Source of the DNA: Pyxidicoccus sp. MSG2
GTDB taxonomy: Bacteria; Myxococcota; Myxococcia; Myxococcales; Myxococcaceae
DNA length: 64,000 nucleotides
Assembly (NCBI RefSeq): GCF_026626705.1
Contig: NZ_JAPNKC010000001.1
Location: 3,410,001 to 3,474,000 of the forward strand
Direction: 5' to 3'
The notes under the pieces are model-generated. The model saw only the letters and a list, made by a program, of their open reading frames with translations, did not search any database and was not told where the DNA came from. The translations under genes and the position numbers were made by a program. Positions 1-64,000 of this stretch are shown one piece after another (the stretch's first letter is position 1; each line of letters opens with the position of its first letter).

Positions 1-183
1 CCGCAACGCGAGCGCGTGCTCGACCTTCGGCACGGCCTCGGCGTACCTGCGGGCGCCCTCGAGGGACAACCCCTCCGCCAGGGCCGCCTGGGCTTCCACG
101 AGGCGCGCCGCGGGGCCCTCCGCGGCGAATCCCACCGCACACCACAGGGTGGCCAGGGCCACGCATCCCAGCATTCGCCCCAC
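1..183 (-). CDS. Exported repeat-type (TPR-like) protein, 5' part only
   Basis: The first 61 codons of a minus-strand gene run off the left edge. The likely start is GTG at 183, which has AGGAGG five bases upstream; an ATG at 174 is too far from that ribosome site. The N-terminus is hydrophobic (LGCVALATLWCAVGFAAEG) and looks like a signal peptide, possibly with a lipobox at LWC. The mature part (RLVEAQAALAEGLSLEGARR) is a helical, alanine-rich repeat resembling the first helices of a TPR protein. Function cannot be assigned from this fragment. It is divergent from the Omp85-like gene at 376. Confidence 0.6.
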   Translation of the reverse strand, partial: MGRMLGCVALATLWCAVGFAAEGPAARLVEAQAALAEGLSLEGARRYAEAVPKVEHALALR

Positions 184-375
184 GTTCGCCTCCTGCTTCC
201 CCGGCGGCGGACGCCCCCACCCCCTCACACGCAATCGCCGAGGCGGATGTCAGTATCACATCGCTGCTCGACATCAGGATGTGCCCGTGACATCGACGGG
301 CCCGCCCACCCCTCGTCCTTCCAGGCACTTGCCTCATGCCCGTGGTTGGAACGGCATGTGCTCTCCCGTCCGGAC

Positions 376-2901
376 ATGAACCGCTTCGTCCTCTTCCTCT
401 GCTGCCTCTCCCTCGCCGCCGGTGCGCAGCCCGCCCCGGCCCCGTCCCTGCCCGGCCCCGAAGATGCCGGGACGGCACCCTCCTCCGTTTCCGAACCCGT
501 CACCGATGCCGGCGTGGGGACCATGCCCATCGAGGTGCGGCCCGCCGCTCCCGCGCGCGTCCGGAGCCAGGACCGCGACGACGAGAAGACCGCCGAGGAG
601 CGCAACGAGTCCCGTGACGAGGGCGACGACGAGGACGCCCGGCCCGGCGCCGAGGAGCTCAACGAAGCGCTCGCGGAGGCCACCCGGGACGAGCGGCACG
701 AGTGCCCCGACGACTACTACGGCGACGAGGAAGAGGAAGCGGACACGGAAGACTCCACCATCCTCGCCCCGCTCCAGTTCAGCGTGGACGGGCGCCCGCT
801 CACACCCGGGAGCATGGAGCTCCACGGCCTCCAGCGCCTCACCGACGCGCAGGTGCGCGCGCTCATCGGCGCCCCCATTTCCTCCACTCCGGAGCCCCTC
901 ACCCCGAAGCAGGCACAGACCTTCCTCCGCCGCCTCGCGCGCACGGGCCTCTTCGCCCGCGTCGAGCCGCGCCTGCGCGCCTCCGAGCAGGGCCCCGCGG
1001 TGCTCGAGGTCCACCTGGAGGAGAACCCCACGGTGACCTCCGTGGAGCTGGAGGGGCTCCAGGACCTCCAGGCCCGCGAGCTGCTGGAGGAGTTGTTCCG
1101 CCTCCCCCACCGCTTCCCCTCCGAGGACAACGACGAGGACGAGGACATCATCGCCACGCTGCGCGTGGACTCCCGGCGCGGAACGCTGTCCGTCGTCCGC
1201 CCGTGCCCGCCGCCGCGCCCGCCTCGCGAGTGGCTGGCCCGCGAGGAGCGCGGCGAGTACCGCCGGGGCATCATCCTGGGAGGCGTGGCCGTAGCACTGG
1301 AGCGCACGCTCAAGGACTTGCGCGACGACGGCTACCTCCTCGCGAGCCTCTCCGCCACGCTGTACCCGGACGGACGGCTGGTGGTGACGGTGGACGAGGG
1401 CCGGCTGGAGTCCGTGGACGTGGAGGGCGTGGGCCCGGAGATGGCCACGCGGGTGCGCGACGCGCTGGACCTGAAGCCCGGCGACGTCTTCCTGCGCAGT
1501 GACGCGCGGCGCGCCATGCAGCGCGTGGAGTCGCGGCTGCCCTTCCTGGAGCCCGCCGACGTGGACGACGACGACGACGGGCTGACCCGCCGGGCGAGCA
1601 TCATCGAGGAGCGCGCCGCCGACGGCACGCGCCACTACCGCACGCAGGAGGATGAGCGGCGCCAGCGTCGCCGGCACGAGAAGGTGGAGTTCGAGCTGAG
1701 CTGGCGCCAGCTCGTCGACTGGTGGGAGACCGGCCGCGACGGCGAGGGCATCTCCCTCGACGGCAAGCGCCTCGTCGTCCACGTGCGCCCGCGCCGGCCG
1801 GACATGGACGTGGACCTGCTCCCGGTCCACACCCAGGTGACGGGCTTCGCGCCGGGCCTGGCGGGCCACCTGCGCATCTGGGACCCGAAGGACCGGGCGC
1901 ACCTCACCGCGGACGCGGCCCTCTTCATCCCGCTGAGGCTGGGCGGCCAGCGCCTGCCGGACGACCCGGAGGGCACGAAGCACCAGCGCCGGCTGAACCT
2001 GCTGGGCGGCGTGAAGGCGCAGGTGCCCTCCGTGGGCCTCGCGGAGCTGGGCATCCAGGGGCATGACTTCACGGACACGATGGACCGCTGGCGGCTGGGC
2101 GACATCGACTCGTACATCTACTCGTTCCTCATCAACCGGCCGGACCGCGAGTACTTCCGCCGCAGGGGCTTCGCGGCCTTCGCCACCTGGCGCTGGGCCG
2201 ACGCGTGGCTCGCGGGCGTCGAGTACCGGGCCGACCGCTACGAGTCGATGCAGAGCTTCACCCCGCCGCTCACCCTCTTCCGGCGCGACTCGGCACCCTT
2301 CACCAACGAACCCGTCACTGAGGGCCATTTCAAGTCCGTGGTGATGCGGCTGGAGTACACCAGCAACGCGGAGGCCGGCACGCGCGTGGGCTCGCTCTTC
2401 CGCACGCCGGAGACGTCCCTCTTCGAGCGGGATGGCGACTGGGAGCACAGCGCATCCCTGCGCGGGCTCCTCACGCTGGAGGTGGGCGACGGCCCCGGCG
2501 TGGATGAGCGCTTCTGGAAGCTGGTGAGTGACTTGTCGCTGGACGTGCCCACCGGCTGGAAGACGGGGATGCACCTGCGCGTGCGCACCGCCGGCGGCGA
2601 CAACCTGCCCGAGCAGAAGCGCGAGGCGCTGGGCGGATGGACGGCGCTGCGCGGCTACGGCTTCAAGGAGTTCCGGGGGGACGTGTCGCTGCTCACCACC
2701 GCGGAGTACCGGTGGCACGTGTTCGGCGTCTTCGCGGACGTGGGCTCGGTGCGCGTGGACGAAGAGTGGACGGAGGCGAGGCTGAGCCTGGGCGGCAGCT
2801 TCCACTTCGGTGACGACGTGCGGGTCGACGTCGCGTGGCGCACCGACGACAAGGCCACGGCCACTCCCGAGGCGCGACTGCTCTTCGTGCGGACCTTCTG
2901 A
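376..2901 (+). CDS. BamA/TamA (Omp85) family outer-membrane protein
   Basis: 841 aa. The chosen ATG gives a clear signal peptide (MNRFVLFLCCLSLAAGAQP); longer upstream frames lack one. After Pro-rich and strongly acidic segments (residues about 55-125, many DDE/EEEE runs) come POTRA-like modules (about 140-240 and 290-410: LEGLQDLQARELLEELF; VEGVGPEMATRVRDALDL). A beta-barrel follows from about 480, containing the Omp85 motif GGWTALRGYGFKEFRGD near residue 755 and ending in Phe (LLFVRTF), as outer-membrane barrels do. Omp85 proteins insert or translocate proteins or lipids at the outer membrane. The acidic linker is unusual. The next gene begins 5 bp later and is probably a functional partner. 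It is not obviously the housekeeping BamA, because it is shorter and diverged. Confidence 0.8.
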   Translation: MNRFVLFLCCLSLAAGAQPAPAPSLPGPEDAGTAPSSVSEPVTDAGVGTMPIEVRPAAPARVRSQDRDDEKTAEERNESRDEGDDEDARPGAEELNEALAEATRDERHECPDDYYGDEEEEADTEDSTILAPLQFSVDGRPLTPGSMELHGLQRLTDAQVRALIGAPISSTPEPLTPKQAQTFLRRLARTGLFARVEPRLRASEQGPAVLEVHLEENPTVTSVELEGLQDLQARELLEELFRLPHRFPSEDNDEDEDIIATLRVDSRRGTLSVVRPCPPPRPPREWLAREERGEYRRGIILGGVAVALERTLKDLRDDGYLLASLSATLYPDGRLVVTVDEGRLESVDVEGVGPEMATRVRDALDLKPGDVFLRSDARRAMQRVESRLPFLEPADVDDDDDGLTRRASIIEERAADGTRHYRTQEDERRQRRRHEKVEFELSWRQLVDWWETGRDGEGISLDGKRLVVHVRPRRPDMDVDLLPVHTQVTGFAPGLAGHLRIWDPKDRAHLTADAALFIPLRLGGQRLPDDPEGTKHQRRLNLLGGVKAQVPSVGLAELGIQGHDFTDTMDRWRLGDIDSYIYSFLINRPDREYFRRRGFAAFATWRWADAWLAGVEYRADRYESMQSFTPPLTLFRRDSAPFTNEPVTEGHFKSVVMRLEYTSNAEAGTRVGSLFRTPETSLFERDGDWEHSASLRGLLTLEVGDGPGVDERFWKLVSDLSLDVPTGWKTGMHLRVRTAGGDNLPEQKREALGGWTALRGYGFKEFRGDVSLLTTAEYRWHVFGVFADVGSVRVDEEWTEARLSLGGSFHFGDDVRVDVAWRTDDKATATPEARLLFVRTF

Positions 2902-2906
2902 GGCGT

Positions 2907-3512
2907 ATGGCACGGACGTGGATACGGGCGGGCAGGAGGCTCGGCGCGGCGTGGGTGGCCGCGGCGGGACTGCTCGCGCCCATGGCCCGCGCGGAGGAGC
3001 CGCATGTGTCCTGCACGGCCACCCTCTCCGGGCGGCGCGTCGTGGTGCGGCCGGAGGCGCTCGCCTTCATCTCGCCGGAACTGGACCGGCTGGTGCGGCT
3101 GGGTATGGCGGGCCGGGTGGAGGTGGAGGTGACGCTCTGGAAGCGCCGCTCGCTGTGGTTCAACGCGCGGGTGGACAGCACGCGGCTGACGCAGGTGCTC
3201 GCCTTCTCACGTGGCGGCTACGTGCTGGATGGACGCTCGCTGCCGGAGGGGCCGGGGGCGCTGGAGTTGGAGCGCGTGGCCTGGACGCTGGAGGACCGGC
3301 CTGGAGCGGAGGACGGCTTCCTGGTGCAGGTGGAGGTGCGGCTGCACGTGGTGACGGCCGCCAGCCTCGGCCGGGTGGCGTCGTGGCTCACGCTGGAGAA
3401 GAAGGACAGCGAAGGAGAGGGCTCCAGCCTCACCAGCACCGTGCTCCGCTCCGTCGCGGAGGATTTGTCACGCGGCGCCTCGGGGCGCTGTGACGTCAGC
3501 CGCGCGCCCTGA
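2907..3512 (+). CDS. Exported protein, DUF4390-like
   Basis: 201 aa, starting five bases after the Omp85-like gene, so almost certainly co-transcribed. The N-terminus (RAGRRLGAAWVAAAGLLAPMARA) is a signal peptide with an AxA cleavage site. The mature part is beta-rich: a pattern of short strands (VEVEVTLWKRRSLWFNARVD) and a middle LERVAWTLEDRP segment, reminiscent of the DUF4390 family of small envelope proteins; that assignment is tentative. No catalytic motif is visible. Context suggests a periplasmic accessory of the Omp85-type protein. Confidence 0.65.
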   Translation: MARTWIRAGRRLGAAWVAAAGLLAPMARAEEPHVSCTATLSGRRVVVRPEALAFISPELDRLVRLGMAGRVEVEVTLWKRRSLWFNARVDSTRLTQVLAFSRGGYVLDGRSLPEGPGALELERVAWTLEDRPGAEDGFLVQVEVRLHVVTAASLGRVASWLTLEKKDSEGEGSSLTSTVLRSVAEDLSRGASGRCDVSRAP

Positions 3513-3584
3513 CCCGCGCGCGGCCCCCAGAGACTCATGACTCATGGATTGCCCGGTGCATGCGCCGAGGCGAGGAGGACCGTC

Positions 3585-4007
3585 ATGTCCCGTTGGATGT
3601 CCCTGTTGCTCGTCATGGCGTCGGCGTGCAGTCCCTGGCCCGAGCCCCTCTCGCGTCCCCTCGACTTCGACTCCGTCGCGACGGAGGTCATCGCGCAGGT
3701 GCGGCGGTTCGCACGCGTGGAGCCCCGACGGACGGTGCACGTCTACGTCCCCGACGGAGTGGAGTCCGGAGGCAGCCACGTGCCCCTCCTCTACCTGGAG
3801 GAAGGACGGGCCCTGTTCTTTCCCGAGGGCGCGGCGAGCACCGCACGCGCGGTGGTGCCCAGGCCGAGCGAACTCGTCGCTCTCGGGCAGCGCCGGGACA
3901 TCGTCATCATCGCGGTCGACTCGGAGGCGTCCGCCGAAATGGCCGCTGCGCCAGACGGCCGGACGCGCTACGTGACCCATGTCGCCGCGCGCCCTCCGCC
4001 GACCTGA
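3585..4007 (+). pseudogene. Truncated esterase-like lipoprotein (probable remnant)
   Basis: 140 codons from ATG 3585, preceded by GAGGAGG. The N-terminus (SLLLVMASACSPW) is a lipoprotein signal with a SAC lipobox. Residues about 45-125 (RTVHVYVPDG, VPLLYLEEG, RRDIVIIAVD) match the first strands of the enterochelin-esterase/esterase D fold, whose members usually have about 250-300 residues. The frame then stops, before the GxSxG nucleophile and the rest of the fold, and no continuation appears in the other frames. I read it as a 3'-truncated gene; a short functional lipoprotein cannot be excluded. Confidence 0.5.
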
Positions 4008-4081
4008 GCGGACGGGTGGCTCCATGGCGTGGTGAGCAGGCTCGTGGTACCCGCGGATATCGAGTTCAGAATCGGGAGGGA

Positions 4082-5209
4082 ATGGTGCGCAAAGGTTCGT
4101 GGCTGCCGCTGGCGGCGCTGCTTCTGGGGAGCATTCAGGCACAGGCGCAGGAAACGCCGGGCCCGCATGACCGGGCCGAGGCCATCAAGGTCATCTCGGA
4201 GCTCCGCAGAATCGTGGCGCCCGAGGGGCTGGAGCGCACCGAGAAGCTGCGCATCGGAGGCATCGACCAATGGGTCTCGGTCCGCAGCCGCGACCTGCGC
4301 AATCCGGTGCTGCTCGTGCTCCATGGCGGCCCCGGCTGGGTGGCGATGCCGACGAGCTGGTATTTCGCGCACGGCTGGGACGAGTTCTTCACCGTCATCC
4401 AGTGGGACCAGCGCGGCGCGGGCAAGACGTATGTCGCGAACGACGCGGCCACCGTCACCCCGACGCTCACCGTGGAGCGGATGCATGCCGACGCCGAGGA
4501 GGTCGTCACGTGGGCGCGCAAGACGTTCGGCAAGGAGAAGCTCTTCGTCCTCGGCCATAGCTGGGGCAGCATCCTCGGGCTCACCCTCGCGCAGAAGCAC
4601 CCCGAATGGCTCCACGCCTATATCGGCGTCGGCCAGGGCATCGACGCGCGGGAGAGCGAGCGGCGCGGCTGGGCCTGGACGATGGAACAGGCGCGCGCGG
4701 CGAAGAACGAGGAGGCCATCCGCGACCTCGACTCGATTGCGCCCTATGCCGTTGGCAAGACGCCGCTTCCGGTGAAGGACATCATGCTCCAGCGCCGCTG
4801 GCTCAACTTCTTCGGGGGTGCCGCCTATCGGCGCCCGAATGCGAGCTTCGAGGGTGCGGCGGTGAATCTGTCGCCCGAGTACACGGACGAGGACGTGCGC
4901 CAGGTCTGGAAGGCGGAGGGAGTCTCGGTCGAGCGGCTCCTTTCCTCGATACTGACGACGGACCTGTCGCAGGTGAAGCGGCTGAAGACGCCGCTGCTCC
5001 TGTTCCTCGGACGCCACGACTACAATGTCTCGGCGACGGTCGCCGCCGAATGGTTCGCGGGCGTCAAGGCGCCATCGAAACAGCTCGTCTGGTTCGAGCA
5101 GTCGGCGCACGAGCTGATGACCGAGGAGCCAGGCAAGGTGCTGCTCTCCCTCGTCCGTCATGCCCGTCCGATTGCCGAACGCGCCGGCGATGTCGCACCC
5201 GCCAGATAG
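4082..5209 (+). CDS. Exported alpha/beta hydrolase, prolyl-aminopeptidase (S33)-like
   Basis: 375 aa. GGGAGG lies just before ATG 4082. A signal peptide (LPLAALLLGSIQAQAQ) predicts export. The S33 oxyanion-hole motif LHGGPGW is near residue 82, WDQRGAGKT follows, and the nucleophile elbow GHSWG has Ser at about 160. The late Asp (GRHDYNVS, about 313) and His (QSAHELM, about 342) complete a Ser-Asp-His triad. The family includes proline iminopeptidases and small-molecule hydrolases; the substrate cannot be read from sequence. It follows the esterase remnant by 74 bp and may have its own promoter. Confidence 0.88.
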   Translation: MVRKGSWLPLAALLLGSIQAQAQETPGPHDRAEAIKVISELRRIVAPEGLERTEKLRIGGIDQWVSVRSRDLRNPVLLVLHGGPGWVAMPTSWYFAHGWDEFFTVIQWDQRGAGKTYVANDAATVTPTLTVERMHADAEEVVTWARKTFGKEKLFVLGHSWGSILGLTLAQKHPEWLHAYIGVGQGIDARESERRGWAWTMEQARAAKNEEAIRDLDSIAPYAVGKTPLPVKDIMLQRRWLNFFGGAAYRRPNASFEGAAVNLSPEYTDEDVRQVWKAEGVSVERLLSSILTTDLSQVKRLKTPLLLFLGRHDYNVSATVAAEWFAGVKAPSKQLVWFEQSAHELMTEEPGKVLLSLVRHARPIAERAGDVAPAR

Positions 5210-5232
5210 CTCCGCTGGCGCCCACCTCCCAA

Positions 5233-5256
5233 GGCAGGCAGGGACTCGTGCCTGCC
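5233..5256. terminator. Hairpin after the S33-like hydrolase gene
   Basis: GGCAGGCA (5233-5240) pairs exactly with TGCCTGCC (5249-5256) around an 8-base loop, 24 bp past the stop codon at 5209. No T-run follows, so it is at best a weak or factor-assisted terminator. Confidence 0.3.
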
Positions 5257-5350
5257 CGGGCCGCGCCGGGGGGCTGGACCTGGCAGGAAGAAACCTTTCC
5301 GTGCGGGGCGCTGCTGGCCATGCACTCGGCATCCTTCATAGGCTCCGGCC

Positions 5351-6544
5351 ATGACGAGCCCGTTGTCGCACCCCGCCCCTGCCCACGCAGAAGCCTCCCC
5401 GCACCCGTTGCTGGCCGCCGCCGAGGCGCTCTTCCCCCGCCTGTCCGCGCGCTCGGACGAAATCGAGAATGCCCGCCGGCTGCCGCCGGACCTGGCCGCC
5501 GAGCTGGCCCGGGACGGCTTCTTCCGGATGATGATTCCGGAGTCCCTCGGCGGCCTGGAGCTGCACCCGGCCGTGTCCTTCCAGGTCATGGAGGCGCTCG
5601 CGAAGGCGGACGGCTCCGCGGGCTGGTGCGTGATGATTGGCGCGGCCACCGCGCTGACCTCCGCGTACCTCTTCGAGCCCGCGGCCCGCGCCATCTTCGC
5701 CCGCCCGGACGTCATCACCGGCGGCGTGGCGGCGCCCATCGGCCGCGCCGAGCGCGTCGAGGGCGGCTACCGCCTCAGCGGCCGCTGGCCCTGGGCGAGC
5801 GGCTCGCAGCACTGCCACTGGTTGGTGGGCGGCGGCGTCGTGACGGAGGGCGGGAAGCCACGCATGGTGCGCGAGGGCCTCCCGGAGACGCGCATGTTCT
5901 TCTTCCCCGCGGAGCGCGCGGTGCTGCACGACACGTGGTTCGCCTCGGGGCTGTGCGGCACCGGCAGCGGCGACATGGAGGCGAAGGACGTCTTCGTGCC
6001 GGACGAGTACAGCTTCTCCCTGGTGGCCCAGCGCCCGCACGTCGCCCGCCCGCTCTACGGCTACCCCTTCGGCCTGCTGGGGATGGGCATCCCCGCCGTG
6101 GCGCTCGGCATCGCCCGCCGCGCCATCGACGAGATGAAGTCGCTGGCCACACAGAAGACGCTGATGCTGGAGCGGCGCCTGCTGGCCGCGCGCCCCGCCG
6201 CGCAGGAAGCGGTCGCCGACGCCGAGGCCACCGTGCGCGCCGCCCGCGCCTTCATGCTGGAGGCCCTCCACACCATCCACGCCGAGTCCACGCGAGGCCC
6301 CGTCTCCGTGCGCACCCGCGCCGAGCTGCGCCTGGCGATGACACACGCCACCCGGGCCTCCGCGCGCGCCGTGGACCGCATGTACGAGGCCGCGGGAGGC
6401 AGTGCCGTCTTCCGCTCCAGCCCCCTGCAGCGCTGCTTCCGCGACGTCCACACCGCCACCCAGCACGCCATGGTGTCTCCCGCCACGCTGGAGCTGACCG
6501 GCGGCCTGCTGCTGGGGCTCGAGCTGCCCACCTTCACGCTGTAG
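5351..6544 (+). CDS. Group D flavin-dependent monooxygenase (acyl-CoA dehydrogenase fold)
   Basis: 397 aa with the acyl-CoA-dehydrogenase fold. The segment FRMMIPESLGGLELHP is the typical N-terminal helix/loop. GYRLSGRWPWASGSQHCHWL and SGLCGTGSGDMEAKDVFVP match HsaA/HpaB-like two-component monooxygenases (GxWxxaSGxxHaxW; GTGSxD) better than true dehydrogenases. Members use reduced FMN/FAD from a partner reductase to hydroxylate aromatic or natural-product substrates. No reductase gene lies beside it, so the partner must be elsewhere. Single-gene unit, convergent with the M23 peptidase gene and separated from it by a strong hairpin. Confidence 0.82.
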   Translation: MTSPLSHPAPAHAEASPHPLLAAAEALFPRLSARSDEIENARRLPPDLAAELARDGFFRMMIPESLGGLELHPAVSFQVMEALAKADGSAGWCVMIGAATALTSAYLFEPAARAIFARPDVITGGVAAPIGRAERVEGGYRLSGRWPWASGSQHCHWLVGGGVVTEGGKPRMVREGLPETRMFFFPAERAVLHDTWFASGLCGTGSGDMEAKDVFVPDEYSFSLVAQRPHVARPLYGYPFGLLGMGIPAVALGIARRAIDEMKSLATQKTLMLERRLLAARPAAQEAVADAEATVRAARAFMLEALHTIHAESTRGPVSVRTRAELRLAMTHATRASARAVDRMYEAAGGSAVFRSSPLQRCFRDVHTATQHAMVSPATLELTGGLLLGLELPTFTL

Positions 6545-6553
6545 CAACGGCGA

Positions 6554-6593
6554 GGGCCCGGCCCCACCTGGAAGACAGGTGGACGCCGGGCCC
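6554..6593. terminator. Bidirectional hairpin between convergent genes
   Basis: GGGCCCGGC (6554-6562) pairs with GCCGGGCCC (6585-6593), and inside it CCACCTG (6564-6570) pairs with CAGGTGG (6576-6582). It lies between the stops at 6544 (+) and 6617 (-). No clear T-run. Confidence 0.7.
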
Positions 6594-6616
6594 GTGGCTA
6601 CCGCGGAGTCACGGAC

Positions 6617-8428
6617 TCACTGGCAGCTGCCGCTGTCCTTGTCGAAGAGGGCCGTGAAGTTGGCGCCGTTGTTGTAGACCTGCAGCTTCTTCAGGCCGTA
6701 CCCCATGGCCGACTCGCTGTTGTACGCGGCCTGGTACCCGGACATGAGCCCGTTGACGTAGACGTGGGGCGCGCAGCCGCTGGCGTCATTGGCGACGTAG
6801 GCGAAGCGCGGCGGGCTGAAGGTGGGGTCCGCGACGATGTTCTCCACGTGCAGGCCCTGCGCCGGCAGCGAGGCAATCTCCGACTCGGCGAACGTCTCCG
6901 ATGCGGCGTAGCGCAGCCAGCGCGTGTTGGCGTCGGTGTTGCTGAAGAGCACCGCGTAGTACTGCACGCCGGCCTCGCGGTACGGGAAGAAGTCCTCCAC
7001 GCGCCAGCCCGAGTTCACCACGTACGTGGTGTAGAGCGAGTCCAGGCTGGCCTGCGTCAGCCGGTGCTCGAAGCGCGTCAGCTCGTTGGTGCGCAGCTTG
7101 CCGAAGATGGTGCTGTAGCGGGCCTTGCCGGCCGAGTCGATGCGGATGCGCGTCTCGCGCGGCACGTAGCTGGACTGCTTCCACTGGTCCACCACCGCGT
7201 CGAAGCTCGCGCTGTCCAGCCCGGCCTGCACGCCCCAGTTCCTGTCACTGGAGTACTGGTATGAGCCCGCCACGCGCAGCACGCCGTTCTGCTCGTAGTA
7301 GCTGAGCGTCTTCGGGCGGTAGCTCATGCCGCTGTAGTACTCGGGCAGCTCGACGAAGGTGTCCCAGGTGATGCCGTGGAAGTCCGGGTAGTGCGGCATC
7401 CACAGGCGCGGGTAGTACGTGGCCTGGAAGGCGTCGTAGCAGCCGGTGGAGACCTTCTCGTAGACGCCGTACGGGTCCACCTCCACGGTGACCTTCGGGT
7501 CCGTGGGCGTGGGCGCGCCGAGGTACACGTGCAGGTGGTTGTTGGCGTGGTTGCTGGCGGGCTCGCCATCCGTGGCGAGCGTGCCGGCCGTCATCGTGTT
7601 GCCGGACTTCGCAATCTTCTGCCCCTGGGTGACCCACTGGCCCAGGGAGACGGGGATGGCGTCGCTGTCCGTGCCCCACGAGGGGTGGTTCGGGTAGTTC
7701 TTCGCCATCAACTGGTAGCGCGCGCAGCCGTCGTCGCCCACGGGGCAGGTCATCGCCTTGACGGCGGCCACGTCGTGGGCGCGGCCGTTCCGCAGATGCA
7801 TGTAGAAGCTGTAGAGCTTCTTCCCGTTGGCGCCGGTGTGCTCGATGACCACCGTGTTGCCGCCACCGCCCGCGGGGCCGTCGAAGTAGATGCCGATGAC
7901 CTTGCCATCCGCGATGGCCAGCACGTCGAAGCTGGGGTCCTTGTCGCTGGGGGTGTTGGAGCGGCTGATGTCCAGGCCGCGGTGGATGCCGCCGCCGTTG
8001 TAGCGCCAGCCGTGGCCCAGCTTCACCTCGGTGCCGGAGAGGTACGGCGAGTTCGCGGTGAAGGGCAGCTTCAGCGGCAGCGGCGTGCGCAGGTTGCGCA
8101 GGAAGCTCTGGGCCTCGGTCGCGGTGGCGAAGGCCGAGTACGGGCTCTTCAGGTGCGTGAGCATCCGGTTCTGGAGGTCCGTCTTCAGCGCGGAGGCCGG
8201 CAGGGCGTCCACGACTTCGCGCCACTCGTCCAGCTCGCCACCCGTTGCGGTCTCCAGCGACTCGTAGCCGGAGGGGTCCGGAGTGATGCACGTCTCGGCG
8301 ATGGTACCGACCAGCTGGGGCTGTTCCTGCTCGCCCAGACTCATCGGCTGACCGTCATCGAGGGGAGCGCCACACGCGGTAAGGACGAGTGGGAGAAGCG
8401 CCGCGAAAGAAGGTGATTTGAAATTCAT
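6617..8428 (-). CDS. M23 family metallopeptidase lipoprotein with C-terminal repeats
   Basis: 603 aa. The N-terminus (FAALLPLVLTACGAP) has a TAC lipobox. The LytM/M23 domain spans about 125-325, with zinc ligands in IHRGLDI (HxxxD, near residue 147) and NNHLHVYLG (HxH, near 298). Such enzymes cleave peptidoglycan cross-bridges or peptides. The C-terminal 250 residues hold two or three roughly 50-residue repeats (YVPRETRIRIDSAGKARYS; WRVEDFFPYREAGVQYYAVL) like the bacterial tandem repeat seen in polyglycine-hydrolase-type proteins; this match is from memory. Likely a secreted or surface lytic enzyme, fitting a predatory lifestyle. ATG 8428 is preceded by GAGGGGG. Confidence 0.88.
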   Translation of the reverse strand: MNFKSPSFAALLPLVLTACGAPLDDGQPMSLGEQEQPQLVGTIAETCITPDPSGYESLETATGGELDEWREVVDALPASALKTDLQNRMLTHLKSPYSAFATATEAQSFLRNLRTPLPLKLPFTANSPYLSGTEVKLGHGWRYNGGGIHRGLDISRSNTPSDKDPSFDVLAIADGKVIGIYFDGPAGGGGNTVVIEHTGANGKKLYSFYMHLRNGRAHDVAAVKAMTCPVGDDGCARYQLMAKNYPNHPSWGTDSDAIPVSLGQWVTQGQKIAKSGNTMTAGTLATDGEPASNHANNHLHVYLGAPTPTDPKVTVEVDPYGVYEKVSTGCYDAFQATYYPRLWMPHYPDFHGITWDTFVELPEYYSGMSYRPKTLSYYEQNGVLRVAGSYQYSSDRNWGVQAGLDSASFDAVVDQWKQSSYVPRETRIRIDSAGKARYSTIFGKLRTNELTRFEHRLTQASLDSLYTTYVVNSGWRVEDFFPYREAGVQYYAVLFSNTDANTRWLRYAASETFAESEIASLPAQGLHVENIVADPTFSPPRFAYVANDASGCAPHVYVNGLMSGYQAAYNSESAMGYGLKKLQVYNNGANFTALFDKDSGSCQ

Positions 8429-8619
8429 ACCCCCTCAACGAGCCCCGCCCGCAATCTTCCTCACGGCGACTATTCGTCAGCTCCGCGCTGCGAATCGTTG
8501 AGCGGAGAGCACCTGCGGCCGCTGGACGCGCGGGGTGATTGAGGCACCCGGGCGCCGCTCCTAGGTTGGCCGGCCTCACACACCGGTGTGCGTGCCCGTG
8601 TGGCACGGGAGGAGGAGCC

Positions 8620-9012
8620 ATGGGCCTGCAGGACAGCTACAAGGACGTGCTGGACGTCGCGAAGACCGTGGGTGCACAGGTCGAGTCTCGCGAGGAGAAC
8701 GGCAAGCTCATCATCAAGGGGAAGGCGAACTACGCGTTCGACCGGGACCGCATCTGGGACCAGATCAAGGCGAAGCACTCGAACTGGCAGAGCGAGGTCA
8801 TGGTCATGCTCGACGTGACCAACAACGAGCACTACGGCGTCTACACCGTCAAGTCGGGCGACACGCTGAGCAAGCTCGCCAAGGACATCTACGGGGACAT
8901 GAAGCTCTACCCGAAGATTTTCGAGCTCAACAAGGACCAGCTGAAGAACCCGGACACCATCAAGGTCGGCCAGGTGCTGAAGCTGCCGCCCAAGTCCATC
9001 GCCAACGCCTGA
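8620..9012 (+). CDS. LysM-domain protein, Kbp/YgaU-like
   Basis: 130 aa with no signal peptide. Residues 75-124 are one LysM module ([18 protein letters not shown] ... VGQVLKLP). Residues 10-66 form a small alpha/beta domain ([20 protein letters not shown]) comparable to the BON-type half of the potassium-binding protein Kbp (YgaU). The layout and lack of an export signal suggest a cytoplasmic binding role rather than wall binding. GGAGGAG precedes ATG 8620. A strong hairpin follows. Confidence 0.8.
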
Positions 9013-9030
9013 GGCGGTGCGCCTGAAGTG

Positions 9031-9061
9031 AAGGGCCCGGGGCCGCGCGCTCCGGGCCCTT
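9031..9061. terminator. Hairpin terminator, usable from both sides
   Basis: AAGGGCCCGG (9031-9040) pairs perfectly with CCGGGCCCTT (9052-9061), between the LysM gene (+) and the end of the polyamine-type operon (-). The + side continues TCTTCTC. Confidence 0.75.
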
Positions 9062-9076
9062 CTTCTCGCGGGCGGC

Positions 9077-10708
9077 CTACAGCCAGCTCGCCTCGCGCCG
9101 TCCCAGCTCCGCCAGCACGCGCTCCGCGGCCTTCACGCCGAACCAGTTGGCCTCCTCGAAGAGGGCCATGCCGCCCAGGTCCGTGTGCGCGAAGTGCAGG
9201 GCGCGGCCCAGGCTCTCGCGGGCCGCCTTCTTCTCCGCGCCCCACATGAAGCCCGGCGAGGGCCGCACCATGGCATGCCCCCAGCGCTGCACCTCCAGCC
9301 GCTGCGCCTGCGCGGCGAGGCCCGGGTGCGCGGGCAGCAGGTCCGCCATGACGAGCGCCTCCCAGTCCGCGTAGCTCGCCGACAGCGCCTTGTCGCGCTC
9401 CGCCTTCGCGTCCGCGCCAGCCATGGGCAGGTACCAGGTGAGCACCGTGGGCCCGCGCTCGTCCTGGCGCAGTTGCTGGTGCGTGGAGACGACGTAGCCC
9501 AGGCTGCGGCTCTCGTAGAAGACGTTGTCCCAGGCCAGCGGGAAGCCGCGCGAGCGCGGCGGCGAGGACAGCGTCAGGTTGGCCACCACCCAGGGCCCAT
9601 AGGTGAAGGCGCCCAGCCACTCGGGACGCTGCTTGCGCCAGGGGGCCACCACGTGCGCCGCCACGAAGCGCGGGCAGGCCAGCACCACCTGGCGCGCCTG
9701 GAAGGAGCGGGGCTTTCCGGTACCGGCCTCCAGGGCGTCCACGCGGCAGCCACCCTCGTTCGGCTCCACGGTGTGCACCAGCACGTTGCGCTCCACGGCG
9801 GCGGGCGGGAGCGCGGACTGGAGCTGCTTCACCAGCCGGCCATTGCCCTCGGGCCAGCTCAGGAAACCCTCGCTGCGCTCACCCTTTCCGTCCTGCCGCG
9901 CGGCGAAGTACCAGATGCCCGCCCAGGCGGAGACGTGCTCGGACGTGGTGCCGTAATCGTCGCGGCAGGCGTAGTCCACCAGCCACTTCAGCCGTGCGGA
10001 CGTGAAGCCCTCTCGCGTGAGCCACGCGGCCATGCTGAGCGAGTCCAGCGCCGTCCACTCCGCGTCGTCGCTGGACAGCCCGGAGGGCACCGCGAAGGCC
10101 TTGCGCCCCTTCGCGTCGCGGGCCGCGGCGAAGGCATTCATCCGCGCGTCGAAGCGCTCCAGCTCCGCCACGTCCGCGGGGCTCGCGCCCGCGCGCAGGT
10201 AGAGGCCCTCGTACCAGTGGCCCCGGTAGAAGAGGCGCTCCTCCGGCTCATGGATGAGCAGGGTCTCCTCGAAGGTGGGGTAGCCCTCCGCGTCCACGCC
10301 GGTGACGGCGCCCATTTCGCGGAGCAGCCGCACCACGGGGCCCCGGTCCTCCAGGGGCGCCGGCAGGTAGTGCGCGCCCCACGGGTACGCGGACACGGCG
10401 TTGTGGCCGGAGCGCGACGTGCCGCCCGCCTCGGCCTCCAACTCCAGCACGCGCACGCCCTTCACGCCCGCGCCCGCCAGCCGCCACGCGGCGGACAGGC
10501 CCGCCACGCCCGCGCCCACCACCAGCACGTCCACGGGCTCCAGCACGTCCGCGCGAGGCAGTGGTCCGCCCCGCAGCTTGTGGCCCACCTCCACCGCGCG
10601 GTCGACGATGGCCCCCGGCACGGGCTCGCGAGGAGCGGCGCGCTTGCACGAACTGGCCACCGCCGAGCCGAGGAACGCGGCGACGAGCTCCCGCCGCGTC
10701 AGTTCCAC
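9077..10708 (-). CDS. FAD-dependent amine-oxidase-like oxidoreductase, Tat lipoprotein
   Basis: 543 aa from GTG 10708, which overlaps the end of the preceding spermidine-synthase-like gene by 10 bp and has GGAGGAG just upstream. The N-terminus has a twin-arginine signal (TRRELVAAFLGSAVASSC) ending in a possible lipobox Cys, so a folded, flavin-loaded protein is probably exported. The FAD-binding Rossmann motif (VVGAGVAGLSAAWRLAGAG, near residue 48) is followed by the GG doublet of NAD(P)-binding amine oxidases; a second FAD segment lies near the C-terminus (HFAHTDLGGMALFEEANWFG). As last gene of the operon it may oxidise an aminopropylated product or a polyamine; the substrate is unknown. Confidence 0.82.
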   Translation of the reverse strand: MELTRRELVAAFLGSAVASSCKRAAPREPVPGAIVDRAVEVGHKLRGGPLPRADVLEPVDVLVVGAGVAGLSAAWRLAGAGVKGVRVLELEAEAGGTSRSGHNAVSAYPWGAHYLPAPLEDRGPVVRLLREMGAVTGVDAEGYPTFEETLLIHEPEERLFYRGHWYEGLYLRAGASPADVAELERFDARMNAFAAARDAKGRKAFAVPSGLSSDDAEWTALDSLSMAAWLTREGFTSARLKWLVDYACRDDYGTTSEHVSAWAGIWYFAARQDGKGERSEGFLSWPEGNGRLVKQLQSALPPAAVERNVLVHTVEPNEGGCRVDALEAGTGKPRSFQARQVVLACPRFVAAHVVAPWRKQRPEWLGAFTYGPWVVANLTLSSPPRSRGFPLAWDNVFYESRSLGYVVSTHQQLRQDERGPTVLTWYLPMAGADAKAERDKALSASYADWEALVMADLLPAHPGLAAQAQRLEVQRWGHAMVRPSPGFMWGAEKKAARESLGRALHFAHTDLGGMALFEEANWFGVKAAERVLAELGRREASWL

Positions 10709-12195
10709 CGCCGCCACTCCTCCTCGTAGTAGTGCACGAGCACCTGGTTGTTCAGCCGGTTCACCTCCGCCGGCAGCGGGCCCATGTCGGGAGCGAACTG
10801 CGTGAGCGACTCCAACGTGGGCTCGTCCAGGAAGAGCAGCCCTTCCGGCAGCGGGCGGTGCCGTCCCGGCACGTCGTGCGCCACCAGCACGTAGCCCCAC
10901 TCGCCGAAGGACGGCACCAGCGCGTGGTACGGCTGCGTCCAGAAGCCCGCCGCCTTCAGCGTCTGCGCCACGCACCAGAAGGAGCGCCGGGCGAACAGCG
11001 GGCTGGTGCTCTGCACCACCGCCACCCCGTCCGGCGCCAGCCGCTTCTTGAGCAGCTTGTAGAAGCCCGTCGTGTACAGCTTCCCCAGCGCGAAGTTGTT
11101 CGGGTCCGGGAAGTCCACCACCACCACGTCGTACTGCTCGTCACCCTCCGCCAGGAAGCGCATGGCGTCCGTGTTCAGCACCCGCATCTTCGGGTCCGAC
11201 ATCGAGTGCCCGTTGAGCTTCGCCAGCTCCCCGTAGCTCGTCGCCAGCCCGGTAATCGCCGGGTCCAGGTCCACCAGCGTGACGGAGCGCACCTGCGGGT
11301 GGCGCAGCACCTCGCGCGCGGCGAGCCCGTCCCCGCCGCCGAGGATGAGCACCCGCTCCACCTTCCCCGCGCGCACCATGGCCGGGTGCACCAACGACTC
11401 GTGGTAGCGGTACTCGTCGATGCTGGCGAACTGGAGGTTGCCGTTGAGGAACAGCGAGAACCCGCGCTTGCCGCGCGTCAGGATGATGCGCTGGTACGGC
11501 GAGCTGGACGCATGCACCACGTCGTCCGCGTAGAGCTGGTCCTCGTAGAACGTCGTGAGCCGGTCCCCCAGCACGAAGCCCACCAGCAGGAACACCGTGA
11601 GCACCACCGCCTTGATGCGCAGCCGCAGCGGGTTGCCCAAGAGCGGCGCCAAGAGCCACGTGCTCCACAGCCCCACGGCCGCGTTGAGCACGCCGAACAT
11701 CAGCGAGGTGCGCACCAGCCCCAGCTTCGGCACCAGCAGCAGCGGGAAGGCGACGCTCGCCGCCAGCGCTCCCAGGTAGTCCAGCGACAGCACCTGGCTG
11801 ACCAGGTCCTTGAACTTGAGCTGGTCCTTCAGGATGCGCAGCAGCAGGGGAATCTCCAGCCCCACCAGGGTGCCAATGGCAATCACGCTGCCATACAGCG
11901 CCACCTGGAACATGCTGGTCAGGGTGAAGGTGAGGAACAGCAGCGGCGCGCACAGGCCGCCCAGCAGCGCCACCGCCAGCTCCACCTCCACGAAGCGCTG
12001 CGCCACCCCGCGCTCGATGTAGCGCGACAGGTAGCTGCCGATGCCCATGGCGAACAGGTAGCCGCCAATGACGGTGGAGAACTGGGTGATGGAGTCCCCG
12101 AGCAGGTAGCTCGCGAGCGCCCCGACGACGAGCTCGTAGATGAGCCCGCACGTCGCGATGACGAGGACGGTGATGTACAGCAGCGTTCTGTTCAA
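10699..12195 (-). CDS. Membrane-anchored spermidine-synthase-like aminopropyltransferase
   Basis: 498 aa. Residues 1-210 hold about seven hydrophobic helices (LLYITVLVIATCGLIYELVV; LAVALLGGLCAPLLFLTF). Residues about 225-480 are a SpeE-type domain. SpeE signatures present are LFLNGNLQFASIDEYRYHE (gatekeeper loop), LILGGGDGLAAREVL (SAM pocket) and VVVDFPDPNN (catalytic Asp region). It should transfer an aminopropyl group from decarboxylated SAM to an amine at the membrane. The only workable start is TTG at 12195, as an in-frame stop lies four codons upstream. It shares the operon with its donor-making enzyme SpeD. The acceptor is unknown and may not be putrescine. Confidence 0.85.
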   Translation of the reverse strand: MNRTLLYITVLVIATCGLIYELVVGALASYLLGDSITQFSTVIGGYLFAMGIGSYLSRYIERGVAQRFVEVELAVALLGGLCAPLLFLTFTLTSMFQVALYGSVIAIGTLVGLEIPLLLRILKDQLKFKDLVSQVLSLDYLGALAASVAFPLLLVPKLGLVRTSLMFGVLNAAVGLWSTWLLAPLLGNPLRLRIKAVVLTVFLLVGFVLGDRLTTFYEDQLYADDVVHASSSPYQRIILTRGKRGFSLFLNGNLQFASIDEYRYHESLVHPAMVRAGKVERVLILGGGDGLAAREVLRHPQVRSVTLVDLDPAITGLATSYGELAKLNGHSMSDPKMRVLNTDAMRFLAEGDEQYDVVVVDFPDPNNFALGKLYTTGFYKLLKKRLAPDGVAVVQSTSPLFARRSFWCVAQTLKAAGFWTQPYHALVPSFGEWGYVLVAHDVPGRHRPLPEGLLFLDEPTLESLTQFAPDMGPLPAEVNRLNNQVLVHYYEEEWRRWN

Positions 12196-12235
12196 GTCGT
12201 CACTTCACGTCGAGCGGGGCGGGGCGCGAGCGCCC

Positions 12236-12463
12236 TCAACCCCCGATGGCGGCCGCCACGATGATGGCCAGGCCGATGATGAAGGAGCCGATGACGATGC
12301 CGACCGCCGTGTTCTGGTCGACCTCCAGCTCCTTGTTCACGTCGAAGGGGAGGATGAGGCGGATGACGTAGAAGCCCGCCACGAACACCGCCAGACCGAT
12401 GAGCGAGTAGATGACGCTCGCCAGCACTCCATCCAGGCTCACCACCACACCGAGCAGCAACAT
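12236..12463 (-). CDS. DUF350 (YjfL-type) inner-membrane protein
   Basis: 75 aa. Two hydrophobic hairpin segments (VIYSLIGLAVFVAGFYVIRL and TAVGIVIGSFIIGLAIIVAA) separated by a short polar loop with DVNKELEVDQN, the standard DUF350 unit. The family name comes from E. coli YjfL, which sits in the yjfIJKLMC cluster with a PspA-like protein and a glutathionylspermidine-synthase-like ATP-grasp protein. ATG 12463 follows GGGAGG and shares one base with the stop of the preceding small gene (TGATG), so the two are translationally coupled. Molecular role unknown. Confidence 0.85.
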   Translation of the reverse strand: MLLLGVVVSLDGVLASVIYSLIGLAVFVAGFYVIRLILPFDVNKELEVDQNTAVGIVIGSFIIGLAIIVAAAIGG

Positions 12464-12624
12464 CACTTGCCTCCCTGGTAGCCACCGGTCCACAGCAGGA
12501 TGCCGCCCGGCCCGCGCCGCACGTTGCCGGGCACCTGGTCCTTCTGCTCGCTGCTGAAGGGCGACCAGCCCGTCATCATCAGCGCCGCATAGCCCAGCAG
12601 CACCAGCCCACCGAAGAACTTCAT
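12463..12624 (-). CDS. 53-aa small membrane protein in the polyamine-type operon
   Basis: An unannotated-size gene: ATG 12624 to TGA 12463, 53 codons plus stop. It has one N-terminal hydrophobic helix (FFGGLVLLGYAALMMTGW), then a polar, glycine-rich tail with VPGNVRRGPGGILLWTGGY. The downstream DUF350 start overlaps its stop (TGATG) and the upstream DUF4178 gene ends 25 bp before it, so the reading frame is well supported by context. I recognise no family. It is likely a small membrane partner of DUF350 or of the synthase. Confidence 0.7.
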   Translation of the reverse strand: MKFFGGLVLLGYAALMMTGWSPFSSEQKDQVPGNVRRGPGGILLWTGGYQGGK

Positions 12625-12649
12625 TCCGTGCCTCCGTGAGTCATGGAAC

Positions 12650-14551
12650 TCAATCCGCGAAGTTGCTCTCAGACCAGCGCTGCGTCTCGAAGCCGTGCGA
12701 GCGGAACAGCGCCCACGCGGGCCCCACCAGCAGCAGGACGAAGGCGAAGCAGAACCAGCTCCCCCGGGGCGAGTCGTGCGTGAGCTTCACATTGAAGGCG
12801 CGCGAGCGGGCCGGCCCCGGGTCGAAGGACGCCGTGGTGCGCAGCACGTACTTCCCCGGCGGCAGCGGGGACAGGGTGGTGCTCCCCGAGCGCGAGCCCT
12901 CGCTCCACGAGCCATCGCTGTCACTGCCGCTGTAGTAGCTCAGCTCCTCGTAGAACCCCACCACCTCGCCCGTGTCCTGGTTCACCAGGTCGCCCTGGAC
13001 GCCCAGCCAGTCGTTGTCGAGCGCGGCGGCGGAGACTTCCACCTCCATGTTGCCGCGTTTGGTCAGCTCGAAGGGCTTGCTGAACTCCATCGCGGCCGGC
13101 GTGCCGGGCTGCGCGTCCGGGGGCACCACCACCGCCATCTCCTGCACCACGCGGTTGTCCGCGCGCACGGAGAAGAAGCCCGCCATGACGAGCAGCCCCG
13201 CCATCCAGAGCAACGTCCACAGGAAGGTGGAGCGCATCCCCGCCTTGTGCGGGTTGGGCTGACTGGGGGCGATGCCCTGGGGCGGCGGCAGGGACTCCTT
13301 CAGCTTGAAGGCGTCCTTCACCACGCCGGGCGCCAGGTACTCGCCGTGGGTGTACGTCACCTCGTCCTCGGTGGCGTCCACGTTCACCGAGTACGGCGGC
13401 GCCACGTACTCCGTGGCCTTCGCCCACTCTCCCGCCGTCACCTCCCAGTAGAACTCGCCCTGCACGGCTTCCGTGACGGCGGTGACGTTCTGGAAGGCCT
13501 TGTAGCGCCGGCTCTCGTAGAAGGCGGCCACCATGGGTGCCAGCTGCACGTCACCGGCGGCCATCGGCTTGAGGAACACCCAGTGGCCGTTGGAGTGCAT
13601 CAGCCACGTGAAGCCGCGCGCCGGGTGGTAGAGGAGGTACTCCTCCCACGGGTAGCGCACGCCCTCCACGGTGCACGAGCGCACCAGGTAGCCGATGCAC
13701 AGCCACTCCGTGCCCTCCAGCGTCCCCTTCGCGCCCAGCGGGATGAGGGGCGCCTCGGTGGGCTTCTCCAGCAGGCGCAGGAAGGACAGCTGCCCGTGGC
13801 TGACGTCCAGCAGCGCGCCGCAGTAGGGGCACGCCACGCGCAGCGACTTGTCCGGCGCGCGCAGCTCCAGCGGGCCGTTGCAGTTGGTGCAGCGCGCCTG
13901 CTTCATCTCCACCTTGCGCGCACGGGGACGGAGCTGGCTGGCCGCGATGCCGAGCTGCTCCAGCTTCAGCGCCTCGCCGGTGAAGACCTCCGGGTCCTGC
14001 CCGCGGGTGCCGAAGTCCAGCGTGAGGAAGGTCCCCTTGCCGCCAGTGGCGTCCACGTACCAGGCGTCCTGCGTGGGGTCCACGTCGCTGGGGAGCTGCC
14101 CCTCCGCGGACACCACGCGCCCGTGGCCGCGCTCCTCGATGACCCAGGCACGGTTCCTCAGGCGCAGCCGCTCGCCGGGTTGCAGGCTCTCCAGGACGAG
14201 CCCTTCCTCCACGCCCGCGTCGAAGAGCAGGTGGAAGGCGCCCTCGGACTCGCTGATCCACCCGGTGCGGCCGTCGTCGAACTCGACGTACCACTCGTCC
14301 CAGGGGCCGGCGCCGTGGTCCTTCTGGAGGTGGCCGATGATGCGGTAGCCCGCCCTGGCGTATCTGCCCTCCGCGCCCAGTTGCAGCGGCGAGTCGGTGG
14401 GGACGATGCGGCCAATCTTCCCGTGGGCCTCGAACGTGGCCCCGCTGCGCGCCACCACCGTCTGGCAGTGCGCGCACACCACCACCTGCGCCGAGCCGGC
14501 GGTGAACTCGATCAGCACACCGCACGATGGGCACTGTCCCTGCTGCGTCAC
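12650..14551 (-). CDS. DUF4178 protein with two zinc ribbons and two membrane helices
   Basis: 633 aa from GTG 14551, which overlaps the speD stop (GTGA). Zinc ribbon 1 uses C7, C10, C26 and C29 (CPSC...CAHC). A DUF4178 beta domain follows (about 45-205, WDEWYVEFDDGRTGWISESE). Ribbon 2 is near 218-250 (CTNC...CPYC), then a second DUF4178 domain (about 270-410, YPWEEYLLYHPARGFTWLM). A membrane helix lies near 455-475 (LWTLLWMAGLLVMAGFF), then an extracytoplasmic beta domain, and a last helix near the C-terminus (CFAFVLLLVGPAWALF). Function is unknown. The duplicated ribbon-plus-DUF4178 plan and strict coupling to speD suggest a scaffold or substrate-presenting role for membrane polyamine chemistry. 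Confidence 0.8.
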   Translation of the reverse strand: MTQQGQCPSCGVLIEFTAGSAQVVVCAHCQTVVARSGATFEAHGKIGRIVPTDSPLQLGAEGRYARAGYRIIGHLQKDHGAGPWDEWYVEFDDGRTGWISESEGAFHLLFDAGVEEGLVLESLQPGERLRLRNRAWVIEERGHGRVVSAEGQLPSDVDPTQDAWYVDATGGKGTFLTLDFGTRGQDPEVFTGEALKLEQLGIAASQLRPRARKVEMKQARCTNCNGPLELRAPDKSLRVACPYCGALLDVSHGQLSFLRLLEKPTEAPLIPLGAKGTLEGTEWLCIGYLVRSCTVEGVRYPWEEYLLYHPARGFTWLMHSNGHWVFLKPMAAGDVQLAPMVAAFYESRRYKAFQNVTAVTEAVQGEFYWEVTAGEWAKATEYVAPPYSVNVDATEDEVTYTHGEYLAPGVVKDAFKLKESLPPPQGIAPSQPNPHKAGMRSTFLWTLLWMAGLLVMAGFFSVRADNRVVQEMAVVVPPDAQPGTPAAMEFSKPFELTKRGNMEVEVSAAALDNDWLGVQGDLVNQDTGEVVGFYEELSYYSGSDSDGSWSEGSRSGSTTLSPLPPGKYVLRTTASFDPGPARSRAFNVKLTHDSPRGSWFCFAFVLLLVGPAWALFRSHGFETQRWSESNFAD

Positions 14552-14934
14552 GCCACCCCTCCCCGCTTCAGCTCTCGCACATGGCTGGACGCCGCGCCCA
14601 GGTGCCGCGCCAGCAGGGACTCGAAGTCCGGGCGCGCGCGGGTGCGGCAGCAGTAGACGTTGAGCGCGGCGAAGCCGTGCTCGGGGAAGGTGTGGATGGT
14701 CAGGTGACTCTCCGCCAGCAGCGTCAGGCCGGTGATGCCGCCCGGCTCGGGGAAGACGTGCCACTGCGGCTGGCCCACCACCTTCAGGTGCAGCAAGACG
14801 ATGAGCTCCTCGAAGAGCGCGGCGAGCGCGGCCGCGTCCTTGAGGCGCTCTGGCGCGCACCCACTGGCGTCAACCAGCCACTCCTGTCCGGTGGTCAGCG
14901 TCGGAACCCCTCCTGCGTGACGGCTTCTTAGCAT
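14548..14934 (-). CDS. speD: S-adenosylmethionine decarboxylase (bacterial class 1, SpeH-like)
   Basis: 128 aa from ATG 14934. This start has only a weak ribosome site; an AGGAGG lies inside the gene about ten bases before CTG 14898, so the real N-terminus may be nearer to TTGQEWLVDASG. The self-cleavage/active-site motif ESHLTIHTFPEHGF is present; its Ser becomes the pyruvoyl group. Length and motif fit the small Gram-positive/archaeal-type enzyme rather than the large E. coli form. It makes decarboxylated SAM, the aminopropyl donor. It heads the operon and its stop overlaps the DUF4178 start by 4 bp. Confidence 0.9.
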   Translation of the reverse strand: MLRSRHAGGVPTLTTGQEWLVDASGCAPERLKDAAALAALFEELIVLLHLKVVGQPQWHVFPEPGGITGLTLLAESHLTIHTFPEHGFAALNVYCCRTRARPDFESLLARHLGAASSHVRELKRGGVA

Positions 14935-15033
14935 GCCACCTGCCCTCGAAGGTGAGCCCATGTCGGCCATCCGGGCAGGCGTGGCGGGGCCGTTGGCGCC
15001 CGGGGATGGCTTCCCGGTACGCTTCCGCGGGAG

Positions 15034-16029
15034 ATGACGCAGTCGCTGCCCGACGTCGCCCTTCCGCCGCCCACCCCCACTCCCGCCCCGGCCCGCGAGT
15101 CGGGCGCCATTGCCCGCCTGTCGCGAAGCCTGCGCGGCCTGCCTCCCGCGGAGCGCTGGTGGGGCCCCGGCTGTGGCGGCCTGGCCGGCTGGCTGCAACG
15201 CTCCGCGCAGGGGCTCCCCGGCGAGGACCTCACCCCGCGCTTCAAGGCGCTGCTGACGCGCGTGCGCGAGGGCGAGCCCGTGCTGCCGGACGCGGCGAAG
15301 CGGCACCAGTACGTGCTGGTGCGCGGCATGCTGGGGGACGAACTGCCCGGTTACCTGCTGGACAACGTGCAGCGGCTGGAGCGCCGGGGCCTGGACGTGC
15401 TCGAGGCGCCGGTGGACACGGAGGGGCTCATCCGCGACAACGTGGCGGTGCTGCGCGAGGCACTGCTGGACGCGGAGCACTTCGGCCGCTCGGTGGTGCT
15501 GGTGGGCCACAGCAAGGGCGGCGTGGAGTGCACGGCCACGCTGGCCCTGCACCCGGAGTTGCGCCGGGTGGTGCGCGCGGTGGTGACGCTGCAGGCGCCC
15601 TACGGCGGCTCCTCCCTCGCCCATGACCTGGCCACCACGCCGGAGATGCGGCGGCTCATCGACTTCGCCTTCCCTCTGCTGTTCCATGGGGTGTCCCGGT
15701 CCGTGGAGGAGCTTTCCTATACAAGTCGGATGGCGTTCATCCGAAAGCACCCCTACCCGGCCGGCATTCCCACCGTGTCGCTGGCCACCTCGCGCCTGTC
15801 GCGCCTGTCCAGCCTGTACCCCCTGCAGCGCTACCTGCGTGACAGGTACGGCTACGCGTCCGACGGCCTGGTGACGGCCCTGGACGCGGAGGTGCCCGGC
15901 GCGGGCGTGGTGCGCCTGGACGACATGGATCACGCGGAGGGCGCGCTGCGCGCCCTGCCCGGGTTCAATCGCTATCACCCCGGCGACGTCACCGAGGCCA
16001 TGGTGGCCCTGGCGCTCGACGCCCGCTGA
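15034..16029 (+). CDS. Alpha/beta hydrolase, lipase-like
   Basis: 331 aa, no signal peptide. A Pro-rich N-terminal tail is followed by an alpha/beta hydrolase core: YVLVRGMLGDELPGYLLDN (first strand and oxyanion loop), then the nucleophile elbow VGHSKGG with Ser near residue 159, and LQAPYGGSSLAHD. Late acidic and His residues (SDGLVTALDAEVP; DDMDHAEG) can complete the triad. This resembles triacylglycerol-lipase/PGAP1-like proteins. It is divergent from speD and convergent with the trigger-factor-like gene, with one base between stops. Confidence 0.78.
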   Translation: MTQSLPDVALPPPTPTPAPARESGAIARLSRSLRGLPPAERWWGPGCGGLAGWLQRSAQGLPGEDLTPRFKALLTRVREGEPVLPDAAKRHQYVLVRGMLGDELPGYLLDNVQRLERRGLDVLEAPVDTEGLIRDNVAVLREALLDAEHFGRSVVLVGHSKGGVECTATLALHPELRRVVRAVVTLQAPYGGSSLAHDLATTPEMRRLIDFAFPLLFHGVSRSVEELSYTSRMAFIRKHPYPAGIPTVSLATSRLSRLSSLYPLQRYLRDRYGYASDGLVTALDAEVPGAGVVRLDDMDHAEGALRALPGFNRYHPGDVTEAMVALALDAR

Positions 16030-16030
16030 T

Positions 16031-17119
16031 TCAGGCCGGCGCGGTCAGCTTCACCTTCTTCATCACGTGGTCGACGGTGGCCAGGTGCAGCGCCAGGTCG
16101 TACAGCCGCCGGGCGAGCGCCGCGTCCTCCTTCACCGTCTTGCCCAGATCCTGGCGGGACACGCCGGACAGGCCGGCGAGGTCGTTGATGAGCGCATCCG
16201 TGGCCTTCTTCTCCGGCTGCACGCCGTCACGCGTGGCGATGGCCCGCAGCGCCAGGGCCAGCGTCAGGCGCCGCACCGCGTCCGCGCGGGTAAGCGAATC
16301 CCGCTGCCACCCCTCCAGCGCCTCCTGCAGTTCGTCCGGCTGGAAGGCCTTGCGGGCGAGGATGGGGCGCTCGGTCTCCGCCCAGCGGCGGCGGATCTCC
16401 TCGTTCACCAGCGCGGTGGACAGCGACACCTGCGTGCGCTCCACCAGCACGTCCATCACCCGCTCCTGGGTGAGGCGGTCCATCTCCTCGGTGCGCTCGC
16501 GGGCCAGCTCCTCGCCCAGGTGGCGCATGACGTCCGTGAGGCTGGCCATGCGCAGCCGCTTCAGCAGTTCCGGCGAGTCATCCGCCAGGAGCTTCAACTC
16601 CTGCGCCGCCTTCACGTCCAGGAGGAAGCGCGCCGTCTGCCCGCGCAGCGACTCCACGGGCCAGGTGTCCGGCAGCTTGAGCTCGATGCCGAAGGACTGA
16701 CCCACCTTCGCGCCGGCCAGCGCCTCGAAGAAGCCCGGCAGTACCGGGTCCGCAATCACATGCGTCCGCCAGTCCTCCCGCGTGGAGAAGGGCAGCAGCC
16801 GCCCGTTGGCGAAGCCGAGCACGTCCAGGAGCACCTCGTCCCCCACGCCCACGTCCTCACCCGGCTTGCGCACGCGGCGGTCGGCGTACTGGCGGCGGAG
16901 CGCATCGAAGCGGTCGAGGACGTCCTGCTCCGTCAGCGGAGCCGGGGGCACCAGGGCCACCGTCAGCCCCTCCAGCGAGGGGGCGGTGACGGTGGGGATG
17001 TCCACCGGCTCGGTGCTGTCCAACGAGAAGGCGGCGGGCATCCGCTTCATGATGCCGAGCGCGTGAAGCTCGGCCAGCGAACGCGCTCCGCCGCCCTTCG
17101 GGTCGTCCTTCGTCGTCAT
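16031..17119 (-). CDS. Trigger-factor-like chaperone lacking the ribosome-binding domain
   Basis: 362 aa. Residues about 48-180 match the trigger-factor linker and FKBP-type PPIase domain (LTEQDVLDRFDALRRQYADR; VGDEVLLDVLGFANGRLLPF; LPGFFEALAGAKVGQSFGIE). The rest is the helical C-terminal chaperone domain. The normal N-terminal ribosome-docking domain with its GFRxGKxP signature is absent and replaced by about 45 unrelated residues. It should therefore be a client-binding chaperone that does not sit at the ribosome exit. Its start is 30 bp after the stop of the Ala-rich gene, so the two are probably one operon and that protein is a plausible client. Confidence 0.78.
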   Translation of the reverse strand: MTTKDDPKGGGARSLAELHALGIMKRMPAAFSLDSTEPVDIPTVTAPSLEGLTVALVPPAPLTEQDVLDRFDALRRQYADRRVRKPGEDVGVGDEVLLDVLGFANGRLLPFSTREDWRTHVIADPVLPGFFEALAGAKVGQSFGIELKLPDTWPVESLRGQTARFLLDVKAAQELKLLADDSPELLKRLRMASLTDVMRHLGEELARERTEEMDRLTQERVMDVLVERTQVSLSTALVNEEIRRRWAETERPILARKAFQPDELQEALEGWQRDSLTRADAVRRLTLALALRAIATRDGVQPEKKATDALINDLAGLSGVSRQDLGKTVKEDAALARRLYDLALHLATVDHVMKKVKLTAPA

Positions 17120-17148
17120 GACGCGAGTATGCGTCGGGACGGATGAGG

Positions 17149-18099
17149 CTAGAAGAAGGAGCCGATGAAGCTGGACACCGTGGAGACGGCGGCGCCCACC
17201 TGGCTGACCACCGGGATGTTGGTGGCGGCGGCGATGGAGCCCAGCGCGGTGATGCCGGCGGTGACCTTCTTGCCCGCCGAGGCGTTCGGGTCGGCAATCG
17301 TGCTCACGGCGGCGGCGGTGTCCGCCGCGGCGATGGCCACGTTCAGGCCCGGGGCGAAGCGGCCGGCGGCGCGAGCCACCGCGGTGCCGCCACCCTGCAC
17401 GGCGGCGCGGGCCGCGTTGGCGCCCAGGCGGCCAGCGGTCTCCAGGCCCTCACCCGCGACGCGGGCGGCCACGTTGCGCACCACCTGGCGCGAGGCCCCC
17501 TGCACCGCCTCGCGGGCGGCGGCGCCGGCCACGCGGTTCGTCACGGCGCGGGCCGCGTCGGGAGCCGCCTGCGTGAAGGCGGTGCGGGCCGCGTTGGCGG
17601 CGGCGCGGTAGTTGCTGACGTTGCCGGCCGTCTCCAGGGCGCCCTTCGCCACGTTGAGGCCGGTGGAGGCGGCGCTGGCCACGGAGCCCGCCGCCTTGTT
17701 GGCGCTCTCCAGCGAGGGGTTGCGGAAGAAGTCGCGCGTGTCGCGGAAGGCCAGGTAGGCGGCGCCCGGAAGCTGCGAAACGCTGGCGGCGGTGCCCGCG
17801 GCGCCGGCCCAGCGCGCCCCACGGGTGTTGACGCCCTCCACGGTGCCGGCGCTGCCACGGCCCGGAATCTCCCAGGGGCCGAAGCGCTGCGGGCCCGCGG
17901 CGTTGCGCACCTGGGTGGCGGCCACGGCGTCGGAGATGGACTTCGCGCCGTTGGCGACCTGGCTCACCCGGTTGTGGGCCGTCTCGAACCGGTCCGCCTG
18001 CCCCGGCGCCGGGGCCGGAGGCCGGGGCGCGGGCGCCGTGGGACGCGCCGTCGGCGTGGACGTCGGGGCGGGGCGGGTCTCGTTACGGATGGGCGCCAT
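17149..18099 (-). CDS. Ala-rich protein of unknown function, possible chaperone client
   Basis: 316 aa; no family recognised. A Pro/Thr/Ala-rich N-terminal tail (about 1-35) is followed by a region with GPWEIPGRGSAGTVEGVNTR, then about 190 residues of Ala-rich amphipathic helices (many NAARTAF, GAAAREAV and GANAARAAVQG units). The C-terminus is glycine-rich and hydrophobic (SIAAATNIPVVSQVGAAVST then VSSFIGSFF). There is no signal peptide. The composition recalls secreted or self-assembling proteins and pore-forming helices, but no toxin motif is seen. It is co-directional and adjacent to the trigger-factor-like gene. Confidence 0.7.
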   Translation of the reverse strand: MAPIRNETRPAPTSTPTARPTAPAPRPPAPAPGQADRFETAHNRVSQVANGAKSISDAVAATQVRNAAGPQRFGPWEIPGRGSAGTVEGVNTRGARWAGAAGTAASVSQLPGAAYLAFRDTRDFFRNPSLESANKAAGSVASAASTGLNVAKGALETAGNVSNYRAAANAARTAFTQAAPDAARAVTNRVAGAAAREAVQGASRQVVRNVAARVAGEGLETAGRLGANAARAAVQGGGTAVARAAGRFAPGLNVAIAAADTAAAVSTIADPNASAGKKVTAGITALGSIAAATNIPVVSQVGAAVSTVSSFIGSFF

Positions 18100-18278
18100 G
18101 AGAAAGGGACTCCAATGGGATCTTCACGAATCGCTACCGGATCATCGGGCCTTCCGCCCCGGAGTTGCTTCGGGGCGGGGCGGTTGTGTCTCTTTTTACT
18201 CCAGGTGCGTGACAGTGGACAGAGGCCTCCGCGTAAACCCCTGGAATCCGTTGAAGGTGGCGTCTAGGTTCGCCCGCC

Positions 18279-19025
18279 ATGCGGACCCGAATCCTGACGA
18301 CCGTCCTCCTCTGCCTCTCCCTCGCCGCCTGCAAGGACTCCGACAAGAAGGAGTCCTCCAGCACGCCTCCTCCGGCCTCGCAGACGCGGCCCGCGCAGCC
18401 CGCACAGGCCCCCGCCGCCACGCCGCCCGCCGCCACGCCGCCCGCCGAGGCCGCCGCCTCCGGCGAGTGGACGAAGAAGGTGCAGGCCGGCCAGGAGGTC
18501 TACGCCACCCTGACCACCAACCAGGGCGCCATCGTCGTGCGCCTGTTCTCCAAGGACGCGCCGAAGACGGTGGCCAACTTCGTGGGCCTCGCCACGGGCG
18601 AGAAGCCGTGGACGGACCCCAACTCCGGTCAGCGGGTGACGGACAGGCCGCTGTACCAGGGCGTCATCTTCCACCGCGTGATTCCGGGCTTCATGATTCA
18701 GGGTGGAGACCCCACGGGCACCGGGCGCGGCGACCCGGGCTACCGCTTCGAGGACGAGTTCCAGAGCGGCCGCACCTTCAACAAGCCCGGCCTGCTGGCC
18801 ATGGCCAACGCCGGCCCCGGCACCAATGGCAGCCAGTTCTTCATCACCACCTCCACGCCGGACTACCTCAACAACCGCCACACCATCTTCGGTGAGGTGG
18901 TGCAGGGCTACGACGTGGTGGCGAAGATCTCCAACGTCCAGCGCGACTCGCGGGACAGGCCGCAGACGCCGGTGGTCATCGAGAAGATTTCGATGAGCGA
19001 CCAGGCCCCGGCGGGCGCGAAGTGA
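18279..19025 (+). CDS. Cyclophilin-type peptidyl-prolyl isomerase lipoprotein
   Basis: 248 aa. Lipoprotein signal with LAAC lipobox (LTTVLLCLSLAAC), then a Pro/Ala-rich tether (about 25-65) and a cyclophilin domain (about 70-240). Key segments are VIFHRVIPGFMIQGGDPTGT (catalytic Arg in FHRV), GLLAMANAGPGTNGSQFFIT and LNNRHTIFGEV. It catalyses prolyl cis-trans isomerisation, probably of envelope proteins. The next gene starts on its stop (TGATG), so the two are coupled. Confidence 0.92.
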   Translation: MRTRILTTVLLCLSLAACKDSDKKESSSTPPPASQTRPAQPAQAPAATPPAATPPAEAAASGEWTKKVQAGQEVYATLTTNQGAIVVRLFSKDAPKTVANFVGLATGEKPWTDPNSGQRVTDRPLYQGVIFHRVIPGFMIQGGDPTGTGRGDPGYRFEDEFQSGRTFNKPGLLAMANAGPGTNGSQFFITTSTPDYLNNRHTIFGEVVQGYDVVAKISNVQRDSRDRPQTPVVIEKISMSDQAPAGAK

Positions 19026-19774
19026 TGGGTGGCCGCACCGCTCGACGCCTCGCCACGCGGCTGGGTGAGCTGGAGTGCAACGTCGTCGACGCGCTCCCCG
19101 AGGGCGCGGCGCCCGAACTGGCCGTCATCCTCTGTCACGGCTTCGGCGCTCCGGCGACGGACCTGGTGCCGCTCGCGCCGGAATTGATGTCGGTGGAGGC
19201 GTCGCTCGCAGACCGCGTGCGCTTCATCTTCCCCGGCGCCCCGCTGACGCTGGCGGAGTGGGGCATGCCCGCCGGGCGCGCGTGGTTCCACCTGCCCGAG
19301 GCCATCATGCGCGGGCAGCTCCGCGACTGGGACCTCTTCGCCCGCGAGGTACCTCCGGGCCTGCCGGCCGCGCGCCGGGCGATGATGAGCGTGGTGGACG
19401 CGGTGTCCACCTCCACGAAGCTGCCGTATGGCCGCATCGTTCTGGGCGGCTTCAGCCAGGGCGGCATGGTGACGACGGACGTGGCGCTGCGGCTGGAGGA
19501 AGCGCCCGCGGGTCTGTGCATCCTGTCCGGCACGCTCACCTCGGAGGCGGAGTGGCGGCAGAAGGCCCAGGCCCGCAAGGGACTGCCCGTGTTCCAGGCC
19601 CACGGCCGCGATGACACCGTGCTGCCCTTCTCCGCCGCCGAGCGCCTGCGCGACGTGCTGACGGAGTCCGGGCTGGCGGTGGACTTCCACCCCTTCGACG
19701 GGCCGCACACGATTGACTCCGAGGAGCTGGAGCGGCTGGCCGCGTTCCTGCTGGCGCGGCTGGGAGGGCGCTGA
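19025..19774 (+). CDS. Phospholipase/carboxylesterase family hydrolase
   Basis: 249 aa. ATG 19025 overlaps the preceding stop by one base; a GTG three bases earlier is an alternative. The alpha/beta hydrolase motifs are LAVILCHGFGA, the nucleophile elbow GGFSQGGMV (Ser near 143), GRDDTVLPFSAAERL (Asp near 198) and GPHTID (His near 228). This order is that of the carboxylesterase/thioesterase (EstB/YpfH) family. Cytoplasmic. It forms an operon with the cyclophilin and YjbQ genes. Confidence 0.86.
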   Translation: MGGRTARRLATRLGELECNVVDALPEGAAPELAVILCHGFGAPATDLVPLAPELMSVEASLADRVRFIFPGAPLTLAEWGMPAGRAWFHLPEAIMRGQLRDWDLFAREVPPGLPAARRAMMSVVDAVSTSTKLPYGRIVLGGFSQGGMVTTDVALRLEEAPAGLCILSGTLTSEAEWRQKAQARKGLPVFQAHGRDDTVLPFSAAERLRDVLTESGLAVDFHPFDGPHTIDSEELERLAAFLLARLGGR

Positions 19775-19778
19775 CGGC

Positions 19779-20192
19779 ATGTACCACGCGAAGGAGCTGA
19801 CGGTGTCCACCCGGGGCCGCGGCTTCACCGACATCACCGCCGAGGTGCAGCGCGCGGTGACGGAGAGCGGCGCGCGGCAGGGGCTGTGCACGGTGTTCCT
19901 GCACCACACGAGCGCGTCCCTGATTCTGTGTGAGAACGCGGACCCGGACGTGCGCCGTGATTTGGAGTCCTTCTTCGCGCGGCTGGTGAAGGACGGGGAC
20001 CCGCTCTTCGTGCACGACGCGGAGGGGCCGGACGACATGCCCGCGCACGTGCGCACGGTGCTCACACAGAACTCCTTGAGCATCCCCGTGAAGGACGGCT
20101 CCGCGGCCCTGGGGACGTGGCAGGGCGTCTACGTCTGGGAGCACCGCACGTCGCCGCACCGCCGCCGCGTCACCGTGTCCGTGGTGGGGTGA
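19779..20192 (+). CDS. YjbQ/UPF0047 family protein
   Basis: 137 aa. ATG 19779 is four bases after the previous stop. The family signature HHTSASLILCENADPDVRRD (near residue 43) is intact, as is the C-terminal GTWQGVYVWEHR. Members have been linked to a weak thiamine-phosphate synthase activity in E. coli, but the physiological role is unsettled. Third gene of the operon; a GC-rich hairpin follows directly. Confidence 0.92.
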   Translation: MYHAKELTVSTRGRGFTDITAEVQRAVTESGARQGLCTVFLHHTSASLILCENADPDVRRDLESFFARLVKDGDPLFVHDAEGPDDMPAHVRTVLTQNSLSIPVKDGSAALGTWQGVYVWEHRTSPHRRRVTVSVVG

Positions 20193-20193
20193 G

Positions 20194-20221
20194 CGCGGCC
20201 CGGAAGACCCGCCGGGCCGCG
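20194..20221. terminator. Hairpin between convergent genes
   Basis: CGCGGCCCGG (20194-20203) pairs exactly with CCGGGCCGCG (20212-20221), 2 bp after the YjbQ stop and 17 bp before the end of the convergent lipoprotein gene. No T-run. Confidence 0.65.
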
Positions 20222-20237
20222 TTCCGGTGACGGCGAA

Positions 20238-20675
20238 TCAGTAGCAGTAGTACCAGTCGGCGCTGAGGTACGTGCCGGTCGTCGCCCCGGTGGCATCCCG
20301 CAGCTGGAACTTGGGCTTGATTCGCTCGGAGGGCGGCGTGCCCGGCGGGAGCTCGTCGCAGTAGTACGTGCGGGTCGCGCTCCCCTCGTTCATGGTCGAG
20401 GAGTAGGAGAAATCCTCGACGTAGAGGTACCCGTTCTGCCCCCAGAGGTACGTGAAGGGCGCGACGCCGCTCGTCGGGGTCGCCGTGCAGGTGATGGTCG
20501 TCGCGGACGTGCGGCTACAGGAGAGCGAGGCCGACAACCCGGCCTCGGAAGTCCCCAGGGTGGAGTCCTCCTGCGTCGCGGAGTCGAGCCCCTCCCGCGG
20601 AGCACCACCACATGCCGCCAGCATCAGCGCCGCGGGAGCGAGGAGAAGCGCATCACGAAGGGAGAAGCATCGCAT
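20238..20675 (-). CDS. Small secreted lipoprotein, Ig/PKD-like
   Basis: 145 aa from ATG 20675 (GGAGG seven bases upstream). Lipoprotein signal LLLAPAALMLAACGG with an AAC lipobox. The mature part contains LSCSRTSATTITCTATPTSG and APFTYLWGQNGY, the strand pattern of a small immunoglobulin or PKD-like domain, and four Cys that may form two disulfides. It ends YLSADWYYCY. No enzymatic motif; probably a surface or secreted binding protein. Confidence 0.72.
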   Translation of the reverse strand: MRCFSLRDALLLAPAALMLAACGGAPREGLDSATQEDSTLGTSEAGLSASLSCSRTSATTITCTATPTSGVAPFTYLWGQNGYLYVEDFSYSSTMNEGSATRTYYCDELPPGTPPSERIKPKFQLRDATGATTGTYLSADWYYCY

Positions 20676-20803
20676 CGGTCTGCCTCCAGTCAGGTGAGGC
20701 GCGGGAGTGCGCCTCCCTGGAGGCAGACGAGAACACACTTACTCTTGAAATCCAATGACATGAGCAACAGCCTGATTCCATGGCCGGACGTCCCACGGCC
20801 TCG

Positions 20804-22669
20804 CTACCGCTCGCGATGCGCGGTGGCGGCAACCGTCACCTTGCGCTCCTGGCCCTTCGCGCGCGCCTGTCCCCGGATGCGCACCCAGGAGCCGGGCGCG
20901 TCCGGCGTCGCGTGGACCATGGACCAGCCGGTGGGCACCTCGGGCGCGGCCCAGGTGTAGAGGGCGCGGGCATCCTTCGGAGCCAGGTTGATGCAGCCGT
21001 GGCTCATCGGGTCGCCGAAGCGGTCATGCCAGTAGGCGGTGTGCAGCGCGTAGTCGTCCTGGAAGAACATGGTCCACGGCACCGTGGCCACGCGGTACGT
21101 CTCGCCGCCCGTGGTCCCGTTGCCCGTCATGTCCGCCTCCGCGAACTTGAGCCAGATGCGGTAGAGCCCCTCCGGCGTGTCCGTGCCCGGCTTCCCGGAG
21201 GAGATGAGCGTCGCGTACACCGGCCGCTCGCCCTCGTAGGCCACCAGCACCTGCGCCTCCAGGTCCACGTCCAGCCACCGCTCGCCGGGCTCCACCCCGG
21301 GCGGCGCGGGCGTGAACCAGGCCACGTGCAGGTCGTCCCTGGCCACCCAGTGGTTCTCCGAGATGAGCACCCAGTTGCCATCCGCGGACAGCTCCCGCAC
21401 CGCCACCAGCGTGCGCGGCGGCAGCACCGTCTCCCGCGCGGCCTTCGCGTCCGGCGCCACGCGCACGTCCACGTTGGCATCCGGCCGCCGGCGGGACTGC
21501 GCCCACGCGAAGGGCGTGGGCAGCTCCGCGAGCAGCTCGGCATTCACCCCCTCGAAGGAGGACGGCCGGTACTCGCGCAGCACGCGCGCCTCCAGGTACT
21601 GGCCGTCCGCGGTGCGCCAGAAGGTGCGGCGGCCCACGCGCACCTGCCCGCGCAGTTGCACCGTCACCGAGCCCTTCAGCAGCACGCCCTTCTTCTTCCT
21701 CCGCGCCAGGGCGAGGCTCGGGTACGCGCGCACGCGCCGGCCCACCACGCGCGCGTAGATGCCGGGCGTCAGCTCACCCTCGCGCAGCTTTGGCAAGTCA
21801 CGCACGCGGGGCTCGCGGAAGTTGGGCTCCAGGTAGCGGTCGCAGACCCAGCCGCGCGGCTCGATTTGAATCCACGCCTCGCAGTCCGGCCCGCGCATGG
21901 CCGTGTCGCCCTGCCAGCGTACGCGCATGTCCTGGGCCACCGTGCCCAGTGGCGGCGCATCCCGGCGCGGCTCCTGGCGCACGGCGATGGAGCGCCTCAC
22001 CCGCAGCGAGCCCGCATCGGGCGCATAGGGAATGGCGAAGGGCGCCGTCCCCGCATCCGCGCCGCCGACGGGTTCCGAGTCCGGCTCGAACTCCTCGGGG
22101 TCCAGGGACGGGTCGATGTCGCCGAGCACCAGCCCCGTGTCCTCCAGCGGCTCTCCGTCGGGACCGAGTACCAGCTCCGCGCCCGGGTTCTTCCTGTCTG
22201 GAATGACGACGAGCTGCTCGGCCGGCGGAGGCTCCACGTCCTCCGCTTCCCCATGTGGCGCGGGCCTGGGCATGGCGCTGAGTGCCGGGTCGTTCGCGAG
22301 CGCGGGGCCCTCGGCTCGCGAGTCGTCGGAGCCGGCAGGCGCGGAGGCCACCCCAGGCGACGACTTCACGTCGGTGGAGGCCGTGCCACCATCTGGCGCG
22401 GTCCGCTGCCACGCTGCGAGCAGTTCTCCCGAGGTGGGGCCACTACCGGAGGCCTGCGCGCTCGGGCCACCGTCAGCGGACGGCGCCCCCGAATCGGCGG
22501 CGGCCTGCACAGCAGCCACCCGCGCCGCGCCTGCGTCAGGCTCGCGGCCACCCTGCGTGGGCACGACGGCCACCGCCACGCCGCCAGCGACACGCGGCTC
22601 CTCCGGTTGGGAAGAAGGAGCACACGCGAGACCGGGCAGGAGCAGAGCGAGCGGGAGCCAACGGCGCAT
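20804..22669 (-). CDS. L,D-transpeptidase (YkuD) lipoprotein with long N-terminal region
   Basis: 621 aa. Lipobox at LPLALLLPGLACAP. Residues about 20-220 are low-complexity Ala/Ser/Pro/Asp sequence, then an SH3-like stretch (about 225-320, VRRSIAVRQEPRRDAPPLGT; GWVCDRYLEPNF). The YkuD domain lies near 450-590: WLDVDLEAQVLVAYEGERPV, then TDTPEGLYRIWLK, YALHTAYWHDRFG and the catalytic SHGCINLAPKDA (Cys near 557). These enzymes make 3-3 peptidoglycan cross-links or attach proteins to the wall. The long N-terminal half is unusual for the family. No clear ribosome site precedes ATG 22669. Confidence 0.88.
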   Translation of the reverse strand: MRRWLPLALLLPGLACAPSSQPEEPRVAGGVAVAVVPTQGGREPDAGAARVAAVQAAADSGAPSADGGPSAQASGSGPTSGELLAAWQRTAPDGGTASTDVKSSPGVASAPAGSDDSRAEGPALANDPALSAMPRPAPHGEAEDVEPPPAEQLVVIPDRKNPGAELVLGPDGEPLEDTGLVLGDIDPSLDPEEFEPDSEPVGGADAGTAPFAIPYAPDAGSLRVRRSIAVRQEPRRDAPPLGTVAQDMRVRWQGDTAMRGPDCEAWIQIEPRGWVCDRYLEPNFREPRVRDLPKLREGELTPGIYARVVGRRVRAYPSLALARRKKKGVLLKGSVTVQLRGQVRVGRRTFWRTADGQYLEARVLREYRPSSFEGVNAELLAELPTPFAWAQSRRRPDANVDVRVAPDAKAARETVLPPRTLVAVRELSADGNWVLISENHWVARDDLHVAWFTPAPPGVEPGERWLDVDLEAQVLVAYEGERPVYATLISSGKPGTDTPEGLYRIWLKFAEADMTGNGTTGGETYRVATVPWTMFFQDDYALHTAYWHDRFGDPMSHGCINLAPKDARALYTWAAPEVPTGWSMVHATPDAPGSWVRIRGQARAKGQERKVTVAATAHRER

Positions 22670-22825
22670 GGATGCGACACGCTACGTAGGTGCCCGCCGA
22701 GTCACAACGTCGTCCGAGGTGAGGTTGCCTGCGCTCGACTCCGCGCGGGTGTGCATACCGTGCGCCCGGAGCGGCTGTTGTCACATGCAACGGAATGTAT
22801 CAGCCCGAGCGAGGGGAACCGCCGC

Positions 22826-23647
22826 TCACTTCCGCGAGCCGACCGTGAGGTACGCGTTGAACAGGCCGACCTGGGGGCCGGTGCCCAGCTCCGAAGAGAC
22901 CTTGTCCAGCAGGGCCCGCTCGACGCCTCCCCACTTCTCACCGAGCGCCCTCCGCGCCAGCACGATGGGCGCGGCCGAGCGCACCATCGCGTCCACCAGC
23001 GCCGCCGTCGAGGCATAGTCCACGCGCGCACTCACCTCGTGCACGGAGACGTCCACGAAGCCCGCTCCGGCCATCTCCCGCTGGCACGTCTCCGGGTCCG
23101 ACAGCGGCATCATCCCGTCACGCGGCGCCCCGCCTCCGCCCCCGCTCATCAGCTCGGCGAAGCTCCGGTAGAACACGTTCATCGCGGGCGAGCGCTCCAG
23201 CGGAATCCAGCTCGACACGACGGCGCGGCCTCCGGGGACGAGCACGCGCAGCAGCTCGCGGAAGCCTCGCGGACGGTCGGGGAAGAACATCAGCCCGAAC
23301 ATCGAGAACGCCGCGTCGAACGTCCCATCCGGCAGCGCCAGCGCCATGCCATCCCCGATGAGCGACTCGACCGCCAGCCCCTCCGCCGCCACGCGCTCGC
23401 GCAGCACCGAAATCATCCGGGGCGCGAAGTCCACCGCCGTCACCCGCGCGCCTCCCCGCGCGGCGATGAGCGCCAGCGTCCCGGGCCCGGCCGCCACGTC
23501 CACCACGCGAGAGCCCCGTCCCACCGCCGCCCGTGCGAGCGCGTCACGGGCGAAGTTCTCGAACACGGGCTGCAGCTCGCGCACGTACTCCGGCACGACG
23601 AGGTCCCAGGCTTCGGGGACGGCGAGAGGCGACGTGGTCGACGACAT
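22826..23647 (-). CDS. SAM-dependent methyltransferase (UbiE/class I type)
   Basis: 273 aa from ATG 23647 (GGAGA upstream; a GTG 45 bases earlier is less likely). Motif I is SRVVDVAAGPGTLAL, followed by ARVTAVDFAPRMISVLRER (motif post I), LPDGTFDAAFSMFGLMFFPD (motif II) and LRVLVPGGRAVVSSW (motif III), the standard class I Rossmann order. A Gly run (SGGGGGAP) interrupts the C-terminal cap. Substrate unknown. It lies 48 bp downstream of the C39-like lipoprotein gene on the same strand. Confidence 0.85.
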   Translation of the reverse strand: MSSTTSPLAVPEAWDLVVPEYVRELQPVFENFARDALARAAVGRGSRVVDVAAGPGTLALIAARGGARVTAVDFAPRMISVLRERVAAEGLAVESLIGDGMALALPDGTFDAAFSMFGLMFFPDRPRGFRELLRVLVPGGRAVVSSWIPLERSPAMNVFYRSFAELMSGGGGGAPRDGMMPLSDPETCQREMAGAGFVDVSVHEVSARVDYASTAALVDAMVRSAAPIVLARRALGEKWGGVERALLDKVSSELGTGPQVGLFNAYLTVGSRK

Positions 23648-23695
23648 GGGAAAGGTTTCTCCAGGAAGGGGCTGCGCGGACTTCGACACCACGGG

Positions 23696-24949
<1,254 letters not shown>

Positions 24950-25133
24950 GGCGCGGAGTCTGGAGGGCCCGGCCCCATGGCACAACCCCGTTGTCGAAAC
25001 CACCCAGGGTACCAGACTTCGCCCGGTCCACTGCTCGCACGCGCCAGGAGGTTCACGGACGAGGCGCTTCTGCATCCAGGTCGTCCACCCCGGGGTACGT
25101 TTCGTGCCGGTAGTCCCCCCGGAGGCCGTCCCG

Positions 25134-25613
25134 ATGAAGAAGCCCCTCGCCGCGTGTCTCGTGTTGCTCGCCCTGGCCGCTCCCGCCCTCGCCGCTCCGA
25201 AGGGAGAGGAGGCCGCCGTGCTCGAAGCGCTGCACTCGGGCTGCGAGTCCTTCCGCACCGGGAACGAGAGCCTCGCGGCCGAGTTCCTGGCCGACGGCTT
25301 CACCCTCACCGACACGTCCGGCAACATCACGACGCGCGAGGAGACCCTCACCGAGCTGCGCAACAAGGAGCCCCGCTACGAGGTCTTCCGCAACCACGAC
25401 ATGAAGGTGAGGCTCTACGGCGACACGGCGGTGGTGAACGGCACCACCTCCGTGAAGGGCGTGGCCGGTGGAAAGCCCTTCGCCGCAGAACTGCGCTTCA
25501 CGGACACGCTCGTGAAGCGCAACGGCCGGTGGCGCATCGTCGCCAGCCACGTGTCCCCGATGCCGAAGCAGAAGGAGCAGAAGCAGGGCGAGGCAGCACC
25601 GGCCCCGCGCTGA
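25134..25613 (+). CDS. Exported NTF2-like/DUF4440 protein
   Basis: 159 aa. GGAGG lies before ATG 25134. Signal peptide KKPLAACLVLLALAAPALAA. The mature part is a SnoaL/DUF4440-type cone fold: VLEALHSGCESFRTGNES, FLADGFTLTDTSGNITTREE, GDTAVVNGTTSV, RFTDTLVKRNGRWRIVASHV. Such proteins are small-molecule binding or inactive enzyme-like domains. The Lys/Gln-rich C-terminal tail is probably disordered. Divergent from the C39-like gene. Confidence 0.82.
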   Translation: MKKPLAACLVLLALAAPALAAPKGEEAAVLEALHSGCESFRTGNESLAAEFLADGFTLTDTSGNITTREETLTELRNKEPRYEVFRNHDMKVRLYGDTAVVNGTTSVKGVAGGKPFAAELRFTDTLVKRNGRWRIVASHVSPMPKQKEQKQGEAAPAPR

Positions 25614-25692
25614 GCCGCCCGCCCGCCCCCCCTCCCGTCGAGCCCGTGCCCACCACCGTCCTTCCTTCACGCCCCGCCAGGGGGTATTCAGC

Positions 25693-27270
25693 GTGGGAAT
25701 GAAGGACGCCGAGACCTCCCCCGCCCTCCCGGAATCAGCAACGCCGGCCGCCCTGTCGCTGGACGAAGTCCGCCGGTGCACGCAGCTCCTGCAAGCCATG
25801 GCCGAGAACCGGCGTCTGGTGACGGAGCTCCCCGAGCCGGAGAAGATTGCCCTCCTGTCCGCCGCCACCCGCGTGGTGTTCCCGGACCGCCAGACGAAGT
25901 CGCGGCTCACGAAGACCCTGCGCAGGGAGCGCAAGCAGGCGAAGCAGACGCATGACCGGGAGGTCCGCGCCACGACGGAGATTCGCTCGCTGCGCCGGGC
26001 CGCCGTCTTCAACGTGCCCCTGCTCCCTCCCCCGCCCCCTACCGAAGGGCCGGAGCGGCTGCTGGCGGTGCCGCGCAAGTGCTACGTGTGCAAGGCGGAG
26101 TACCGGAAGCTGCACTTCTTCTACGACACCCTCTGCATCGAGTGCGCGGACTTCAACTACGCCAAGCGCACCCAGCGCGCGTCGCTGGACGGGAAGGTCG
26201 CGCTCATCACCGGCGCCCGCGTGAAGATTGGCTACCAGGCGTCGCTGATGCTGCTGCGCTCGGGCGCGCGCGTCATCGCCACCACCCGCTTCCCGCAGGA
26301 CGCGGCGCAGCGCTACCTGCGCGAGCCCGACTTCGCGGAGTGGTCCCACCGGCTGCACATCCACGGGCTCGACCTGCGGCACGCCCCCAGCGTGGAGCTG
26401 TTCGCGCGGCACGTGGAGCAGACGCACCACCGGCTGGACATCCTCATCAACAACGCGGCGCAGACGGTGCGCCGTCCCCCCGGCTTCTATGAGCACCTGC
26501 TGGAGGGGGAGCTGCGCCGGATGGAGGAACTGCCAGAGGCGGCCCGCCCCCTGCTCGCGGGACACGCGGCGTGCATCGCGGCGCTGAACCCGGCGCTCGG
26601 CGCTGGCGGCGCGGACGCCCCGGCGCTCGCGCCCACCTGGCGCAGCAACGACCCGGCGATGGGCATCCACTCGTCCGCCGCGCTGTCCCTGCTGCCCTAT
26701 ACACAGGAGCAGGAGGGCGACACGCGCGCCCTCTTCCCCCAGGGGCGTCTGGACGCGGACCTGCAGCAGGTAGACCTGCGCGAGATGAACTCGTGGCGGA
26801 TGAAGCTGGCGGAGGTGTCCACGGCGGAGATGCTGGAGGTCCACCTCATCAACGCGGTGGCGCCCTTCATCCTCTGCGGGAAGCTCAAGCCGCTGATGAT
26901 GCGCGGGCGCACCACGCCCGGCCACATCGTCAACGTCTCCGCCATGGAGGGCAGCTTCTCGCGCGGGACGAAGACGGACAAGCACCCGCACACCAACATG
27001 GCGAAGGCCGCGCTGAACATGATGACGCTGACCTCCGCGCCCGACTACGCGAAGGACAACATCTTCATGAACGCCGTCGACACCGGCTGGGTCACCGACG
27101 AGGACCCGGCGCTGCACGCGGAGCGCAAGCAGCAGGACCTCGACTTCCAGCCGCCGCTGGACATCGTCGACGGCGCGGCCCGCGTGGTGGACCCGGTCAT
27201 CTCCTCGGAGAACTCCGGCGAGTTCGTGTGGGGCAACTTCTTCAAGGACTACCGCCACACCGCGTGGTGA
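25693..27270 (+). CDS. Zinc-ribbon SDR-family oxidoreductase
   Basis: 525 aa from GTG 25693 (AGGGGGT seven bases upstream; ATG 25699 is the alternative). Residues 1-130 are helical and basic. Residues about 134-156 form a CxxC-N14-CxxC ribbon (CYVC...CIEC) joined to FNYAKRTQRASLDGK. An SDR Rossmann domain follows: VALITGARVKIGYQASL, ILINNAAQT and IVNVSAMEGSFS. The usual YxxxK is replaced by TNMAK (Thr at the Tyr position), so catalysis may be altered or absent. A long insertion (about 270-380) sits before the active-site segment. Cytoplasmic; substrate unknown. Confidence 0.8.
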   Translation: MGMKDAETSPALPESATPAALSLDEVRRCTQLLQAMAENRRLVTELPEPEKIALLSAATRVVFPDRQTKSRLTKTLRRERKQAKQTHDREVRATTEIRSLRRAAVFNVPLLPPPPPTEGPERLLAVPRKCYVCKAEYRKLHFFYDTLCIECADFNYAKRTQRASLDGKVALITGARVKIGYQASLMLLRSGARVIATTRFPQDAAQRYLREPDFAEWSHRLHIHGLDLRHAPSVELFARHVEQTHHRLDILINNAAQTVRRPPGFYEHLLEGELRRMEELPEAARPLLAGHAACIAALNPALGAGGADAPALAPTWRSNDPAMGIHSSAALSLLPYTQEQEGDTRALFPQGRLDADLQQVDLREMNSWRMKLAEVSTAEMLEVHLINAVAPFILCGKLKPLMMRGRTTPGHIVNVSAMEGSFSRGTKTDKHPHTNMAKAALNMMTLTSAPDYAKDNIFMNAVDTGWVTDEDPALHAERKQQDLDFQPPLDIVDGAARVVDPVISSENSGEFVWGNFFKDYRHTAW

Positions 27271-27392
27271 AGGCGGGCGTCTGCTCGCGCGGCCGGCGGC
27301 CGGCTTGCGACGCGGCCCGTTGAATGCTCCGCTTCGCCCCGCCGGGTCCTGCCCGGGCACAACCTCCACCCCTCGTAGCGTCCGCCCGGACC

Positions 27393-29633
<2,241 letters not shown>

Positions 29634-29643
29634 GACGAGGCGC

Positions 29644-32145
29644 TCAGCCCCGGTGGGAGCGGGGCAGGCACACCCGGAACAGCGTGCCCGTCTCCCGCGT
29701 GGAGGTCACCTGGACGTGGCCCCCGTGCGCGGTGACGATTTCATGCACGATGAAGAGGCCCAGCCCCACGCCGTTCAGTGCGTCGCCACCGTCGTCCGCG
29801 CGGGTGAAGGGTTGAAAGAGCCGGGGCAGCAGCGCGGGCGGAATGGGGTTGCCCGCGTTGGCCACCTCCAGCACCACATCCGTCCCCTCGCCGTCCGCGC
29901 GCACCTCCACGGGCACGCCCCGGGCGCCGTGCGTGAAGGCGTTGACGACGAGGTTGCCCAGAAGCTGCGCCAGCCGGTCCAGGTCCCACTCGCCCGTCAG
30001 GTCCCCGCACAGGTCCAGGTGGATGTCCCGCTCCGGGTACGCGGCGAGCAGCTCGTCCACGACGATGCGGCAGGCGTCCTCCAGGCTCATGCGCCGGCGC
30101 TGGATGGGCAGCGTGGCGCCCTGGCTCACCCGCGCATAGTCCAGCAGGTCGCGGATGAGGTGGTCCATGCGCTGCACGCTCGTGAGGATGCGGGCCGCGC
30201 GCTTGCGCTGGGGAGAGTCGGGAGCGCTGTCCTTCAATAGCAGGGCGCTGGAGGTGGCGATGGCCTGCAGCGGGTTGCGCAGGTCGTGCCCCACGATGCC
30301 CATCAGCCGGTCTCTCGTCTCGGCCTCGCGGCGCAGGGCCTCGCGCATCTCGTGGTGCGCGGTGACGTCCATGGACACCGCCACGCCCGCGAGCGGCCGC
30401 CCCTGCGCGTCGTGGACCCGCTTGGAGCTGAGGTCGAGGTGCTTCGTCGTACCGTCGCTCATGCGCAGGTGCATCGGCTCGCGCAGCACCGTCTCCCCAT
30501 GCAGCAGCGAGCGCGCCAGGGGCCACTGCTCGGGCCGGTAGGGCGTGCCATCCGGCCGGTAGCCCTGGTAGGCCGCGTACCCGGGGATGCCCTCCGAGGC
30601 CACGAAGGGGTGGCCCCAGATGGACTCCACCGCCGCGTTGCCGCGGATGAGCCGGCCGCCGGGCTCGGCGATGACGACGCCCACCGGGAGCTGGTCCAAC
30701 ACGGCTTCCAGGAGGCCGCGCTCGGTGGCCAGCCTGTCGCGGAGCTGCTCGGCCTCCTCGCGGGCGCGACGCTCGGCCTCGTACAGGCGCGCGCGCTCCA
30801 GCGCCAGGGCGCACTGCTGGCCGAGCGACTCCATGAACTGGAGCTGCTCCGGCTCGAAGCGCTGCGCGTGCGCGAAGGAGAAGCCGAAGGCGCCGAGGGT
30901 GCGCCCGTCCACTCGCAGCGGCAGCGCGGCGAAAGCGCGGCCCAGCAGGGACGGCTCGTCCCGCAGGCCCGGGTAGTCCCGGAAGAGGTCCTCCAGGTCC
31001 GGGTACAGCATGGGCCGGCCCGTGCGAACCGCCTCGCGGTACATGACGGGCGTGTCCACGGGGAAGCGCCGCCAGGACTCCAGCACCCCCTCGGGGAAGC
31101 CGTGCGCGGCGCGCAGCTCGAAGGAGGCACCGTCCTCGCTCAGCAGCACCAGCGAGGCGGCGACGGCCTCGAGCGCCGCGGCTCCCTCGCGCACCACCAC
31201 ACTGGCCACCTCCTCGGGCCGGAGCGCGCGGGACAGCGCGGACGACACCGCCGCCAGCCTGTCCGCGCGGAGGCGGGAGCGCCGGGACGTGGTGATGTCC
31301 TGGAGGATGCCGATGATGCGCAGGGGCCGCCGGTGTGCATCGAAGTGCACCCGCCCGAACGCCGACAGCCAGCGCTCCTCCTTCACGAGCGGCCCCACCA
31401 CGCGGAAGTCGGTGCGGAAGCATCCGTCGCCTTTGGAGTCGAAGGCCGCCCGCAGGGCCGCGTCCACGCGGGGACGGTCCTCCGGGTGGACGCACCCCAT
31501 GAGTTGCTCCCTGTCCAGGACGCTCGCGGCGGACAGCCCCAGCAGCTCCAGGCTCCTGGCGCTGAAGTTCCGATGACCCGTGAGGAGCTCGCGGTCCCAC
31601 GTCCCCAGGTCCGCGCCCTCGAGCGCGAGGCGCAGCCGGTCCTCGCTCTCGCGCAGTTGACGTGCGAAGCGCCCGGCCTCCTCCCCCCGGCGCAGCTCGG
31701 TGATGTCGGAGATCATTCCCACGTACCCGGCGACGCGGCCGTCCACATCCACGTGCGGCAGGTAGTCCGCCTGGACCACGCGCGTGCCGCCATCCCGGTA
31801 CGGCATGGCGCGCTCGAAGCGCACCGGCTGACCGGACAGGGCCGCTCGCAGGTGGGGGAGCGCGGCCTGGTATGCGGAGTCGCCCAGCACCTCACGCACA
31901 CTCCGCCCGAGGACCTGCTCGCGGGGTACGCCGAACCAGCGCTCGTAGGTCTGGTTGCAGAAGCGGTAGCGCTCGTCGCGGTCCACGTACGAGAGCAGCA
32001 CCGGCGCGGCGTCCACCGTCACCAGCAGCTTCTCGATGAGGCCCCGGTCGTCCAGCATTCCGCCCTGACGGGGACGCTCACGGTCCAGCACCAGCAACTG
32101 GTCGATGACATCTCGCAGAGAGGTAACGGACGGGGATGGAGTCAT
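29644..32145 (-). CDS. Cytoplasmic PAS-PAS-GAF-PAS sensor histidine kinase
   Basis: 833 aa from ATG 32145; no membrane helix. In order: PAS 1 (about 30-160, YRFCNQTYERWFGVPREQVL), PAS 2 (about 165-295, GTWDRELLTGHRNFSARSLE), GAF (about 305-470), a coiled linker, PAS 3 (about 490-600, DQLPVGVVIAEPGGRLI), HisKA (GIVGHDLRNPLQAIATSSAL, H620) and HATPase_c (NLVVNAFTHGA; VGLGLFIVHEIV). Both PAS 1 and PAS 3 are followed by PAC-type segments (YVGMISDITEL; VAVSMDVTAHHE). An orphan kinase; partner regulator not adjacent. Confidence 0.9.
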   Translation of the reverse strand: MTPSPSVTSLRDVIDQLLVLDRERPRQGGMLDDRGLIEKLLVTVDAAPVLLSYVDRDERYRFCNQTYERWFGVPREQVLGRSVREVLGDSAYQAALPHLRAALSGQPVRFERAMPYRDGGTRVVQADYLPHVDVDGRVAGYVGMISDITELRRGEEAGRFARQLRESEDRLRLALEGADLGTWDRELLTGHRNFSARSLELLGLSAASVLDREQLMGCVHPEDRPRVDAALRAAFDSKGDGCFRTDFRVVGPLVKEERWLSAFGRVHFDAHRRPLRIIGILQDITTSRRSRLRADRLAAVSSALSRALRPEEVASVVVREGAAALEAVAASLVLLSEDGASFELRAAHGFPEGVLESWRRFPVDTPVMYREAVRTGRPMLYPDLEDLFRDYPGLRDEPSLLGRAFAALPLRVDGRTLGAFGFSFAHAQRFEPEQLQFMESLGQQCALALERARLYEAERRAREEAEQLRDRLATERGLLEAVLDQLPVGVVIAEPGGRLIRGNAAVESIWGHPFVASEGIPGYAAYQGYRPDGTPYRPEQWPLARSLLHGETVLREPMHLRMSDGTTKHLDLSSKRVHDAQGRPLAGVAVSMDVTAHHEMREALRREAETRDRLMGIVGHDLRNPLQAIATSSALLLKDSAPDSPQRKRAARILTSVQRMDHLIRDLLDYARVSQGATLPIQRRRMSLEDACRIVVDELLAAYPERDIHLDLCGDLTGEWDLDRLAQLLGNLVVNAFTHGARGVPVEVRADGEGTDVVLEVANAGNPIPPALLPRLFQPFTRADDGGDALNGVGLGLFIVHEIVTAHGGHVQVTSTRETGTLFRVCLPRSHRG

Positions 32146-32452
32146 GACCTGGGGTGAGAAGGGAACAGTAGTGTTCAACCGCCCACCCCACCTGGGGGGT
32201 TCGCCGCTTGATTGGCGCTCGACGGGGCGAACCGCAAGACCCCGCACCGCGCTCTGTCAGGCAGCCGGACAGGTGAGGGCCGTGTAGCGGCGCCGCGTTG
32301 CCAGAGGTGGCGCTGGAGATTGCTGAAGAAAAGGGGTGAGGGATTTTCGCGGCTTCCTCCGCTCAGCATGTCAGGAGGGCTTCCTAGGCTCTCCTTCGCG
32401 TGCAGGGGCCCAGGCCCCCACGACTGACGGGCAATGTCCCGAGGAGACAACC
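32146..32452. promoter_or_regulatory. 307-bp divergent intergenic region
   Basis: No gene seen. It should carry promoters for the PAS kinase (minus) and the small secreted protein (plus). A dyad GGTTCGCC (32198-32205) / GGCGAACC (32226-32233) with a 20-base spacer is the clearest structure; it could be an operator or hairpin. An A-rich stretch (near 32321-32332, TTGCTGAAGAAAAGGGG) precedes the plus-strand gene. No confident -35/-10 pair. Confidence 0.4.
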
Positions 32453-32821
32453 ATGAAGCGAGTGTCCCTTTTCTGTGCAGTGATGATGTCGGTGCTCTTC
32501 GCGGGTTCGGCCGAGGCCTCGCTCGTCACGGTGTCGGGCTACGTGTGCTCGGCGACGTACACGCGGCAGAACAACGTCAGCTATGGCCAGGGCTACGTGC
32601 AGGTGCAGGTGCACAACTCGCCGGGCTGCACCGGCGGTGTCGTCGGGACCTACGTGTACCTGGGCGCCGGCGCGGCCAACGGGGGCTACCAGCACAGCGA
32701 GGCCGAGCGGCTGGAGTTCTTCGAGCGAGCCACCACCGCGGCCACCCAGGGTACCCGCCTCAGCCTGTACATCGAGAGCGTGGGCGGGGGCATCTTCAAC
32801 ACGACCTACTACGCGAACTGA
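32453..32821 (+). CDS. Small secreted protein of unknown function
   Basis: 122 aa; GAGGAG precedes ATG 32453. Signal peptide RVSLFCAVMMSVLFAGSAEA. The mature 100 residues are Tyr/Gly/Thr-rich and probably beta (VTVSGYVCSATYTRQNNVSY; VVGTYVYLGAGAANGGYQHS), with two Cys that could pair. No family recognised. A perfect 12-bp terminator hairpin directly follows, so it is a single-gene transcript, which for a small exported protein suggests high expression. Confidence 0.78.
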   Translation: MKRVSLFCAVMMSVLFAGSAEASLVTVSGYVCSATYTRQNNVSYGQGYVQVQVHNSPGCTGGVVGTYVYLGAGAANGGYQHSEAERLEFFERATTAATQGTRLSLYIESVGGGIFNTTYYAN

Positions 32822-32843
32822 GCGCGGAAGCTCCGTGCCACTT

Positions 32844-32872
32844 GACCGGGACCGCGAGAGGCGGTCCCGGTC
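32844..32872 (+). terminator. Rho-independent-type hairpin
   Basis: Perfect 12-bp stem GACCGGGACCGC (32844-32855) / GCGGTCCCGGTC (32861-32872) with a GAGAG loop, 22 bp after the stop of the small secreted protein; followed by GCTCTTCG, so only a weak T-tract. Confidence 0.8.
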
Positions 32873-32978
32873 GCTCTTCGCGTGACGTGCGCGCCCACCG
32901 TTTCCGCGGTGACTGGTGGCGAGTCCGGTTCGACGAAGGCGGGCGGAGCCATTCGCTCCACTGGCATTTCCAGACCGG

Positions 32979-33515
32979 TCAGGGCGTGGAGACGAACTCT
33001 CGCAGGAGGTCACGCTGCGAGGACTCGAGCGGATGCGAGACGCCTGAGACCTCCACCGCCGCCGCATGCGCACGCGCCATGCGGTCCACCACCGAGACGT
33101 CCACCTCGACGGTGAGCGTCTGGATGCTCCCCACCTTCGTCCCCCGCGCCTCGTACCCAACACCTTTCAGCGGCACGCGCCGCCCGTCGAGCACCAGCGC
33201 CACCGAAGTGCGCTCACTCCAGTCCGACTCCGAGCGGTCCTCCACCGTGAGCCACACCCTCGCGGGCCGCGTCCGGGCGCCGCGCCCCGGCTGGGAGAAG
33301 CCCACCTCCAGCCATCGGTCGATAACCTCCGGACCCCAAGGCACAGGCATCACCCCGAGTGTCACCGAGTGCCGCGTCTCACCACCCGTCGCGTCGTACC
33401 AGGCCTGGATGCCCTCCTCCGGCACGGGCGGCCCGTACTGAGGCACCGCCGCCACCGGCATGCACCGGGAGCAGGCACTCATCGTCAGCAGCACCAGCAG
33501 GAAGGCGCCGCGCAC
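32979..33515 (-). CDS. Lipoprotein of unknown function, last gene of the HK-NtrC operon
   Basis: 178 aa from GTG 33515, two bases after the NtrC-family stop, with GGAG upstream. Lipoprotein signal AFLLVLLTMSACSRC (lipobox SAC). The mature part has VTLGVMPVPWGPEVIDRWLE, then ARVWLTVEDRSESDWSERTS and VEVDVSVVDRMARAHAAA, suggesting a beta-sandwich. No family recognised. Its coupling to a two-component system suggests that it is a sensor accessory or a co-regulated envelope target. Confidence 0.7.
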   Translation of the reverse strand: MRGAFLLVLLTMSACSRCMPVAAVPQYGPPVPEEGIQAWYDATGGETRHSVTLGVMPVPWGPEVIDRWLEVGFSQPGRGARTRPARVWLTVEDRSESDWSERTSVALVLDGRRVPLKGVGYEARGTKVGSIQTLTVEVDVSVVDRMARAHAAAVEVSGVSHPLESSQRDLLREFVSTP

Positions 33516-33517
33516 GG

Positions 33518-34861
33518 CTACGACTCCGCCCCGCCCTCTGACTCCAGCAATTTGTAGAGCGTCTTGCGGTCCACATCGAGCAGCCGCGCCGCCTCGCTCT
33601 TGTTCCCGCCCACGTGCTGAAGCACGTGTGCCGCGTACCGGCGCGACAACTCCGCCAGGCTCGGCATGTCCCCCGCCAGCCCCGTGAGCTTCTGTGTCGC
33701 ATCACCGATGGGCTCCGGGAAGTCCTGCGGCCCGAGCACGCCCGTCACGTTCAGCGCCAGCGCCCGCGCCACCACGTTCTCCAACTGCCGCACGTTGCCC
33801 GGCCAGTCGTAGCCCGTCAGCCGGGTCATCGCCTCCGGCGTCACCACCGGCCGCACTCCACCCCGCGCGTGCCTCGCCGCGAAGTGCTCCACCAGCGCCG
33901 GCACGTCCTCGCGCCGCTCGCGCAGCGGCGGCAGGTGCAGGTGCACCACGTCCAGCCGGTACAGCAAATCCTCGCGGAAGTGCCCCTCCGCCACCCGCGC
34001 CTTCAAATCCTTGTTCGTCGCCGCCACCACCCGCACGTCCACCTTCACCGGGATGCTCTCGCCCACGCGGCGAATCTCGCCCTCCTGCAGGACGCGCAGG
34101 AGCTGCGACTGCACCTTCATCCCCACGTCGCCAATCTCGTCCAGGAAGAGCGTCCCGCCGCTCGCCTCCTCGAAGACGCCCCGCCGCGCGCCCGAGGCGC
34201 CCGTGAAGCTCCCCTTCGCGTGGCCGAACAGCTCGCTCTCCATCAGCGACTCGGTAATCGCCCCGCAGTCCACCGGGATGAACGGCCCACCCGCGCGTGG
34301 CGAGCGCTTGTGCAGCGCCCGCGCCACCATCTCCTTCCCCGTCCCCGTCTCGCCCGTAATCAGCACCGGCACGTGGCTCGCCGCCGCGCGCGCCACGTGT
34401 TTGTACACCTCCAGCAGCGCCGGGCTGCGCCCCACCAGCACCAGCGAGGTGCGCTCCACCTGCTGCCGCAGCGAGCGGTTCTCCTCCACCAGTCGCTTCT
34501 GCTCCAGCGCCCGCCGCGCCACGCGCAGAATCGCGTCCACGTCGAACGGCTTCGCCAGGTAGTCGAACGCGCCCTGCTGGATGCTGTCCAGCGCCCCCTC
34601 GATGTTGCCGAAGGCCGTCACCACGATGACCGGCGTGTCCGGCAGGTGCGTCTTCACCGCCTGCAGGACCTTCAAGCCATCCCCCGGCTCGGGCATGGCC
34701 ATGTCCGTCATCACCAGGTCGAACGGCCCCTCCGCCAGCCGCTCCGCCGCGCGCTTCGGGTCCGCCGCCTGCGTCACCGTCCCCAGCGTGCCCAGCAACC
34801 GCTGGAGCAGGTCGCGAGCCTGGGGGTCATCGTCCACCACGAGGATGCGGGCTGTGCTCAT
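33518..34861 (-). CDS. Sigma-54-dependent response regulator (NtrC family)
   Basis: 447 aa. Receiver (1-120) with acidic pocket D10/D11 and phospho-acceptor D53 (VMTDMAMPEPG). AAA+ domain (about 140-375): Walker A GETGTGKE (170-177), sigma-54 contact loop GSFTGA (217-222, Ser in place of the usual Ala in GAFTGA), Walker B TLFLDE (237-242) and the Arg-finger region YRLDVVHLHLPPLRER. A Fis-type HTH closes the protein (GGNKSEAARLLDVDRKTLYK). ATG 34861 overlaps the upstream kinase stop (ATGA), so the two are a cognate pair. A candidate sigma-54 promoter lies 2.2 kb away at 37057. Confidence 0.93.
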   Translation of the reverse strand: MSTARILVVDDDPQARDLLQRLLGTLGTVTQAADPKRAAERLAEGPFDLVMTDMAMPEPGDGLKVLQAVKTHLPDTPVIVVTAFGNIEGALDSIQQGAFDYLAKPFDVDAILRVARRALEQKRLVEENRSLRQQVERTSLVLVGRSPALLEVYKHVARAAASHVPVLITGETGTGKEMVARALHKRSPRAGGPFIPVDCGAITESLMESELFGHAKGSFTGASGARRGVFEEASGGTLFLDEIGDVGMKVQSQLLRVLQEGEIRRVGESIPVKVDVRVVAATNKDLKARVAEGHFREDLLYRLDVVHLHLPPLRERREDVPALVEHFAARHARGGVRPVVTPEAMTRLTGYDWPGNVRQLENVVARALALNVTGVLGPQDFPEPIGDATQKLTGLAGDMPSLAELSRRYAAHVLQHVGGNKSEAARLLDVDRKTLYKLLESEGGAES

Positions 34862-36312
34862 GTGCCGACCTTGCGCATTCCGGAAGCGGCGGAGGCCACC
34901 TGCGACTCACCGATGCCACCCGCCGCCACCGGGCGCACCACGCGGGGAAAGCGCACCACCACCCGCGTGCCCCTCCCCTCTTCCGAGCGCACCACCAGCG
35001 TGCCGCCGTGCGCCTCCACCACGCGCTTCGTCGTGACGAGCCCCAGCCCATGGCCCGGCAGGGCCCGCACCTCCGGCGCGCGGAAGAAGGGCTGGAAGAG
35101 CGAGGCCAGCGTCGCCGGCGCCATGCCGATGCCGTTGTCCTCCACCTCCAGCACCGCCTCCTCGCCCTCGGTGGACACCCGCACCTTCACCTTCGGCTCC
35201 GCCCGGCCCGCCGTGTACTTCACCGCGTTCGTCAGGAGGTTGCGCGCGCCCACCTGCAACAACTGCCCCGGGCAGTCCACCACCACGCCCGGCGACAAGT
35301 CACGCTCCAGCGCCACGCCCTGCGCCGCCGCCGTCTGCGCCACCTCCAGCAGCACCGTGGTGACGGCCGTGTCCAGCTCGCCCACCGTGCGCTCACCCCG
35401 CGTGCCCGCGCGGCAGAAGCGCAGCAGCGCCTCAATCAGCTCGCCCATGCGCAGCGCGCTGGACTCGCACTGCGCCAGCATCTCCAGCGCGCCCGCGTCC
35501 TTCACCGCGCCGGTGCGGCGGATGAGCGTGAGGTAGCCCTTGAGCGGCGCCAGCGGCGAGATGAGGTCGTGCGCCACGCGCCGGGTGAAGGCGTCCAGTT
35601 CCTGGTTGTGCCGGCCCAGCTCCTCCAATTGCCCCTGAATCGTGGCGTCCTGGCGCTTGAGCAGCGAGGTGATGTGCCAGCCCACTCCCAGGGACAAGAG
35701 CAGCGCCAGCAGCGTGGCGCTCGCGCCCAGGGCGGTGTTGCGCACGCGCAGGTCGGCGAGCCGGCCCACCAGCTCGCGCGCCTGGTCCGTGTTCTCCTGG
35801 GCCAGCGTGCCGGCCAGCGTGTCCAGCTCCGCGGCCAGCGGGCGGATGCGCTCGGCCAGGTGGCGCCGCGCCCGGTCCGCCTCCCGCCGCTGCGACAACA
35901 CCGCCGCCGCGCGCACCTGGTCCGCCAGCCCCTGACACCCGGCGTTGAAGCGATGCCACACCGCCTTCTCTCCCGGGGGCAGGTTGCGCGTGTACGCCTC
36001 CGACGAGGCGCGGATGTCGCCGAGGATTTCCTCCATCACCGCGTCCGCCGCGCCGCGCTCGGCATCGTCGGTGGCGCGGATGTGCGCTTCAATCGCGGAC
36101 TCCAGCGACAGCGCGTCCACGCGGATGCGGCCGATGAGGCCCGCGCGCTCCAGCGCCTCCTGCACCAGCGCGTCCACCTGCCGACCCGTGCGCACCTCCG
36201 TCCACAGTGTGAAGGAGGTGACGGCGGACAGCAGCACCACCACGAAGAAGAAGCCGGCGCGGTAGCCGCGGATGGGCGTGCGAGAGCTCACGGGGGATGA
36301 TTCCTCTACCAC
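34858..36312 (-). CDS. Membrane sensor histidine kinase, partner of the NtrC-type regulator
   Basis: 484 aa from GTG 36312 (no clear ribosome site). TM1 near 20-38 (GFFFVVVLLSAVTSFTLW), an alpha-helical periplasmic four-helix-bundle-type sensor (about 40-190), TM2 near 195-213 (ASATLLALLLSLGVGWHI), a short linker, HisKA with AHDLISPLAPLKG (H248), and HATPase_c (NLLTNAVKYTAG; EVEDNGIGMAP; LPGHGLGLVTTKR). The final 25 residues are unstructured. Its last 4 bp overlap the regulator start. Confidence 0.9.
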   Translation of the reverse strand: MVEESSPVSSRTPIRGYRAGFFFVVVLLSAVTSFTLWTEVRTGRQVDALVQEALERAGLIGRIRVDALSLESAIEAHIRATDDAERGAADAVMEEILGDIRASSEAYTRNLPPGEKAVWHRFNAGCQGLADQVRAAAVLSQRREADRARRHLAERIRPLAAELDTLAGTLAQENTDQARELVGRLADLRVRNTALGASATLLALLLSLGVGWHITSLLKRQDATIQGQLEELGRHNQELDAFTRRVAHDLISPLAPLKGYLTLIRRTGAVKDAGALEMLAQCESSALRMGELIEALLRFCRAGTRGERTVGELDTAVTTVLLEVAQTAAAQGVALERDLSPGVVVDCPGQLLQVGARNLLTNAVKYTAGRAEPKVKVRVSTEGEEAVLEVEDNGIGMAPATLASLFQPFFRAPEVRALPGHGLGLVTTKRVVEAHGGTLVVRSEEGRGTRVVVRFPRVVRPVAAGGIGESQVASAASGMRKVGT

Positions 36313-36370
36313 GGCGGCGCCCGCGGCGCGGGGCCCGCCCGTCCTTCACGGTGCTTCACTTCCACCGAGC

Positions 36371-36832
36371 CTACGGAGCGCCCGTCTTGCCGCCGTCCCG
36401 CGGCGAGGTACCGGACTGCTGCGGAGGCTGCATGCGCCGGCGGGCGCGCTCCAGCGCGGACTCGTACCAGACGTCCGACAGCTCCTCGTGCATCTCCTTC
36501 AGTTCCTTCAGCTCGTTGAGCTGCCGCTCCAGCGCCAGCAACTGCGCGTTGTGCTCCTCCAGCGCGTGCCGGTCCGCCTCCGTGCGCACCAGCTCCTCCA
36601 GCACCACCGCGCGTCCCTGCTCCGCCTCGGCGCGCTCCAGCGCCAGTCGCTCCAGGGCGGACTCCAGCGCGGCCATCCGCACCGCCAGCGCCTCGGTCCG
36701 CTCGCGCTCCGCTTCGTACTCGCGCCGCCAGCGCTCTGCTTCCAGCACCTGGGCCTCGAGCTGCGCGGGGGTGATTCGCGCACACCCGCCTCCCAGACAT
36801 GCCACCGCCGTCACGAGCCGCAGGTACCGCAT
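36371..36832 (-). CDS. Coiled-coil lipoprotein
   Basis: 153 aa from ATG 36832, GGGAGA eight bases upstream. Lipobox at AVACLGGGCAR. Residues about 25-130 are a long, highly charged heptad coiled coil (LEAQVLEAERWRREYEAERE; LALERAEAEQGRAVVLEELV), reminiscent of small envelope tethers. The C-terminus is Pro/Gly-rich and likely disordered. No family assigned. It lies 58 bp upstream of the kinase gene on the same strand and may be the first gene of that operon. Confidence 0.75.
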   Translation of the reverse strand: MRYLRLVTAVACLGGGCARITPAQLEAQVLEAERWRREYEAERERTEALAVRMAALESALERLALERAEAEQGRAVVLEELVRTEADRHALEEHNAQLLALERQLNELKELKEMHEELSDVWYESALERARRRMQPPQQSGTSPRDGGKTGAP

Positions 36833-36937
36833 ACACCGTCTCTCCCGCGCCGCGGCCGCGCGACATGCGCGGCGTGAGGCCCGGGCCTGCCACCTGATGT
36901 CACCGGGTAGCGGATGCAGCTTGCTCAACTGCTCCGG

Positions 36938-36990
36938 TGTCGTCAAAGCGACAGGTGCTCGCCTGGGGAGCAGGCCCCCACTGTTGCTCC
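36938..36990. promoter_or_regulatory. Two short dyads, candidate activator sites
   Basis: TGTCG-N6-CGACA (36938-36953) and GGAGCA-N12-TGCTCC (36967-36990). They lie about 70-120 bp upstream of the sigma-54-like promoter at 37057, the normal range for enhancer sites of NtrC-family activators. Arms are short, so chance is possible. Confidence 0.35.
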
Positions 36991-37056
36991 GCCAACCGTG
37001 GAGTTTCTCCCCAACGAAATGCCGCTTGCGCACGCGCTTCACTCTGAGCGGGGCCC

Positions 37057-37072
37057 TGGCACGCCGGCTGCT
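37057..37072 (+). promoter_or_regulatory. Candidate sigma-54 promoter
   Basis: TGGCACGCCGGCTGCT matches TGGCACG-N4-TTGC(A/T) except for one base, with the invariant GG and GC exactly 10 bases apart. It points to the EAKPA-repeat gene, whose ATG is 58 bp downstream. Confidence 0.6.
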
Positions 37073-37129
37073 CAAGGGACAGGCACCAACCCGACGCAAT
37101 CCAGCGTCGCCCCCCGAACGGAGCTTTCC

Positions 37130-37375
37130 ATGAAGACCGTGTTCGCCGCCGCCCTCCTCGCCGCCGCCACCGCCTTTGCCAACACCCCCGCTCCGGCCGC
37201 CGAGGCCAAGCCGGCCGCTGCCGAGGCCAAGCCCGCCGAGGCCGCTCCCGCCGCCGAGGTGAAGGCCGAGCCCGCGCCCGCCGCCGAGGCCAAGGCCGAG
37301 GCGAAGCCGGAGGCCAAGCCCGCGAAGAAGACCAAGAAGGCCCCGAAGACCGAGACCGCCGCCGACACCAAGTAA
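37130..37375 (+). CDS. Small exported Ala/Lys/Pro/Glu-rich (EAKPA) protein
   Basis: 81 aa; GGAG precedes ATG 37130. Signal peptide MKTVFAAALLAAATAFA, then about 60 residues built of imperfect (A)EAKP(A) units (AAEAKPAAAEAKPAEAAP; EAKAEAKPEAKPAKKTKKAP), ending basic. It is low-complexity and probably disordered in the periplasm, possibly a charged spacer or binding peptide. It has a probable sigma-54 promoter upstream and a strong intrinsic terminator downstream, which suggests regulated, abundant expression. Confidence 0.8.
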   Translation: MKTVFAAALLAAATAFANTPAPAAEAKPAAAEAKPAEAAPAAEVKAEPAPAAEAKAEAKPEAKPAKKTKKAPKTETAADTK

Positions 37376-37405
37376 TTCCAGCTTTCCCAGTTCCAGAAGC
37401 AGCCG

Positions 37406-37447
37406 CGGGGGTGCCTCTCCAAGGGAGGCGCCCCCGTTGTCTTTTTT
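37406..37447 (+). terminator. Strong rho-independent terminator
   Basis: A 12-bp stem (CGGGGGTGCCTC with GAGGCGCCCCCG, one G-T pair) over 37406-37436 is followed by TTGTCTTTTTT. It ends the EAKPA-protein transcript. Confidence 0.9.
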
Positions 37448-37574
37448 CTGGGTCCCCGACAACCCGGTCCACGCGTCAGCGCGAGCACGCACTCGGAGAA
37501 GGGTGGGAGTCTCTTTCACCCCGCCCGGGTCATTCTTCTCGTTACGCGATTGCGTTATTCAATGAGTCTGAGAT

Positions 37575-37603
37575 TTGACAGGAACAAAGGAATCCTGCTT
37601 AAT
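37575..37603 (+). promoter_or_regulatory. Sigma-70 type promoter of the GAF gene
   Basis: TTGACA (37575-37580), a 17-base spacer, then CTTAAT (37598-37603), in an AT-rich patch. A shift of one base gives TTAATG with spacer 18. The GAF gene starts about 80 bp downstream. Confidence 0.6.
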
Positions 37604-37683
37604 GTGACTTAAGTGAATGACAGCCCGTTCCGGACAGTGACGGAACTCGTTGTTCCCCCCCTCACTCTGGAAAGCCCCCTCCG

Positions 37684-38274
37684 ATGATTGAAGCCTTCGC
37701 GAAGGTGTCAGAAGCCTCGAAGATGCTCCTGGACAAGGGCCTGGGCGCGGCCACCGGCGGCGAGGCGCTCCGCATGGTGGGCCACGCGCTCGGCGTGGAC
37801 CGGGCCTACATCTTCGAGAACCGCGTCCACGGCACGTACGGCCGCTTCATCACCGACATGCGCCACGCCTGGGCGGAGGCGCCCACGCCGTCGCCTCTGG
37901 CCAACCCGGTGCTGCGCGCCTTCTCCTTCCGGGACTTCGCGCCGGGCTGGGTGGACATGCTGGAGGCGGGCATGGTGGTGGCCTGCCCCACCCGCGACGC
38001 GCCGCCGATGATGAAGGACCTGCTGGAGCGCCAGGGCACGCAGTCGGTGCTGCTGTGCCCCATCCACCCCTCGCGGCAGCAGTGGTGGGGCGTGGTGGGT
38101 TTCGAGGACTGCCAGCGTCCCCGCGCCTGGAGGCCGGAGGACATCAGCCTCCTCAAGTCGCTGTCGCGCGCGGTGGCCGCGTCGGTGCGCCACGGACAGA
38201 TGCGCTCGTCGCTGGACCAGGTCCGCAACAGCCTGCGCCAGGCGGTGGGCCGCACCCCGGTGTCCGGACACTGA
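37684..38274 (+). CDS. Stand-alone GAF-domain protein
   Basis: 196 aa, no signal or membrane helix. One GAF domain spans about 15-175: MLLDKGLGAATGGEALRMVG, ALGVDRAYIFENR, TQSVLLCPIHPSRQQWWGVV, GFEDCQRPRAWRPEDISLLK. This resembles GAF sensors of myxobacterial kinases but has no output domain, so it probably acts by binding a ligand and a partner protein. Just downstream is the Ser/Thr kinase gene (102-bp gap), a possible partner. Confidence 0.8.
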   Translation: MIEAFAKVSEASKMLLDKGLGAATGGEALRMVGHALGVDRAYIFENRVHGTYGRFITDMRHAWAEAPTPSPLANPVLRAFSFRDFAPGWVDMLEAGMVVACPTRDAPPMMKDLLERQGTQSVLLCPIHPSRQQWWGVVGFEDCQRPRAWRPEDISLLKSLSRAVAASVRHGQMRSSLDQVRNSLRQAVGRTPVSGH

Positions 38275-38376
38275 AGGCCGCGCAGGTCGCCTGCCTGGGG
38301 GGGTACCGGCGACCCGTGAGGAGCGGATAGTACGCCCCCGCGTTTCTGCTACCCTGGCGGCCCCTCGCTCACCGCC

Positions 38377-40263
38377 ATGTCCTCAATCGACCCCACCGCG
38401 ATCAGCCGGCCACGCTCTCCGGACCTCATCAGCGGCTACCACCTCGAGAAGCTGGTCGGTAGCGGAGGCATGGGAGAGGTACACAAGGCCACCCAGCTCT
38501 CGCTGGGCCGCACGGTGGCCGTGAAGCTGCTCAACCCGGAGCTGGCGAAGGACCCGGCCTTCATCGCGCGCTTCCAGAAGGAAGCCGCCGCCCTGGCCAC
38601 GCTGAGCCACCCGCACATCGTCTCCATCGTCGACAAGGGCAAGACGGAGACCACCTATTACCTGGTGATGGAGTTCGTGGACGGCCCGTCGCTGCGCGAG
38701 CTGATCCGCGCGCCGGAGCTGGACGTCATGGGCGCGCTGCGGCGGATGCTCGAAATCTGCCGGGCCATCGAGTACGCGCACGGCCGCGGCGTCATCCACC
38801 GGGACTTGAAGCCGGAGAACATCCTGCTGGACCAGCAGGCCGGCGGCATCGCCAAGGTGTCGGACTTCGGGCTGGCCTCGTTCCTCGCGGATGCGAGCCC
38901 CTCCTCGCGCTACGCGCTCACGTCCACGCACGTGTCCATGGGCACGCTGTCGTACATGGCGCCCGAGCAGCGCGTGGACGCGAAGAACGCGGACGCGCGC
39001 GCGGACATCTTCTCGCTGGGCGTCATCCTCTACGAGTGGCTCACCGGCGAGGTGCCGCTGGGGACGTTCGACCCGCCGTCGCGGCGCAAGCCGGGGCTGG
39101 ACGCGCGGCTGGACAACATCGTCACCCGGTGCCTCAAGCCGGACCCGGACGACCGCTACCCGTCGGTGACGGCGCTCATCGCGGACCTGGAAGTGATGGT
39201 GCCCGGCAGCCTGCCGTCGCTCTTGCCGGTGAAGCAGACGCGCATGCAGCGCTTCCGCCAGGGCGTGCGCAAGGTGGTGCGCCGCGCGCGGCAGACGGCG
39301 GAGGTGCTGACGGTGCTCGCGGCGCTCGGCGTGCTGGGCGTCGCCTGGCTGCGCACCACCGAGCGGCCCGTGCAGCTGCAGCCGGGCGCGGCCCTCACCG
39401 GGGAGCTGGGGCCCCAGTCGCCGCGCACCGGGCCGGGGCGCCTGGAAACGGGCCAGGAGAAGCGCACGGTGTCGGTGGGTGACGGGCCGGACCCGCTGTC
39501 GCTGCTGGTGGCCGGCCGGGCGGTGGAGTTCGAGGAGAAGGCGCTTGTCTTCCCACCGGAGGACGGGCAGTCGCGCATGGGCCTCGCCCGGGTGGACGTG
39601 GTGGGGATGGACGGCGACATCGCCTCGCTCAGCGCCCGCGTGCGCGCCGAGACCCCGCCTCTCACGTGGGAGCGCCGCGCGCGCGCCGTGGCCTTCGGGC
39701 CCCCGCCGGACCCGGTGGCCACGCTGCTGCTGCTGGGCAGCAAGGGCCGCTATGTGGCGCTGGTCCACAACGGCGCCGGCGAACCGCTGCGGCTGGAGTG
39801 GGCGCTCGGTGAGCGCCGCGGCACCATGCTGGGCCTGGCCTCCCCCGAGGGCGAGGCGGCGCTGGAAATCAAGGTGGACGCCGACGGCATCCTCCAGGCG
39901 TACCTGGGCCGGGGCAAGGACCAGCGCGCCATCGCCGAGCCGCTCGACCTGGGGCCGGGATGGATGGAGCACTTCGGCGACGGGCCGGAGCGCGGCCCGG
40001 GCATGGCGGAGCGATCCTCCGGCGGGCCGGTGCCCGCGTTCGGCTGCATCGAGGGTACCTGCCGCGCCGAGGGGCTCACCTATATCGTGCGGCAGGCCCC
40101 TCCTCCGGGGACGACGGCCCCGGTGCCGCCCGTGCCCGTGGTGCGGACGGTGGCGGCCACCACGGTACCGGCCAAGGCGGTGCCGCCCAAGAAGGTGACG
40201 CCGCCCCCGCCGCCCAGGAAGCAGCCCGTCAAGGCGCCCCCCAAGGGCGGCAAGCGGCGGTAG
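38377..40263 (+). CDS. Transmembrane Ser/Thr protein kinase (PKN type)
   Basis: 628 aa. Kinase domain (about 22-285): Gly loop GSGGMGEVHKA (28-35), VAVKLL, catalytic HRDLKPENILL (from about 141), DFGLA (about 164) and APEQ (about 197). All catalytic residues look intact. One membrane helix near 308-328 (VLTVLAALGVLGVAWL) places the C-terminal 300 residues outside. That part has a beta domain (about 360-560) and a Pro/Lys-rich tail (KKVTPPPPPRKQPVK). Likely an envelope-signal receptor; ligand unknown. Confidence 0.93.
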   Translation: MSSIDPTAISRPRSPDLISGYHLEKLVGSGGMGEVHKATQLSLGRTVAVKLLNPELAKDPAFIARFQKEAAALATLSHPHIVSIVDKGKTETTYYLVMEFVDGPSLRELIRAPELDVMGALRRMLEICRAIEYAHGRGVIHRDLKPENILLDQQAGGIAKVSDFGLASFLADASPSSRYALTSTHVSMGTLSYMAPEQRVDAKNADARADIFSLGVILYEWLTGEVPLGTFDPPSRRKPGLDARLDNIVTRCLKPDPDDRYPSVTALIADLEVMVPGSLPSLLPVKQTRMQRFRQGVRKVVRRARQTAEVLTVLAALGVLGVAWLRTTERPVQLQPGAALTGELGPQSPRTGPGRLETGQEKRTVSVGDGPDPLSLLVAGRAVEFEEKALVFPPEDGQSRMGLARVDVVGMDGDIASLSARVRAETPPLTWERRARAVAFGPPPDPVATLLLLGSKGRYVALVHNGAGEPLRLEWALGERRGTMLGLASPEGEAALEIKVDADGILQAYLGRGKDQRAIAEPLDLGPGWMEHFGDGPERGPGMAERSSGGPVPAFGCIEGTCRAEGLTYIVRQAPPPGTTAPVPPVPVVRTVAATTVPAKAVPPKKVTPPPPPRKQPVKAPPKGGKRR

Positions 40264-40348
40264 CCGGCCCTTAACGCTCGCAACGGACATCCCAGCGCAG
40301 GGGAATATGGCCTCCCACGAGGGATTGCATTATCCCTCCGGCCCTCCT

Positions 40349-43300
40349 ATGCGCACCTTCCGAAGCGGTCTCGCCGCGCTCGCAGTCCTCGCAACCCTGA
40401 CGGGTTGCCCCCGCGCCTCCTCTTCCGTCACGCCGCACGTCCTCGAGTCCGCCGCCGAGCGGGCCCAGAAGGGCACCGACGAGGCGCGCACGCTCGCGCT
40501 CGCGGGCTTCCACGCGTACCTGGTGGCGGGTGACACCGCGCTGGCGCAGCAGCGCTTCGACGCGGCCGTGGCGAAGGACGCGGGAGACGCGTACGCACTG
40601 GCCGGGCAGCACCTCATGGCCCGGCGCGCGGGACGCACGGACCGGGCGCTGACGGCCGCGCTGGAACTGGCGGCGCGCTCGCCCCAACACCCGCTGGCGG
40701 TGTTCGCCGCGCGCTACGTGCTGGACTCGGTGGGCACGTCGAAGGCGCTGGACGACGACATCCTCCAGGGCGTGGACCGGGCGCTGGCGGCGGGCGCGGC
40801 GGGCGAGGCCGCGTTCCTCTTGCGCGGCGCGCGCCTGTCCGTGCAGGTGGTGCGGGGCGACGCGAAGGCGCGGGACGCGGCGCTGCGCGAACTGGGCGGC
40901 GTGGGCGAGGCATCCCTCGTGGGCCCCTTCTCCCCCTTCCACGTGCTGTCGTGGGAGGAAGAAGACCCGGTGCGCAAGACGGGCTCACTGGCGGGGCCCT
41001 TCACCGGTGCCTTCGGTCCGCTCACCCCGCGCACGCTGCGCGCGCCGGACGGGCGGCTGGACCTGGGCGGCGAGCCGGGCGAGGGCGACCTGTACCTGAT
41101 GGCCTTCGACGCGGAAGTCACGGAGCCGGGCGCGTACGTGGTGCGCTCGGTGAGCGGCACGTCGCACCAGGTGCTGCTGGACGGGACGCCGCTGCTGGAG
41201 CGCCGGGGCTGGCAGCGCGCCGCCTCCACCGTCACCGCGCGCACGGTGGACCTGCCCGCGGGCAAGCACCGCTTCCTCGTCCGCCAGCTCAAGGCCGGCA
41301 CCTCCGGCGTGCTCACCTTCTCCCTGCTGCGCGTGGACGGGCGTCCCTCCGGCGTGCGCTTCACCGCCGCCACCGGGCCCGCGCCCCAGCCGTGGGGCCA
41401 GGGGCCGGAAGCCTCCGACGAGACGCCGGGTGTCTACCCCACGGCGGAGTCGCTGAAGGCGGCGCTGGAGGGAGAGGCGGGAGGCCTGCTCGCCACCGTG
41501 CTCGCGGTGCGCGACGGCATGGGGCGGGACGCGGACGGCTCGCGGCGGCTGATGGCGGCGTTGGAGGCCAACACGCCGGCCCTGCTGGCGCTGCGCGCGG
41601 AGCTGTCCGCCGTGGACCGCACCGTGCCCACCAAGGTGGCGCGCGGCCGGTCCACGCGGGATTTGGAGGCGGTGCTGGCGAAGGACGCGGGCAACGTGTC
41701 CGCGCTGCTGGTGCGCGCGGACCTCTTCCTGGATGACGGCCAGCCGGCCGCGGCGATGGAGACGCTGAAGGCGGTGGACGCGACGAAGGGCCCGCCCCCG
41801 TACCTCGTGTCGCTGACACGGGCGCGCGCGGCGCTGGCGCTGGAAGTGGAGTCGCTGGCGGAGGAGTCGCTGCAGGCCGCGCTGGATGCGCAGCCGGGCC
41901 TGTGCGAAGCGCTGGGCCTCCAGTACAGCCTGGCGCGCCGGCGCGACGCGGTGGAGCGCGGGGACACGCTGGTGGAGGCGCAGCGCGGCTGCCCCGGCAT
42001 GGTGGTGCGGCAGGCGGAGCACGCGCGCACCCGGGGCGACATGGAGGCCGCGGCGAAGCTGTACGTGGACCTGCTGGCCAGGGACCCGGCCAGCGTGAGC
42101 ACCGGCACCTCGCTGGCCAACCTCTACGTGGCCCTGCGCCGCTACGACGACGCCACGGCGGTGCTGCGCGAGCTGGCGAAGGTGTGGCCGCGCAACGCGG
42201 ACCTGGTGAAGCGCATGGCGGACGTGCGCGAGTACGCGGGCCAGCCGGCCGACGCGCTGGCGCTGCGTGAGAAGGCGCTGGCCATGGAGGGGGATGACCT
42301 GTCCCTGCGCCGCGCGGTGGAGCGCGCGAAGACGGGCCGCGAGGTGTTGCAGGACCAGGCCATCGACGGGCGGGAGGCCATCCGCGCGTACGAGGCGGAG
42401 CCCATCTCCAGCGGCAGCGTGTCGGCCTTCGTGCTGGACGCGGCGGCGGTGCGCGTCTACCCGGACGGCAGCATCGTCAACCGCATCCACACGGTGCAGA
42501 AGGCGCTGGAGCAGTCCGGCATACAGGACATCGCCGAAGTCACGGTGCCGCGCGGCGCGCAGGTGCTGGCGCTGCGCACGCTGAAGGCGGACGGCCGCGT
42601 CCTGGAGCCGGAGAACATCGAGGGCAAGGACACGGTGAGCCTGCCGGGCGTGCAGGTGGGTGACTACATCGAGGTGGAGTACCTGCTGGCCGAGGGGCCT
42701 CGTGGCCCCGCGCAGCCGGGCTTCACCGCGTCCGCGTTCTACTTCCAGATTGCCAACCAGCCGAACGCGTGGACGACGTACACCGTCGTGGCCCCCAAGG
42801 GCATCGGCATGAAGGTGGACGCGCACGGGATGAAGGCGCCCGCTCCGAAGGTGGAGGGCGACGTGGAGGTCTTCCACTACGAGGCGCGCCGGGTGCCGCC
42901 GTTCATCGCCGAGCCGGATTCGCCGCCGTCCTCCAACGAGTACCTGCCCTTCGTGCTGGTGGGCGCCGGGGCCACGGGCAACGACGGGCTGGTGCGCGTC
43001 TACGGCGACGTGTTCCAGGACCGGTGGACGCGCACGGCGGAGGTGGAGGCCTTCGCGCGCAAGGCGGCCGAGGGCAAGCAGGGACTGGAGGCGGTGAAGG
43101 CGCTGCACGCGGCGGCGATGCAGCGCTTCTCCGGGCGGGACTCGGGGCTGGGCCAGTCCGCGTCGTCCACGGTGGCGCAGGACCGGGGCAGCCGGCTGAT
43201 GGTGATGAAGGCCGGGCTGGACGTGCTGGGGATTCCGGCGCGGGTGGTGGCCATCCGCACCTTCAACACGGACCCGGCGCCGTACCTCTTCCCGCAGGAC

Positions 43301-44128
43301 AGCCTCCTGCCGTTCGCCGCGCTCCGCGTGGACTTGCCGGGCAGCGAGCCGGTGTGGGTGGACACGTCGGTGCGCTTCGGCCCCTTCGGCGAGCTGCCGG
43401 AGGCGGCCATGGGCGGGCGCGAGGCGTACCTGCTGCCGGAGCCCGGCAAGCCGCTGGAGAAGGTGGAGACGCCGCCCATGAAGGAGGCGCCCGGCAAGGA
43501 GGTGCGGCTGAGCCTGAAGCTGGCCGCGGACGGGCAGCTCACCGGCAAGGGCGAGGAGGTCTATTCCGGGTTCGAGGCCGCGCAGATTGCCGAGGCCTTC
43601 AGCCAGCTGTCGGCGGAGAGCCGCAACCAGGCGCTCCAGGGCGCGGTGGCGCGGTACTTCGGCGGGGCGTCGCTGTCCGGCGTGAAGCTGGAGCACGAGG
43701 AGCAGGTGGGCGCGCCCTTCGTGCTGCACTACGAGTTCACCGTGCCGCGCTTCGGCCGGCAGGAGGGTGACAAGCGGATGGCGCTGGGCCCCCTCACCTT
43801 CCCCGCGCAGCTCGGCCGCCGCTACGTGCAGCTGAGCACGCGCAGCACGCCGCTCTTCATCGACAACACCGAGGCCAGCCGCACGCAGGTGGCGCTGGAG
43901 CTGCCGGGCGGCTGGAAGCTGACGGACCCGCAGGCGTCGCTCAACGTGGACAGCCCCTTCGGCAGGTTCAGCCGCGCGGAGAAGCAGGAGGGCAACACCC
44001 TCACCATCAACGAGTCGCTGCGGGTGCCTCGCACCCGCGTCGCGCCGAAGCAGTACGAGCAGTTCTCCGGCTTCACCGGCGACGTGGACCTCATCCAGAC
44101 GCGCGAGCTGGTGCTGGTGAAGCAGTAG
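40349..44128 (+). CDS. TPR-DUF3857-transglutaminase-like lipoprotein
   Basis: 1259 aa from ATG 40349, chosen for its lipoprotein signal (LAALAVLATLTGCPRA); an earlier in-frame ATG at 40307 adds 14 residues. The N-terminal half is helical TPR-like (about 40-220 and 425-690) around a beta-sandwich (about 220-350, GAYVVRSVSGTSHQVLLDG). A DUF3857 domain follows (about 700-880, VRVYPDGSIVNRIHTVQKAL), then a transglutaminase-like core (about 900-1020) and a C-terminal beta domain. The core lacks the catalytic residues: the usual GDCKDK reads QDRGSR and the FNH His is absent (LLPFAALRVD), though WVDTS is kept. It is probably a non-catalytic envelope scaffold. Confidence 0.85.
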   Translation: MRTFRSGLAALAVLATLTGCPRASSSVTPHVLESAAERAQKGTDEARTLALAGFHAYLVAGDTALAQQRFDAAVAKDAGDAYALAGQHLMARRAGRTDRALTAALELAARSPQHPLAVFAARYVLDSVGTSKALDDDILQGVDRALAAGAAGEAAFLLRGARLSVQVVRGDAKARDAALRELGGVGEASLVGPFSPFHVLSWEEEDPVRKTGSLAGPFTGAFGPLTPRTLRAPDGRLDLGGEPGEGDLYLMAFDAEVTEPGAYVVRSVSGTSHQVLLDGTPLLERRGWQRAASTVTARTVDLPAGKHRFLVRQLKAGTSGVLTFSLLRVDGRPSGVRFTAATGPAPQPWGQGPEASDETPGVYPTAESLKAALEGEAGGLLATVLAVRDGMGRDADGSRRLMAALEANTPALLALRAELSAVDRTVPTKVARGRSTRDLEAVLAKDAGNVSALLVRADLFLDDGQPAAAMETLKAVDATKGPPPYLVSLTRARAALALEVESLAEESLQAALDAQPGLCEALGLQYSLARRRDAVERGDTLVEAQRGCPGMVVRQAEHARTRGDMEAAAKLYVDLLARDPASVSTGTSLANLYVALRRYDDATAVLRELAKVWPRNADLVKRMADVREYAGQPADALALREKALAMEGDDLSLRRAVERAKTGREVLQDQAIDGREAIRAYEAEPISSGSVSAFVLDAAAVRVYPDGSIVNRIHTVQKALEQSGIQDIAEVTVPRGAQVLALRTLKADGRVLEPENIEGKDTVSLPGVQVGDYIEVEYLLAEGPRGPAQPGFTASAFYFQIANQPNAWTTYTVVAPKGIGMKVDAHGMKAPAPKVEGDVEVFHYEARRVPPFIAEPDSPPSSNEYLPFVLVGAGATGNDGLVRVYGDVFQDRWTRTAEVEAFARKAAEGKQGLEAVKALHAAAMQRFSGRDSGLGQSASSTVAQDRGSRLMVMKAGLDVLGIPARVVAIRTFNTDPAPYLFPQDSLLPFAALRVDLPGSEPVWVDTSVRFGPFGELPEAAMGGREAYLLPEPGKPLEKVETPPMKEAPGKEVRLSLKLAADGQLTGKGEEVYSGFEAAQIAEAFSQLSAESRNQALQGAVARYFGGASLSGVKLEHEEQVGAPFVLHYEFTVPRFGRQEGDKRMALGPLTFPAQLGRRYVQLSTRSTPLFIDNTEASRTQVALELPGGWKLTDPQASLNVDSPFGRFSRAEKQEGNTLTINESLRVPRTRVAPKQYEQFSGFTGDVDLIQTRELVLVKQ

Positions 44129-44141
44129 AAGAAGGAGGTGA

Positions 44142-45106
44142 CTAGCCTTCCGACGTCGGGGGACGTGCCGGGGCCACCACCGCCACGGCCGCCTCCGGGC
44201 TGGCGGGCTCCGGGACGACGGACGCCACCGTCACCCGGGCCCCCGCCTCCTCCAGGAGGGACGCGACGGCCGCGTGCCCCTCGGCGCGGGCCACGTCCAC
44301 GGGCTTCTGCCCCAGGTCATTCGTGGCGAGCGGATTCGCCCCCGCGGCCAGCAGCGCGGACACCAGGTCCTCCAGGCCGCGCAGCGCCGCCAGGTGCAGC
44401 GGGGTGAACTCCAGCGGCCCCGGGCATGAGGGCTGGCGCCGTGGGCCACCAGCAGCGACGCCAGCGCGGTGCGCTTGTAGGCCAGCGCCAGCATCAGCGG
44501 CGTCTGCCCCAGGCAGTCCAGCGCATCCACCGCGCAGCCCAGCTCCAGCAGCCGCCGCGCCACCTCGACCGAGCCGGAGCGGGCGGCCACCTCGTGCAGT
44601 CCCGTGAGGTCCCGCTCGTCCACCGCGTCCCAGGCGGCGCCCTTCTCCAGCAGCACCTCCAGCGCGGCGAGCTGCCCGGCGCCGCAGGCGAAGTGCAGGC
44701 CGGTGGCACCCGGCCGGGCCGGCACCTTGTCCGAGGTGGCCCGCCTCGCCCGCTGATTCACGTCCACCCCCAGCTCCAGGAAGCGCCGCACCAATTCCGT
44801 GTGGCCGTGCAGCGCCGCCACGTGCAACGCGCTCTGCCCCCAGCCGTCGACGCCCGCCGGGTCCACCCCGCGCGCCAGCAGCAACTCGACGATGTCGCGA
44901 CTGCCCTGGGACGCGGCGGCCTGGAGCGGGCCGCGCACGGACTCGCGGGCGGCCGTGAGCGCCTCCGGCTTCCTGCGAAGGAGCGCCTCCACCCGCGCGG
45001 CATTCCCCTGCCGGATGGCGGCCACCAGGTCCCCGCGCGAACGGAGGACGCGGCGAACGAGCAGCGAGAGGACCACCAGGCCCACCACGGCGGCGACAAG
45101 GTACAT
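44142..45106 (-). pseudogene. Ankyrin-repeat membrane protein with a one-base frameshift
   Basis: Starts at ATG 45106 with a membrane anchor (LVAAVVGLVVLSLLVRRVL). Ankyrin repeats follow in one frame until about 44425 (GQSALHVAALHGHTELVRRF; TGLHEVAARSGSVEVARRLL; GQTPLMLALAYKRTALASLL), then continue in another frame to 44142 (FTPLHLAALRGLEDLVSALL; LGQKPVDVARAEGHAAVASL). The frames meet at CCCC 44418-44421 (GGGG on the coding strand): one extra base there restores one 321-residue protein with about seven repeats. Either a real frameshift, a phase-variable tract or an assembly error. Confidence 0.8.
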
Positions 45107-45275
45107 GCCGGGAGTTTCTTATGATTTCCCCGACTTGCAACAGTAGGCAGGCGACACTTCGGGTTCCGCCTGAATAGAAGCGTCCGGCGGCCGTCTCTTG
45201 TTTCAGACCAGGGACCGGGGTTTCCCCCTCACCCCCTGGCGCGGAGAATGTTCCGCACCCAACGGAGATGACGTC

Positions 45276-46301
45276 ATGACTCCTCGATTCTGGGTCTGCC
45301 TGGTGGCCGTGCTGGCGGCGCCGATGGTGTACGGGCAGACGGCTCCGGTTCCCGCGCAGGACCCCGACGATTCCCGCTACGCGTCCGACGAGGGCGACTA
45401 CGACGACGGCGCGCCGGAGGAGGACGACATCCCCACCGCGCCCACCGCCCCTCCCGAAATGCCCGATGAGCGGCCCTCGGCCCGGCCCTATGCGGGCGCG
45501 GTGTGGGCCTCCGGCCACTGGGACTGGGATGGCAACGAGTGGCGCTACGTCAACGGCTCGTGGGTGGCCGCGATGCCGGGCTACCGGTTCATCAACGGCT
45601 ACTGGGAGCAGGACAGCCAGGGCTGGCGCTGGGTGTCCGGGGGCTGGGCGCGGCCGGACTCGAACATGGTGGAGATTCCCGTCGAGCCCTCCGGCGAAGC
45701 GCTGACCACCACCCAGGCGCCGCCCGCGCCCCAGATGGAGGAGCCGCCGCCGGCGCCCGCCGAGAACCTCACGTGGACGCCGGGCTACTGGTACTGGGAG
45801 GGTGACAACTGGGAGTGGGTGGCGGGAATGTGGGTGGAGCCGCCCCGCGCCGGCCTGGTCTACGTCTCGCCCCGCTGGGTCCCCCGGGGCCCGTCCTGGT
45901 ATTTCTCGTGGGGCGGCTGGGCCGTCCGCGGCTCGGTCCGGGTGACGGTCCCCGTCTACCCCTACGTGAGCGTCCGCACGAGCTGGGGTTCCCCCCACGG
46001 CTACCGCTACACGTGGCACCGCTACCCGGCGTACCACCACGGCTACCGGGTGCGTGACTACGGCTACCGGAGCCGCAACTACGTCTACCGGAACCGGGAC
46101 CATGGCTACCGGAGCCACGACAGCGGCTACCGGAGCCGGGACTATGGCTACCGGAGCCACGACAGCAGCTACCGGAGCCACGACAACGGCTCCCGGAGCC
46201 GGGGCTCCAGCCGCTGGGGCGAGTCCCGCTCACACGGCTCGAACAGCCACTCCGCGTCTCCCGGTGGCAACTCGCGCGGCCGCGGCCACGGCCGCCACTG
46301 A
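45276..46301 (+). CDS. Exported WXXGXW (YXWGXW)-repeat protein with RS/H/D-rich tail
   Basis: 341 aa. GGAG precedes ATG 45276. Signal peptide FWVCLVAVLAAPMVYGQ, then an acidic segment (PDDSRYASDEGDYDDG), then WXXGXW-type repeats (ASGHWDWDGNEWRYVNGSW; INGYWEQDSQGWRWVSGGW; TPGYWYWEGDNWEWVAGMW), a beta-rich Trp repeat found in exported proteins of proteobacteria. The C-terminal 90 residues are a heptad repeat (GYRSHDS/GYRSRDY) ending HGRGH-type basic sequence, encoded by a 21-bp DNA repeat. Probably secreted or cell-surface; no enzymatic motif. Confidence 0.85.
   Translation: MTPRFWVCLVAVLAAPMVYGQTAPVPAQDPDDSRYASDEGDYDDGAPEEDDIPTAPTAPPEMPDERPSARPYAGAVWASGHWDWDGNEWRYVNGSWVAAMPGYRFINGYWEQDSQGWRWVSGGWARPDSNMVEIPVEPSGEALTTTQAPPAPQMEEPPPAPAENLTWTPGYWYWEGDNWEWVAGMWVEPPRAGLVYVSPRWVPRGPSWYFSWGGWAVRGSVRVTVPVYPYVSVRTSWGSPHGYRYTWHRYPAYHHGYRVRDYGYRSRNYVYRNRDHGYRSHDSGYRSRDYGYRSHDSSYRSHDNGSRSRGSSRWGESRSHGSNSHSASPGGNSRGRGHGRH
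46041..46208 (+). repeat. Eight tandem 21-bp coding repeats
   Basis: Eight units of 21 bp, consensus GGCTACCGGAGCCACGAC plus AGC/TAC, start at 46041, 46062, 46083, 46104, 46125, 46146, 46167 and 46188. Each encodes one heptapeptide of the GYRSHDS type. Units 4 and 6 are identical, so slippage could change copy number without breaking the frame. Confidence 0.92.
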
Positions 46302-46362
46302 GCGAGGGCCGGCCGCTCACACCGGGGGTGGCAGGTCTTCTCCCGGGAGTCGCTCAGCACCG

Positions 46363-46397
46363 AACGGGCCCTGACACCGCACGTGTCGGGGCCCGTT
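46363..46397. terminator. Bidirectional hairpin between convergent genes
   Basis: AACGGGCCCTGACAC (46363-46377) pairs with GTGTCGGGGCCCGTT (46383-46397) with one wobble pair and a 5-base loop, then GTCGTTTCC. It lies between the WXXGXW gene and the TetR gene. Confidence 0.8.
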
Positions 46398-46415
46398 GTC
46401 GTTTCCGCACCCGCC

Positions 46416-47045
46416 TCACGCCGGCATCAGCGTCCGGGCCACGTGCTGGACGTAGTCGGCGCGGGCGCGGCTCGAGCTCAGCGTCTCCGGGCTGGCGATG
46501 GCGAGGTGCAGGAGGCCCACGTACGTGGAATACGCCTGCAGGGCCCAGTTGCGCGCCTCGCGGGCCGGCAGGCCGAGCGCCCGGTACAGCTTCACCAGGT
46601 AGTCGATGCGCCGCTGCGACACCCGCGCGAGGACCGGCTGGATGCGCGGGTCCGCGGCGGCACCCGCGACGATGGCGACCTCAATCCTCCCGTGCGGCCC
46701 CGGCTCGAACGTCAGCGTCAGCAACTGGCGCAGTCGCTCCCTGGGCTCCGGCAGGGACTCCAGCCGCTGGATGGTGTCCGTGGTCGCCAGTTGTTCCCAG
46801 CGCGCGAGCGCGGCCTGGAGCACGTCCGCGCGGTCCTTGAAGTGCCAGTAGAAGCCGCCCTTCGTCACGCCCAGGCCACGGGCCAGCCGCTCCACCGACA
46901 GGGCCTCCACGCCGTCCGCGAGGCTCCAGAGGGCGGCATCCGCCCAGTCTTCCGCTGACAGCCCCGGTCCCCGTTGCCGCTTGCGGATGTCCTCGAGGCT
47001 CCGGAAGGGCGTGGGCTCCGGCGGGCGGGAAGTAGTGCGTCTCAT
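46416..47045 (-). CDS. TetR-family transcriptional regulator
   Basis: 209 aa. The N-terminal HTH (about 48-75: LSVERLARGLGVTKGGFYWH then FKDRADVL) is a textbook TetR DNA-binding domain. The C-terminal ligand/dimer part is typical in length (YVGLLHLAIASPETLSSSRA). It is divergent from the DUF2867 gene; the 122-bp intergenic region contains two perfect palindromes that are almost certainly its operator, so it probably represses both itself and that gene. Confidence 0.92.
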   Translation of the reverse strand: MRRTTSRPPEPTPFRSLEDIRKRQRGPGLSAEDWADAALWSLADGVEALSVERLARGLGVTKGGFYWHFKDRADVLQAALARWEQLATTDTIQRLESLPEPRERLRQLLTLTFEPGPHGRIEVAIVAGAAADPRIQPVLARVSQRRIDYLVKLYRALGLPAREARNWALQAYSTYVGLLHLAIASPETLSSSRARADYVQHVARTLMPA

Positions 47046-47110
47046 CGTTGACCCCAGTCTGGCGGCCCTCTTCCCCGGCGTCCAGGGCGCGCCCTCGGAG
47101 GCTCCGCTCT

Positions 47111-47146
47111 ATACGGTACCGTATCGGAATACGGTACCGTATCCGA
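47111..47146. promoter_or_regulatory. Twin palindromic operator
   Basis: An 18-bp unit, ATACGGTACCGTATCGGA, occurs twice in tandem (47111-47128 and 47129-47146, last copy CCGA). Each contains the perfect 14-bp palindrome ATACGGTACCGTAT (47111-47124 and 47129-47142), centres 18 bp apart. It lies 25 bp before the DUF2867 start and 65 bp before the tetR start. Confidence 0.88.
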
Positions 47147-47167
47147 GGACAGGCACGGAGGCCGCAC

Positions 47168-47758
47168 ATGCGAGTGACGAACGGGTCGCTGCTGATGATC
47201 ACCGGAGCGTGGGTCCTCGTTCTGCTGGGCCTCCGGGTGCTCTTCCAGTCGCGACCGTCCACCCGGCTACCGGAGGTGCTGCGCCCCTTCGCGCAGGGCG
47301 CGGACCACGTGGACGTGAAGACGGTGGAGTCGGAAGCCACGCTGCGCGAGTTCCTCGCGGGCCTGATGTCGTACCAGCCGGCGTGGGTGACGGCCCTGTA
47401 CGGCGTGCGCGCCGTCTTCGTGCGGCTGCTGGGGATGCGCCAGCACGGCCTGCCCCGGCCCCAGCACCTGCGGCCGGAGGACATCCCGATGACTCCGGGC
47501 AGCGCGGCCGCGTTCTTCACGGTGCGCCACGCCGAGGAGGAGCACGTCTGGGTCGTGGCCGTGGCGGACAAGCACCTGGAGGCCACGCTGGCCGTCGTCG
47601 TGGAGCCAGAGCCCACCGGGGGCCCGCGGCGGCGCTTCCACGTCGTGACGCTGGTGCACTACCGGAACTGGGCCGGGCCCGTGTACTTCAACGTCATCCG
47701 GCCCTTCCACCACCTCGTCGTCGGCGGCATGGCCCGCAAGGCGGCGAGCGTCGGGTGA
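47168..47758 (+). CDS. DUF2867 family protein
   Basis: 196 aa from ATG 47168. An N-terminal hydrophobic segment (LLMITGAWVLVLLGLRVLF) suggests a membrane anchor. The remainder is alpha/beta, with VVAVADKHLEATLAVVVEPE and VVTLVHYRNWAGPVYFNVIR, the core of the DUF2867 family. Function unknown. Expressed from a promoter controlled by the TetR protein, which is a common arrangement for stress- or toxin-responsive genes. Convergent with the downstream hydrolase gene, 6 bp apart. Confidence 0.75.
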   Translation: MRVTNGSLLMITGAWVLVLLGLRVLFQSRPSTRLPEVLRPFAQGADHVDVKTVESEATLREFLAGLMSYQPAWVTALYGVRAVFVRLLGMRQHGLPRPQHLRPEDIPMTPGSAAAFFTVRHAEEEHVWVVAVADKHLEATLAVVVEPEPTGGPRRRFHVVTLVHYRNWAGPVYFNVIRPFHHLVVGGMARKAASVG

Positions 47759-47764
47759 CAGGAC

Positions 47765-49096
47765 TCAGGGAGGCAGCCCCACCGCGAGAACGTCGCGCAG
47801 CTGGGCGGCCGTGTACTGCGTCCCCCAGAGGGCGTTGACCACCGCCGTCACCCAGTCCGCGCCGCCCACCACCTTGCCGGTGGACGGCTCGAACAAGAAC
47901 ACGCGCGGGTCCATGAGCTCGCGGAGCAGGGGCGCCACGGCCCGCACGTCACTGCCAATCCACTGCAACACGCGCACGTCCCACAACCAGGTCGCCAGCG
48001 TCACCTCCGTGAAGGGGACGATGAGGAACTGGGTGGGGCGGCCCAGGTCCGTCAGCAGGTGCCCCAGGCTCACCGTCTCGACGACGCTCCAGTACGTGGA
48101 GACCAGCGGGCCGTGCGAGAGGTCCCGGCTGTTCCAATCCACGGGGTCCCAGTGCTGGAAGTAGAGCGGCGTCACGCGCGGCCCCGCCAGGGCCGCCAGC
48201 GTCTGGGTCTGCTCCACCGGCACGAGGGTGTCCCAGTCCTCGTGGAGCACCAGGAAGGGAACGCTCAACGTCGACGCCAGGTGCTCGCGCGTCCACCGGC
48301 CGTAGTCCGTGCCCGGGCCGCCCGGAGGCCCGCCGGTGGTGGCGAAGACGCGGCGCAGGTAGGGCTCGAAGAACGTCGCGTACTGCCCGAGCCGCGTGGG
48401 GTCCGTCACCCGCGAGGGGAGGACGTTGAAGAGGTAGTCCACCTCCCGCGCGAAGTCGGAGAGCGGGAAGAGGGCCACGCCCACGCGAGGACGGGATTCG
48501 GCCGGCGCATCCACCGCGGCGTAGAGCGCCTCGAAGCCGCCCCACGAGCCGCCGTGGATGCCGATGCGCGAGCGGTCCACGCCCGGTGCCTGCGCGAGGA
48601 AGCGCATCCCCGCGTGCATGTCGTCCCGGTCGTTCTGGATGTCTCCGCCTGCGTAGAAGCGGCCGAAGACGGCCAGCACTCCGAAGTCGTGGAACAGGTA
48701 GTAGAAGGCCTCCGCCGCGATGGAGTCGGGAGGGGCGAGCGCGTAGGCGATGGACGAGGAGCCCGCGTGGTAGTGCGGCTCGCTGTCGTCGGGGTGGATG
48801 CCGTTCCCTCGCGCGGCCCACTTCGCGTCCACCGCCTCCCCCGTCCAGGAGATGCCGTCGTAGGGGCGCGTGAGCATCATCGTGGGCGAGACGCCCGGCT
48901 GGCGGGGCGGGAACCACTGGGCATACGTGGCCGCCTTGCCGGGCTCCTGGAGCCGCAGGAGCTGGTACGGCCACACCTGGTCCCCGAACACGGCGTGCCC
49001 CGTGCCGAGCACCGTCACCCCGAGGTCTCCATCAGCCGCGAAGGCGGGCCGACCCACGAGGGTCAGCCCCAGCAACGTCAGTAGGAAGAAGCGCAT
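47765..49096 (-). CDS. Exported alpha/beta hydrolase, prolyl-oligopeptidase-like
   Basis: 443 aa. Signal peptide FLLTLLGLTLVGRPAFA. The hydrolase core contains FYYLFHDFGVLAVFGRFYAG, the nucleophile elbow IGIHGGSWGGFEAL (Ser near residue 186), FLVLHEDWDTLVPVEQTQTL (Asp) and a later SHGPL His candidate. The elbow GGSWGG matches S9-type peptidases. It lacks the propeller domain, so it is a single-domain secreted hydrolase, possibly an esterase or dipeptidyl peptidase-like enzyme. The isoaspartyl peptidase gene lies 52 bp upstream on the same strand. Confidence 0.82.
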   Translation of the reverse strand: MRFFLLTLLGLTLVGRPAFAADGDLGVTVLGTGHAVFGDQVWPYQLLRLQEPGKAATYAQWFPPRQPGVSPTMMLTRPYDGISWTGEAVDAKWAARGNGIHPDDSEPHYHAGSSSIAYALAPPDSIAAEAFYYLFHDFGVLAVFGRFYAGGDIQNDRDDMHAGMRFLAQAPGVDRSRIGIHGGSWGGFEALYAAVDAPAESRPRVGVALFPLSDFAREVDYLFNVLPSRVTDPTRLGQYATFFEPYLRRVFATTGGPPGGPGTDYGRWTREHLASTLSVPFLVLHEDWDTLVPVEQTQTLAALAGPRVTPLYFQHWDPVDWNSRDLSHGPLVSTYWSVVETVSLGHLLTDLGRPTQFLIVPFTEVTLATWLWDVRVLQWIGSDVRAVAPLLRELMDPRVFLFEPSTGKVVGGADWVTAVVNALWGTQYTAAQLRDVLAVGLPP

Positions 49097-49148
49097 GCCG
49101 CTTCAGACACGGCCGAGGCCTTTTCGTGAAAGCGGGGCGCGCGGATTC

Positions 49149-50264
49149 CTACTTCGCTTCGATGGGCGACGGTCCGTCCTTGAAGATGGCCACCTGCGGC
49201 TCGCCGTCCTCGCCGATGTAGCCGCGGTACATGCCGCTGGAGTTGAAGGGCGTGGTGACGTTGCCCTGGCTGTCCATGGCGATGACGCCGCCCTCGCCGT
49301 CGACCTTCTTCAGCACGTCGTTGATGACGACGTCGGCGGCCTCGGACAGGGGCAGCCGCTGGTACTCCACGCGGGCGCAGATGTCGCGCGCCACGGTGTA
49401 GCGGATGAAGAACTCGCCATGGCCGGTGGCGGAGACAGCGCAGCCCGGGTCGGCATAGGTGCCGGCGCCGATGATGGGCGCGTCGCCCACGCGGCCGAAG
49501 CGCTTGTTCGTCATACCTCCGGTGGACGTGCCCGCCGCGAGGTTGCCGGCCTGGTCCAGCGCCACCGCGCCCACGGTGCCGAACTTGTGGTCCCCCGTCA
49601 CCGGGTCAAACCCGGGCTGAAGAGAAGACGACGGCTGCGTGCTGCGCTCGGCCTGCAGTGCGCGCTGGAGCGCCTGCCAGCGCTCCTCCGTGTAGAAGTA
49701 CTTCGGGTCCACCAATTCCACGCCCTGCGTCTTCGCGAAGGCCTCGGCGCCGTCGCCCACCATCATCACGTGCGGCGACTTCTCCATCACCGCCCGGGCC
49801 AGGTTGATGGGATTCTTCACGCGGCGCAGGCCCGCCACCGCGCCGGCCATGCGCGTCTTGCCGTCCATGATGGCGGCGTCCAATTCGTTGACGCCGTCAT
49901 GGTTGAAGACGGCGCCCTTGCCCGCGTTGAAGAGCGGCGAGTCCTCCAGCACGCGGATGGAGGCGCCCACCGCGTCCAGGCTGCTGCCGCCCTTCGCGAG
50001 CACGGCATGGCCAGCCTGGAGCGCCTGGGTGAGCGCGGCGCGGACCGCGGCCTCGCGCTCGGACGAGAGGTGATCCCGGTCGATGACGCCCGCTCCGCCG
50101 TGGATGACGATGCCCCACTTCGGCTTCACCGCGGGTTTGTCGTTCGTGGAGAGCTGGGACTCCTTCACCCGGGTGGACTCGACGCTGGTGCAGCCCATGG
50201 GGCCGAAGAGCAGCGCGGCGCCCGCGAGCAGGCCACGGTGAAGGGGAGAGAGCGAGGCGAACAT
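49149..50264 (-). CDS. Isoaspartyl peptidase/L-asparaginase lipoprotein (Ntn hydrolase)
   Basis: 371 aa from ATG 50264 (GGAGG upstream). Unlike usual members it begins with a lipoprotein signal (LLAGAALLFGPMGCTSVE, lipobox MGC). The family core is WGIVIHGGAGVI near residue 50, FNAGKGAVFNHDGVNELDAA, and the autocleavage site DHKFGTVGAVALD with nucleophile T230. TSTGGMTNKRFGRVGDAPII is the substrate/glycine loop. Such enzymes cleave isoaspartyl dipeptides and asparagine; a surface or periplasmic location is unusual and may serve peptide scavenging. Confidence 0.9.
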   Translation of the reverse strand: MFASLSPLHRGLLAGAALLFGPMGCTSVESTRVKESQLSTNDKPAVKPKWGIVIHGGAGVIDRDHLSSEREAAVRAALTQALQAGHAVLAKGGSSLDAVGASIRVLEDSPLFNAGKGAVFNHDGVNELDAAIMDGKTRMAGAVAGLRRVKNPINLARAVMEKSPHVMMVGDGAEAFAKTQGVELVDPKYFYTEERWQALQRALQAERSTQPSSSLQPGFDPVTGDHKFGTVGAVALDQAGNLAAGTSTGGMTNKRFGRVGDAPIIGAGTYADPGCAVSATGHGEFFIRYTVARDICARVEYQRLPLSEAADVVINDVLKKVDGEGGVIAMDSQGNVTTPFNSSGMYRGYIGEDGEPQVAIFKDGPSPIEAK

Positions 50265-50531
50265 TCGGGGACCTCCGGGAGCATCCGAGGGGACGAGACC
50301 GCGCGTCATCAACCGAAACCGCTGGGCAGGAGCGCATTGGCGTGTACGGCCTCCCACCGGCTCGCCGGGTCGGTAGCACGCCCACCAGGGAGGCACAACG
50401 CCCCAGCCACGCGAGCCGCGTGGACGGCGGGAGAAGGGCCTCCCTGCCCGCCCCCTCCTCCATTCACGGACCCGCCGGTCATGCACAGGGTCAGTAACGA
50501 CAACCTTCCTTCCGGATGACAGGGGCGAGAG

Positions 50532-51200
50532 ATGAAGAAGCTCAAGGGGCTGCGAGTGGCCGTGCTGGCGGCGGATGGCTTCGAGCAGGTGGAGCTGACG
50601 CTTCCCGTCAAGAAGCTGGAGCGCGAGGGCGCGGACGTGACGATTGTCTCGCTCCATCCGGGGAAGATTCGGGGGATGAACCACCTGTCCCCCGGGAAGA
50701 GGGTCGACGTGGACGCGACGCTCCACGAGGTGAAGGCCGCGGACTATGACGCGGTGCTCATCCCCGGCGGCCTCGTGAATCCAGACACCCTGCGGCAGAG
50801 CGCGCTGGCGCAGGACTTCGTGCGCGACGCGGACACGCTGGATTTGCCCATGGCCATCATCTGCCACGGCCCGTGGCTGCTGGTGTCCGCGGGCCTCATC
50901 GAGGGACGCAAGGTCGCCTCGTGGCCGGGCATCCGGGACGACGTGAAGAACGCAGGGGGAGAGTGGGTGGACGCGCCCGCCATCCGAGACCGCAACTGGG
51001 TATCCAGTCCGAGCCCGCAGCACATGCTCGCGTTCCTCAACGGCATGGTGGAGCTGTTCGCGGAGAAGATGCCGGAGGTGGCGGCACGCGTCCCGGCCCA
51101 CGTCGAGGCGCCCCGGAAGCGGTGGCCGAAGCTGCTCGCGGGGAGCCTGGCCACGGCGGCGCTCGGCGTGGGCGCGCGAAGGCTGGCGGCACTGCGCTGA
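50532..51200 (+). CDS. DJ-1/PfpI family protein
   Basis: 222 aa. DJ-1/PfpI core (1-180): RVAVLAADGFEQVELTLPVK with Glu18, and the nucleophile elbow AIICHGPWLLV with Cys111. YDAVLIPGGLVNPDTLR is the conserved flanking loop. Members act as glyoxalase/deglycase-type or chaperone-like stress proteins. The last 30 residues add a hydrophobic segment (LLAGSLATAALGVGARRL) not typical of the family, possibly a membrane tail. It ends in a hairpin shared with the SUF operon. Confidence 0.88.
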   Translation: MKKLKGLRVAVLAADGFEQVELTLPVKKLEREGADVTIVSLHPGKIRGMNHLSPGKRVDVDATLHEVKAADYDAVLIPGGLVNPDTLRQSALAQDFVRDADTLDLPMAIICHGPWLLVSAGLIEGRKVASWPGIRDDVKNAGGEWVDAPAIRDRNWVSSPSPQHMLAFLNGMVELFAEKMPEVAARVPAHVEAPRKRWPKLLAGSLATAALGVGARRLAALR

Positions 51201-51215
51201 CGCGGACAGCGGCAA

Positions 51216-51236
51216 AGGCCCGGCACCACCGGGCCT
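51216..51236. terminator. Hairpin between the DJ-1 gene and the SUF operon
   Basis: AGGCCCGG (51216-51223) pairs with CCGGGCCT (51229-51236), five-base loop. On the minus strand it is followed by TTTGCC; it probably ends the SUF operon. Confidence 0.65.
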
Positions 51237-51242
51237 GGGCCG

Positions 51243-51794
51243 TCACATCCAACCGAGCTGAAGCTTCGCCACGTCCGTCATGCGGTCCTGGCTCCACGGC
51301 GGGTCCCACACCAGGTCGATGTTGGCTTCCTTCACGCCGGGCACGGAGGACACCTTCTGGCGCACGTCGTCCACCAGCACCGGGCCCATGCCGCAGCCGG
51401 GCGCCGTCAGCGTCATCTGGATGTCCACGCGCTGCCCACCCTCCGGCAGCGGCTCCGCCTTGCACGCGTACACCAGGCCCAGCTCCACGATGTTCACCGG
51501 AATCTCCGGGTCATACACCGTGCGCAGCTGCTCCCAGACCTGCTCCTCGTTGAAGGTGCCGTCGTCCGCGGCGGCCTTCTCCTTCGGCGCGTACTCCTCG
51601 CCGAGCGCGCCGCCGTCCTTCTCGTCGATGCGGAAGAGCTGGCCGTACGGGTCCTGCACGGTGATGTTGCCGCCGAGCGTCTGCATCACCCGCAGCTCCG
51701 CGCCCGCCGGCAGCATCACCCGGTCTCCACTGGGGATGATGGTGGCGGACACGTCCTGCCCCAGCACCGCGGTCATTCCTCTCATGGTGCTCAT
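51243..51794 (-). CDS. sufT: SUF-associated assembly factor SufT (DUF59/MIP18 type)
   Basis: 183 aa. Residues about 80-180 are a MIP18/DUF59 domain (VYDPEIPVNIVELGLVYACK; MTLTAPGCGMGPVLVDDVRQ) with its conserved DPE and a Cys in TAPGCGM. The first 75 residues are an extra N-terminal domain typical of SufT. It assists maturation or transfer of Fe-S clusters. Last gene of the operon, 7 bp after sufU. Confidence 0.9.
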   Translation of the reverse strand: MSTMRGMTAVLGQDVSATIIPSGDRVMLPAGAELRVMQTLGGNITVQDPYGQLFRIDEKDGGALGEEYAPKEKAAADDGTFNEEQVWEQLRTVYDPEIPVNIVELGLVYACKAEPLPEGGQRVDIQMTLTAPGCGMGPVLVDDVRQKVSSVPGVKEANIDLVWDPPWSQDRMTDVAKLQLGWM

Positions 51795-51801
51795 CCCTTC
51801 C

Positions 51802-52254
51802 CTACTCCGTGGACACGGCCTCGCCGCGTCCCTCCAGCGCCGCGCGCAGCGTGTGCCACGCGAGGCTCGCGCACTTCACCCGGGCCGGGAACTCGCTCAC
51901 TCCGGACAGCACCGCCAGCTTCCCCAGCGCGTCCACGTCCACGCCCTCCGGCCCCTCCGTCACCAGCTTGTGCACCCGCTCGAAGAGGGCCTCGGCTTCC
52001 GCGCGCGTCTTGTCCTTCACCGCCCCCGTCATCAGCGACGCGGACGCCTTGGAAATCGCGCAGCCCTGCCCCTGGAAGCCGATGTCGCGGATGACGTCGC
52101 CCTCCACCTTCAGCGTCACCGAGAGCTGGTCGCCACACAGCGGGTTGTGCCCCGCCGCCTCGCGGTTGTGACCCTCCACCACGCGGTAGTTGCGCGGCCG
52201 CTTGGAGTGCTCCAGGACGACCTCTTGATAGAGGTCCGACAGGTCCGAGCTCAC
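51802..52254 (-). CDS. sufU: SufU sulfur-transfer protein
   Basis: 150 aa from GTG 52254 overlapping the sufS stop (GTGA). Three conserved Cys: C40 (HNPLCGDQ), C65 (GQGCAISKAS) and C128 (RVKCASLAW), with the Asp of CGDQ. This pattern is that of the zinc-containing SufU that receives sulfur from SufS. It takes the place of SufE, which is absent from the operon. Confidence 0.95.
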   Translation of the reverse strand: MSSDLSDLYQEVVLEHSKRPRNYRVVEGHNREAAGHNPLCGDQLSVTLKVEGDVIRDIGFQGQGCAISKASASLMTGAVKDKTRAEAEALFERVHKLVTEGPEGVDVDALGKLAVLSGVSEFPARVKCASLAWHTLRAALEGRGEAVSTE

Positions 52255-53474
52255 TTGAACACCTCCAGCACCTTGTGCAGCCCGCGGACGAGCGCGTCCA
52301 CGTCCTCCGTCGTGTTGTAGAGCGCCAGCGACGCCCGCGACGTGGCCGGCACCTTGAAGTACTGCATCACCGGCTGCGCGCAGTGGTGCCCCGTGCGGAT
52401 GCAGATGCCCTCGCGGTCCAGAATCGTCCCCACGTCGTGCGGGTGGATGTCCTCGAGGAGGAACGACAGCACGGCCGACTTCTCGCGCGCGGTGCCGACG
52501 ATGCGCAGCCCCGGCACCGACTCCAGCGCCTTCGTTGCGTACGCCAGCAGTTCCTGGTCGTGCGCCGCGACGTTCGCCATCCCCAGCGCCTCCAGGTACT
52601 CGATGGCCGCCGCGAGCCCCACCGCGCCCGCCAGGTCTGGCGTGCCGGCCTCGAAGCGGTGCGGCACCCGGTTGTAGGTCACCTTCTCCATGGTGACGGA
52701 GAGGATCATGTCCCCGCCGCCCTGGTACGGAGGCAACGGCTCCAGGCGCTCCAGGCGGCCGTACAGCACGCCGATGCCCGTGGGGCCGAACATCTTGTGC
52801 CCGCTGAAGGCGTAGAAGTCGCAGCCCAGGTCCTGCACGTCCACCGGGAAGTGCGTCACCGCCTGCGCCCCGTCCACCAGCACGGGGATGCCCTTCGCGT
52901 GCGCCCGGCGAGTGAGCTCCTTCACCGGCACCACCGTGCCCAGCGCGTTGGACACGTGCGTCACCGCGAGGATGCGCGTGCGCTCCGTCATCAGCGCGTC
53001 CACCGCGTCCAGCTTCAATTCGCCACGCTCATCCACCGGGATGACCTTCAGCACGGCGCCGGTCTGCTCGCACAACATCCGCCAGGGGACGATGTTGGCG
53101 TGGTGCTCGATGTGCGTGATGAGGACTTCATCCCCCCGGCCCAGGTGCTTGCGGCCGTACGTCTGCGCCACCAGGTTGATGGCCTCGGTGGTGCCGCGCA
53201 CGAAGATGATTTCCTTCGCGTCGCGGGCGTTGATGAAGCGGCGCACCGTCTCGCGCGCGCCCTCGTAGGCCTCGGTGGCGCGCTCGGAGAGCACGTGGAC
53301 GCCACGGTGCACGTTGGCGTTGTCGTGCTGGTAGAAGCGGACGATGGAGTCGATGACCGACTGAGGCTTCTGCGAGGTGGCCGCGCTGTCCAGGTACACC
53401 AGCGGCCGGCCCCGCACCTCCTGCCGGAGGATGGGGAAGTCGGCGCGAACCTTCTGCACGTCGAAACCGCTCAT
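52251..53474 (-). CDS. sufS: Cysteine desulfurase SufS
   Basis: 407 aa, class V aminotransferase fold. PLP Lys is K227 in FSGHKMFGPTGIGVLYG; the active Cys is C365 in RTGHHCAQPVM. VDGAQAVTHFPVDVQDLGCD carries the PLP-contacting Asp. It removes sulfur from cysteine and passes it to SufU. Both ends overlap the neighbours by 4 bp. Confidence 0.97.
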   Translation of the reverse strand: MSGFDVQKVRADFPILRQEVRGRPLVYLDSAATSQKPQSVIDSIVRFYQHDNANVHRGVHVLSERATEAYEGARETVRRFINARDAKEIIFVRGTTEAINLVAQTYGRKHLGRGDEVLITHIEHHANIVPWRMLCEQTGAVLKVIPVDERGELKLDAVDALMTERTRILAVTHVSNALGTVVPVKELTRRAHAKGIPVLVDGAQAVTHFPVDVQDLGCDFYAFSGHKMFGPTGIGVLYGRLERLEPLPPYQGGGDMILSVTMEKVTYNRVPHRFEAGTPDLAGAVGLAAAIEYLEALGMANVAAHDQELLAYATKALESVPGLRIVGTAREKSAVLSFLLEDIHPHDVGTILDREGICIRTGHHCAQPVMQYFKVPATSRASLALYNTTEDVDALVRGLHKVLEVFK

Positions 53475-54793
53475 GCCCGCACCTCACGCCGGGCCGCGCC
53501 CGGCAGCTTCAGGGCCAGCAGGCCCTCCACACTGTCCCGCACCGGCCCCGCCGGCACCGCGTCCACCACCTCGCGGGCAAAGGCATACGTGAGCAACCGC
53601 TCGGCCTCGGCCTGGGGAATGCCGCGCGAGCGCAGGTAGAACAGCGCCCCCGCGTCCAGCCGCCCCACCGCCGCGCCGTGCGCGCACTTCACGTCGTCCG
53701 CCAGGATTTCCAATTGGGGCCGTGCGTCCGCCTGCGCCGACTCGGACAGGAGCAGGTTGCGGTTCTGTTGCCGCGAGTCCGTGCGCTGCGCGTCCGGCCG
53801 CACCCGGATGAGCCCGTGGAACGTGCCGCGCGACTTGTCGTCCAGCACGCCCTTGTACAGCTCGCGGCTGGTGCAGCGGGGCACCGCGTGGTCCAGCGCC
53901 GTGCGGTTGTCCAGGTGCTGCGTGCCCCGGCCCACGTAGAGACCATTGAGCGTGGCGTCTCCGCCCTCGCCCGCGAAGGCCGAGTGCACCTCGTTGCGAG
54001 ACAGCGCGCCGCCGAAGGAGAAGGCATGCGACGCGAAGCGGCTGTCCCGCCCCTGCCGCACGTGCAGCCCGCTCACGTGCACCGCCGTGTCCGCCTCCGC
54101 CTGGAGCTTGTAGTGGTGCAGGCTGGCGTTGTCCTCCAGCGTCACCTCCGTCACCGCGTTGGTGAAGGTGGCGCCAGCGCCGACGCCCGCGTACGTCTCC
54201 ACCAGCGTCGCCTCGCTGCTCTCACCCGCGAGCACCAGGATGCGCGGGCTCGCCAGCACTGGCGAGTCTCCACGCGTGAGGAAGAGGAGCTGCACCGGCA
54301 CCTCGCTCACCGTGCCCGGGGCCAGCCGCAAGAGCGCGCCGTCCTCCAGCAGGGCCGCGTTGAGCGCGGTGAGCGCTGAGTCACCGGACAGGGCCCGCTG
54401 GCCCAGCACGGACTCCAGCAAGTCACCGTCCTCGCGCAGCGCGTCCCGCAGCGGCTTCAGCGTCAGCCCGCGCGGCAGCCCGGCCACCGACGACAGTTCC
54501 GGCGCCAGCCGCCCGTCCACGAAGACGAGCCGAGGGCCCGGCAGTCCGAGCCGCTCCACCATCGCCGACAGTGCCCCCGGGCCGCGCGCATCGGCGGCCG
54601 GAATGAACATTCCTTCCGCGAGGGGCGCCAGCCGGGTGTACTTCCACGCCTCGTCGCGATTCGTCGGCAGTCCCTGCCGCTCCAGCTGCGCCAGTCCCTC
54701 GGCGCGCACGCGCTTCAGCCACGCCGGCGCGGACGCATCCGCCGCATGGAGGCGCGAAGCCACGTCCAGGTAGTGCGCCAGGGCCGGCGTCAT
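53471..54793 (-). CDS. sufD: Fe-S assembly scaffold protein SufD
   Basis: 440 aa. N-terminal helical part followed by the right-handed beta-helix domain; DVKCAHGAAVGRLDAGALFY is the characteristic C-terminal motif with its conserved CxHG, shared with SufB. It pairs with SufB and SufC as the scaffold complex. ATG 54793 overlaps the sufC stop. Confidence 0.96.
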   Translation of the reverse strand: MTPALAHYLDVASRLHAADASAPAWLKRVRAEGLAQLERQGLPTNRDEAWKYTRLAPLAEGMFIPAADARGPGALSAMVERLGLPGPRLVFVDGRLAPELSSVAGLPRGLTLKPLRDALREDGDLLESVLGQRALSGDSALTALNAALLEDGALLRLAPGTVSEVPVQLLFLTRGDSPVLASPRILVLAGESSEATLVETYAGVGAGATFTNAVTEVTLEDNASLHHYKLQAEADTAVHVSGLHVRQGRDSRFASHAFSFGGALSRNEVHSAFAGEGGDATLNGLYVGRGTQHLDNRTALDHAVPRCTSRELYKGVLDDKSRGTFHGLIRVRPDAQRTDSRQQNRNLLLSESAQADARPQLEILADDVKCAHGAAVGRLDAGALFYLRSRGIPQAEAERLLTYAFAREVVDAVPAGPVRDSVEGLLALKLPGAARREVRA

Positions 54794-55581
54794 CGCCGCG
54801 CCTCCCCGCCCTTCGGTGCGCCCGCCTTGCCGTCCTGCAGGCCCAGCCAGCCGTAGCCCTTCTCCTCCAGCTCCAGCGCCAGCTCGCGCCCGCCCGAGCG
54901 GATGATGCGGCCCGCCGCCATGACGTGCACCTTGTCCGGGACGATGTAGTCCAGCAGCCGCTGGTAGTGCGTAATCAGCACCATGCCGCGCTCCGGCGAG
55001 CGCAGCGCATTCACGCCGCCCGCCACCGTGCGCAGCGCGTCGATGTCCAGGCCCGAGTCCGTCTCGTCGAGAATCGCCAGGCGCGGCTCCAGCACCGCCA
55101 TCTGGAAGATTTCGTTCCGCTTCTTCTCGCCGCCGGAGAACCCCTCGTTGACCGAGCGGTTCATGAAGGCCGCGTCGAGCTGCACCAGCTTCGACTTCTC
55201 CCTGGCGAGCTGGAGGAAGTCCATCGCGTCCAGCTCCTCCAGCCCCCGCACCCGGCGCTGCGCGTTGAGCGCGGTGCGCAGGAAGTGCAGGTTGCCCACG
55301 CCTGGAATCTCCACCGGGTACTGGAAGGCGAGGAAGACACCCGACGTGGCGCGCTCCTCGGGCGACAGCCCCAGCAGCGGCTTGCCGTCGAACAGCACCT
55401 CGCCCTGGGTGACTTCGTAGCCGTCACGGCCCGCGAGCACGCTGGCCAGGGTGCTCTTCCCGGAGCCGTTGGGGCCCATGATGGCGTGCACCTCTCCGGG
55501 GCGCACCTCCAGGTCGATGCCCTTGAGGATGTCCTTGCCCGCCACGCGGGCGTGCAGATTGCGAACCGTCAGCAATGCCAT
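54790..55581 (-). CDS. sufC: Fe-S assembly ATPase SufC
   Basis: 263 aa ABC ATPase. Walker A GPNGSGKSTLASVLAG, Q-loop FLAFQYPVEIPGVG, signature NEGFSGGEKKRNEI, Walker B LAILDETDSGLD and the switch His in LITHYQRLLDYI. The signature and the EKKRNE insertion are those of SufC. It powers the SufBCD scaffold. Confidence 0.97.
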   Translation of the reverse strand: MALLTVRNLHARVAGKDILKGIDLEVRPGEVHAIMGPNGSGKSTLASVLAGRDGYEVTQGEVLFDGKPLLGLSPEERATSGVFLAFQYPVEIPGVGNLHFLRTALNAQRRVRGLEELDAMDFLQLAREKSKLVQLDAAFMNRSVNEGFSGGEKKRNEIFQMAVLEPRLAILDETDSGLDIDALRTVAGGVNALRSPERGMVLITHYQRLLDYIVPDKVHVMAAGRIIRSGGRELALELEEKGYGWLGLQDGKAGAPKGGEARR

Positions 55582-55584
55582 GAC

Positions 55585-57021
55585 CTACCCCACACTCCCC
55601 TCGAGGCTCACCCCGAGCAGCTTCTGCGCTTCCACCGCGAACTCCATCGGGAGCTCCTTGAACACCTGGCGGCAGAAGCCGTTGACGATCATCGACACCG
55701 CGTCCTCCTGGGAGATGCCGCGCTGCCGGCAGTAGAAGAGCTGGTCCTCGCCAATCTTCGACGTGGACGCCTCGTGCTCCACCTGCGCGGACGCGTTCTT
55801 CACTTCGATGTACGGCACCGTGTGGGCGCCGCACTTGTCGCCGAGGAGCAACGAGTCGCACTGCGTGTAGTTGCGCGCGTTCTCCGCGCTCTTCAGCACC
55901 TTCACCAGCCCGCGGTACGTGTTCTGCCCGCGCCCCGCGGAGATGCCCTTGGACACGATGGTGCTGCGGGTGTTCTTCCCGATGTGCACCATCTTCGTGC
56001 CGGTGTCCGCCTGCTGCAGGTTGTTGGTGAGCGCCACCGAGTAGAACTCGCCCACCGAGTCATCGCCCTTGAGGATGACGCTCGGGTACTTCCACGTAAT
56101 CGCCGAGCCCGTCTCCACCTGCGTCCACGAAATCTTGGACCCACGGTGCGCAATCCCGCGCTTGGTGACGAAGTTGTAGATGCCGCCCCGCCCCTCGGCG
56201 TCGCCGGGGTACCAGTTCTGCACCGTGGAGTACTTGATGTTGGCGCCGTCCAGCGCCACGAGCTCCACCACCGCCGCGTGCAATTGGTTGGTGTCGCGCT
56301 GGGGCGCGGTGCAGCCCTCCAGGTAGCTCACGATGGCGCCCTCGTCCGCGACGATGAGGGTGCGCTCGAACTGGCCCGTCTCCGCCGCGTTGATGCGGAA
56401 GTACGTGGACAGCTCCATGGGGCAGCGCACGCCCTTCGGCACGTAGACGAACGAGCCGTCGCTGAACACCGCCGAGTTGAGCGCCGCGAAGAAGTTGTCC
56501 GAGTACGGCACCACCGAGCCCAGGTACTTCTTCACCAGCTCCGGGTGCTCGCGCACTGCCTCGGAGAACGAGCAGAAGATGACGCCCGCCTTGGCGAGCT
56601 TGTCCTTGAACGTGGTGGCCACGGACACCGAGTCGAAGACGGCGTCCACCGCGACGTTCTGCATCAGCTTCTGCTCGTGCAGCGGGATGCCGAGCTTCTC
56701 GTAGGTGCGGAGGATTTCCGGGTCGACCTCGTCCAGGCTGCCCTTCTTCGGCTTCTGCTTCGGCGCCGAGTAGTAGCGGATGGCCTGGTAGTCGATGGGG
56801 TTGTACTTCACGGCCTGCCAGTCCGGCTCACGCATGGTGAGCCAGTGGCGGAAGGCCTTGAGGCGCCACTCGAGCATGAAGGCGGGCTCGCCCTTCTTCT
56901 CGGACAGCTGGCGGATGACGTCCTCGCTCAGCCCCGGGGGGAAGGTGTCCGACTCCACCTCGGTGACGAAGCCGGCCTCGTACGGGCGGCGAGTCAATTC
57001 CTGGAGGGTGTCGGTGCTCAT
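55585..57021 (-). CDS. sufB: Fe-S assembly scaffold protein SufB
   Basis: 478 aa from ATG 57021, which overlaps the regulator stop (ATGA). Beta-helix scaffold with [19 protein letters not shown] (conserved Cys), [20 protein letters not shown] (conserved Cys and His) and [20 protein letters not shown]. Full length for the family. Three bases separate it from sufC. Confidence 0.97.
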
Positions 57022-57536
57022 GAACGGACTCCTGTGGCGGAAGCGGAAGCAGGGGGCGCGGCGCTGGCCGGGGCCGCGGGCCGCGACGGCATGCCCAGGC
57101 CCACCAGGCGCTCGGGGATGCGGGGCGCGGGGGCGACGAGGTCCGCCAGTGTCAGCCGGCCCAGCGCGTCTTGAATGGCGGTGTTGATGAGGCGCCAGTG
57201 GCCGCGCACGTGGCACACGGACTCCAGCTCGCAGGGGGCGCCGCCCGTGGTGTGGACGCCGCACTCGGTGAGGGCGACGGGGCCTTCCAGCGCGGTGACG
57301 AGCTCCGCCAGGGTGAGCTCGGCCGGCGGGCGGGCCAGGCCATAGCCGCCGTTGGCGCCGCGGTGGGACACCACGAGGCCCGCCTGGAGCAGGCTCTTGA
57401 GCACCTTGCTGGCCGAGGGCAATGGCACGCGCGTGCGCGCCGCCAGCTCGCGAGTGGTGCGCGTGTCACCCTCCGCGCGAGCCAGCTCGGTCATCAGCAC
57501 GATGCCGTAGTCGGTCATCTTGCTCATCCGAAGCAT
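57018..57536 (-). CDS. Rrf2-family Fe-S regulator of the SUF operon (SufR/IscR-like)
   Basis: 172 aa from ATG 57536 (AGGAGA upstream; later Met codons at 57527 and 57518 are possible). Winged [63 protein letters not shown]. Three Cys in [18 protein letters not shown], plus His in HVRGHW, are placed to hold a cluster, so it senses Fe-S status and should repress or tune the operon. An Ala/Pro-rich tail of 30 residues is probably disordered. The dyad at 57603 is its likely site. Confidence 0.93.
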
Positions 57537-57602
57537 GGGTGCGGGTGTCTCCTCTCCGGGTCGGATTCCTGCGGGGACCCCGGGGCTCCCGGGGGCGTCA
57601 TA

Positions 57603-57633
57603 TGTAATGTGGACCAGTTCAGTCCACATTGCA
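57603..57633. promoter_or_regulatory. Dyad operator in front of the SUF operon
   Basis: AATGTGGAC (57606-57614), 7-base spacer, GTCCACATT (57622-57630): perfect 9-bp arms, extending to 11 of 12 matched pairs over 57603-57633. It lies 67 bp upstream of the regulator start and 89 bp upstream of the divergent binding-protein gene, in an AT-rich patch with promoter-like hexamers. Confidence 0.82.
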
Positions 57634-57721
57634 TTTTGGAGCACTGCCCGGGAGCCGCTGGTTGGAGGGCAGGTAGGAGAGGGCTAGGGTGGCAGGCCCG
57701 TCCCCCGGAGGAGCCCTCACG

Positions 57722-58921
57722 ATGCGCCGTCCCCTGATGCTGCTCGCCACCCTGGCCCTGGCCGCGGTGGCCTGCGAGAAGAAGTCCACGCCCGCGCCCG
57801 CGCAGCCCGCGCCGGACGGACAGAGCGCCGGGGCCCAGGCGCCCGGCCCGGCCCCGGTGGATGCGAACACCATCCTGCTGGGTGAGGTGGGCAGCCTGAC
57901 GGGCTCGGAGGCGACGTTCGGCATCTCCGCGCGCAACGGCATCGAAATGGCCATCAACGAGGCCAACGCGGCGGGTGGGGTGAAGGGCAAGAAGCTGGCC
58001 GTGCGCGTGTACGACAGCCAGGGCCGCCCGGAGGAGGGGGCCCAGGCGGTGACGCGGCTCATCACCCAGGACAAGGTGGTGGTCATCCTGGGCGAGGCGG
58101 CGTCCTCGGTGTCCATGGCCATGGCGGAGAAGGCGCAGGCGGCGAAGGTGCCGATGATTACGCCCACCTCCACCAGCCCCGAGGTGACGAAGAAGGGCGA
58201 CTACATCTTCCGCGTCTGCTTCATCGACCCGTTCCAGGGCCTGGTGATGGCGAAGTTCGCCCGGGAGAACCTGAAGCTGTCGAAGGTGGCGATGCTGCGC
58301 GACAACAAGAGCGCGTTCTCCATGGGGCTGGCGGACGTGTTCACCGAGAAGTTCACGGCGTTCGGCGGCAAGGTGGTGGGGGACGAGAGCTACTCGAAGG
58401 GCGACACGGACTTCCGCGCGCAGCTCACGGCGCTCAAGCAGCTCAAGCCCGAGGCCGTCTTCGTGCCGGGGTACTACACGGACGTGGGCATCATCGCGCG
58501 GCAGGCGCGTGAGGTGGGGCTGAAGGTGCCGCTGCTGGGCGGTGACGGCTGGGACTCCGACAAGCTGTACGAGCTGGGTGGCTCCGCACTGGAGGGGAGC
58601 TACTTCTCCAACCACTACTCGCCGGACAACCCGGACCCCAAGCTCCAGCAGTTCCTGGCGAAGTACAAGCAGGCCTACGGCAGCGTGCCGGACAGCGTGG
58701 GCGTGCTGGCGTACGACGCGGCCCAGGTGGCGATTGAGGCCATGAAGCGCGCGCCGGATACGAGCGGCCCGGCCCTGCGCGACGCGATTGCCGCGACGAA
58801 GGACTTCCCGGGCATCTCCGGCCGAATCACGCTCGACGCGAATCGCGACGCGGTGAAGGAGGCCGTGGTGCTGAAGGTGGCCGGCGGCAAGGCGGAGTTC
58901 GTCACCACCGTGAAGCCGTAG
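57722..58921 (+). CDS. Leu/Ile/Val-binding-type periplasmic substrate-binding lipoprotein
   Basis: 399 aa; GGAGGAG precedes ATG 57722. Lipoprotein signal LLATLALAAVACEKK. A two-lobed type I binding fold: LGEVGSLTGSEATFGISARN, EEGAQAVTRLITQDKVVVIL, PMITPTSTSPEVTKKGDYIF, GVLAYDAAQVAIEAM. It is the family of branched-chain amino acid and amide binding proteins. No permease or ATPase genes lie beside it, so it is an orphan component. It is divergent from the SUF operon and close to its operator. Confidence 0.92.
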   Translation: MRRPLMLLATLALAAVACEKKSTPAPAQPAPDGQSAGAQAPGPAPVDANTILLGEVGSLTGSEATFGISARNGIEMAINEANAAGGVKGKKLAVRVYDSQGRPEEGAQAVTRLITQDKVVVILGEAASSVSMAMAEKAQAAKVPMITPTSTSPEVTKKGDYIFRVCFIDPFQGLVMAKFARENLKLSKVAMLRDNKSAFSMGLADVFTEKFTAFGGKVVGDESYSKGDTDFRAQLTALKQLKPEAVFVPGYYTDVGIIARQAREVGLKVPLLGGDGWDSDKLYELGGSALEGSYFSNHYSPDNPDPKLQQFLAKYKQAYGSVPDSVGVLAYDAAQVAIEAMKRAPDTSGPALRDAIAATKDFPGISGRITLDANRDAVKEAVVLKVAGGKAEFVTTVKP

Positions 58922-58949
58922 TCACCGCACTTCCACGTCGCCCACTCCG

Positions 58950-59126
58950 TCAGGGAATGGGCGACTGGATGATGTAGTAGATGCCCTGGAAGTACCGCTG
59001 CAGGCCGTTGATGAGCTGCACCAGGAACGGCCAGCCCAGCACGGTGAAGCCCAGCAGCGCGGCGGTGATGGCCGAGTACTCCACCATCGCCTGACCGCGC
59101 GCTCTCGCGAGGAACCCGGCCTTCAT
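58950..59126 (-). CDS. 58-aa Flp/Tad-type pilin-like protein
   Basis: Small gene, ATG 59126 to TGA 58950, overlapping the preceding stop (ATGA). The N-terminus ARGQAMVEYSAITAALLGFT has the class III prepilin pattern: Gly, then a processing-type QAMVEY with Glu at +5 and a hydrophobic helix, as in Flp pilins and TadE-like pseudopilins. The remainder (WPFLVQLINGLQRYFQGIYY) is short and hydrophobic. It is likely a major or minor pilin of the Tad cluster. Convergent with the binding-protein gene. Confidence 0.82.
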   Translation of the reverse strand: MKAGFLARARGQAMVEYSAITAALLGFTVLGWPFLVQLINGLQRYFQGIYYIIQSPIP

Positions 59127-59413
59127 TTCCCACCCCCGGTCCCCGGAGCGGGCGCCGGCACCTTGGACGGAGGCTCAGGCGCCTTCGCCGCGGCCTCGCA
59201 GCCCTCCAGGCACTTCTTCTTCGTGTCCGCGACGAGCTTCTGGCACTTCGCCAGGGCCGCGCCCGCCTTCGCTATCTTCGTGCAGGTCTCGTCGAAGGCG
59301 ACCTCGTCGCCGTCACACCTGCGCGTGCACGCGTCCACCGCGCCCGCGGGCCCGGCGGCGAGCCACAGCCCCAGCCCGGCCAGCACGGCCAGCGCCCCCT
59401 GGGTCGTCTTCAT
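59123..59413 (-). CDS. Small Cys-rich exported protein of the Tad cluster
   Basis: 96 aa from ATG 59413 (an ATG at 59440 overlapping the previous stop would add 9 residues). Signal peptide LAVLAGLGLWLAAGPAGA. The mature part has six Cys in a helical context (VDACTRRCDGDEVAFDETC; LAKCQKLVADTKKKCLEGCE), probably three disulfides, then a Pro/Gly tail. No family recognised. It sits between two pilus-assembly genes with overlapping ends, so a role in the pilus or its secretion is likely. Confidence 0.72.
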   Translation of the reverse strand: MKTTQGALAVLAGLGLWLAAGPAGAVDACTRRCDGDEVAFDETCTKIAKAGAALAKCQKLVADTKKKCLEGCEAAAKAPEPPSKVPAPAPGTGGGK

Positions 59414-59436
59414 CGGTCCTTCCCTCCAGAATCCCA

Positions 59437-60291
59437 TCATGGCGCGCCCCCCCGTCGCAGCAGGGACAATTGCAGCTCCACGCCCGGCGACTTCTCGCGC
59501 AGCACCGCCCTGCCCCGCGACTCCTGCCGCTCCAGCTCGAAGGCGATGCCTCCCGTCTGTATCGGCTCCGTCGCCCCCGCCTGCCACCCCTTCTCCCGAA
59601 GCACCGCCCGGTAGCGCGCCTCCGCGCCCCCGAGCGTGTCCTCCGGCAGCTTCCCGGACACCACCTGGTGCGTGGAGCCCTCCATGTCGAAGGTCATCGC
59701 CAGCGGCTCCGTGAGCCCCGGCGGCACCGGCACCCACGCCGGCACGCCCCGGCCCCGCTCCACGAGCCCCTTCACCTGTCCGGACGACACGAAGACCAGC
59801 GTCTCCCCGCCCTGCGCCAGCACCGACACCAGCCGCACCTCGAGCGAGTCCGGGCTCCAGTAGCCCACGTAGCCACCGTTGTCCCCGTGCGTCTCCCGGA
59901 CGACGGGCAGCCCCATGTCCAGCAGCACCTTCGCGTAGTGCCCCAGCACCTGCGCCGGCGTGTCCCGGGTGGAGAACCACGCCACCGCCATGGACGTGTC
60001 CGGCCCCAGGTAGTCCGCCGCCAGCACCTCGGGGCGGCTGCCCGCTCGCGGGTAGGGCGGGAAGTGCGACAGCGCCCGCTGGAGGATGGCCTCCTCGGCC
60101 GGCGTGCGCGCCAGCTCGCGCGTGGAGCCCTCCTCCCCGTGCCCGGGGAACTCCGGCGGCGCCCACTCTCCCGCCGGGGCGCTGCTTCCATACGAGACGC
60201 GCTCCCAGGCGAAGCCGATGAGGCAGCCCACCACCGCCACGGAGAACAGGAGGGCGGGGATGCGGACGGCCCGCCCTGATGCCGCCGCCAT
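59437..60291 (-). CDS. Membrane-anchored protein of unknown function in the Tad cluster
   Basis: 284 aa from ATG 60291, sharing one base with the previous stop (TGATG). N-terminal membrane helix (IPALLFSVAVVGCLIGFAWE), then a periplasmic part of two similar beta-alpha halves (ADYLGPDTSMAVAWFSTRDT; DMEGSTHQVVSGKLPEDTLG). No family recognised. The overlapping gene order ties it to the pilus genes. Confidence 0.7.
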   Translation of the reverse strand: MAAASGRAVRIPALLFSVAVVGCLIGFAWERVSYGSSAPAGEWAPPEFPGHGEEGSTRELARTPAEEAILQRALSHFPPYPRAGSRPEVLAADYLGPDTSMAVAWFSTRDTPAQVLGHYAKVLLDMGLPVVRETHGDNGGYVGYWSPDSLEVRLVSVLAQGGETLVFVSSGQVKGLVERGRGVPAWVPVPPGLTEPLAMTFDMEGSTHQVVSGKLPEDTLGGAEARYRAVLREKGWQAGATEPIQTGGIAFELERQESRGRAVLREKSPGVELQLSLLRRGGAP

Positions 60292-61373
60292 CAACAGGGT
60301 TCCTCTGGCTTGCAGCCCATGTACCCGGTGCCGCGCGCGTCCCGGGTCTTCTCGTTGCCGTTCTGGCCCCAGTCGCGCCACTCGCTGTTGAAGTAGCTCT
60401 GCGAGCTGCCCTGCTGGGTGATGCTCTCCTCCGGCGCGTCGTCACCGAACGTCTTGATGGCCATGCTGGGCTCGCGCGGGTCATCGCCCGCGGGCTTGCC
60501 ATCCAGGCTCAGGTTGTCGGCGAGTATCTCGTTGTCGATGGCCTCGTCGACGTAGTCGGCGGCCGCCTGCGACATGTCCGAATAGCCCTGGTTGTCCTGG
60601 TGCTTGTACAGGTGGGACACGCGCTCGAAGAGGTCCCCCGACTTCGCGCCGGGCCGGATGTCGGCGGGCTCGGTGAGCGCCCAGGTGTCGGTGAGCACGG
60701 AGAGCCGCTCCCACGGCAGGAGGTAGACGTTGCCGGCCAGGCCCGTCGGGTCCGCCTGGTAGGTGCCGCCCCTGGCGTTGTTGTGGACGCCCGCGCCCTT
60801 GCTCTGCTTGTCCTTGGCCAGGTCCACCTTGGAGAACTCCGCGAAGACGCTGCGCTGCAGGAGGTAGTTCTGCACGCCGATGCGCGCCGAGCAGCGGATG
60901 AGGCCGCCCTTGCCGTACTCATCCATGTAGGACTGGTGCATCGACACCCCGTACTCGCCCACCACGGCGCCGCCCGCGTTCAGCGTGCACTCCACCTGCT
61001 GGGAGCCGGGGTTGAGCCAGCAGGCGTGGGACACGATTTCCTGGTGGTGGATTTCCTCGTCCCCACACTCGCGGGGGTTGGGCCCGTTCTCGAAGCTGTC
61101 GATGCCCGACTCGTGGTCGCAGTACGTCTGGCGCGCATAGCCCTGGACCAGGCCGAAGCCCGCGAACTTCTCTCCGCCCTGCGGCGCCTTGGCGTAGTCC
61201 TGGACGACGTAGTCCCAGACGGTGGAGAGCGCGGTCTCCTGCGCGTCCAGGGCGTGGCGCAGCAGGTCGTCCAGGAAGAGCGAGTAGAGGAACACGGGGA
61301 CGATGACCAGCATGCTCAGCGCCAGCTCCACCGAGGCGGCGCCCCGGGCCGCACGGGCCTGCGCGCGCCTCAC
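60291..61373 (-). CDS. TadE-like pseudopilin, large form
   Basis: 360 aa from GTG 61373, overlapping the previous stop (GTGA). The N-terminus RGAASVELALSMLVIVPVFL is a TadE-type processing site with Glu at +5 and a membrane helix. The large C-terminal domain is Asp/Tyr-rich with several Cys (TYCDHESG; RECGDEEI; GYMGCKPEEPC) and may form a folded extracytoplasmic head. TadE proteins are usually near 150-200 aa, so this is long. Confidence 0.8.
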   Translation of the reverse strand: MRRAQARAARGAASVELALSMLVIVPVFLYSLFLDDLLRHALDAQETALSTVWDYVVQDYAKAPQGGEKFAGFGLVQGYARQTYCDHESGIDSFENGPNPRECGDEEIHHQEIVSHACWLNPGSQQVECTLNAGGAVVGEYGVSMHQSYMDEYGKGGLIRCSARIGVQNYLLQRSVFAEFSKVDLAKDKQSKGAGVHNNARGGTYQADPTGLAGNVYLLPWERLSVLTDTWALTEPADIRPGAKSGDLFERVSHLYKHQDNQGYSDMSQAAADYVDEAIDNEILADNLSLDGKPAGDDPREPSMAIKTFGDDAPEESITQQGSSQSYFNSEWRDWGQNGNEKTRDARGTGYMGCKPEEPC

Positions 61374-62902
61374 AGCGACACCCCCGGCACGCGCGCCATG
61401 TCGGCCGCATCCTGGTTGCCCGCCGCCTCCAGCACCCTGCCGGCCTCGTCACCGTCGCGGAAGGGGTGCAGCTTCGCGCGCCAGTAGGGGCCGAAGAGGT
61501 TGGGCGGCTCGCGCCAGCCGTTGTCCCCGAAGCGGTGGTAGTAGACCAGCGCCTTGGACAGGCCCACGCCCTCGTCCGCGGACAGCGTGAGCCGGCCCGA
61601 GCCCTGCGCGCCGTGCTGGAACTCCAGCGAGGCCGAGCTGTTCAGCTCCCAGGGCGTCTTCTTGGGGTCTCCGCCCCGGAACTGCTTGGTGACGTAGCTG
61701 TACACGCGCGGCTGGCCCCAGTCCCGCGTCGCGGAGGGGTTGGCGCGGAACTTCATGAAGCAGTTGCCGGACTGCGAGCAGGCCGTCAGCGCCTTGGCGT
61801 TGACGCCCTCGAACGGGTGCTGCCCCGAGTGCGCGCCGCTCGGCTCGTGGCCGCCGTTGCCCTCGTCGCTCCAGACCTCCGCCTTGTAGGGCGACATGCC
61901 GATGCCGTGCTTCCACTTGTGGAAGATCATCCCCTCCTCCGACGCCGCCACCACGAGGCCCGAGTTGCCGCCCTGCTGGCCCCCGCCGTTGACCTCGCCG
62001 TGGTCCTGCACGGTCTTCGCCGTGCCCACGTGCCGCATCACCTGGTAGTTGCCCTCGTCGGGGATGTCCTCGAACTTGTCCATGAAGTCCGAGTGCAGGT
62101 ACGCCGGAATCTGGATGGAGGGGATGCCGCCCGTCTCACGGGTGGCGGGCCAGCCGGAGCGGCTCGCGTTGGCCACCTCCGTCATGACCCGTGCGCGCGT
62201 CTCGGGGGAGGTGCTCGCCACACTGCCCTGGCAGTCCATGCCATCCACCGCGCAGTTGAACTCGTTGGCGTTCATGCCGCCCACCTGCTGCGCCAGGAAG
62301 GTGGCGCCGGGGGCGTTGTATTCCGTCAGCTGCTCCAGCCCGTTGCTCCGGCCGTCCTTCACCGACTTGAGCGTGTTGTCGTGGACCGAGCGCTGGGCGA
62401 TGTGGAGGTTGTCCACCATGAGGTCCAGGCCCTTCATGGCATTGACGAAGTTCGTCTCCATGCCGCGGACCTTCTGGTCGTAGTCATCGCCCTCCTGGCT
62501 GAACTCGCTGGCAATCTGCACGGCCTCGGCGGCGTGGACGCAGTGCTCGATACAGGTGTAACACATACACCTGATGACCTCGAGGGCGGCAATCTGGAAG
62601 AAGTTGTTGCGCGCCGCGCGCATCATCTCGCCCGTGACGCTGGCGGCGGCCACGTACGCGTGGATGCTGTTCATGGCCACGTACGAGCCGGCGATGGCCC
62701 GGTTGCCCACCGCGTAGTAGTTGAGCGCGCGCGCCTCCAGCACCGCCATGGAGTAGGCCAGCGCGTCGCTGTGCTGCTGCAGGCTCATCTTCTGGCGCAG
62801 CGCATGGCTGAGGTTGAAGCTCAGCGTCACCATCAGCGCGAGAATCAGGAAGGACAGGGCGCTGAGCACCATCGCCTGCCCGCGGCGCGCCCTCATCCTC
62901 AT
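61370..62902 (-). CDS. TadG-like pilus-assembly protein
   Basis: 510 aa from ATG 62902, overlapping the previous stop (ATGA). RRGQAMVLSALSFLILALMV is the N-terminal membrane segment with a prepilin-type G-Q start, though Leu takes the place of Glu at +5. A long helical part (YYAVGNRAIAGSYVAMNSIH) and a C-terminal domain with Cys pairs (RCMCYTCIEHC; CSQSGNCFMKF) follow. TadG-family proteins have this TM-plus-large-domain plan. Confidence 0.8.
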   Translation of the reverse strand: MRMRARRGQAMVLSALSFLILALMVTLSFNLSHALRQKMSLQQHSDALAYSMAVLEARALNYYAVGNRAIAGSYVAMNSIHAYVAAASVTGEMMRAARNNFFQIAALEVIRCMCYTCIEHCVHAAEAVQIASEFSQEGDDYDQKVRGMETNFVNAMKGLDLMVDNLHIAQRSVHDNTLKSVKDGRSNGLEQLTEYNAPGATFLAQQVGGMNANEFNCAVDGMDCQGSVASTSPETRARVMTEVANASRSGWPATRETGGIPSIQIPAYLHSDFMDKFEDIPDEGNYQVMRHVGTAKTVQDHGEVNGGGQQGGNSGLVVAASEEGMIFHKWKHGIGMSPYKAEVWSDEGNGGHEPSGAHSGQHPFEGVNAKALTACSQSGNCFMKFRANPSATRDWGQPRVYSYVTKQFRGGDPKKTPWELNSSASLEFQHGAQGSGRLTLSADEGVGLSKALVYYHRFGDNGWREPPNLFGPYWRAKLHPFRDGDEAGRVLEAAGNQDAADMARVPGVSL

Positions 62903-63714
62903 TTGCCGTAGGAGAACGGGAACTTGCATAGGTTGCTCTCGGGCAGGCTGTTCTTGTTCAGGTAGAAGTTCGACTGCATCCGCATGGTGTAGGTGGCACG
63001 GATGGGCATGATGTAGACGCCCTGCGCGGCCGCGTCGTCGTACGTGCCCTCCGACTTGCCGGCGCTGGCGAACCTGCGCCCCTGCACCTTGCTGATCTCC
63101 GCCTGCTTCATCTTTCCCATGCGCAGCACGGACGTCACCTCGCGCCCGCGGGCCGCGTGGTAGATGACCCAGTCCGCGAAGGGGATGATCATCCGGTAGT
63201 TGAACGTCACCTGGACACGCAGCTTGGTGCGCGCGCTCTCGCGCCACCCGTCCGGGCTGGTGTTCTTCGGGTCGTCGAAGTCCAGCTCCGCCGAGCTCGC
63301 GGGGATGTCCTCCTTCGTGGGCCCGCAGATGGTGACTTCGGCGTACTTCAGCGAGACGCCCGGCATCTCGTTCGTCGACAGCTCACTCCACTTGGTCTCG
63401 AACTCCTGCGCGGTGCCGACGGGGCGGATGACCTCGATGCCGTCCTGGCCGCCCGTGCGGGTGCCCACCATGGGCAGCAGCACCGCGAGCGCGGCCTTCT
63501 CCATCTCGTCCACGTTGGCGTTGTGCAGGGAGCCGGCGCGCACCGCCTTGTAGGCGGCGTACTTCGTCATCAGCCGCGCCTGGTGCATCAACCCCAGCTG
63601 GAGGATGCCCAGGATGAGGAAGACGAACAGCGGCAGGACGATGGCGGCCTCCACCGCAGCCTGGCCCGACTGGGTCTCCGTCCCCGCGCGGAGTGGATTC
63701 GTCGGACGACGCAT
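62899..63714 (-). CDS. TadE family pseudopilin
   Basis: 271 aa from ATG 63714. The N-terminus SGQAAVEAAIVLPLFVFLIL is a classic TadE processing region with Glu at +5, then helix and QLGLMHQARLMTKYAAYKAV. The C-terminal domain carries SLKYAEVTICGPTKEDIPAS and a Lys/Asn-rich end (FYLNKNSLPESNLCKFPF). First gene of the coupled six-gene cluster; the 215 bp upstream should hold its promoter, but no clear hexamers are seen. Confidence 0.88.
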   Translation of the reverse strand: MRRPTNPLRAGTETQSGQAAVEAAIVLPLFVFLILGILQLGLMHQARLMTKYAAYKAVRAGSLHNANVDEMEKAALAVLLPMVGTRTGGQDGIEVIRPVGTAQEFETKWSELSTNEMPGVSLKYAEVTICGPTKEDIPASSAELDFDDPKNTSPDGWRESARTKLRVQVTFNYRMIIPFADWVIYHAARGREVTSVLRMGKMKQAEISKVQGRRFASAGKSEGTYDDAAAQGVYIMPIRATYTMRMQSNFYLNKNSLPESNLCKFPFSYGK

Positions 63715-63929
63715 GTGCGGAAACTACTTGGGGTTTCCGACGTGGATCAATTCCGACAAGTGGACGCGGGGGCCTTCACCCACCGTGAAGCCTCGCTGAA
63801 AACAGACAGGAGCAGCGCATGCGGTAAGGGGTTCCCCGGAAGCTGTAGGCGCCAGGCCCCAACCTTTTCCCATTCACTACGAAAACGGAGCGCGGCCCCC
63901 GCCTGCTCGCCTGCCCAGAGAGAAATGGA

Positions 63930-64000
63930 TTACCTGCGTTTCACGATTTCCTGGATGAGCTCCACGTAGCGGCGATTCTTGGGGTTGAGCTTGAAGGCCT
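63930..64000 (-). CDS. C-terminal end of a TPR-type protein (partial)
   Basis: The last 22 codons of a minus-strand gene that runs off the right edge: AFKLNPKNRRYVELIQEIVK then RR and a TAA stop at 63930. The sequence is that of a C-terminal TPR helix pair (LNPKNRRYVEL). Function cannot be assigned. Confidence 0.55.
   Translation of the reverse strand, partial: AFKLNPKNRRYVELIQEIVKRR

What the first reader, a model, noticed from the sequence alone, without database searches (positions are those of the whole stretch)
58950..63714. Six-gene translationally coupled Tad minor-pilin cluster with Cys-rich and unknown members
All five junctions overlap or nearly touch. Four of the six proteins carry a prepilin-like G-(Q/A)-A-x-V motif (GQAAVE, GQAMVL, GAASVE, GQAMVE), one with Leu replacing Glu5. 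Two proteins (284 aa and a 96-aa protein with six Cys) match no family I know. The TadE/G-like proteins are unusually large. The cluster looks like an assembly that builds a special tip or a secretion apparatus rather than a standard Flp pilus.
Basis: partly seen in the sequence, partly recalled or inferred. Interest (0 to 1): 0.55.

Follow-up and report, generated by a model that had tools for sequence, protein, structure and literature searches.

The report
Tip3-type predation pilus gene cluster
Six overlapping genes of a bacterium-eating myxobacterium encode the spear-like tip of its killing pilus, a tip already known from a relative, plus two poorly understood helper proteins that may show how the tip is assembled or loaded.

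Summary
In detail: six minus-strand genes, 58950-63714, overlap at their junctions, and four encode prepilin-like proteins. The cluster is the tip3 kind of KilLMN "Tip" cluster of the Kil (Tad-like) predation pilus published for Myxococcus xanthus (Herrou 2025): KilM3, KilN3, KilL3 and the Flp adapter KilO. The main text of that paper does not mention the two "unknown" genes (its supplements were not readable here). P0004 (284 aa) is an inner-membrane-anchored protein with two tandem DcrB/Eag-like domains. It is in all 41 complete tip3-type loci fetched; in two genomes it is fused to a KilN-like protein beside a T3SS-type effector/chaperone pair. P0005 (96 aa) is a secreted helical hairpin with a Cys ladder; one rung is lost only as a pair (9 of 35 proteins, 0 asymmetric). 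Best mechanism: a KilN-capped Tip joined to the pilus by KilO, with P0004 as assembly or loading factor and P0005 as Tip-linked cargo or part (inferred). New member of a known kind.

The parts
62899..63714 (-). KilM3-type minor pilin (TadE-like), 271 aa, prepilin site G/QAAVE
   Evidence: PF07811 E 4.1e-13; first gene of the cluster; orthologues in all tip3-type loci fetched, two of them cut by the fetched region
61370..62902 (-). KilN3-type large minor pilin (TadG-like), 510 aa, prepilin site G/QAMVL without Glu5; presumed terminal cap with the exposed domain
   Evidence: Pfam Tad sub-threshold; homologues in 116 of 145 class genomes; residue 5 never Glu in 57 homologues
60291..61373 (-). KilL3-type minor pilin, 360 aa, GTG start, prepilin site G/AASVE
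   Evidence: No Pfam hit; orthologues at 49-94 % identity in the same place
59437..60291 (-). P0004: bitopic inner-membrane protein, TM helix 8-34 with GxxxG, then two tandem DcrB/Eag-like (Mog1/PsbP-like) periplasmic domains; proposed Tip assembly or loading factor
   Evidence: natural fusions to a KilN-like protein in two genomes
59123..59413 (-). P0005: small secreted Cys-rich protein (96 aa), C-x3-C-x10-C-x12-C-x10-C-x3-C, predicted helical hairpin with three nested disulfides
58950..59126 (-). KilO-type Flp adapter pilin, 58 aa, prepilin site G/QAMVEY
   Evidence: 27 of 27 genus genomes have a match; orthologues in L093/L094 are 59 aa, the length given for KilO (PMC12075869)

Best explanation
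The six genes are a tip3-type minor-pilin module of the Kil (Tad-like) contact-dependent predation pilus. KilM3, KilN3 and KilL3 are made as prepilins, cut at the Gly by a prepilin peptidase, and form a three-helix-based spearhead. KilN3, which lacks Glu5, is the terminal cap and carries the exposed domain. KilO is the short Flp adapter that joins this Tip to the shaft of major pilin (KilP). The rest of the machine is encoded elsewhere in the genome. P0004 is an inner-membrane-anchored periplasmic protein with two tandem DcrB/Eag-like domains that holds KilN or helps to load or assemble the Tip (inferred). P0005 is a secreted, disulfide-laddered helical hairpin, either part of the Tip or cargo of it (inferred). 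Shown in M. xanthus by others: Tip and KilO function in pilus priming and killing. Shown here: gene content, synteny, presence of the machine, P0004 fold prediction and fusion, P0005 Cys covariation. Not shown: any function in this organism.
For: PMC12075869 (whole-text parts 1-7 of 13 read, plus term searches): four KilLMN Tip clusters; the tip3 cluster holds KilO (mxan_1150), a 59-aa Flp needed only by Tip3; Tips prime KilP polymerisation. Here: M-N-L-P0004-Flp order in 41 of 41 complete tip3-type loci (own locus included; loci were chosen because they hit P0002 or P0004; L059 is cut by a contig end, L087 has P0004 in front of KilM, L063 repeats L061). Position check: in genome G012 the KilM4-type TadE lies at 5,744,885; taking it as mxan_4660 gives 1232.8 bp per gene number and predicts mxan_1150 near 1.418 Mb; the Flp lies at 1,416,676. 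In G077 the same sum misses by about 18 kb. Machine in own genome: kil cluster II in L010/L115 (KilMNL4, KilK, RcpC/CpaB E 7.8e-22, two T2SSF) and kil cluster I in L116 (FHA-T2SSE E 1e-64, secretin E 1.4e-42, 176-aa prepilin peptidase); candidate KilP at 9.42 Mb. P0004: held-out profile finds homologues in three other Tip clusters of the genome, E 3e-27 (L009), 2.9e-11 (L010, between KilL4 and KilK), 4.7e-5 (L011); two KilN-P0004 fusions. P0005: best profile hit within 6 kb of P0004 in 24 of 34 genomes not used for the profile.
Against: No M. xanthus record with locus tags could be fetched, so the link to mxan_1150 rests on gene content, Flp length and genome position, not on a direct sequence match. 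The major pilin KilP was only proposed by a sub-threshold Flp hit (24.9 bits, cut-off 32.2). P0005 is missing from 9 of 41 loci, among them the Myxococcus ones nearest M. xanthus (L056-058, L093-096), so it cannot be an obligate part of Tip3. The tandem second Tip3 copies (L056-058, L095, L096) lack P0004, so P0004 is not strictly needed per Tip, or is shared. The P0004 fold match covers one domain, Z 8.8-10, and Foldseek gave no match at E <= 1e-3. The P0005 model has mean pLDDT 71.5 and no Foldseek match at E <= 0.001.
Confidence: 0.92

Rival explanations
1. The cluster builds a separate, self-standing Tad or T2SS-like secretion apparatus rather than a Tip of the Kil pilus.
For: Own operon, far from the tad core genes; T2SS-like secretion by the Kil pilus is discussed as a possibility in PMC12075869.
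Against: No ATPase, platform or secretin gene in the 32 kb beyond the window edge that I read; four of the T2SSE-bearing regions I read (L111-L114) look PilT-like in sequence (my reading, no family test) and the FHA-T2SSE is in kil cluster I; homologues of the same genes sit inside kil cluster II.
Confidence: 0.04
2. P0005 is a Tip-borne or Tip-delivered antibacterial hairpin peptide (cargo), and P0004 loads it.
For: Sec-like signal, Cys ladder, gene place between P0004 and KilO, faster change than its neighbours (40 % identity to L062 against 68-79 % for the other five); one family member hits Pfam Toxin_13 at E 5.5e-5 and the profile's only two PDB hits, both weak, are 1vib neurotoxin B-IV and 2m6a; a second, differently spaced ladder family accompanies another Tip cluster.
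Against: PDB hits have E 0.3-0.5; 34 of 35 members do not hit Toxin_13; Cys spacing alone can attract such hits; no immunity gene was recognised beside it; absent in Myxococcus loci that still have Tip3.
Confidence: 0.2
3. P0005 is a periplasmic chaperone or structural staple of the Tip (helical hairpin that shields pilin helices), with no toxicity.
For: Tip pilins are hydrophobic at the N terminus and, per PMC12075869, rich in predicted disulfides; the resemblance to small-TIM-type twin CX3C hairpins is recalled, not tested.
Against: Lost in lineages that keep the Tip.
Confidence: 0.35
4. P0004 is the coupling part between Tip and T3SS rather than a general Tip assembly factor.
For: KilN-P0004 fusions in G100 and G137 lie beside a DUF1521 protein and a SycD/LcrH-like protein; in G137 all junctions overlap. 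The only DUF1521 hit of the own genome lies in a T3SS locus with SctV, SctN, SctU and a SycD-like protein. PMC12075869 reports that Tip1-3 function requires T3SS*.
Against: Only 2 of 145 genomes show the fusion among P0004 hits (read); the SycD hits are below the NCBIfam cut-off (66 against 104.8 bits at best); two other DUF1521-SycD loci read (L151, L152) have no fusion; the ordinary P0004 genes are not near T3SS genes; I did not prove that this T3SS locus is T3SS*.
Confidence: 0.2

Closest known systems
Tip3 of the M. xanthus Kil system (KilL3/M3/N3 with KilO, mxan_1150 region; Herrou et al. 2025, PMC12075869)
   Same: Three large minor pilins of the TadE/TadG kind plus a 58-59 aa Flp in one cluster apart from the Kil core; same genus group; consistent genome position in a related complete genome
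   Different: Window cluster also has P0005, which the seven Myxococcus-group loci (L056-L058, L093-L096) lack; the paper's main text does not discuss P0004 or P0005 (supplements not readable here)
Tip4 / kil cluster II (KilL4-N4-M4, KilK)
   Same: Same M-N-L-P0004-like-Flp order in the own genome (L010)
   Different: Lies next to KilB/G/H; P0004 copy is distant (held-out E 2.9e-11)
DcrB / Eag chaperones (DUF1795, e.g. SciW, EagT6)
   Same: Predicted fold of the second P0004 domain (Z 8.8-10, 85-89 residues, rmsd 1.8-2.6)
   Different: No Pfam DcrB hit, tandem duplication, N-terminal membrane helix, presumably periplasmic, no T6SS context seen
Alpha-hairpinins (plant; PMC11591084, passages read) and neurotoxin B-IV (1vib)
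   Same: Antiparallel helical hairpin with nested CX3C disulfides (for 1vib recalled)
   Different: Different spacing (C3C6C3C10C3C6C3C in most P0005 relatives), bacterial, no significant sequence match; likely convergent

Membership tests
Kil Tip3 cluster (tip3, KilO) | Three kilLMN-type minor-pilin genes plus a ~59-aa Flp in one cluster, outside kil clusters I and II | tested here: met
   kil clusters I and II found elsewhere
Kil Tip3 cluster (tip3, KilO) | Direct sequence orthology to mxan_1150 and neighbours | tested here: inconclusive
   No named M. xanthus record reachable; position and Flp length in G012/G077 agree
Kil Tip3 cluster (tip3, KilO) | Tip3 primes KilP pili and contributes to prey killing | not testable with these tools
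   Experimental result of PMC12075869 for M. xanthus only
Tad minor pilins TadE/TadG | Pfam TadE domain in the first pilin | tested here: met
   P0001 PF07811 4.1e-13
Tad minor pilins TadE/TadG | Pfam Tad (TadE/G-like) domain over cut-off in the large pilin | tested here: not met
   P0002 PF13400 16.9 bits, below cut-off 22.3; P0003 no hit. The paralogues in L010 and L012 are over it
Flp pilin | Pfam Flp_Fap hit | tested here: not met
   P0006 no Flp_Fap hit; it has size, prepilin site and Glu5 of an Flp, so it works like one
Complete standard tad locus | tadA/B/C, rcpA and cpaB beside the pilin genes | tested here: not met
   None in L007/L008 or in the window part read
DcrB/Eag (DUF1795) for P0004 | Same fold | tested here: inconclusive
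   VIA Z 8.8-10 for residues 193-281; Foldseek DcrB prob 1.00 but E 3e-3
DcrB/Eag (DUF1795) for P0004 | Pfam profile match | tested here: not met
   0 of 48 members hit DcrB at E <= 0.1
Alpha-hairpinin / Toxin_13 for P0005 | Profile match | tested here: inconclusive
   1 of 35 members hits PF07822 (5.5e-5), window protein does not; PDB E 0.31 and 0.48
Alpha-hairpinin / Toxin_13 for P0005 | Helical hairpin with nested disulfides | tested here: inconclusive
   AF2 helices 25-47 and 52-77, pLDDT ~90 there; C29/C72, C33/C68, C44/C57 all sum to 101; rung 3 lost only in pairs. Disulfides themselves not shown

The most novel reading that the evidence does not exclude
P0004 is a so far unnamed fourth component of Kil Tips that couples the KilN cap to cargo: Eag-like domains at the inner membrane load either a secreted, disulfide-laddered hairpin peptide (P0005) or T3SS-exported proteins onto the pilus tip. 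This would make the Tip clusters the place where the missing killing effectors of myxobacterial predation are encoded.
Probability: 0.2. Interest if true: 0.8.

Novelty: new member of a known kind. Interest (0 to 1): 0.5.

Why it matters
How the Kil pilus kills, and how it works with a needleless T3SS, is open in the paper that described the Tips. The window shows that Tip clusters carry two more conserved families. One, P0004, is fused to a KilN-like protein and sits next to T3SS-type effector and chaperone genes in two relatives. The other, P0005, looks like a disulfide-stapled hairpin of the kind often used as a peptide toxin. Both make the loading question directly testable with single-gene deletions in Tip-only strains.

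Tried and rejected
Standard tad locus at the window edge: read about 32 kb beyond it, none. P0004 as a pilin: rejected, no prepilin motif; the conserved G22/G26 are in a membrane helix. P0004 as lipoprotein through C23: rejected, C23 not conserved. Own gene caller and iterated profiles: the iterated P0003 and P0005 searches drifted (171 and 59 hits, several per locus and in overlapping frames) and were not used for counts; P0004 was re-tested with a held-out profile and P0005 with a Cys-pattern scan. In one search, 38 rows were returned; I dropped three before counting: a 477-aa Cys-rich frame, a repeat protein cut by the locus end, and the differently spaced 107-aa protein of L012. That left 35 (26 with 8 Cys of the ladder, 9 with 6, one of these with an extra Cys). 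The pattern allowed one-sided loss of rung 3 but would not see loss of other rungs. PADLOC: no hit. Sigma-70 promoter scan: nothing, uninformative in this GC-rich genome. P0005 Foldseek: 3 matches, best E 5.2. dN/dS: below 1 for all six genes (0.21-0.33 to L060, 0.34-0.79 to L091), but strong codon bias makes dS unreliable, so no weight is put on it. The four T2SSE-bearing regions L111-L114 looked PilT-like by eye and were not assigned to Kil; L117-L119 were fetched too and showed no tad genes by eye. Searches for print; I found no mention of P0004- or P0005-like proteins in the PMC12075869 main text (term search), but its supplements were not readable, so I do not claim they are unpublished.
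Full report
Observation. If P0005 starts at its inner ATG, one junction is a gap of 23 nt. The four prepilin-like motifs and the Leu at position 5 of the 510-aa protein are as stated. Pfam recognises TadE in the first protein (4.1e-13) and only grazes Tad in the second; the other four have no meaningful hit in Pfam, NCBIfam or PADLOC.

Setting. The window lies at 3.41-3.47 Mb of a 13.3-Mb genome. The closest named relative of the cluster is Pyxidicoccus caerfyrddinensis (95 % in P0002). Beyond the window edge there are DUF4388, TPR and HemN-type genes and no tad gene. On the other side is a periplasmic binding protein gene in the opposite direction, then Rrf2 and SufB genes.

The machine is elsewhere. 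The own genome has six TadE hits at five places. One is kil cluster II: KilM4/N4/L4, a P0004-like gene, an Flp (KilK), CpaB/RcpC (7.8e-22) and two T2SSF proteins. Kil cluster I is at 0.65 Mb: an FHA-fused T2SSE ATPase (1e-64), a secretin (1.4e-42), FHA proteins and a short prepilin peptidase (176 aa). A candidate major pilin with G/QGMTEY is at 9.42 Mb, below the Flp_Fap cut-off. Two SctV genes exist. This two-cluster arrangement is the one described for the M. xanthus Kil system (PMC8460266, passages read; PMC12075869, parts 1-7 of 13 read).

Identity. PMC12075869 reports four KilLMN Tip clusters and states that the tip3 cluster contains mxan_1150, a 59-aa Flp adapter called KilO that works only with Tip3. 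The window cluster has exactly this content. In unnamed complete genome G012, placing the KilM4-type gene (5,744,885) at mxan_4660 predicts mxan_1150 near 1.418 Mb, and the Flp is at 1,416,676; in G077 the same sum is off by about 18 kb. The Flp in both genomes is 59 aa (L093, L094). I could not fetch a named M. xanthus record, so this is strong but indirect.

Conservation. Of the loci fetched, 41 of 41 complete tip3-type ones (own locus included) have the order KilM-KilN-KilL-P0004-Flp. They were picked because they hit P0002 or P0004; one further locus is cut by a contig end and one has P0004 moved in front. P0006 is found in 27 of 27 genus genomes. The cluster changes faster than its flanks: to L062, 40-79 % identity inside against 89-97 % for five neighbours. 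KilN never has Glu5 (0 of 57; six of these are probably mis-parsed), while KilM, KilL and Flp almost always do. In type II secretion the Glu5-less pseudopilin GspK caps the tip (recalled), which fits KilN as the terminal subunit.

P0004. No family (48 members). AF2 with 48 sequences: pLDDT 83, a membrane helix 8-34 with an almost invariant GxxxG, then two beta-beta-alpha-beta4 domains. The two halves are homologous by profile comparison (probability 92.8 %, E 4e-7). The second domain resembles SciW/EagT6 and DcrB (Z 8.8-10, 85-89 residues, rmsd 1.8-2.6); Foldseek alone is below its usual threshold. Eag chaperones hold transmembrane segments of T6SS effectors (PMC7773334, passages). A held-out profile finds P0004 homologues in three of the four other Tip clusters of the genome, the third weakly. 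Two genomes, G100 and G137, encode a KilN-like protein without prepilin motif fused to a P0004 domain pair (KilN profile E 3e-24 and 4e-22; P0004 profile 3.5e-65 and 9e-64). Next to each fusion are a DUF1521 protein and a SycD/LcrH-like protein; in G137 every junction overlaps. DUF1521 is the autocleavage domain of type III-secreted NopE-type proteins (PMC6506597, passages). The single DUF1521 hit of the own genome lies in a T3SS locus with SctV, SctN, SctU and a SycD-like protein. So P0004 goes with KilN, and in two genomes both go with T3SS-type genes. Whether this T3SS locus is T3SS* was not proven, and two other DUF1521-SycD loci that I read (L151, L152) have no fusion.

P0005. Relatives lie in 32 of the 41 loci; they are absent in L056-058, L072, L079 and L093-096. 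Most have the palindromic spacing C3C6C3C10C3C6C3C. The window protein lacks the third and sixth Cys. On a KilN tree the state changed at least three times, so the pair is gained or lost together, as expected for one disulfide. AF2 gives a hairpin, helices 25-47 and 52-77, in which the Cys pairs 29/72, 33/68 and 44/57 face each other by numbering. A profile finds it in 66 of 145 class genomes; the best hit is within 6 kb of P0004 in 55 of 66, and in 24 of the 34 genomes not used to build it. A second ladder family with another spacing (C3C10C3C(8-17)C3C10C3C) goes with another Tip cluster: the own genome and 9 of 15 fetched relatives. Links to peptide toxins are weak: 1 of 35 members hits Toxin_13 (5.5e-5), and the profile's two PDB hits have E 0.31 and 0.48.

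Mechanism, step by step. Shown for M. xanthus by others: Tips prime the KilP pilus at prey contact; KilO serves Tip3; KilA is needed for Tip2-4; Tip1-3 killing requires T3SS*. Inferred here: KilN3 caps the Tip; P0004 at the inner membrane holds KilN or loads the Tip; P0005 is exported by Sec and is either a part, a chaperone or a cargo. I rank chaperone/part slightly above cargo because Tip3 persists without P0005 in Myxococcus.

Novelty. The cluster is a new member of a known kind. The accessory families are not treated in the paper's main text; its supplements could not be read, so I make no claim that they are unpublished.

Noticed in passing
L084:3551-6888 and L141:1113-4490: KilN-like protein fused to P0004, next to a DUF1521 protein and a SycD/LcrH-like chaperone; in L141 all junctions overlap. 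A genetic bridge between Kil Tips and T3SS-type genes.
   Followed up: partly
L012:4842-5165 (own genome) and L124, L125, L127, L129-L131, L133, L135, L138: Second family of secreted Cys-ladder proteins (C3C10C3C-n-C3C10C3C) in or near another Tip cluster, also in genomes that lack P0005 such as G077.
   Followed up: partly
L056, L057, L058, L095, L096: Tandem second KilM-N-L-O copy right after the tip3 cluster, without P0004 or P0005; the three named ones are Myxococcus species.
   Followed up: no
L009:7236-11924: A fifth Tip cluster in the own genome with its own P0004 homologue and its own 66-aa Flp, possibly a third adapter pilin.
   Followed up: partly
L148:16278-16505, 16809-17036, 19407-19634: Three identical 75-aa ORFs in a T3SS locus, of needle-protein size; no Pfam or NCBIfam match above threshold (YopE_N 0.09).
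   Followed up: partly
L060:13951-16037: About 2 kb of extra DNA between KilO and the periplasmic-binding-protein gene compared with the window and L062.
   Followed up: no
G000:C1:8734553-8736490: A second SctV (FHIPEP) gene in the own genome besides the one at 1.58 Mb.
   Followed up: no
L074:5230-5523, L075:1426-1686, L099:6143-6424: A further, mutually very similar Cys-ladder paralogue beyond the Flp gene.
   Followed up: no
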